In this document: one piece after another, positions 1 through 22,098 of the stretch
Position numbering within the stretch: position 1 is the first letter of the stretch
Layout: each line of letters starts with the position of its first letter
DNA from: a virus
Length of the DNA stretch: 22,098 nt
Direction: 5' to 3' (one strand)
IMG/VR virus record: IMGVR_UViG_3300033141_005977
Span: 1-22,098 of that record
Notes under the pieces: model-generated
What the model was told of the DNA's origin: nothing
The model's input: only the letters and a program-made list of their open reading frames with translations
Databases searched by the model: none
Position numbers and translations under genes: made by a program

Positions 1-869
1 TGAGTAGTAAAAAAGAACAAAATGATGATTTTCGACCATATTATCCCAAGGGGGACATACCATCCGAACCCCCTCTAAAAGAAATCTCCTTCATGCCATC
101 CACAATCGAGACCATTGATTTTGCCCTATACGATTGGCTTAACGAAGGGCTGGATATATTCTGCACAACCAATGATGGGTGGAAAAAAGTCCCCCTCATA
201 TGGTCAATGCCCGAAAGGTCCTTTCAAACAAAGGATAACAAAGATTTGAGAAATGCTGATGATATTTTTACCTTACCGGTCATCAGTATCGATAGAAGCT
301 CTTTGATAAAGGATCCAAACATGAAAGGTGTCGCATGGTCGCACATTCCCAGGCAAAACGACGCAAAGGGCGGAGTGCTCACTGTTGCGAGAAGGATCCA
401 GCAAGAAAAAACATCAAATTTTGCAGATGCGGATGCAAAAAGGAAATTTAATCAAAAAACTTATCCCCTGAAGAACAAAAAGATTGTTTATGAAACGATA
501 ACGATGCCAATTCCAACATATGTCGTCGCCAATTACAAATTAACCATTACAACCGAATACCAGCAACAAATGAATGAAATTTTTACACCTTTTATGTCAT
601 ATACCGGACAAATTAACAATTTTTTCATAAATCGCGATGGCCATAGATTTGAGGGGTTTGTAGATGGGCAATTTGGACTAGAAAACAATATTTCGGCCCT
701 TGGCGAGGAAGAAAGAAAATACAAAACAGTCATTAATCTAAAGATTTTGGGCTATTTAATGGGTTCTGACAAAAATGATAATCAACCAAAGGCAACGATT
801 CGTGAATCCGCAGCGGAACTTAGGTTTACCAGGGAGAGAGTTGTTTTCGGTGACAAGAAGGAGTATTAG
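1..869 (+). CDS. Tail sheath stabiliser / tail completion protein, T4 gp15-like (start codon cut by window edge)
   Basis: In T4, gp15 caps the top of the tail tube and sheath and forms the connection to the neck. The protein shows the pattern I associate with that family: a VPLIWSMPER stretch early on, LPVISI about 45 residues later, then a Tyr-rich conserved core (VYETITMPIPTYV, ITTEYQQQMNEIF) and a C-terminal RKYKTVINLKILGYLMG. An internal ATG at 93 would give 258 aa, but the frame is open up to base 1, where TG followed by AGT AGT AAA AAA looks like the last two bases of an ATG/GTG start. The full protein would then be about 289 aa, close to T4 gp15 (272 aa). The stop is TAG at 867-869, two bases before the next gene. 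No ribosome-binding site is visible before the ATG at 93, which supports the upstream start. Family assignment is by eye and moderate. Confidence 0.62.
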   Translation, partial: SSKKEQNDDFRPYYPKGDIPSEPPLKEISFMPSTIETIDFALYDWLNEGLDIFCTTNDGWKKVPLIWSMPERSFQTKDNKDLRNADDIFTLPVISIDRSSLIKDPNMKGVAWSHIPRQNDAKGGVLTVARRIQQEKTSNFADADAKRKFNQKTYPLKNKKIVYETITMPIPTYVVANYKLTITTEYQQQMNEIFTPFMSYTGQINNFFINRDGHRFEGFVDGQFGLENNISALGEEERKYKTVINLKILGYLMGSDKNDNQPKATIRESAAELRFTRERVVFGDKKEY

Positions 870-871
870 TC

Positions 872-1705
872 ATGGCTGACGAAGAAAATAAATGGACGAA
901 ACCCTCTAATCCTCCGCCACCTCTTTTTCTAGGCGAAAGAGAGAGAAATCTTGTCAAGCAGGTCAATGACGAGCTTATCGAGAGGGTAATAGGCCAAGCA
1001 ATTACTTATTTACCAATCTCTATGGAGAGATCAAATTTTCACCCACTCTATGGGGAGGCGATAGAAAAGTCATTTTTACCACCAATTCGAGTATATGCTT
1101 TGGTGGAATTTGAAAGTAAAACAACAATAACAACAGATTATGGTATCGATAAAGATTATTCAATCATCGTTCGTTTTCATAACCGCAGACTCCACGAGGA
1201 TCAAAATTTATTCATACGAGAAGGGGATTATGTTCAGTATGGCACTTCTTTTTTCGAAATAGTCACACTTACTGAAGACAGAGACTTGTTTGGCCAAGTT
1301 GACCACCGATTCCAGCTTATCGCCAAGTGCATAAAAACAAGAAGAGGGTTAATAAACCTGGACATCTTGCCTACCGCTACTGTAGCGGCCCTCACTGATA
1401 GCTACGAGGCAGAAGTTGTTCCCACCTTATCTCCCGCATCAATTCCAATAACAAGTGTTGTTCGGCTTATATACTGTGAGGATGCCATCGTGGATATTTC
1501 TTCGGGAACTTCTCTAAATTCTTTTCTTGGTGCCCCAATAACTTTATCTCTAGAGACTGCGGCCATCTATCTAAATGGACTGAGGCAGGAATTGACCGAT
1601 AGTCCTATAACCGGAGAATATTATATTGTTTCTGGCGAACTCTACAGCTCCTTTGACATTTCAATTGGCCAACGCCTGACATTAGAGGTCTTGACATTAG
1701 TATGA
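872..1705 (+). CDS. Neck protein, T4 gp14-like, with extra C-terminal beta-type module
   Basis: This is probably a neck protein that joins the filled head to the completed tail, as T4 gp13/gp14 do. It has 277 aa. Residues 20-165 carry a pattern I recall from gp14-like neck proteins of large aquatic phages: GERERNLVKQVNDELIERV, then QAITYLPIS, FHPLYGEAIEKSFLPPIRVYA, and a tail with GDYVQYG and FFEIVTL. Residues from about 170 to 277 look like a separate small beta domain ending in IYLNGLRQELTD, then YYIVSG and GQRLTLEVL, resembling fibre or adhesin modules. A GAAGGAG ribosome-binding site lies 8 bases upstream, inside the end of the previous gene. Its stop overlaps the next start as ATGA, so it is translationally coupled to the DUF444 gene. 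The neck assignment is moderate; the C-terminal module is inference. Confidence 0.55.
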   Translation: MADEENKWTKPSNPPPPLFLGERERNLVKQVNDELIERVIGQAITYLPISMERSNFHPLYGEAIEKSFLPPIRVYALVEFESKTTITTDYGIDKDYSIIVRFHNRRLHEDQNLFIREGDYVQYGTSFFEIVTLTEDRDLFGQVDHRFQLIAKCIKTRRGLINLDILPTATVAALTDSYEAEVVPTLSPASIPITSVVRLIYCEDAIVDISSGTSLNSFLGAPITLSLETAAIYLNGLRQELTDSPITGEYYIVSGELYSSFDISIGQRLTLEVLTLV

Positions 1706-2907
1706 GTATTTTCAAAGAACATAAATCAATAGCAGATCGCTCCGCAACAGACAGAAAAAGACACAAGCAAAAAATAGATAAAGCACTCAGGGAGGGGTTA
1801 AAGGGTGTGATTGCTGAAGAATCCATCATAGGTCAAAGTGGCAAAAAGAAGGTAAAAATTCCAGTTAAGGGTGTCAGGGAATACCAATTTGTTTATGGGG
1901 ACAACAAAAACAACAAAAAAGCGGGTTCAGCTGGCGATAAAAAAATCAAAAGAGGGCAGATCTTAAGAAAGGGCGGAGGAAAATCAAAACAAGCAGGCAA
2001 AAAAGGATCCCAGGACCCAGGAGAAGAATATTATGAAGTGGAGGTTACATTAGAGGAGCTAGCGGAGTTGCTCTTCACAGACCTTGAGCTACCTGATCTT
2101 GAAAAAAAGAAATTTAGATATATAAAGACCCAAAAACTGAAGAGGCGCGGATTTAGAAAGAAAGGCATGCGATCACGCCTTTCAAAAAAAGAAACTATTA
2201 AGAGAAAAATAAGAAGAAAGAAGAGGGCCGTTGCCGCAGGCACCTATGATCCGGATGGCGAAGAGAGATTCCCTTTCCACGAAGACGATTTAAAATATAA
2301 ACATATGAAATTGAAGCCAGAAGAAAATAATTCTGCAGTCATCTTCTTCTTAATGGATGTTTCCGGCTCAATGACGAAAGACAAGAAATACATCGCCAGA
2401 AGTTTTTATTTTTTATTGTATCAGTTTCTTCGATACAAATACGATAACATAGAGGTTGTTTTTATTTCACATTCGACAGAAGCAAAAGAGGTCAGCGAAG
2501 ATGATTTCTTCAAAAAGGCAACCAGCGGAGGGACCTTGATGTCTACTGCATTAGAATTAGAAAAAGAGATAATAAATAAAAGATATCACCCATCCAGCTG
2601 GAATATATATACTTTTTATTCTGGTGACGGAGAAAACTGGTCCTACGATGACGAAAAAACAATAAGATTGTTTTCAGAACTAAAAGAACTAAATCAAATG
2701 ATGTGCTATGCTGAAATAGACCCATATTCGGTGGGAGAAACCGATTTGTCGTTTTTGTCAAGATCTTTTAATTATAATGTTAGTGAAGCGAGCAAAATGT
2801 GGATGAAAATCAATGCCGTCCTGGGTGATAGTTTTAAGAAAGTAAAACTTACCAAACCAGAACACATTTGGCCATCATTCCGTGAATTATTCGGGGGAAA
2901 CCCGTGA
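1702..2907 (+). CDS. yeaH-like: DUF444 / YeaH-YhbH family von Willebrand factor A protein
   Basis: In bacteria YeaH (YhbH in Bacillus) is encoded with the PrkA/YeaG kinase and SpoVR and acts in starvation or sporulation responses; its biochemical role is poorly known. The 401-aa protein has the full family layout. A basic N-terminus (FKEHKSIADRSATDRKRHKQ) is followed by a Gly/Lys-rich linker near residues 70-105. Next comes the EEYYEVEVTLEELAELLF / DLELPDL segment (about 108-133), then a second basic stretch. The von Willebrand A domain has an intact MIDAS: DVSGS at 219-223, SGGT near 275-278 and YSGDGEN near 306-312. The C-terminus HIWPSFRELFG is also typical. The start overlaps the neck-gene stop (ATGA) and the stop overlaps the SpoVR GTG start, so it depends on coupled translation; its own ribosome-binding site is weak. 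Assignment is firm by motif. Its presence in a phage structural operon is the odd part. Confidence 0.93.
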   Translation: MSIFKEHKSIADRSATDRKRHKQKIDKALREGLKGVIAEESIIGQSGKKKVKIPVKGVREYQFVYGDNKNNKKAGSAGDKKIKRGQILRKGGGKSKQAGKKGSQDPGEEYYEVEVTLEELAELLFTDLELPDLEKKKFRYIKTQKLKRRGFRKKGMRSRLSKKETIKRKIRRKKRAVAAGTYDPDGEERFPFHEDDLKYKHMKLKPEENNSAVIFFLMDVSGSMTKDKKYIARSFYFLLYQFLRYKYDNIEVVFISHSTEAKEVSEDDFFKKATSGGTLMSTALELEKEIINKRYHPSSWNIYTFYSGDGENWSYDDEKTIRLFSELKELNQMMCYAEIDPYSVGETDLSFLSRSFNYNVSEASKMWMKINAVLGDSFKKVKLTKPEHIWPSFRELFGGNP

Positions 2908-4205
2908 AAGATTGGTCCATAAAAGAATTAGAGCATTGGGACACAGAAATTTGCAAAATTGCAAAAGAGAAATATAATCTAGATTGGTTCCCTATCGAGT
3001 ACGAAATCTTAAATTATCATGAGATGATCGGTGCCATGGCATATTCCGGCCTACCGTCACATTACCGTCATTGGTCTTTTGGAAAATCTTTCGAAAGAAC
3101 AATAACTAGATACAATCTTGGGATGGAGGGTTTGCCGTATGAGATGATCATCAATGCGAATCCTTCAATCGCTTACCTCATGCTTGAGAACCCGATGAGT
3201 ACCCATTTATTAACAATGGCTCACTGTGTGGGACATTCAGATTTTTTTAAAAATAACAGAATGTTTAAATATACGAATCCGGCCGACATTCTAGCAAGTT
3301 TCAAATCCGCCGCAAAAAGAGTTAAGTCATATATAGAGGACCCAAATATTGGAATAGAGAAAGTGGAGAGAATCTTAGATGCATGCCATTCTATTCAATA
3401 TCAGGTGCCCCGCACACCGGGAATATTTAGAATGAGCGAGCATGAGACTAAAAAGCTGATTATTAAAAAAGCTAAGGGGAAGATCGATTTATCTTCCGGT
3501 CTGGTAAATAAAAATTATAATCTTTTGGATTTTATCAAGAAGAACGCCAGAAATCTGGAAGATTGGCAGCAAGACTTAATTGAGATGGTGGAGAGAAGAT
3601 CTTCATATTTCATCCCACAGGCTCAAACAAAGATCATGAATGAGGGTTGGGCAGTCACGATTCATGAAAAAATAATGAAAGATTTAAAGCTTGCAGATAA
3701 ATACTATTTAGCATTCTTAAAAACACACAATCAGGTTGTGAGACCTATAGTCGGAAGAGTGAATCCTTATCATCTGGGATATATGATTTTTAAAAAAATT
3801 GAAGAAAAATATGGATTTGAGGAGAGTCTTCTTGTCAGGGAAACCCACGACGATGAGTCCTTTATTCGAAAATATCTAGATGAAGACTTATGTAGAGAAC
3901 TGAACCTATTCAGCTATTCTTACAGCAATAAACAGAAAAATTATGCCATTAATGACATTTCCGATAAAGAAGGGTGGAAAAGCGTTAGGTCCGCCCTAAT
4001 TAGTAATGTAGGGTTGGGGGGAGTTCCTATCGTTTATGTTAAAGACCATGATAAAAAGACAAATACACTTTATATCAAGCATGAGCATGATGGTAGGGAT
4101 TTAGATATCCCGTATGCAAACAAGGTCTACAGCCAGATTTGTTATTTATGGGGCGATGACGTCGATTTTACAGCAATTATAGATGAGGAACTATGGGAAT
4201 TTTAA
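2904..4205 (+). CDS. spoVR-like: SpoVR / YcgB family protein
   Basis: SpoVR is needed for spore cortex formation in Bacillus and is co-encoded with PrkA and YeaH in many non-sporulating bacteria; its molecular activity is not established. The protein has 433 aa, somewhat shorter than the roughly 470-510 aa of bacterial members. Hallmark blocks are in order: DWFPIEYEILNYHEMI (about 27-42), HWSFGK (56-61), NPSIAYLMLEN (86-96), AHCVGHSDFFKNN (106-118), a C-terminal KIMNEGWA (243-250) and GRVNPYHLGY (284-293). The GTG start overlaps the DUF444 stop as GTGA, with a GGGGGAA ribosome-binding site about six bases upstream. The stop TAA lies one base before the internal ATG of the PrkA gene. All conserved His/Asn/Glu blocks I recognise are present, so it does not look decayed. 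Family assignment is firm; its function in the phage is unknown. Confidence 0.93.
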   Translation: MKDWSIKELEHWDTEICKIAKEKYNLDWFPIEYEILNYHEMIGAMAYSGLPSHYRHWSFGKSFERTITRYNLGMEGLPYEMIINANPSIAYLMLENPMSTHLLTMAHCVGHSDFFKNNRMFKYTNPADILASFKSAAKRVKSYIEDPNIGIEKVERILDACHSIQYQVPRTPGIFRMSEHETKKLIIKKAKGKIDLSSGLVNKNYNLLDFIKKNARNLEDWQQDLIEMVERRSSYFIPQAQTKIMNEGWAVTIHEKIMKDLKLADKYYLAFLKTHNQVVRPIVGRVNPYHLGYMIFKKIEEKYGFEESLLVRETHDDESFIRKYLDEDLCRELNLFSYSYSNKQKNYAINDISDKEGWKSVRSALISNVGLGGVPIVYVKDHDKKTNTLYIKHEHDGRDLDIPYANKVYSQICYLWGDDVDFTAIIDEELWEF

Positions 4206-6147
4206 AATGAAACATTCAAAAACAAATAAATTTTTAGAGATCGCAGAGGGGCATAAAAAAAGCAGCAAAAGAGAGAAGTTTTCTGGCACTTTTTCTGATT
4301 TTTTGGAATTGTTGGAAGACGATAAAGATATCGCGATATTGGCCCACAAACGCCTATATAGCACGATCGTTGAAAAGGGAATAACAAGATTGTCAGAAGA
4401 AGATTCCCGCTGTAATAACCTATTTAATGGAGAAGCCCTCAAAACTTATGATTATTTTCAAGATAGGTTTTTTGGAATGGAGCGACCTCTCGCTAAAATT
4501 ATGAGATATTTGCACTCTGCATCGATGAGGGGAGAAGAGAGTAAGCAAGTTTTACTCCTCCTCGGACCCGTCGGAGCCGGTAAATCGGCACTAGTTGAAC
4601 ACATTAAGCGCGCCTTGGAGAATTCTGGCAAACTATATGCTCTTGGGGACTGCCCGATACAAGAAGATCCACTCCATCTTGTTCCTCGCTCCCTCAGAGA
4701 AAACTTTAAAGATATCTATGGAATAAAGATCGAAGGAGACTTATGCCCGGTTTGTCGTCACAACCTATTGGAAGTACACGGCGGAGATTATACAAAATTT
4801 CCAGTAAAAGAAACTTCCTTTTCAATTCGGGGCCGTCGCGGCATCGGAGTTGTTCCGCCTATGGATGCCAACACTCAAGACACAAGCATCCTGATAGGGT
4901 CAGAAGACATTTCTAAATTAGATCTATATCCAGAGGACGACCCTCGTGTTCTGTCCCTTAACGGGGCCTTTAATGTGGGAAATCGTGGAATCGTGGAATT
5001 CGTAGAGGTCTTCAAAAACGAAATAGAGTTCTTGCATACAATGATTACAGCAACTCAAGAAAAAGCTGTCCCGTCTCCTGGTAAAGGGGCGATGATTTAC
5101 TTTGATGGGGTTATCCTTGCCCACTGTAATGAAGCAGAATGGGTTAAATTCAAGTCTGAAAATACAAACGAGGCAATTTTAGATAGAATAGTTCGAGTAA
5201 ACGTTCCATATTGTTTGGAGGTTAGTGAAGAACAAAAGATCTATCAAAAACTTCTTGACGAATCAGATTTCGATGCACATATCGCACCGCACACACTTGA
5301 ACTTGCGGCCATGTTCTCTGTACTCAGTCGGCTAAAATCTTCCAACAAAGTTGACCCCCTCACTAAAATGAAGATCTATGATGGGCAGGAAATCGTCGAA
5401 AAAGGATATATCAAAAAAGTGGATATTAATGATTTGAGGGACGAAGTACGCGACGAGGGAATGACAGGCATCTCGACAAGATTCATTATGAAATCTATAG
5501 ATGCAGCTCTCGCTGATTCCGAAAGGAACATGGTTACACCGATCTCTATTCGGGATGCTCTCGTCAAACAAGTTAAAGAACAGGTCGTTGTAGAAGAGCT
5601 GAGGGAGAAATATTTATCCTTTCTCCAAAAAGAGCTTCACGATGAATATCTCAAAATATTGGAAACAGAAATCACGAAAGCCTTTGTTTCTGCATACCAA
5701 GAACAAGCAGAATCGCTCTTTGACAATTATCTCGATCATGCGGAATCATATGTCAATGGGACCAAGGTTAAAGACAAGGTAACTAATGAAGAAATGGTAG
5801 CTGATGAACCTTTCCTGTGCTCAATCGAAGAACAAATCGGAATAGTCGGTTCCGCAAGAGAAAACTTTAGGGCAGATATCACCGCATACATGTTTGCAAA
5901 ATTGAGAAAAGGCGAAAAGATTGACTGGACATCATATGGTCCTCTTAAAGAGGCCATCGAAAATAAGCTGTTAACTTCGGTACGAGATATCTCCAGAATC
6001 GTCACGAAATCCAAGTCGAGAGATAAGAAGCAGCAAGGAAAATACAATGAAATGGTGAAAACCCTTATCGAAAATTATGGTTACGACGAGAACTCTGCTA
6101 CGGAAATTATCAAGTATGCATCGAATAATCTATGGAGAGACAGTTAA
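4183..6147 (+). CDS. prkA-like: PrkA / YeaG family AAA+ serine protein kinase
   Basis: PrkA (YeaG in E. coli) couples an AAA+ module to a C-terminal kinase-like domain; Bacillus PrkA has also been proposed to be an ATP-dependent protease. The longest reading is 654 aa, close to the bacterial lengths (about 630-645 aa). Visible motifs are the N-terminal FSGTFSDFLELLE and Walker A GPVGAGKS (128-135). They are followed by a CPVC pair (188-191), the family block NRGIVEFVEVFKN (267-279, Walker-B region), FDGVILAHCNEAEW (307-320, sensor Asn) and DRIVRVNVPY with EEQKIYQKLL. A long helical C-terminal part follows. The start at 4183 overlaps SpoVR by 23 bases and has no ribosome-binding site. The in-frame ATG at 4207, one base after the SpoVR stop, gives 646 aa and is equally likely. 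A strong terminator follows the gene. Assignment is firm; its substrate in infection is unknown. Confidence 0.94.
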   Translation: MRNYGNFKMKHSKTNKFLEIAEGHKKSSKREKFSGTFSDFLELLEDDKDIAILAHKRLYSTIVEKGITRLSEEDSRCNNLFNGEALKTYDYFQDRFFGMERPLAKIMRYLHSASMRGEESKQVLLLLGPVGAGKSALVEHIKRALENSGKLYALGDCPIQEDPLHLVPRSLRENFKDIYGIKIEGDLCPVCRHNLLEVHGGDYTKFPVKETSFSIRGRRGIGVVPPMDANTQDTSILIGSEDISKLDLYPEDDPRVLSLNGAFNVGNRGIVEFVEVFKNEIEFLHTMITATQEKAVPSPGKGAMIYFDGVILAHCNEAEWVKFKSENTNEAILDRIVRVNVPYCLEVSEEQKIYQKLLDESDFDAHIAPHTLELAAMFSVLSRLKSSNKVDPLTKMKIYDGQEIVEKGYIKKVDINDLRDEVRDEGMTGISTRFIMKSIDAALADSERNMVTPISIRDALVKQVKEQVVVEELREKYLSFLQKELHDEYLKILETEITKAFVSAYQEQAESLFDNYLDHAESYVNGTKVKDKVTNEEMVADEPFLCSIEEQIGIVGSARENFRADITAYMFAKLRKGEKIDWTSYGPLKEAIENKLLTSVRDISRIVTKSKSRDKKQQGKYNEMVKTLIENYGYDENSATEIIKYASNNLWRDS

Positions 6148-6181
6148 AATAGCCAGCACCCTTTAAACACCAATTTTAAAC

Positions 6182-6219
6182 AAAGCCTCGTAATATTTTT
6201 ACGGGGTTTGTTTTTTTTT
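6182..6219 (+). terminator. Strong intrinsic terminator after the YeaH-SpoVR-PrkA genes
   Basis: The left arm at 6183-6193 (AAGCCTCGTAA) pairs with the right arm at 6199-6209 (TTACGGGGTTT) as 11 base pairs including two G-T wobbles. The loop is 5 bases, and nine T residues follow at 6211-6219. This is a textbook rho-independent structure that closes the neck/triad transcription unit before the adhesion cassette. Confidence 0.88.
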
Positions 6220-6402
6220 GTTGCCATATTCAGTTATTTTTTGCTTTTGAGGATAGGTGGCACTATCTACGAACGACTTGGTGCAACCTTAGACCAAGCT
6301 CTTGTTTTTTTGAAAAACCTCGGTTTTTTTTAAGAGCAAATTTACTTTTTTTTAAGGAGAAAAAAATATGAAAATAAATAAAACAAATAGGAGGAACTTA
6401 TC
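6220..6402 (+). promoter_or_regulatory. Structured leader before the LamG gene
   Basis: This is a non-coding stretch apart from the small leader frame at 6368. It holds several short inverted repeats in series: GATAG/CTATC (6252-6256 with 6263-6267), CTTGGT/ACCAAG (6277-6282 with 6293-6298) and an A-T hairpin capped by CTCG (AAAAAC 6313-6318 with GTTTTT 6323-6328, running into T residues to 6331). An outer GCTCTT/AAGAGC pair (6298-6303 with 6332-6337) could enclose the last one. Another T run lies at 6345-6353. Some of these may be additional weak terminators; alternatively the region is a regulatory 5' leader. No convincing -35/-10 pair was seen. Confidence 0.4.
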
Positions 6403-6412
6403 ATGGCTTTAA
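6368..6412 (+). CDS. Possible 14-codon leader peptide overlapping the LamG start
   Basis: The frame reads MKINKTNRRNLSWL and ends at TAA 6410-6412, ten bases past the first base of the LamG ATG at 6403. It has a perfect AAGGAG ribosome-binding site at 6354-6359, 8 bases from its ATG. Its own coding sequence contains the AGGAGG ribosome-binding site (6389-6394) of the LamG gene, read as two rare Arg codons AGG AGG. It is either a coupling leader peptide or a remnant start; I cannot tell without translation data. Confidence 0.35.
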   Translation: MKINKTNRRNLSWL

Positions 6413-9030
6413 GTGATCACACTTTAATAGCAGCTTATCCGCTTGGCTTCGGAATCGAAGACTTGCAGGACAGCTACGATGGATATAGTGCCCAAAACAT
6501 GACATTTGCTGGAGATGTGGAACTCGGCGGATTACCCGTCGCAGATTTCAACAGCTCTTATTACGGCATCGATAATGCTCTAGAAAATGGTCTTGACACA
6601 GAGTATTCAATCTCAATGTGGATTAAACCAGATTCGCTTCCTGCGGGCAGTGCCCAAAGAACTATTATGGCAAATGAGCAACACGGCTCTTATTATAATA
6701 CCTTTGGAATCCAACAGATGTCCGATGGACAGCTTTACATCCATCACAGATCTGCCAATGGTGGCGCCTATGATATCGCATTTACCGGTGTGTCCCTTGC
6801 GGTAGACGAATGGTACCATGTCACTGCAACATGGAGTGGCACACAAATCAAGTGGTATGTCGATGGTGAATTGACAAGCACCACGGCCGCCACAAGGGTT
6901 CCTTGGAACTCTCCAGCTACACTCTGGATCGGCGCAAATGCAACGAAAACCAATAAAACATACTACGACGGTAAAATGTCGGATTTAAGGTTCTGGTATT
7001 CAGAACTTACTGCATCCGATATCTCGGAGTTATATGCAGCAGGACAAGTTCCGATAGACTTGGGCCTCGTCCTTCATCATGACTGTGATGATGCGACAGC
7101 CGAAATCGGTTCGGATGTGACCTTTACTGATGTTTCCATTGGCTCATCTTTAGGTCGCACACATTGGGATTTTGCGAATCTCAATTCAAAAGCACCATTG
7201 GATGTGAATAACCTGCCAGACATGTCTGGCGATTGGACCGTTTCGATGTGGTTTTCGGAGATGACAGCTCCAACCACTTGGCGATCCATTGCAAAAAGTC
7301 AAACAGAAATCTTGGGAGTGGTTTCAAGTCCGCATCACTCACCCGCTAACACACTGGGTGTTTACACAACCACTGGTTATGTAAGCGCTGGATACTCGAT
7401 GAATTATTTGAATTTTCAAAACTGGAATCACATGGTTATCGTCGGTAGCGGAACAACTACCAAATTTTATATTAATGGATCACATGTCGGAACAGCACCA
7501 GTGAAAATTTCAACAGATCTCTATTCAATAAATAATCAACCCGTTGGGGCTTACAATCAGTTGTTTGCAAACAACATGGACGATTTACGAGCTTGGAATC
7601 GTGCACTCTCAGAAATTGAAGTTCAAGCCCTCCACCTAACAACAACTGTCACGCCATCTCTAACAGATGATCTTGTAGCAAAATATGCTCTTGATACTGA
7701 TGCATCTGATTCTGTTGGATCGAATGACGGAACAGTGACTGGTGTTGATTTCATATCAGATTCTGGAAGAACCGTTGCCTCATTCGACGCATCTGCTGGT
7801 GAGAAGATTCATTTTGGCGATGTTGACGATGTTGACTTTGGAACCGCTGATTTCTCGGTTGGAGCTTGGGTTAACTTTAACTCTATCTCAACGGGCCCAT
7901 TTGTTTCGCCAGTCGTTCAAAAAGGTCAGACAAGCTTGGCCAATTGGAGCGGATATGCCCTGAACGCTTATCAAGGACAAATGAGGTTCGGGGTAGGTGG
8001 AAATAATGGAGTTAAAGTTGCCGCAGCTGCAATTACAACAGGCGATTGGCATCATGTAGTTGGTACAAGAAAAGGCGCGGCTATAAAGCTGTATATTGAC
8101 GGCTCTTTGGTGGATACACAAGCCGATACAATGACTAGGAATGTTAGCACACATTTGCCATTAACTTTTGGTTCCATTAACAATGGTACAGAATACAATG
8201 GATTGTTGGATGCAATGGTTGACGATGTTCGAGTTTGGTCTAGGGCACTCTCTGATTCTGAAGTCTCAACCCTACATGCAGCAGGAGCAGATAGCCCTGC
8301 CCCATCCGGCTATGACTGGACTCACGGCGGAAACTTGTCTGATATTGTCAAATTCTCAAGAGGATATGACATTTCTGGCAATCCTTCTTATGCTTATGCT
8401 AAGAAAGAGTCGGGTGATGGTTCAACAACTCTGTACTTTGCGACAGATTTCCAAACATGGTCAACATTCTCATCATATGCTTCCGGTGTGTCATCAATTG
8501 ACGGCTCCCCAATTTGCATGGAATATGGCCCGAATGGAAAAGTTCTGGTAGGAACAGATAGCGGCAAGTTATATGAAATCGTCCTTGACGGCTCATCGGC
8601 TCCGCAATCTTACTCACTTGTCCATTCAATGGCTGGTAGTGAAGATATCAAGGTCATTAAATATGGTGTATCTTCCAACTTGTGGGCTTTCGAAGCTGGC
8701 GGAAAGGTTTATACCATTCCTGTCGGAGGCGGAGCAGCAGTTGAAAAACTCGACCTAAATGTTGTAGATCAAGCTGGCTCTATCGTGCAGGACATGTCCG
8801 AAGCGAATGATGCTTGGTCAATTGTGGTTCGTCGCTCTGATTTCACCTTCGTGGTGTATCTGGTGTCACCTGACTGGTCAACTGTAAACAACCCTGCTTC
8901 TTTGCAAGCGGTGTTGAGTGCGATCAATCCGGTGGATTTGAACTACTTCTACGATATTGACACTTGGTGTGCTTCTGGTGCTGATGGAACTGTCATTACG
9001 ACAGACGACATCAATAACTGGATCGTATAA
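6403..9030 (+). CDS. Triple LamG-domain (concanavalin-A-like) virion adhesin with propeller-like C-terminus
   Basis: This is likely a surface-exposed virion protein that binds sugars or host surfaces (tail fibre, head decoration or baseplate-linked adhesin). Its 875 aa contain three successive LamG_3-type jelly-roll domains at about 8-214, 222-412 and 423-628. Each shows the signature order (Y/W)S(I/V)(S/G)(M/A)W near the start, W-x-H-(V/M) in the middle, K-(W/F/L)-Y-(V/I)-(D/N)-G, and an ending of D-(L/V)-R-x-W-x-x-x-L-(T/S). Residues 636-875 differ: repeated short segments such as GKVLVGTDSGKLYEI, DAWSIVVRRSD and a final GTVITTDDINNWIV look like blades of a beta-propeller or BNR-type repeat. 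There is no signal peptide, as expected for a virion protein. It has an AGGAGG ribosome-binding site 8 bases upstream. Domain calls are firm; the position in the virion is inference. Confidence 0.82.
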   Translation: MALSDHTLIAAYPLGFGIEDLQDSYDGYSAQNMTFAGDVELGGLPVADFNSSYYGIDNALENGLDTEYSISMWIKPDSLPAGSAQRTIMANEQHGSYYNTFGIQQMSDGQLYIHHRSANGGAYDIAFTGVSLAVDEWYHVTATWSGTQIKWYVDGELTSTTAATRVPWNSPATLWIGANATKTNKTYYDGKMSDLRFWYSELTASDISELYAAGQVPIDLGLVLHHDCDDATAEIGSDVTFTDVSIGSSLGRTHWDFANLNSKAPLDVNNLPDMSGDWTVSMWFSEMTAPTTWRSIAKSQTEILGVVSSPHHSPANTLGVYTTTGYVSAGYSMNYLNFQNWNHMVIVGSGTTTKFYINGSHVGTAPVKISTDLYSINNQPVGAYNQLFANNMDDLRAWNRALSEIEVQALHLTTTVTPSLTDDLVAKYALDTDASDSVGSNDGTVTGVDFISDSGRTVASFDASAGEKIHFGDVDDVDFGTADFSVGAWVNFNSISTGPFVSPVVQKGQTSLANWSGYALNAYQGQMRFGVGGNNGVKVAAAAITTGDWHHVVGTRKGAAIKLYIDGSLVDTQADTMTRNVSTHLPLTFGSINNGTEYNGLLDAMVDDVRVWSRALSDSEVSTLHAAGADSPAPSGYDWTHGGNLSDIVKFSRGYDISGNPSYAYAKKESGDGSTTLYFATDFQTWSTFSSYASGVSSIDGSPICMEYGPNGKVLVGTDSGKLYEIVLDGSSAPQSYSLVHSMAGSEDIKVIKYGVSSNLWAFEAGGKVYTIPVGGGAAVEKLDLNVVDQAGSIVQDMSEANDAWSIVVRRSDFTFVVYLVSPDWSTVNNPASLQAVLSAINPVDLNYFYDIDTWCASGADGTVITTDDINNWIV

Positions 9031-9038
9031 TAGAAAAT

Positions 9039-9077
9039 ATATGCATACTGTGACCGTGCATATTAATCGGTGGTCAC
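9039..9077 (+). promoter_or_regulatory. Possible H-type RNA pseudoknot between the LamG and fibre genes
   Basis: ATATGCA (9039-9045) is the exact inverted complement of TGCATAT (9057-9063), and GTGACC (9050-9055) is the exact inverted complement of GGTCAC (9072-9077). The two pairs interlock in the order S1-S2-S1'-S2' with connecting loops of 4, 1 and 8 bases, which is sterically compatible with an H-type pseudoknot. Otherwise the two hairpins are mutually exclusive alternatives. It ends 40 bases before the AAGGAG site of the fibre gene (9118-9123). Role unknown. Confidence 0.4.
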
Positions 9078-9132
9078 GAATTAATACTTATGTTAGTTAA
9101 TGGGATAATTTACCCCCAAGGAGAAAAAAACA

Positions 9133-12100
9133 ATGAGTAAACGTACAAGATTAAAGGGAATAGATCAGGTAGACATCGCGCTATCTGGGGTTTCCGATTA
9201 TGAGACTTATGCAGATGCTGTATTAGCAGGAGACAGCGGCCTAGCTGACTTATCGATGGACCTTTTCGATATTAAGGCCCTCGCCCTGAGTGCTAGTGTC
9301 GCAGACTATCAGGCTGCAGCTAAAAATCATGCCATCATCAACTATGGCATGCTTAATTATGCAGTCGGAATTGAAGAGGCTCGTGCCCTCGCAGCAGAAG
9401 CTGCAATTCAAGCTGATGTTGATGCAAACGAGGCTGCAGCACTTGCAGCTCGCAATGCAATTCAAGCTGATGTTGATCAAAACGAAGCCGATGCAGATGC
9501 TGCAATCGCCGCACTCCAAGCCGATGTTGATGGAAACGAAGCTGATGCAGATGCTGCAATCGCCGCACTCCAAGCCGATGTTGATGGAAACGAAGCTGAT
9601 GGTGATTCTGATCGTGCTGCTATCCGCAGCGAGATCGCCGCAGCTAAGGTTATTTCTGATGCTCTTCATGCTGCTATCCAGAGTGATGTTGACCAGAACG
9701 AATTAGACTCCGATGCAGCAGAAACATCACTCACGACTCGTCTGGCAGCAGAAGAAGTCGCTCGTGCCGCTGATGTCGATGCCGAAGAAGCTCGTGCCAT
9801 CGCCGCTGAAGCAGTGCTTCAAGCTGATATTGATCAAAATGAAGTGGATGCTGATATCGCAGCAGCATCACTCACCACACGCGTAGCCGCCGAAGAAGCC
9901 GCACGTGCATCTGCAGTTAGTTCTGTTGATGTTCGCTCTGCAGCAGAAGAAGCAGCTCGTGCCGCAGGTGATTCCTCTCTTCAAGTCAGACTGGCTGCAG
10001 AAGAGGGTTCCCGAGCCTCGGGTGATTCCTCACTCCAGACTCGCTTATCCGCAGAAGAAGCAAGAATGGACGCAGTCCTTCTCTCTTCCTCCGCAGACAA
10101 AGACAGTTTCGCTGAAATCGTTTCTTTGATCAACGCTGTTGATCTCACAAACGACAATGACTTGGCAGCCGCCGTCCTTAGTTTGGCAAACGTCGATTCC
10201 GCAGAAGAAGCCGCAAGACTTGCTGCTGATGCCTCACTCACAACCCGTGTTGGTGTTGAAGAGGCTGCAAGAGCTGCAGCCGACTCCTCGCTCACCACTC
10301 GTTTGGGTGTTGAAGAAGCGGCCCGTATTGCTGATGTAGATGCAGAAGAACTTCGTGCATTAGCTGCTGAAGCAGCACTTCAGGCAGACATTGATGCAAA
10401 TGAAGCTGCCTCCGATGCCGCTGAAGCTTCACTCACCACTCGCTTGAGTGCTGAAGAAGTTGCAAGAGCTGCTGCAATTAGCTCTTCCGACATTCGTGTC
10501 GCTGCTGAAGAAGCTGCAAGAGCTGCTGCTGACTCCTCACTCACCACTCGCTTGAGTGCTGAAGAGTCCGCTCGTGTTGCAGATGTTGCTGCACTTCAAG
10601 CCGATGTCGATCAGAACGAATCTGATTCTGATTTCGCCGAAGCATCACTCACCACTCGTTTGGGTGCTGAAGAAGTTGCAAGAGCTGCTGCAGATGCTTC
10701 TATCGTCGTCAAGCACGACGCAGAACTCGCTGCACTTCAAGCTGATGTGGACGGAAACGAATCCGACGCAGATGCTGCCATTGCTGCCCTTCAGGCCGAC
10801 GTGGACGGAAACGAAGCTGATGCAGATGCTGCAATCGCTGCACTTCAAGCTGATGTGGACGGAAACGAAACTGATTCCGATGCCGCAGAAGCATCACTCA
10901 CCACCCGCTTGGGTGTTGAAGAAGCTGCTCGTGCCACGGCCGATGCATCTATAGTCACAAAGCATGATGCAGAGATGGCTGCCCTTCAGGCAGATGTTGA
11001 TGCAAATGAAGTGGCCTCCGATGCTGCTGAAGCCTCACTCACCACTCGTTTGGGTGCTGAAGAGGTTGCAAGAGCTGCAGCTGATGGATCCTTGACAACT
11101 CGTCTTGGTGCCGAAGAAGCTGCAAGAGCTGCTGCAATTTCTACCCTGGAATCAAAGCATGATCTTGAGGATGCTGCAGAACAAACGGCACGTGCCGCTG
11201 CAGATGCATCTTTAAACTCTAAAATTGATGCTGAATCTGCCGCACGAATTATCGATGTTGATGCAGAAGAAGCTCGCGCCCTAGCAGCAGAAGCTGCATT
11301 GCAAGCTGATATCGACCAGAACGAAACTGATTCTGATGTTGCTGAAGCATCACTCACCACTCGTCTCGGTGTCGAAGAGGCTGCAAGAGCAGCCGCTGAT
11401 GGTTCTATTGACACTCGTATGGGTGTTGAAGAAGCAGCAAGAGCAGCTGCAGATACCTCACTGTCTTCACGTGTACTCGCTGAAGAAGGTGCAAGGGCTT
11501 CAGGCGATTCCTCGCTCACTACTCGTTTGGGTACTGAAGAGGCAAGAGTAGATGCTATTTTGCTCGCCGCCGATGCAGATAAAGACAGCTTCGTTGAGAT
11601 CGTTTCTCTGATCAATGCTGTTGATCTTACTAACGACGATGCACTCGCGGCCGCTGTACTTAGCCTCGCAAATGCTGACTCTGCAGAAGAAGCAGCAAGA
11701 ATTGCTGCAGATGCTTCTTTAACCACTCGTTTGGGTGCTGAAGAAGTTGCAAGAGCTGCTGCAGATACCTCACTGACGACTCGTGTCGCAGCAGAGGAGG
11801 CCGCACGTGCTGCTGCTGATGCATCGATCGATGTTGTCAACGCTGCAATGCAGGCTGACATTGATCAGAACGAAACTGATTCTGATGTTGCTGAGGCATC
11901 ACTCACGACTCGTCTCGGTGTCGAAGAGGCTGCAAGAGCTGCCGCTGATGGATCCTTGACAACTCGTCTTGGTGCTGAAGAGTCCGCAAGGGCCGCAGCT
12001 GATGGATCTATCGACACTCGTATGGGTGTTGAAGAGGCCGCAAGAGCTGCAGCTGATGGTTCTTTAACCACTCGTTTGGCTGCAGAAGAAGTCGCTCGTG

Positions 12101-12540
12101 CTGCCGATGTCGATGCTGAGGAGGCCCGTGCATTAGCTGCCGAGGCTGTACTCCAAGCTGATATCGATCAGAACGAAGCAGACGGAGATGCTGCAATGGC
12201 TGCAGAAATCGCTGCTCGCCTCCTTCAAGAAGGAAAGGTAAGCACAGACATCGTAGCTATGAACACCAAATGGCAAATGCATGTATATCCAATCCAGGCA
12301 GCCGATATCGCACCAGGAATGGTTTTGAGTTTCGCTGCAAACGGACACGATCCAATGTCGCAAGTTGCTTATGTATCCATTAACGGTATGATTATGGCAC
12401 CAATCGTCGGCGGTTCGGGTGATTACACTTTGAACTTGGACGGAAGCGGTGATGTTGACGGTATTACTTTCGACATTCAGATTTATGCTGGCGATCGTAT
12501 TGCTTACTACGGTGAGAAAGCTATCACACTTCTGTCGTAA
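9133..12540 (+). CDS. Long alanine-rich fibre protein made of 18-residue helical repeats
   Basis: This is probably a trimeric or otherwise multimeric fibre shaft with a small terminal head, acting in host contact or virion decoration. The 1135 aa divide into three parts. Residues 1-79 form a unique N-terminal part, likely the attachment end. Residues about 80-1040 carry two interleaved 18-residue repeat types, one centred on LQADVDxNEADADAAI and one on SLTTRLGAEEAARAAAD. Residues about 1045-1135 form a compact C-terminal domain rich in beta pattern (VYPIQAADIAPGM, YVSINGMIMAP, GDRIAYYGEK). Two copies of a roughly 45-residue non-repeat insert (ADKDSFxEIVSLINAVDLTND) interrupt the shaft. It has an AAGGAG site at 9118-9123, 9 bases from the ATG, and a strong terminator follows the stop. 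Composition is extreme (Ala, Asp, Glu, Arg, few aromatics in the shaft). The structural role is confident; whether it is a tail or head fibre is unknown. Confidence 0.75.
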   Translation: MSKRTRLKGIDQVDIALSGVSDYETYADAVLAGDSGLADLSMDLFDIKALALSASVADYQAAAKNHAIINYGMLNYAVGIEEARALAAEAAIQADVDANEAAALAARNAIQADVDQNEADADAAIAALQADVDGNEADADAAIAALQADVDGNEADGDSDRAAIRSEIAAAKVISDALHAAIQSDVDQNELDSDAAETSLTTRLAAEEVARAADVDAEEARAIAAEAVLQADIDQNEVDADIAAASLTTRVAAEEAARASAVSSVDVRSAAEEAARAAGDSSLQVRLAAEEGSRASGDSSLQTRLSAEEARMDAVLLSSSADKDSFAEIVSLINAVDLTNDNDLAAAVLSLANVDSAEEAARLAADASLTTRVGVEEAARAAADSSLTTRLGVEEAARIADVDAEELRALAAEAALQADIDANEAASDAAEASLTTRLSAEEVARAAAISSSDIRVAAEEAARAAADSSLTTRLSAEESARVADVAALQADVDQNESDSDFAEASLTTRLGAEEVARAAADASIVVKHDAELAALQADVDGNESDADAAIAALQADVDGNEADADAAIAALQADVDGNETDSDAAEASLTTRLGVEEAARATADASIVTKHDAEMAALQADVDANEVASDAAEASLTTRLGAEEVARAAADGSLTTRLGAEEAARAAAISTLESKHDLEDAAEQTARAAADASLNSKIDAESAARIIDVDAEEARALAAEAALQADIDQNETDSDVAEASLTTRLGVEEAARAAADGSIDTRMGVEEAARAAADTSLSSRVLAEEGARASGDSSLTTRLGTEEARVDAILLAADADKDSFVEIVSLINAVDLTNDDALAAAVLSLANADSAEEAARIAADASLTTRLGAEEVARAAADTSLTTRVAAEEAARAAADASIDVVNAAMQADIDQNETDSDVAEASLTTRLGVEEAARAAADGSLTTRLGAEESARAAADGSIDTRMGVEEAARAAADGSLTTRLAAEEVARAADVDAEEARALAAEAVLQADIDQNEADGDAAMAAEIAARLLQEGKVSTDIVAMNTKWQMHVYPIQAADIAPGMVLSFAANGHDPMSQVAYVSINGMIMAPIVGGSGDYTLNLDGSGDVDGITFDIQIYAGDRIAYYGEKAITLLS
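9487..9594 (+). repeat. Tandem 54-bp repeat, two copies
   Basis: Two adjacent 54-base units (9487-9540 and 9541-9594) are identical except for one base (GCC versus GCT at the first codon). They encode the 18-residue unit ADADAAIAALQADVDGNE inside the fibre shaft. The near-identity at synonymous positions indicates recent duplication or ongoing exchange. Confidence 0.9.
10066..10200 (+). repeat. Copy 1 of a duplicated 45-residue insert in the fibre
   Basis: This segment encodes MDAVLLSSSADKDSF then AEIVSLINAVDLTND and AAAVLSLAN. It matches the segment starting at 11548 with only conservative changes, at an offset of 1482 bases. It breaks the 18-residue coiled repeat and may form a hinge or globular knob on the shaft. 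Confidence 0.85.
10732..10884 (+). repeat. Tandem 54-bp repeat, nearly three copies
   Basis: Units begin at 10732, 10786 and 10840 and encode AALQADVDGNE-type 18-residue repeats. They match each other at most positions and differ mainly at synonymous third bases (GCT/GCC, GAT/GAC). They belong to the same family as the repeat at 9487 but are more diverged from it. Confidence 0.85.
11548..11682 (+). repeat. Copy 2 of the duplicated 45-residue insert in the fibre
   Basis: This segment encodes VDAILLAADADKDSF then VEIVSLINAVDLTND and LAAAVLSLAN. It is the second copy of the insert at 10066, in the same frame and flanked by similar shaft repeats (RASGDSSL before, SAEEAAR after), so the duplication probably included shaft sequence on both sides. 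Confidence 0.85.
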
Positions 12541-12577
12541 TAATCTATAAAGATATATAATTTCAATTATTTGTCTT

Positions 12578-12610
12578 GCCCCTCCACATTTGTGGGGGGG
12601 CACTTTTATT
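12578..12610 (+). terminator. Strong GC-rich intrinsic terminator after the fibre gene
   Basis: GCCCCTCCAC (12578-12587) pairs with GTGGGGGGGC (12592-12601) as 10 base pairs with one T-G wobble. The loop is ATTT, and ACTTTTATTTG follows. It ends the adhesion cassette. Confidence 0.88.
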
Positions 12611-12614
12611 TGTA

Positions 12615-12623
12615 ACTATATAT
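12615..12623 (+). promoter_or_regulatory. ACTATWTAT motif, candidate promoter element
   Basis: ACTATATAT lies just after the terminator and 31 bases before the start at 12655. It is one of four similar AT motifs placed upstream of structural genes in this window. This is a candidate only, with no independent support. Confidence 0.28.
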
Positions 12624-12654
12624 TAGTGTTAAGAGGAACCGAGGAGGGAACAAA

Positions 12655-13038
12655 ATGTTTAAAAATATAATGTCTTTATTTTCCAAAAAGAAGCAGATCT
12701 CCGAAATATTAGAAGAACCCACAGAGGATAAAATTCCAGATCAGCCAGCCCCCCTTCCGGATGTTATAGAGGTCCCGTGGTCCCAATCAGCTGCCATTAA
12801 AAATTTTGAAGATAGCATAAACAAACTACATGGTGATTTAAAGTCCTTTTTCTACGATGTGAAAATGAAAGAATATAAGGCCATAAAGGCAATCGAAAGA
12901 CTGGAAGAGGCATCTGATACGAAAATAAAAGAGATAAAAGAACACTATGGAATCCCAGAGGGTGTTTTCTATTTTTTCGAAATCCCTGAAGCCACCGGCC
13001 GCCCTGGGTTTCTTAAGAAAAAGAAACCAAATAAATAA
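12655..13038 (+). CDS. Small hypothetical phage protein (127 aa) between fibre and sheath
   Basis: I do not recognise this family. The protein has a basic, slightly hydrophobic N-terminus (MFKNIMSLFSKKKQ) and an acidic, proline-rich segment at about 18-42 (EEPTEDKIPDQPAPLPDV). A predicted helical or coiled stretch follows at about 50-93 (FEDSINKLHGDLKSFF, AIERLEEASDTKIKEI), and the tail is lysine-rich (GRPGFLKKKKPNK). It stands alone between a strong terminator upstream and the sheath gene, with a very strong GAGGAGGG ribosome-binding site, so it is likely well expressed. It could be a minor virion or tail-assembly protein from position, but nothing in the sequence proves it. Confidence 0.7.
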   Translation: MFKNIMSLFSKKKQISEILEEPTEDKIPDQPAPLPDVIEVPWSQSAAIKNFEDSINKLHGDLKSFFYDVKMKEYKAIKAIERLEEASDTKIKEIKEHYGIPEGVFYFFEIPEATGRPGFLKKKKPNK

Positions 13039-13060
13039 TCCGTCTTTGGAAAAATAAGAA

Positions 13061-13069
13061 ACTATTTAT
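13061..13069 (+). promoter_or_regulatory. ACTATWTAT motif upstream of the sheath gene
   Basis: ACTATTTAT lies 44 bases before the sheath ATG, in a 75-base non-coding gap. It shares its core with the motifs at 12615, 15994 and 17645. It may be a late promoter element of the phage; unproven. Confidence 0.3.
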
Positions 13070-13113
13070 CTATGTGATAAAACAATCTAGATTTTTATAG
13101 GAGAATCCCTGGA

Positions 13114-15981
13114 ATGTCAGTTAAAAAATTCAAATTTGTATCTCCCGGCGTCTTCGTCAAAGAGATCGACAACTCTCAACTACCTGCAGCTGCACGAAGT
13201 GCTGGCCCAGTAGTTATCGGCCGCCTCCCCAGAGGCCCAGCAATGGAACCCATCAACATTAGTTCTTTTTCAGAATTTGTTGATGTTTTCGGAAACCCCG
13301 TCCCAGGGAAAGCAACTGGCGATGTGTGGAGAGACGGAAACCTTCAGGGGCCAACTTATGCATCATATGCGGCCCAAGCATATTTAAGAAACAGTGTAGA
13401 TGCCATTACGGTCTTAAGATTGGCCGGATTGGAAAACGATGATGCCGACGATCCAGCAGGTGCTGCAGGCTGGGGCACCGTTGACATCGACACTTCTCCG
13501 GCATCTAACGGTGGAGCATATGGCCTTTTTCTGTGCAACCCATCGGGATATACTGCCACAACCACCGAGCAGGGATACCTTGCAGGCATTTTCTATTTTG
13601 CTTCCGGCGGTGCAGTAGTAATGACCGGCACTTTGGCTGGTGCAGCCGCTCCAACACAGGGAATCGGTGCACTATTCAACACATCCTCGGACATCGGAAG
13701 CTCTAAAGGTCCAGACTTCGAGGCTATGATTATTGATGCCTCGGATGCGGAAGTATACAAGACAACTTTTAATTTCGATGTATCATCTAGAACATTCATC
13801 AGAAAAATATTTAATACGAATCCGCAGTCAACAAACACCGCAGTTATTCCAACAGATTCTTTCTCTAGAGGTGAAGAGCTTTATTGGCTTGGGGAGACAT
13901 ACGAATCTTTCATTCAGAAAAAGCTCGATGACGGATCTCTAAGTACCGCCTCTTACGGACTCATTCTTCCTTTCGACGACGCAACAAAATCTAATTACAG
14001 ACAAGATGCAACGAAGGCTGCAACCGGGTGGTTCTTTTCTCAAGATGTGGGAACCGACTGGGCATCATGGGAAGCATCAAAGATGCAAAACCTCTTCAAA
14101 ATCCATGCTACCGAGCCGGGTAAATGGATTCAGGACAATCTCAAAGTATCGGTCCAAGGCTTAAGCTATTCTAGAGATACAACCGGAACAAATTCTTATG
14201 GATCTTTCACGGTAGTCGTTAGAAAGGCTGATGACACTGACGGAATAACTCAGATTGTTGAAAGATTTTCAAATGTGAATTTGAATCCGCTCTCTGATAA
14301 TTACATCGCCAAAAAAATTGGTGATAAATACAGAGTTTGGAGTCAAACAGATAAAGTTTTGAGAGAATACGGCGAATATGGGAATGCTTCAAAATACATT
14401 AGAGTAGAAGTGGCAGATACCGTCCGCAATGGTATTGCAGATCCAGTTTTACTGCCCTTTGGAGTATACGGGCCTTCCAAAATCAAGGATGTTTTGGTGG
14501 AAGCATCAGTAATGACCCCTGCAACTGTTTTAGAACCAGGGTCGGCTGGTCCTCGTAGTATCGCTGCAGGTGCCGGTGGCACCGAGATCAATACGGGTTC
14601 CTTGACACCATACACACTTAATATTAATTTCCCAGAAACACAATTAAGAATTTCTTCTTCAGCAGGCGGCTTGACGGATCAGACAGATGCTTATTTCGGT
14701 CTGAACGCCTCTTCCTACTTGGAGAATACAACATTTTATGCGAGCAATAGAGCAGATGCTGGCTTGGGAGATTATTTATATCCCCTCGGCGGCATCGCCT
14801 CTGGCGACATCGACAATCAGTGGGCTTTCTCTCTTGATAATGTTGTTAAGCCACTTGGCAAAACATACACATATTATGCAGCAGGATCCAGAGTTGCTGG
14901 TGATTCATACTCAGCATCTGGCAGCTGGAGAGAAGTGGTAGATGACGGATGGACTAGATTCACCTCGCCCCTCTTTGGTGGCTTTGATGGTTTGAACTTA
15001 GTAGAAGTGGAACCCTTCAGAAATACGGGCATGGACGGCGAAACTCTTCAGAGCGATTATGCACTGAACACTCTTCGTCAGTCTATTGACATAGTTGCAG
15101 ACCCAGAAATGATTGATTGCAATCTTATAACTGCCCCAGGGATTACAAATACCGTTATAACAGATCACATGATGCAAGTTAGTGCAGATAGAGGAGATTG
15201 TTTAGCGATCGTGGATATTCAAGATGTTTATGTTCCTTTTACGGAAAATAAAACTCAATATGCAGATCCTAGCCAGCGCCCCCAATCGGTCACTGCAGCA
15301 GTTTCGACTCTCGAAGAGCGACAAATAAACAACTCTTACGGCTGTACATACTACCCATGGGTCCAGATCCAGGATAGTGTGACATCCAACAGCAGATTGT
15401 GGGTTCCACCTTCGGTTGTAGTATTGGGGACTTTTGCTTCCTCTGAAGCTCAATCGGAAGTTTGGTTTGCACCTGCAGGGTTCAACAGAGGCGGGTTATC
15501 GCAAGGTTCCGCTGGAATCCCAGTGTTAAATGTTAGTCAGAGACTGACTTCGAAAGAGAGAGACAAACTATATGATGCTAACGTCAATCCTATTGCCTCT
15601 TTCCCGAATGAGGGCATCGTGATTTTCGGACAGAAAACACTCCAGGCAACACCTTCGGCTCTTGACCGAATCAATGTGAGAAGAATGATGATCTTTGTTA
15701 AGAAGCAAATTTCCATTTTTGCCAATTCGATTCTCTTTGATCAGAATGTGGAAGTTACTTGGAATAGATTTAAAAGTCTCGCTGATCCTTTCTTGGCCAG
15801 TGTACAGACTAGATTAGGCTTAAGCGACTACAGATTAATTTTGGACAATACAACTACTACACCAGATTTGGTGGATCAGAACATTGTATATGCCAAAATC
15901 TTCTTGAAGCCAGCTAAAGCAATTGAGTATATTGCACTTGACTTTGTTATTACGAATCAAGGCGCAGGTTTTGAGGATTAA
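13114..15981 (+). CDS. Tail sheath protein, T4 gp18-type, unusually long
   Basis: The sheath polymerises around the tail tube and contracts to drive the tube through the host envelope. The 955-aa protein begins with the family hallmark VSPGVFVKEID (about residues 8-18), followed by GPVVIGRLPRGPAMEP and SFSEFVDVFG. It ends with the conserved C-terminal sheath domain: a VRRMMIFVKKQISIFANSILFDQN block, VTWNRFKSLADPFLASVQ, LGLSDYRLILDNTTTTPDLVD and a final KAIEYIALDFVIT. T4 gp18 is 659 aa, so roughly 300 residues are extra, mostly between the N-terminal domain and the C-terminal core, presumably outward-facing insertion domains. An AGGAG site lies 11-12 bases upstream. The tube gene follows directly, the standard order. 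Confidence 0.95.
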   Translation: MSVKKFKFVSPGVFVKEIDNSQLPAAARSAGPVVIGRLPRGPAMEPINISSFSEFVDVFGNPVPGKATGDVWRDGNLQGPTYASYAAQAYLRNSVDAITVLRLAGLENDDADDPAGAAGWGTVDIDTSPASNGGAYGLFLCNPSGYTATTTEQGYLAGIFYFASGGAVVMTGTLAGAAAPTQGIGALFNTSSDIGSSKGPDFEAMIIDASDAEVYKTTFNFDVSSRTFIRKIFNTNPQSTNTAVIPTDSFSRGEELYWLGETYESFIQKKLDDGSLSTASYGLILPFDDATKSNYRQDATKAATGWFFSQDVGTDWASWEASKMQNLFKIHATEPGKWIQDNLKVSVQGLSYSRDTTGTNSYGSFTVVVRKADDTDGITQIVERFSNVNLNPLSDNYIAKKIGDKYRVWSQTDKVLREYGEYGNASKYIRVEVADTVRNGIADPVLLPFGVYGPSKIKDVLVEASVMTPATVLEPGSAGPRSIAAGAGGTEINTGSLTPYTLNINFPETQLRISSSAGGLTDQTDAYFGLNASSYLENTTFYASNRADAGLGDYLYPLGGIASGDIDNQWAFSLDNVVKPLGKTYTYYAAGSRVAGDSYSASGSWREVVDDGWTRFTSPLFGGFDGLNLVEVEPFRNTGMDGETLQSDYALNTLRQSIDIVADPEMIDCNLITAPGITNTVITDHMMQVSADRGDCLAIVDIQDVYVPFTENKTQYADPSQRPQSVTAAVSTLEERQINNSYGCTYYPWVQIQDSVTSNSRLWVPPSVVVLGTFASSEAQSEVWFAPAGFNRGGLSQGSAGIPVLNVSQRLTSKERDKLYDANVNPIASFPNEGIVIFGQKTLQATPSALDRINVRRMMIFVKKQISIFANSILFDQNVEVTWNRFKSLADPFLASVQTRLGLSDYRLILDNTTTTPDLVDQNIVYAKIFLKPAKAIEYIALDFVITNQGAGFED

Positions 15982-15991
15982 AAAAAGCTAG

Positions 15992-16005
15992 CAACTATAT
16001 AGTTG
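15992..16005 (+). promoter_or_regulatory. Perfect 14-bp palindrome before the tube gene (contains ACTATWTAT-like motif)
   Basis: CAACTATATAGTTG is its own reverse complement. It sits in the short gap between sheath and tube, 20 bases before the tube ATG and just ahead of the AGGAG site. It includes ACTATATAG at 15994-16002, matching the motif seen before other structural genes. It could be an operator, a promoter element or a small hairpin at the ribosome-binding region. Confidence 0.35.
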
Positions 16006-16025
16006 TAGATAGGAGAAATTAAATC

Positions 16026-16568
16026 ATGGCTAATGAGTTTTGGACAAGTGCTAATGTCGATCCAAAAAGGAAATATAGATTTGTGGTGGAGTTCGCAGGA
16101 GCTGGCGGAATTGGAGCCCTTTGGTTTGCTAAAACCGTCGACAAACCAGAGATAACTGTTAATACTGGGGAAACAAAATTTATGCAACATACTTTTTATT
16201 ACCCCGGCACCGTTCAGTGGAACGAGATTAACCTTACACTGGTTGATCCAGTATCTCCAGATGCATCCGCAATAATGCTTCGGATTTTACAAGAATCTGG
16301 CTACACTGGCCCCCAAGGTGCTAAAACAAATATGAGATCTATCTCTAAAGCTTTAGCAACAGAGAGGCTCGGCCAAGTTGTCATCTCCCAATTATCTGCA
16401 GATGGAGAAACACAAGAGAAATGGACTCTGAAAAATGCTTTCATTACCAAAGTATCCTGGGACGGTTTGGATTATTCTTCAGAAGAACTGAGCGAACTCA
16501 CATTGACGATGAGATACGATTGGGCTAGTTGTGAAGTCGGTGAAAACAAAGCCGAATTCTTGAAATAA
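16026..16568 (+). CDS. Tail tube protein, T4 gp19-type
   Basis: Stacked hexamers of this protein form the rigid tail tube through which DNA passes. It has 180 aa (T4 gp19 has 163). The N-terminus MANEFWTSANVDPKRKYRFVVEF leads into a beta-rich body with AKTVDKPEI, the HTFYYPGTVQWNEINLTLVDP block and a C-terminal LKNAFITKVSWDGLDYSSEELSELTLTMRYDWA, all typical of T4-like tube proteins. It lies directly after the sheath, with an AGGAG site about 11 bases before the ATG. It ends 17 bases before the next gene. A diverged paralogue lies at 17673. Confidence 0.94.
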   Translation: MANEFWTSANVDPKRKYRFVVEFAGAGGIGALWFAKTVDKPEITVNTGETKFMQHTFYYPGTVQWNEINLTLVDPVSPDASAIMLRILQESGYTGPQGAKTNMRSISKALATERLGQVVISQLSADGETQEKWTLKNAFITKVSWDGLDYSSEELSELTLTMRYDWASCEVGENKAEFLK

Positions 16569-16585
16569 TAACATAGAGGTGAAAA

Positions 16586-17446
16586 TTGGCAAGAAACAGT
16601 AAGAGTAGGCTGGGCAAAGACCTAGAACCTACCAAACCTTCTGCATCGGACCCCGTTGCAGAATTAACAGAAACCGGTAGTTTGTCCTTTGCGACTCCAA
16701 CCGAGTTCGTAGAACTTCCGTCAGGCGGTCATCATTATCCAGAAGGGCACCCATTACACAATGTGGCCACCATCGAGATAAAATACATGACCGCGAAAGA
16801 GGAGGATATCCTATCTTCCAAAACTTTAATTAAGCAGGGCATTGCTATTGAAAGATTGCTAAAAAGCATTATCATTGACAAGAGCATCCGTCCAGACTCT
16901 ATTTTGAGTGGTGATCGCAACGCTATCCTGGTTGCATGCCGCATTAATGGATATGGAAGTGAATACTCGACAAAAATCTCATGCCCTTCTTGCATGAGTT
17001 CGGCCGATCAGGAATTTGATTTATCAACCCTGTCGAATCGTGAAAACTCAGAAAAGGAAGAAGACGATTTTGAATGGACTTCTCCAAATACAATATCTGT
17101 TGTAGCCCCATTATGCAAGGTGAGAGTGGAAATGAAGCTCCTGACGGGAAAAGAAGAAAATTACCTTGCAAGATTAATTGAGTCGAAAAGAAAAAAGAAA
17201 ATGCCAGAGAGTTCATTGACTGATACCCTAAACATACTGATATCATCTGTCAATGGAGAAGAATCGAGAGCAATCATAAAAGAATTCATCGGAATTATTC
17301 CAGCTAGAGATTCTAAATTTCTTCGAAGAGCTTATGAGCAGGCTGCACCAAACCTAGATATGACACAGACCTTTGAATGTGATGTATGCAGTTATGTAAC
17401 GGACGTGGAGGTTCCGTTCACCACTGACTTTTTTTGGCCTAAGTGA
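16586..17446 (+). CDS. Tail/baseplate hub assembly chaperone, T4 gp26 (T4_baseplate family)-like
   Basis: By position between tube and tape measure, this acts where lambda gpG acts, as an assembly chaperone for the tape measure or hub; T4 gp26 is the nearest named family. The 286 aa begin with TTG, chosen because of the AGAGGTG site 4-7 bases upstream and no better in-frame start. The hallmark FVELPSGGHHYPEGHPL (41-57) is followed by KYMTAKEEDIL (66-76) and a helix LIKQGIAIERLLKSIIID. Two Cys pairs, CPSC (133-136) and CDVC (265-268), could bind one zinc across the fold. It ends TTDFFWPK and stops at TGA TGA. The seven T residues at 17429-17435 near the end probably allow a shift into the downstream frame (see separate entry). 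Assignment is fairly confident. Confidence 0.8.
   Translation: MARNSKSRLGKDLEPTKPSASDPVAELTETGSLSFATPTEFVELPSGGHHYPEGHPLHNVATIEIKYMTAKEEDILSSKTLIKQGIAIERLLKSIIIDKSIRPDSILSGDRNAILVACRINGYGSEYSTKISCPSCMSSADQEFDLSTLSNRENSEKEEDDFEWTSPNTISVVAPLCKVRVEMKLLTGKEENYLARLIESKRKKKMPESSLTDTLNILISSVNGEESRAIIKEFIGIIPARDSKFLRRAYEQAAPNLDMTQTFECDVCSYVTDVEVPFTTDFFWPK
17429..17435 (+). promoter_or_regulatory. Candidate programmed ribosomal frameshift site (seven T, +1 or -2)
   Basis: In the chaperone frame the sequence reads GAC TTT TTT TGG. A Phe tRNA on the second TTT can re-pair perfectly one base forward (17433-17435) or two bases back (17430-17432), entering the frame that reads GGC CTA AGT GAT. The -1 frame is closed by TAA at 17440-17442. 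The downstream frame is open from 17400 to its TAG at 17622-17624, so the T run lies inside the overlap. Confidence 0.6.
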
Positions 17447-17624
17447 TGAATACATAAAGAATGTCTATGAAGAGTTCTTTTTGATGAAATATCATGGTGG
17501 ATGGAGTTTTATTGAGGCATACAATTTGCCAATCAAAATCCGACGCTGGTTCTTAAATAGGTTAGCTGATCAGCTCAAAAAAGAAGCCGATGAGATGAAA
17601 AAATCTTCAAAAGGTAAGAGATAG
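17436..17624 (+). CDS. Frameshift extension of the tail assembly chaperone (gpGT/gp51-like tail), 62 codons
   Basis: This frame encodes GLSDEYIKNVYEEF, then MKYHGGWSFIEAYNLPIKIRRWFLNRL, and a charged tail ending KKSSKGKR. It resembles the short C-terminal parts of T4-like hub-assembly chaperones, with the aromatic-Gly-Gly block before a helix ending in NLPIxIRRW. No ATG, GTG or TTG in this frame lies before TTG 17481 / ATG 17484; starting there would discard the conserved-looking first 16 residues and leave only a weak GAAGAG site. With a +1 shift the fused product is 283 + 62 = 345 aa. The alternative, a stand-alone 46-aa protein from 17484, cannot be excluded. It lies just before the tape-measure block, as lambda gpT lies before gpH. 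Confidence 0.6.
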   Translation, partial: GLSDEYIKNVYEEFFLMKYHGGWSFIEAYNLPIKIRRWFLNRLADQLKKEADEMKKSSKGKR

Positions 17625-17644
17625 GGGATTATTTCTTACCTTTT
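17609..17644 (+). terminator. Hairpin overlapping the end of the chaperone extension, possible bidirectional terminator
   Basis: Bases 17609-17622 pair with 17631-17644 as a 14-bp stem (core AAGGTAAGA / TCTTACCTT, one G-T wobble) around an 8-base loop at 17623-17630. The TAG stop begins at the last stem base and ends in the loop. The stem has A residues on the left and four T residues on the right, so it could work in both directions. The T tract is short and is part of the stem, so termination may be partial, or the structure may protect the RNA end. Confidence 0.5.
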
Positions 17645-17653
17645 ACTATTTAT
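17645..17653 (+). promoter_or_regulatory. ACTATWTAT motif upstream of the tube paralogue
   Basis: ACTATTTAT follows the hairpin at once and lies 19 bases before the GTG start at 17673. The extended motif reads TATTTATA, the reverse complement of the T4 late promoter box TATAAATA, so orientation is wrong for a T4-type late promoter driving this gene. It is a candidate element only. Confidence 0.28.
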
Positions 17654-17672
17654 ATAAAGGGAGACTATATCC

Positions 17673-18533
17673 GTGGCTGCTGACTTCTGGACAGAAAGCA
17701 ATTTTCAACCAATGCAGAGATTTCGTTTTGATGTGCAGACGAATCTTTTCAAGATGGACTCGGTAGGTGGTCCCGGTTCAAATATCGCTCAATTAGATAT
17801 AACCCAACCTTTCACTATCAATCCAGCATACATTAAGGCTGTAAATTTGCCATCAGTTACTTTTGGGTATGATAACGATGCTGCAAATATTGGCTCTGAC
17901 GGACCAAACATAGAATCACAAGACCCAACGATGACAGAACTCGAACTTCGATTCTATATGTTTCCCGACCTCGCGATTGATATCCAAGATATATTCCATA
18001 CATACTATCTGCAAAATCTTAAGTCAAATGGTGCGAACCTGGACACATACCATGGCAGATTGCCAAGAATACTCAGCAAAGACAGGATCAGCCTAAAACC
18101 AAGTCGTTTAATTGTGGAAAAATCACAAATTATTGTTAATATATATGACCCAGGTGCCGGATCTCCAGTTTCCGGTACGGAACAGGCACTGGGCAACACA
18201 TCCATCGCAAGGGAAGCCATCGCCCAGCTGCAGCATGACAAGGCGAACGGAATACTGGGCATGATATCAGTTAAAAAAAGTGTCGACAGGCTCAAGGGGC
18301 GCTTACAACAAACCAGCACTCCGATACGAAGTATAAAATATTATGGAGTATATCCCGTTTCCTACGATCTTGGGACTCTAGAATACGGAAACTCAGAAAT
18401 ACTGGAAGGATCGATGAAATTTTATTTCCACGGTGTAGAGACCTTATCACCGAACAAAAAAGGCAAATATGAGCAAATTATAAATAGCTCCTTCACTAAT
18501 AAAGGAAAGCGAACCATGGGAGAATTTGAATAA
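17673..18533 (+). CDS. Tail-tube-like paralogue (second tube-fold protein, probable tube terminator or baseplate-junction protein)
   Basis: The 286-aa protein opens with MAADFWTESNFQPMQRFRFDVQ, which parallels the tube protein opening MANEFWTSANVDPKRKYRFVVE position by position. It also shares a C-terminal block with tube-like strand pattern (RSIKYYGVYPVSYDLGTLEYGNSEILEGSMKFYFHGVE). In between are an acidic, NIESQDPTMTELELRFYMF core and an inserted helical region at about 165-215. T4 encodes tube-fold paralogues gp48 and gp54 at the baseplate end, and other phages use one at the tube tip; this gene may play such a role. The GTG start is supported by GGGAG about 9 bases upstream and by the match to the tube N-terminus. 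The stop overlaps the next ATG by one base (TAATG). Confidence 0.72.
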   Translation: MAADFWTESNFQPMQRFRFDVQTNLFKMDSVGGPGSNIAQLDITQPFTINPAYIKAVNLPSVTFGYDNDAANIGSDGPNIESQDPTMTELELRFYMFPDLAIDIQDIFHTYYLQNLKSNGANLDTYHGRLPRILSKDRISLKPSRLIVEKSQIIVNIYDPGAGSPVSGTEQALGNTSIAREAIAQLQHDKANGILGMISVKKSVDRLKGRLQQTSTPIRSIKYYGVYPVSYDLGTLEYGNSEILEGSMKFYFHGVETLSPNKKGKYEQIINSSFTNKGKRTMGEFE

Positions 18534-18859
18534 TGGAACATATAGAGATAGATTTAGAAGAGATGAAAAAGAATGAAAACATGCTCAATGAAAGTTTCTT
18601 GAGAATGTATGGCACGGTCATAGAACTTCTCATAAAACAAATGTTTGGCATGCCGATGTTCTCGGGTACCAGCACTATTGCGGGCAAGTCGGGAGACATT
18701 AGGGCTTTCGCAAAAGCAATTGGGAACGAAAAAAAATATATCGAGACAGCAAAAAAATATGGATTAGATAATCCAAAGACCTATAAGCAGAAAAGTGTGT
18801 TGACCAAAGCCACCAAAGCTTTTGAGTCGAAAACAGGCATTAAGTGGCCGTTTAAGTAA
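18533..18859 (+). CDS. Small hypothetical protein (108 aa) before the tape measure
   Basis: I do not recognise this family. The start overlaps the previous stop by one base (TAATG), so translation is coupled. The N-terminal half is acidic then helical (IEIDLEEMKKNENMLNES, MYGTVIELLIKQMFGMPMF), with a Gly/Ser/Thr-rich turn at about 44-54. The C-terminal half is lysine-rich and helical (KKYIETAKKYGL, VLTKATKAFESKTGIKWPFK). Its place between the chaperone/tube block and the tape measure suggests a small tail-assembly or tube-tip factor, but this is inference from position only. Confidence 0.68.
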   Translation: MEHIEIDLEEMKKNENMLNESFLRMYGTVIELLIKQMFGMPMFSGTSTIAGKSGDIRAFAKAIGNEKKYIETAKKYGLDNPKTYKQKSVLTKATKAFESKTGIKWPFK

Positions 18860-18878
18860 ACAGGAAACCTTTTAAGAA

Positions 18879-21260
18879 ATGGCAGAAGACGAATCAACAT
18901 CACCAGAAGACATGGAGGCAGCCACCGAGGCAGCCAGTACCATGTCCGAAGTCATCACAAATCTAATTAAGGAGTTGTCCAGACTCGGCGAAGCCTCTTC
19001 CGAAGCATATGCCAAATTGAGGGAAGAAGCTGAAAAATCTATTCCCTCTATCGACAAGGTTAAGAAGGGAATGAAATCTGCAGCAGAACAACTGCAGGAT
19101 GACGGTGCAAGCCTTGCAGACACAATGCTTGGAATGGCCGGTATAAACGCCGATACGGAAAAGAGTTTCCTTGGAATTGCTAGCCAAATGAAGTGGGGGG
19201 GTGATGCAATGAAAGGGTTCACGGCACGACTCAAAAAAGGTTTCGCGCCCCTCGCCATAGCAAACATGTTATTAAGCAAAGTTGCCCAGTCCACACTATA
19301 TTTTATGCACCAAATGGATAGCTCCCTGGTGTCATTCAACAAATCCACTGGTGCCCTCAAACTGTACGGGTCAAACATCGTATCTTTAGAAGAAACGATG
19401 TACCAATATGGCATCACGGCAGGAGACGCCGCAGAGGCACAAACGGGCTTGGTGAGAAATGTCACAAACCTGAGAAATATGTCTGATGCCTCACAGGAGA
19501 GCTTGTTAAAGACAACCGCCGTGTTACAAGAAATGGGTGTGGATTCAGACACTACTGGTGCGAGCTTTCAATTTATGACAGCCTCCATGGGAATGACAAA
19601 CGATGCCGCAGAGAGAACAACTAGACAAATGTTTACGCTCGCACAGGCACTTGGCATGCCCCCACAAGAAATGGCAGCGTCCTTCCAGGAAGCCATGCCA
19701 CAACTTTCAGCCTTCGGTGCTTCTGCGAGCAAAGTATTCATGAAGATGGCAGAGAATGCCCGTGTTGCCAATATGTCAGTCTCGCAGATGCTGAGAATAA
19801 CGGAACAATTTGACAAATTCGATTCAGCGGCCGCATCGGTTGGAAAATTGAATGCTGCACTCGGCGGCCCATATTTGAGCACCATTAGAATGGTGACAAC
19901 AACAGACCCAACTGATCGTATGAGGGCATTGTCCGAAGCAGTAAACATGGCTGGAAAGTCTTTCGATACCATGGACTATTATGAGAGAAAAATGATAGCC
20001 TCTGCCATGGGATTATCTGATGTAAATGAACTCGCACTGGTCATGAAAGGCAGATTTGATCTTGTTGCCGGAGCCACAGAAATGAGTTCCGATAAAATAG
20101 AGGATCTGGCGGCACAAACCAAGGACTTTAACACGATTATGGAAGAGTTCGCCCAGATTGGAAGAGCTTTCACAATTAATGTGCTTGGTCCGCTCATAAA
20201 GGGAATCAAATTCCTAACAGACGGTATTGGACACCTAGCAGCAAATCCGCTGGTCAATCTGGCTGGTGGATTAGGAGTAGCCACTGCTGGTATCGTCGCG
20301 CTATCACTTGCCCTCGGAGGTCCTATCGGCCCGATAATCGCCGCCATCGCATTGGCAATAGCAGGCCTGGTATTTGTTTTTAAGGGGCTATATGATTTAG
20401 TTGGCGGAACTGAAACATTCGTCAAAATATGGGAAGGGGTTCAGAAAAGGTTCCAGCCCGTCATCGATAGATTGACGAAGGCTTTTGGTGAATTAGTTGG
20501 AGAGGGCGAGGAGTGGACTTCTTGGCTAAAATTAAGTGAACCTCAAATCGAAGCCTTTATTGATTTCTCCGTCAGACTGGTTGCTGGACTCATAGGTGTT
20601 GCAGCTTGGATACTTGAAGCCACTAACGAGGCTGGTGGACTCAAACTCATCCTCACCAACCTCGCCATCGCATTTTGGCCCCTGCTAGCGGCGATGACCG
20701 CAGTCGGCGCTGTCATCACCTTCGTCATCGGAGTTGTTACACTTCTAGCCTGGGGACTTAGTGAAATATTTCACAGTCTATATGTCGGCAACAGCCCCCC
20801 GCTCTTGTTGGTTTTTGCACTACTTGCCGCAGCAATCTATCTTGTCGGTGATGCATTTAAATACCCAATTCAAATGATTGGGAAATTGATGGACGGGCTT
20901 AAGAGCCTAGCATCTTATCTAGCAGGCAAAGCACTGGGCTTCATTTCTGGTGCAATATCTTTTGTATTCGGAGGAGGAACAACAGCTAATATCCCTTCGG
21001 CAGAAGTGAGCAACGACTCTTTCAACAGGGCTTCGGATATGGAAAGCTCAAGCAAAACAATCGCAGATGCAGTTGCCGATGGTGTCGCAGCTGCCCTAGT
21101 GGGGATGTTCCCAGAGGGCGGTGTGAAACACATGCTTGAAATAACAGCCGGTGTTGGAATGCCTCAGCTCTTTGCTTACACTACAACAATGGCAGAAACA
21201 GGTGGCAATGATGCCTTATCACAAGCACGGGCCTTTGCCCCAAAACCACAGACAGCATAG
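18879..21260 (+). CDS. Tail tape measure protein
   Basis: The tape measure spans the lumen of the tail tube, sets tail length and is ejected ahead of the DNA. The 793-aa protein has long, low-aromatic helical stretches rich in Ala, Met, Gln and Glu. The N-terminal 100 residues look like coiled coil, and residues about 140-450 form an extended helical body. Hydrophobic segments follow near 455-507 (LGVATAGIVALSLALGG and IIAAIALAIAGLVFVF), 567-580, 591-628 and 640-660, the usual membrane-active part of tape measures. A Ser/Gly-rich C-terminal tail follows. It is the largest gene between the chaperones and the tube initiator, the standard place. At about 0.15 nm per residue the tail would be near 120 nm. 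The ribosome-binding site is modest (AGGA about 13 bases upstream). Confidence 0.88.
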   Translation: MAEDESTSPEDMEAATEAASTMSEVITNLIKELSRLGEASSEAYAKLREEAEKSIPSIDKVKKGMKSAAEQLQDDGASLADTMLGMAGINADTEKSFLGIASQMKWGGDAMKGFTARLKKGFAPLAIANMLLSKVAQSTLYFMHQMDSSLVSFNKSTGALKLYGSNIVSLEETMYQYGITAGDAAEAQTGLVRNVTNLRNMSDASQESLLKTTAVLQEMGVDSDTTGASFQFMTASMGMTNDAAERTTRQMFTLAQALGMPPQEMAASFQEAMPQLSAFGASASKVFMKMAENARVANMSVSQMLRITEQFDKFDSAAASVGKLNAALGGPYLSTIRMVTTTDPTDRMRALSEAVNMAGKSFDTMDYYERKMIASAMGLSDVNELALVMKGRFDLVAGATEMSSDKIEDLAAQTKDFNTIMEEFAQIGRAFTINVLGPLIKGIKFLTDGIGHLAANPLVNLAGGLGVATAGIVALSLALGGPIGPIIAAIALAIAGLVFVFKGLYDLVGGTETFVKIWEGVQKRFQPVIDRLTKAFGELVGEGEEWTSWLKLSEPQIEAFIDFSVRLVAGLIGVAAWILEATNEAGGLKLILTNLAIAFWPLLAAMTAVGAVITFVIGVVTLLAWGLSEIFHSLYVGNSPPLLLVFALLAAAIYLVGDAFKYPIQMIGKLMDGLKSLASYLAGKALGFISGAISFVFGGGTTANIPSAEVSNDSFNRASDMESSSKTIADAVADGVAAALVGMFPEGGVKHMLEITAGVGMPQLFAYTTTMAETGGNDALSQARAFAPKPQTA

Positions 21261-21272
21261 GAATTAACAAAC

Positions 21273-22001
21273 ATGGCAACAGATATTTTTGAAGAACATA
21301 AGAATAAGAACGATTTGATCATTAAAATGGTCGCTTCGGGAAAATACTTGAGATTTTCGGAGGGAATTGATTCCTTCAGTAGAAGCTATTCCGTACAATG
21401 GGACTCTGTAAATGTTTACGGAAGGCAAGATGCAATTCAAACTTATCAATCAACTGGTGAAACTATTTCTTTAAGCTGGCCAGTGAAGCCAGATGAGGAA
21501 AACGATTTTTATGAACAACAGCTCAAAGCAATTTTAGCATTAGGGAAATTCATTAGACCCCTATATAGTTATGGTGGAAGAATCTTGGAAGCACCCCTCT
21601 TGGAAATAAGATATAGAAATTTGATTGTAGAAGATTATGACACGAGAAAACCCATACTATGCGCCCCATCATCAATAGAGGTCAATTATGGCGATAGGGC
21701 CAGAAACATAACGACAAAAGATGGCACCCGCCTAATTTTGCCAAAGAGGATAAACATCTCTTTGTCTGCCACAATCATAAACCGCACCGAAAAATTTTAC
21801 AAGAAGGAGACCAGTGAGGATAAAAAAGCCGCAGCCGAGAAAAAAGCCGCAGAGGCCAAAAAAGCCGGAGGCACTCCCCCCGCCGCCGACCTAACCACCG
21901 CGCCCCCCGCCGCCACCAGCGGTATTGATACTGCATCACAAGTAGTGGGTGAATTCTTCAGCAATTTGGGGTTTAACCCGTTCCCAGGGAGTAGCGAATA
22001 A
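21273..22001 (+). CDS. Tail tube initiator / baseplate hub protein with contractile-injection tube fold (CIS_tube-like)
   Basis: This is likely the baseplate component on which the tail tube starts, comparable to T4 gp48/gp54 or Afp7-type proteins. The 242 aa contain the signature VNVYGRQDAIQTYQSTGETISLSW (about 47-70), which matches the R-x-D-x-I-x-x-Y-Q-x-T-x-R/E-x-I-x-L pattern of that fold. An alternating pattern follows: LLEIRYRNLIVEDY, then PILCAPSSIEVNYGD, then RLILPKRINISLSATII. After about residue 178 comes a low-complexity Lys/Ala/Pro linker (DKKAAAEKKAAEAKKAGG, then Pro/Ala/Thr-rich) and a short hydrophobic tail (VVGEFFSNLGFNPFPG). Many relatives carry a LysM domain after the core; here the linker takes that place. 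It has an AGGA site about 11 bases upstream and sits directly after the tape measure. Confidence 0.75.
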   Translation: MATDIFEEHKNKNDLIIKMVASGKYLRFSEGIDSFSRSYSVQWDSVNVYGRQDAIQTYQSTGETISLSWPVKPDEENDFYEQQLKAILALGKFIRPLYSYGGRILEAPLLEIRYRNLIVEDYDTRKPILCAPSSIEVNYGDRARNITTKDGTRLILPKRINISLSATIINRTEKFYKKETSEDKKAAAEKKAAEAKKAGGTPPAADLTTAPPAATSGIDTASQVVGEFFSNLGFNPFPGSSE

Positions 22002-22081
22002 TGCCATTAACAAGATATTCAAATAGAGACATAGTGATTAATCAACAAGAAATATACGACGAAATCTTCAAAGAAAGATGA
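22001..22081 (+). pseudogene. Start of a baseplate-wedge (gp53)-like gene interrupted by in-frame TGA after 26 codons
   Basis: The frame MPLTRYSNRDIVINQQEIYDEIFKER starts with an ATG overlapping the previous stop (TAATG), with AGGGAG about 8 bases upstream. It resembles the N-termini of small baseplate wedge proteins that follow tube-initiator genes (RYxxRxxxxNxxxxYxxxFxxRG[VI]). The TGA at 22079-22081 stands where a Gly codon (GGA) would continue the pattern, and the frame then reads INGVR to the window end. It could be a true short ORF followed by a new ATGA-coupled start at 22078, a nonsense change, a recoded stop or a sequencing error. The window ends too soon to decide. Confidence 0.4.
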
Positions 22082-22098
22082 ATAAACGGAGTTCGCCA

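Follow-up and report, generated by a model that had tools for sequence, protein, structure and literature searches.

A DUF444-SpoVR-PrkA triad in large T4-superfamily phages: a probable mobile accessory cassette with a possible role in protein remodelling

The window analysed here, the whole 22,098-base IMG/VR record IMGVR_UViG_3300033141_005977, carries adjacent genes for full-length members of the DUF444, SpoVR and PrkA families. We propose, at a probability of roughly 0.55, that their products form one ATP-driven protein-remodelling machine, borne as a mobile accessory cassette by large T4-superfamily phages and expressed late in the window's clade. In this model, PrkA would form an AAA+ motor ring, DUF444 would be the vWA/MIDAS adaptor by which the substrate is presented or gripped, and a third, metal-binding subunit, SpoVR, would recognize or act on it. 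The ring and adaptor mechanism draws on structure matches and on systems of the NorQD and RavA-ViaA type. In the window's clade, the cassette would have been inserted between neck and tail genes, where it would be made late and coupled to neck proteins. Phage sets, such as those of Thermus phages in a laboratory host, offer small, tractable systems in which to find out what PrkA, YhbH/YeaH and SpoVR, widespread in bacteria as a set for stress and sporulation, do biochemically.

The tail sheath (13114–15981; PHROG 23, E 3.8e-64), tube and baseplate hub identified with PHROGs place the window in a contractile-tail phage, and a 57.8 kb contig encodes an identical 654-residue PrkA (100% identity). 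The neck genes, the triad, its terminator, the laminin-G-type fibre gene and the sheath gene all lie on the plus strand. neckA (3–869, its 5' end cut by the contig) and neckB (872–1705) are conserved structural-module genes, the former conserved between connector and sheath in relatives; neither matches a family in Pfam or PHROG, and the label "neck" denotes position only. DUF444/YhbH/YeaH (1702–2907), SpoVR/YcgB (2904–4205, with a GTG start) and PrkA/YeaG (4183–6147) follow as open reading frames of 401, 433 and 654 residues, in the position and orientation given by a preliminary description of this DNA, which had reported the complete triad at 1702–6147. One detail of that description is corrected here: PrkA starts at 4183 or, more likely, at 4207, just past the SpoVR stop. 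The later start is favoured because several relatives align only from about residue 9 or 10 of PrkA.

Overlapping codons join these genes. The neckB stop and DUF444 start share an ATGA at 1702–1705, and the DUF444 stop and SpoVR start share a GTGA at 2904–2907. About ten listed relatives show the same four-base overlap between neckB and DUF444, and the DUF444-SpoVR overlap is common among relatives. An intrinsic terminator (6183–6219), an 11-pair stem followed by a T-run, closes the neckA-neckB-triad unit, and a T-run lies within 130 bp past PrkA in most or nearly all relatives of clade A, the clade of the window. The triad in this clade is translationally coupled to the upstream structural gene neckB. 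Since it is coupled to a neck gene and ends at an intrinsic terminator, its late co-expression is likely. T4-type late promoters (TATAAATA) matched at three places in the window, none of them near the triad. The downstream neighbour, outside the triad, encodes a fibre-like protein (6403–9030) with three laminin-G/concanavalin-like domains (Pfam Laminin_G_3 in 3 stretches, E 1.1e-64); fibre genes, this type included, vary strongly among close relatives, as expected for host recognition. A 1135-residue protein of degenerate AEEAARAAADASLTTRLGAEE-like repeats, probably a coiled-coil fibre, is encoded at 9133–12540, and the long antisense reading frames within it (e.g., 10986–11861) look like by-products of the repeats.

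The assignment of all three proteins to their families was borne out by Pfam, with scores far above the cut-offs. PrkA matches AAA_PrkA (PF08298, E 1.1e-144, 482 bits) and the PrkA C-terminal domain (PF06798, E 6.4e-79, 266 bits), the cut-off being 25 for both. It falls below the NCBIfam YeaG equivalog PRK15455 (409.9 bits against 576), as all three window proteins fall below every NCBIfam equivalog cut-off, and judged by these scores it is a member of the family and not a YeaG equivalog. The Walker A motif GPVGAGKS occupies residues 128–135. Residues H314, N316 and E319 are invariant along with R335 and R433, and K134, S135, N316, R335 and R433 are invariant in 53 sequences; the roles given to them (Walker A lysine, sensor or arginine finger) are our own assignment. 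A PrkA homologue has been solved in three entries (PDB 9xip, profile E 1.1e-186) and deposited as a "serine protein kinase".

In a rival explanation, PrkA would act as a protein kinase on host or virion proteins, under the regulation of the other two subunits. The family name and annotation, together with earlier papers calling PrkA/YeaG a Ser/Thr kinase (PMC4415436, PMC4664914), speak for such a role, which the preliminary description had also raised in the form of a kinase or protease. Purified Bacillus anthracis PrkA, however, has negligible kinase and protease activity (PMC13001217), and the PDB matches listed for the PrkA profile beyond 9xip are AAA+/P-loop proteins only, including weak links to the AAA+ domains of Lon and RavA, with no Hanks-type kinase among them. 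The architecture matches an AAA+/vWA remodeller, and a catalytic role as kinase or protease is improbable. The B. anthracis protein is monomeric when purified and oligomerizes once ATP is added (PMC13001217), which weighs against taking a stable PrkA ring as given.

DUF444, the putative adaptor in the remodelling model, matches PF04285 (E 2.8e-105, 353 bits, cut-off 27) and falls below the sporulation YhbH equivalog TIGR02877 (375.4 against 467.95 bits). The MIDAS of its vWA domain is complete, with D219-x-S221-x-S223, T278 and D309 all invariant. Its AF2 model, of moderate confidence (pLDDT 72), matches vWA/MIDAS structures including Rea1, MDN1 and NorQD. NorD partners a MoxR AAA+ ring whose twisting drives the insertion of metal (PMC13036017). 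NorQ/NorD, RavA/ViaA and the Rea1-MIDAS system resemble the triad in joining an AAA+ motor to a vWA/MIDAS partner; they differ in using MoxR- or dynein-type rather than PrkA-type AAA+ modules and in lacking a SpoVR subunit.

SpoVR matches PF04293 (E 1.1e-114, 384 bits, cut-off 27), with its SpoVR_C domain under the cut-off (22 against 27.6 bits) and its score below that of the PRK11767 equivalog (267.9 against 679). Its conserved residues include H107-x3-H111, N246-E247-G-W-A and H254. The two histidines and the NEGWA glutamate sit in two helices, and H107, H111 and E247 resemble the gluzincin ligand pattern minus the catalytic glutamate, which on motif grounds points to a probable metal site. 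The motif HExxH is not found, the window reading H107-C-V-G-H111 and the relatives shown having C, V or A, never E, after H107. The AF2 model is confident (pLDDT 89), and no PDB structure matched it with E below 0.001; some gluzincins are among the weak matches, with E above 0.1 and very low TM-scores. Kinship with the DUF2201 metallopeptidase was considered and is unsupported, a profile comparison against the DUF2201 alignment giving E 0.12 and a probability of 0.5%.

These sites are maintained across viruses and cells. Motif-bearing columns of the three proteins are at least 95% conserved over 148–166 phage and bacterial sequences, and the AAA+, MIDAS and conserved SpoVR residues are invariant or nearly so in both, in agreement with the preliminary description, which had held the key motifs to be kept. 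All three genes are under purifying selection (pN 0.09–0.20 against pS of about 0.8), like the neck genes.

The triad is widespread among related contigs and nearly always whole. A scan of IMG/VR found at least 140 contigs that encode a relative of the window PrkA, and gene order was called with iterated HMMs at the 80 best, which were fetched; nearly all contigs compared are fragments. DUF444, SpoVR and PrkA follow one another in this order and on the same strand in 75 of these 80 loci, with three others cut by contig ends and two carrying a split DUF444. In these last two, apparently one phage (L024/L025, 7453–8662), DUF444 is read as two overlapping frames through a frame break, either a frameshift or an assembly error. 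Bacterial loci that hold all three genes read PrkA-DUF444-SpoVR, with the last two on the other strand nearby in two Paenibacillus loci, and the phage order is a permutation of the bacterial one. The bacterial prkA-yhbH-spoVR or yeaG-yeaH-ycgB set shares with the window the same three families, all together and with intact sites. The nearest bacterial relatives, from Clostridia, Deltaproteobacteria and others, are about 52–61% identical in PrkA, whereas the window's clade is a separate viral one with the order DUF444-SpoVR-PrkA, and the window proteins score below the equivalog cut-offs. One parcubacterial locus (L105, Gr01-1014_29) has PrkA-DUF444-SpoVR followed by a second PrkA gene.

The possibility that sets occur in other large phages, raised earlier for this DNA, held for cultured Thermus phages and for huge phages. 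The Thermus phages (phiYS40, TMA, phiLo, MN1 and Lalka8/27), in whose records the triad genes are annotated, carry the three families in the order of the window's clade; they differ in lying on a long separate branch, with PrkA about 33% identical, and TMA has an extra gene between SpoVR and PrkA. A scan of IMG/VR for Thermus-type PrkA found none. Huge phages (LR745206, LR756504 and IMG/VR kin) likewise hold all three families, but their genes retain the order seen in bacteria and fall within proteobacterial YeaG, which marks their set as an independent capture. A second IMG/VR scan recovered a YeaG-type viral set, complete and in bacterial order at 63 of 80 loci, whose distant members may be misassigned bacterial contigs. 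Enterobacter phage LAU1 was set aside as a phage copy, because its YeaG/YeaH, found at the extreme end of the record, group with proteobacterial copies; this is probably host flank. A GTDB genome named "Methylococcaceae bacterium TMED69" was rejected as a close bacterial relative: its 305,838 bp contig (L091, NHDW01000006.1) has the phage order, encodes phage capsid and sheath proteins, and falls within the phage clade. It is a jumbo phage, probably mis-binned.

The phage copies form a viral clade, as the preliminary description had asked of them. In the PrkA, SpoVR and DUF444 trees, built as quick searches, a single branch with support of 100, 100 and 93 sets the window's phage clade off from all other copies, and a concatenated triad tree supports it at 100/100. 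Its neighbours in the PrkA and SpoVR trees are copies of clostridial and deltaproteobacterial type. The Thermus phages lie on separate long branches and do not form the sister group of the window's clade; of the four huge phages, three fall among proteobacterial copies. Together these positions imply at least three captures of the triad by phages, the Thermus placement being uncertain given the long branches. A single recent capture followed by decay of the sites, the outcome named beforehand as refuting a dedicated viral system, is rejected by the trees and by the purifying selection; the split DUF444 is the only interrupted gene seen.

Within the phage clade, the triad has a history distinct from that of the capsid. 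The window's phage lineage has a T4-superfamily major head protein, and the concatenated triad tree divides the clade into clade C, a group around contig L053, and clades A and B together, with 28 of 38 inner branches starred. In the head-protein tree, L053 lies inside clade C (100/100), while the triad tree places it as sister to A and B (100/99). The AU test rejects a triad tree constrained to join L053 to C (p 0.0033) and, less strongly, a head-protein tree constrained to join it to A and B (p 0.028). These p values are somewhat optimistic because the groups were named once the first trees had been seen. For the head protein, the AU test also rejects a single clade of the triad carriers of A and B (p 0.0007). 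The carriers of A and B lie in the head-protein tree among contigs with no detected triad, on fragments of up to 185 kb. This conflict between triad and capsid trees indicates that the triad moved between phages or was gained and lost repeatedly, and implies an accessory cassette that is inherited as a unit and was probably transferred between phage lineages. With more than 100 related contigs carrying PrkA, nearly always beside the other two genes and passed between phages as a unit, the triad appears to be a working viral tool. Furthermore, several phage groups took up the whole set with its key residues kept, and within this group it passed between phages; this suggests that the three proteins function as a single unit, independent of sporulation.

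Mobility of this kind would also suit a cassette for counter-defence or superinfection exclusion, directed at blocking a system with the same components in the host or in a rival phage. A yeaG E414K mutation that swept in one T7-resistant Escherichia coli population (PMC10044975) hints that YeaG can matter to phage infection. This mutation, however, was one among several in that population, and no known genes of defence or anti-defence were noticed in linkage with the triad, so we give this function little credence.

The genomic setting of the cassette bears on what the proposed machine would remodel. Relatives have a T4-type major head protein and head-tail connector upstream, and their empty site consists of connector, neckB, neckA and sheath, contiguous and without a triad. 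In clade A the triad lies between neck and fibre genes, and this neck-adjacent position is derived, within one subclade. The preliminary description had noted that the set is embedded in a structural operon and had asked whether the three genes always co-occur beside neck genes. The embedding stands for the window's clade, where the triad is coupled to neckB, and not as a general property, the sister clades having it elsewhere; the co-occurrence stands for the three genes and their fixed order and not for neck adjacency, which is confined to clade A. The order of neckA and neckB is swapped in the window's clade relative to relatives, at the point of insertion (L032 against L268–L275 and L278). 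In part of group B the triad is found beside phosphomannomutase-like and other metabolic genes, among them genes for a phosphomannomutase-type HAD hydrolase and a PALP enzyme (L039–L062). In clade C and the L053 group it adjoins a divergent GroEL-like protein and PhoH, a neighbourhood that we read as a proteostasis or host-takeover setting. The chaperonin-like protein, directly downstream of the triad (L052, 11938–13263, and kin), has about 440 residues and matches the GroEL family in PDB by profile (1e-36); in L081 a full-length GroEL (840–2471) is nearby instead.

These settings must be weighed for virion assembly, in which the triad would remodel or load proteins of the neck, fibres or tail, much as has been proposed for the MoxR-vWA pair of jumbo phages and for the tail of the archaeal virus ATV. 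Several arrangements are consistent with it: the overlap coupling to neckB in clade A, where the triad precedes the fibre and sheath genes, the location of the Lalka8 triad between a minor head protein and TerL, and the GroEL-like neighbour in clade C. There is also precedent in group 2.2 jumbo phages, whose MoxR AAA+-vWA (DUF2201) pair has been proposed to act in virion assembly (PMC7824862); this pair shares with the triad an AAA+ motor, a vWA partner, a metal-site domain and a home in large T4-like phages. The two systems coexist in the phages studied here and differ in their parts: the triad has a PrkA-type AAA+ and a DUF444-type vWA, and its SpoVR is unrelated to the DUF2201 peptidase by profile. 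With AAA_PrkA as its family match, the window set falls outside the class of MoxR AAA+ with peptidase-vWA. Against assembly, the place next to structural genes is a derived one that clades B and C lack, and no triad is seen on large contigs, themselves fragments, of relatives that share the structural module. Moreover, the lineage already has a DUF2201 vWA-metallopeptidase, detected in 14 of the 16 contigs tested, triad-less ones included, so the triad would be an addition and not the core assembly chaperone. An assembly role is possible on this evidence, at somewhat less than even odds. A bolder version, which we consider unlikely, holds that the triad is a virus-adapted remodelling machine, mobile among jumbo phages, that in the window's clade would have been drawn into the late structural operon as a second virion-assembly machine beside MoxR-vWA, with a metal-dependent SpoVR whose fold is unmatched in PDB.

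Since the triad would be an addition to an existing assembly chaperone, the balance tilts slightly to a host target, and as substrates of the remodelling machine we place host proteins slightly ahead of virion proteins, tentatively in both cases. In the host-target version the machine would set the physiological or proteostasis state of the host during a long infection, much as YeaG and YeaH of E. coli cooperate as a metabolic brake (PMC10954441). A related explanation sees the triad as a host-physiology module whose phage copy would stand in for the host's own YeaG/YeaH/YcgB or override them, so that the host, when starved or stressed, stays metabolically braked or viable through a long infection. 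YcgB, YeaH and YeaG are co-conserved (PMC2375023), and the roles of the bacterial set in nitrogen starvation and sporulation (PMC10954441, PMC13001217) favour such a module, as do the accessory, mobile distribution of the triad with its three or more captures by phages and a report from an oxygen minimum zone that ranks spoVR first in abundance among viral sporulation-type genes (PMC8940887). The late coupling in clade A, however, fits host reprogramming less well, and we hold this explanation as plausible while still short of even odds.

The protein families themselves were known already, and single genes have been reported in phages, with SpoVR and PrkA listed as separate genes in phage RsoM2USA (PMC8504454); a jumbo-phage survey makes no mention of PrkA or SpoVR (PMC7824862). 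The phage clade, its gene order and its mobility were not found in the open-licence literature searched, within which the viral clade, the permuted order, phage-to-phage transfer and insertion into a late operon appear new.

Three further features of these genomes were observed. Rhodothermus phage RM378 has an annotated ATPase and an "HNH endonuclease" (6043–7188 and 4753–6036) adjoining its major head gene. A PHROG 1314 phage protein, also called an HNH endonuclease, is a DUF2201 peptidase-vWA by Pfam, and the RM378 pair may therefore be a mislabelled MoxR-vWA. Phages of clade C have apparently duplicated sheath genes, present as pairs in G009, G011, G014 and G016. Finally, G011, also of clade C, carries two tandem major head protein genes (contig C1, 176287–180138).

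Follow-up and report, generated by a model that had tools for sequence, protein, structure and literature searches.

Whether one gp26-like gene in a T4-type phage tail module encodes one or two tail assembly chaperones, and by which mechanism, is the question raised by a 22,098-base IMG/VR virus record, the whole of which is referred to as the window. The synthesis of a short and a long chaperone from one gene by ribosomal frameshifting has been described for lambda gpG/gpGT and for other tail assembly chaperones (Xu 2004; Atkins 2016, PMC5009743), with T4 listed as an exception in the 2016 review (PMC5009743). Equally, as relayed by later papers, some T4-like phages possess separate genes for the short and the long chaperone (PMC10885494, citing Vladimirov 2022) and poly-T signals for a -1 shift are found in TAC-N genes of T4-like phages (PMC12846349, citing Vladimirov 2022). 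In the gp26-like gene of the window and its relatives, a programmed +1 ribosomal frameshift very probably yields both chaperones.

The gp26-like gene and its two frames

The tail module of the window is arranged in the order sheath, tube, gp26-like gene, second tube-like gene, 108-aa ORF and tape measure (Table 1). The gp26-like gene is located between tail tube and tape measure, as TAC-N/TAC-NC genes require, with the second tube-like gene and the 108-aa ORF also lying between it and the tape measure candidate, the presumed client of the chaperone. Its product, read from a TTG start to a TGA stop (17444-17446), belongs to the T4 gp26 family with a PF12322 match of E 3.7e-11 (43.6 bits as compared with a curated cut-off of 24.5) and matches phrog_150 with E 1.5e-14.

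Close to the end of the gene a run of seven T residues (17429-17435) is found in the context GAC TTT TTT TGG CCT AAG TGA, separated from the stop codon by 8 bases and not by 12 as the initial annotation had counted. Both Phe codons (TTT 17429-17431 and TTT 17432-17434) can slip one base forward onto UUU, and a slip at either of them leads to the identical peptide ...DFFGL. The +1 frame extends from GGC 17436 over 62 codons to TAG 17622-17624 with TTG 17481 and ATG 17484 (46-aa product) as its earliest starts, which confirms a second frame of this length without a good start of its own. The -1 frame is closed, since the ATG overlapping the gp26-like stop opens a tiny ORF only; equally, the site reads C_TTT_TTT in place of a lambda-type X_XXY_YYZ heptamer, with the -1 frame shut at once, so that the exclusion of a lambda-type -1 shift in the window, as initially proposed, holds. 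Compared with DUF6760 (PF20546), the TAC-C tail scores 17.0 bits, below the family cut-off of 27.

Table 1. Features of the chaperone region in the window
Feature	Position	Strand	Basis or remark
Tail tube, gp19-like	16026..16568	+	phrog_4542 E 1.2e-25; directly 5' of the gp26-like gene
Predicted short form (TAC-N, 'G'), gp26-like, 286 aa, C-terminus ...DFFWPK-stop	16586..17446	+	PF12322, phrog_150
Putative shift site TTTTTTTGGCCT, two TTT Phe codons	17429..17440	+	column conservation, UUU-Y rule
0-frame end after the shift site, Trp-Pro-Lys-stop	17435..17446	+	
Predicted TAC-C ('T') domain in the +1 frame, begins GLSDEYIKNVYEEFFLMKYHGGWSFIEAYNLPIKIRRWFLNRL, 62 codons + TAG	17436..17624	+	homologous to cyanophage 'gp51' tail
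Alternative internal ATG start, 46-aa product	17484..17621	+	rejected as general mechanism
Second, weakly tube-like protein	17673-18533		phrog_45 E 3.3e-4; between chaperone and tape measure
Tape measure protein candidate	18879..21260	+	phrog_1272 E 1.9e-08

Outside the chaperone region, three adjoining genes (1702-6147) have matches to DUF444 (YeaH type, E 2.8e-105), to SpoVR (E 1.1e-114) and to the PrkA kinase (E 1.1e-144), respectively, and thus correspond to a set known from bacterial stress operons, located here within a phage tail-gene contig; PrkA-like genes are also present in Thermus phage phiYS40 and in huge phages. Furthermore, an 875-aa protein (6403-9030) with three Laminin_G_3 (concanavalin-like) matches is perhaps a fibre or decoration protein, and a 1135-aa Ala-rich protein (9133-12540) is built of repeats such as QADVDQNEADSDAAEASLTTRLGAEEVARAAADASL, with the long antisense open frames over this region probably due to the repeat composition.

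Conservation of the +1 layout

Two viral scans led by the gp26-like family, a pattern scan, a bacterial genome scan and annotated phages provided 154 non-redundant loci, to which the bacterial genome scan contributed phage-like contigs in MAGs only, mostly of Bacteroidota. In 140 of these loci the C-terminal domain lies in the +1 frame and starts directly at the Phe-Phe codons. This layout is present in the isolates Mel-JY01, immuto, SP-15 and LIS04, and Rhodothermus phage RM378, retrieved by profile search, displays upon inspection TTT TTT TGG followed by a +1 tail. The +1 continuation in the window and its relatives is beyond chance, its median length, counted from the shift site, being 74 codons as compared with 3 in the -1 frame (74 relatives), and the 0-frame of relatives ends with FFWP and a stop 5-10 codons past the first Phe. 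An exception is the jumbo phage record LR756511 (L005), in which the frame-0 C-terminus of the gp26-like protein is unlike the others and the next ORF looks separately started.

The 12-mer TTTTTTTGGCCT, by far the commonest site among the +1 loci, is conserved to 90-100% per column, with neighbouring columns conserved mostly to 30-70%, and seven T are present in 122/140 loci. Other +1 sites are TTTCTTT, TTCTTTT, TTTCTA, TTCTTTC, TTTTTTTACCCT, TTTCTATTCCCT, TTTTTTAGTACC, TTTTTTCACGCC, TTCTTTCGTCCC and more. Without exception (140/140), the +1 loci possess one or two UUU codons with U or C as the next base, on which tRNA-Phe re-pairs exactly one base forward. The slip is possible at codon 1 only in 10 loci and at codon 2 only in 4 loci; where both codons permit it, the resulting peptide is identical. 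In a later sample of 73 new loci, the slip rules held for 61/61 +1 loci and 12/12 -1 loci, the latter retrieved by a pattern scan with the A before AAT outside the pattern. TTT is used for the first Phe in 75/81 and for the second in 72/74 cases, as compared with a TTT share of 74.6% in the remainder of the genes (p = 3e-5 and 1e-7, respectively, ignoring phylogeny; as the loci are kin, such simple p-values overstate significance). Given FFW in frame 0, however, around 93% conformity with the UUU-Y rule is expected from codon usage alone by our own estimate from the 74.6% TTT, and therefore the rule by itself is weaker evidence than that from start codons, codon positions and the switch of direction.

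A lineage with the tail in the -1 frame

In the other 14 of the 154 loci, UUC UUC Phe codons, neither of which can slip +1 onto a Phe codon, are associated with the same C-terminal domain in the -1 frame (14/14). UUU-Y is found in 0/14 of these -1-tail loci as compared with all +1-tail loci, and the canonical -1 heptamer A_AAU_UUC is present in 14/14, as opposed to any canonical -1 heptamer in 1/140 +1 loci. The pattern that brought in most of the 14 loci fixed AATTTC and left the preceding A free; this A, a third codon position, occurs in 14/14 loci as compared with 25% in the +1 group (p ~4e-9, ignoring phylogeny). The lineage carries AAATTTCTTCTGGCCTTCC, as seen in L066, L046, L316, L317, L323, L325, L331, L340, L344 and relatives.

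In a tree from divergent sequences, drawn with a midpoint root, the -1 lineage constitutes a well-supported clade nested within the +1 clade (100/100) and is therefore best read as an apparent switch of frameshift direction. The four modes map onto clades with 3 changes, the least possible number.

Relation to gp26 and gp51 of T4

T4 gp26 and gp51 match PF12322 with E 8.8e-64 and 3.9e-52, respectively, and align with each other over 190 columns, with gp26 ending where gp51 runs on for approximately 46 residues; gp51 is a paralogue of gp26. Kyanoviridae, HTVC008M, Cr30, phiM12 and phiW-14 have one gp26 gene, and the ORF after it, located in the -1 frame, resembles the gp51 tail; the junction displays U_UUU_UUC or U_UUU_UUU in 25/25 non-redundant cases. 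As most of these cases carry an ATG near the gp26 stop, a separate start of the tail ORF is possible. In HTVC008M (L114; NC_020484, 16366-16557), the frame of the 'baseplate hub assembly catalyst' can be extended upstream as far as U_UUU_UUU_UAA, with no ATG at the start of the tail, and this product, annotated from an internal start, is probably truncated.

Aligned directly to T4 gp51, the tail of the window gives no significant match. On the other hand, the window tail, compared by itself, is homologous to the cyanophage 'gp51' tail (hhalign probability 96, E 1.7e-9) and the cyanophage tail to the C-terminus of T4 gp51 (E 4.1e-10), while the joined products align over 286 columns between window and cyanophage (E 1.8e-19) and over 241 columns between cyanophage and gp51 (E 4.5e-17). 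Through these cyanophage intermediates, the window tail appears homologous to the T4 gp51 C-terminus.

For the AlphaFold model of the short form of the window (pLDDT 88.9), a second structural comparison gave, over residues 25-127, two tail assembly chaperones as the closest solved chains, namely YqbN (3klu; Z 5.5, rmsd 8.2 over 91), a chaperone relative, and that of HK97 (2ob9; Z 5.3, rmsd 7.5 over 89), with 5ir0 at Z 4.1. At these modest Z values, all below 8, the gp26 N-domain would have its nearest solved folds among known tail assembly chaperones. The gp51 model displays additional C-terminal helices past the shared domain; a Foldseek search of gp51 against the PDB retrieved no chain with E ≤ 0.001, and a second structural comparison gave only Z < 5. 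In Campylobacter phage CP81 (NC_042112, 23086-24200), two adjoining genes match PF12322, perhaps a second duplicated short/long pair.

Proposed mechanism

Sequence comparison establishes both reading frames, the slip rule, the coding nature of the tail and the homology to T4 gp26/gp51, for the tail by way of the cyanophage intermediates, and a programmed +1 ribosomal frameshift that provides two tail assembly chaperones from the gp26-like gene is regarded as highly probable. Most ribosomes would read GAC UUU UUU UGG CCU AAG UGA and release the short form of 286 aa, while a minority would slip by +1 with tRNA-Phe on one of the two UUU codons, re-pair on UUU (UUU/UUC in relatives) and continue with GGC CUA AGU to a long form of 345 aa, of which the C-terminal domain comprises 62 aa. 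If the pair acts like lambda gpG/gpGT, the tape measure protein would be coated by the short form, and the tube protein would be recruited by the long form. The initial suggestion of a gpG/gpGT-like pair gains support from the comparison, as the 154 loci share a conserved predicted frameshift near the 3' end that adds a C-terminal domain. Furthermore, most near-complete frameshifting relatives examined have a single good PF12322 gene as compared with two in T4 (one relative has a second weak, stop-broken match and two named phages are below the profile threshold), and thus no other gene is evident from which the long form could derive.

We infer the translation of both forms, their ratio and their binding partners, and equally any stimulator of the slip. 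Among downstream RNA structures and SD-like elements, no strong stimulator was found: RNA structure at the site is weak (mean z -0.75 as compared with -0.06 and -0.29 in controls, mononucleotide shuffles), and a consistent upstream SD-like element is lacking, with SD-like words mostly around 20 bases upstream in a minority of loci. It is conceivable, although rather doubtful, that TTTTTTTGGCCT constitutes a self-sufficient +1 element, independent of hungry or stop codons, of an upstream SD and of RNA structure, and that evolution has replaced +1 by -1 at one Phe-Phe junction and, elsewhere in the T4 supergroup, frameshifting by gene duplication, with the two-protein output kept.

Alternative explanations

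The tail might be a separate small gene expressed from an internal start (ATG 17484 or TTG 17481) or by reinitiation past the gp26 stop, as an ATG exists in the window and cyanophage relatives with an ATG just past the gp26 stop are annotated with two genes. However, in 34/131 loci no ATG, GTG or TTG is found in the +1 frame between the preceding in-frame stop and the conserved motif, so that a tail gene with its own start throughout the homologues, the observation initially named as decisive against a frameshift, is not what the group displays. Equally, only 2/68 relatives have a start codon preceded by an SD-like sequence at a suitable distance, and the sole ORF opened by the ATG overlapping the stop, the tiny one, is in the -1 frame. 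Conserved +1 codons also precede ATG 17484: in 32 close relatives, the three positions of the 17 codons past the site have diversities of 0.37/0.23/0.57, a coding pattern which begins directly at the shift site and of which the largest part lies upstream of the internal ATG of the window. A separate tail gene is considered very unlikely.

A -2 shift, as proposed for the tail chaperone of phage Mu, results in the same frame as a +1 shift, and on the T7 run of the window such a slip, giving FFF-GLSD, is as exact as the +1 slip, as had been pointed out initially. In 127/140 loci -2 re-pairing of Phe is possible, but in 13/140 (TTTCTTT, TTCTTTT, TTTCTA, TTCTTTC and others) it is impossible, and all 13 allow +1; the +1 shift fits every locus, and a -2 shift as the common mechanism is highly improbable. 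The T run, present at full length in the window and most of its relatives, might equally promote RNA polymerase slippage with mRNAs of altered frame, yet the +1 layout is intact in 10 loci with a longest T run of 3 and in 3 loci with one of 4, which leaves this explanation with a minimal probability. Finally, a homopolymer site in a metagenomic contig invites the suspicion of an assembly error or a pseudogene, that is, a continuous gene broken by a missing or extra base; the same layout in 140 loci including the four isolates, and in RM378 by inspection, refutes this, and its probability is practically nil.

Comparison with known systems and significance

Like lambda gpG/gpGT, the locus would combine one gene near tube and tape measure with a frameshift near the 3' end and a short and a long form, but lambda shifts by -1 on a heptamer, the window putatively by +1 on UUU-Y, and the G domain of the window, unlike that of lambda, is of the large gp26 type and contains CxxC pairs. 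The 2022 abstract of Vladimirov is said to name genes 26 and 51 and to describe frameshifting as conserved in several T4-like groups. T4 gp26/gp51 (TAC-N/TAC-NC as relayed from Vladimirov 2022, Virology 566:9) share the homologous PF12322 G domain, with gp51 consisting of G and a C-terminal tail, but are encoded by two genes, and in Kyanoviridae the tail is in the -1 frame at U_UUU_UUY. The tail gene of HSTV-2 very likely uses +1 (PMC5009743) and, as described there, would share with the window the +1 shift in a myovirus tail chaperone, although it belongs to a haloarchaeal virus. With prfB-type frameshifting the proposed mechanism shares the +1 slip of the P-site tRNA; it differs in that the group has no A-site stop (the stop being at least 5 codons past the first Phe) and no close upstream SD-like element.

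The recognition of gp26/gp51 as the short/long chaperone pair of T4 is prior art, as cited by others (Vladimirov 2022), and is not claimed as new; the contrast initially drawn with separate T4 genes 26 and 51 was right in substance and had, according to PMC10885494 and PMC12846349, already been published. A conserved class of +1 shifts, the distinction of this class from -2 shifts and a lineage that changed to -1 appear to be new, with no report of a +1 class in the gp26-like family found in a literature search that reached a minority of subscription papers.

As forward frameshifts lack a generally accepted motif (PMC10885494), the 140 natural variants with a simple rule and a sister lineage switched to -1 provide a natural data set for the needs of a +1 site. 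The predicted long chaperone is missing from database records in which the gene is split or truncated (SP-15, RM378, Mel-JY01, immuto). The T4 relatives that appear to form their chaperone pair by a +1 slip constitute a large and mostly uncultured branch, whose cultured members have Flavobacterium, Microcystis, Bacillus, Listeria, Streptococcus and Rhodothermus as hosts.
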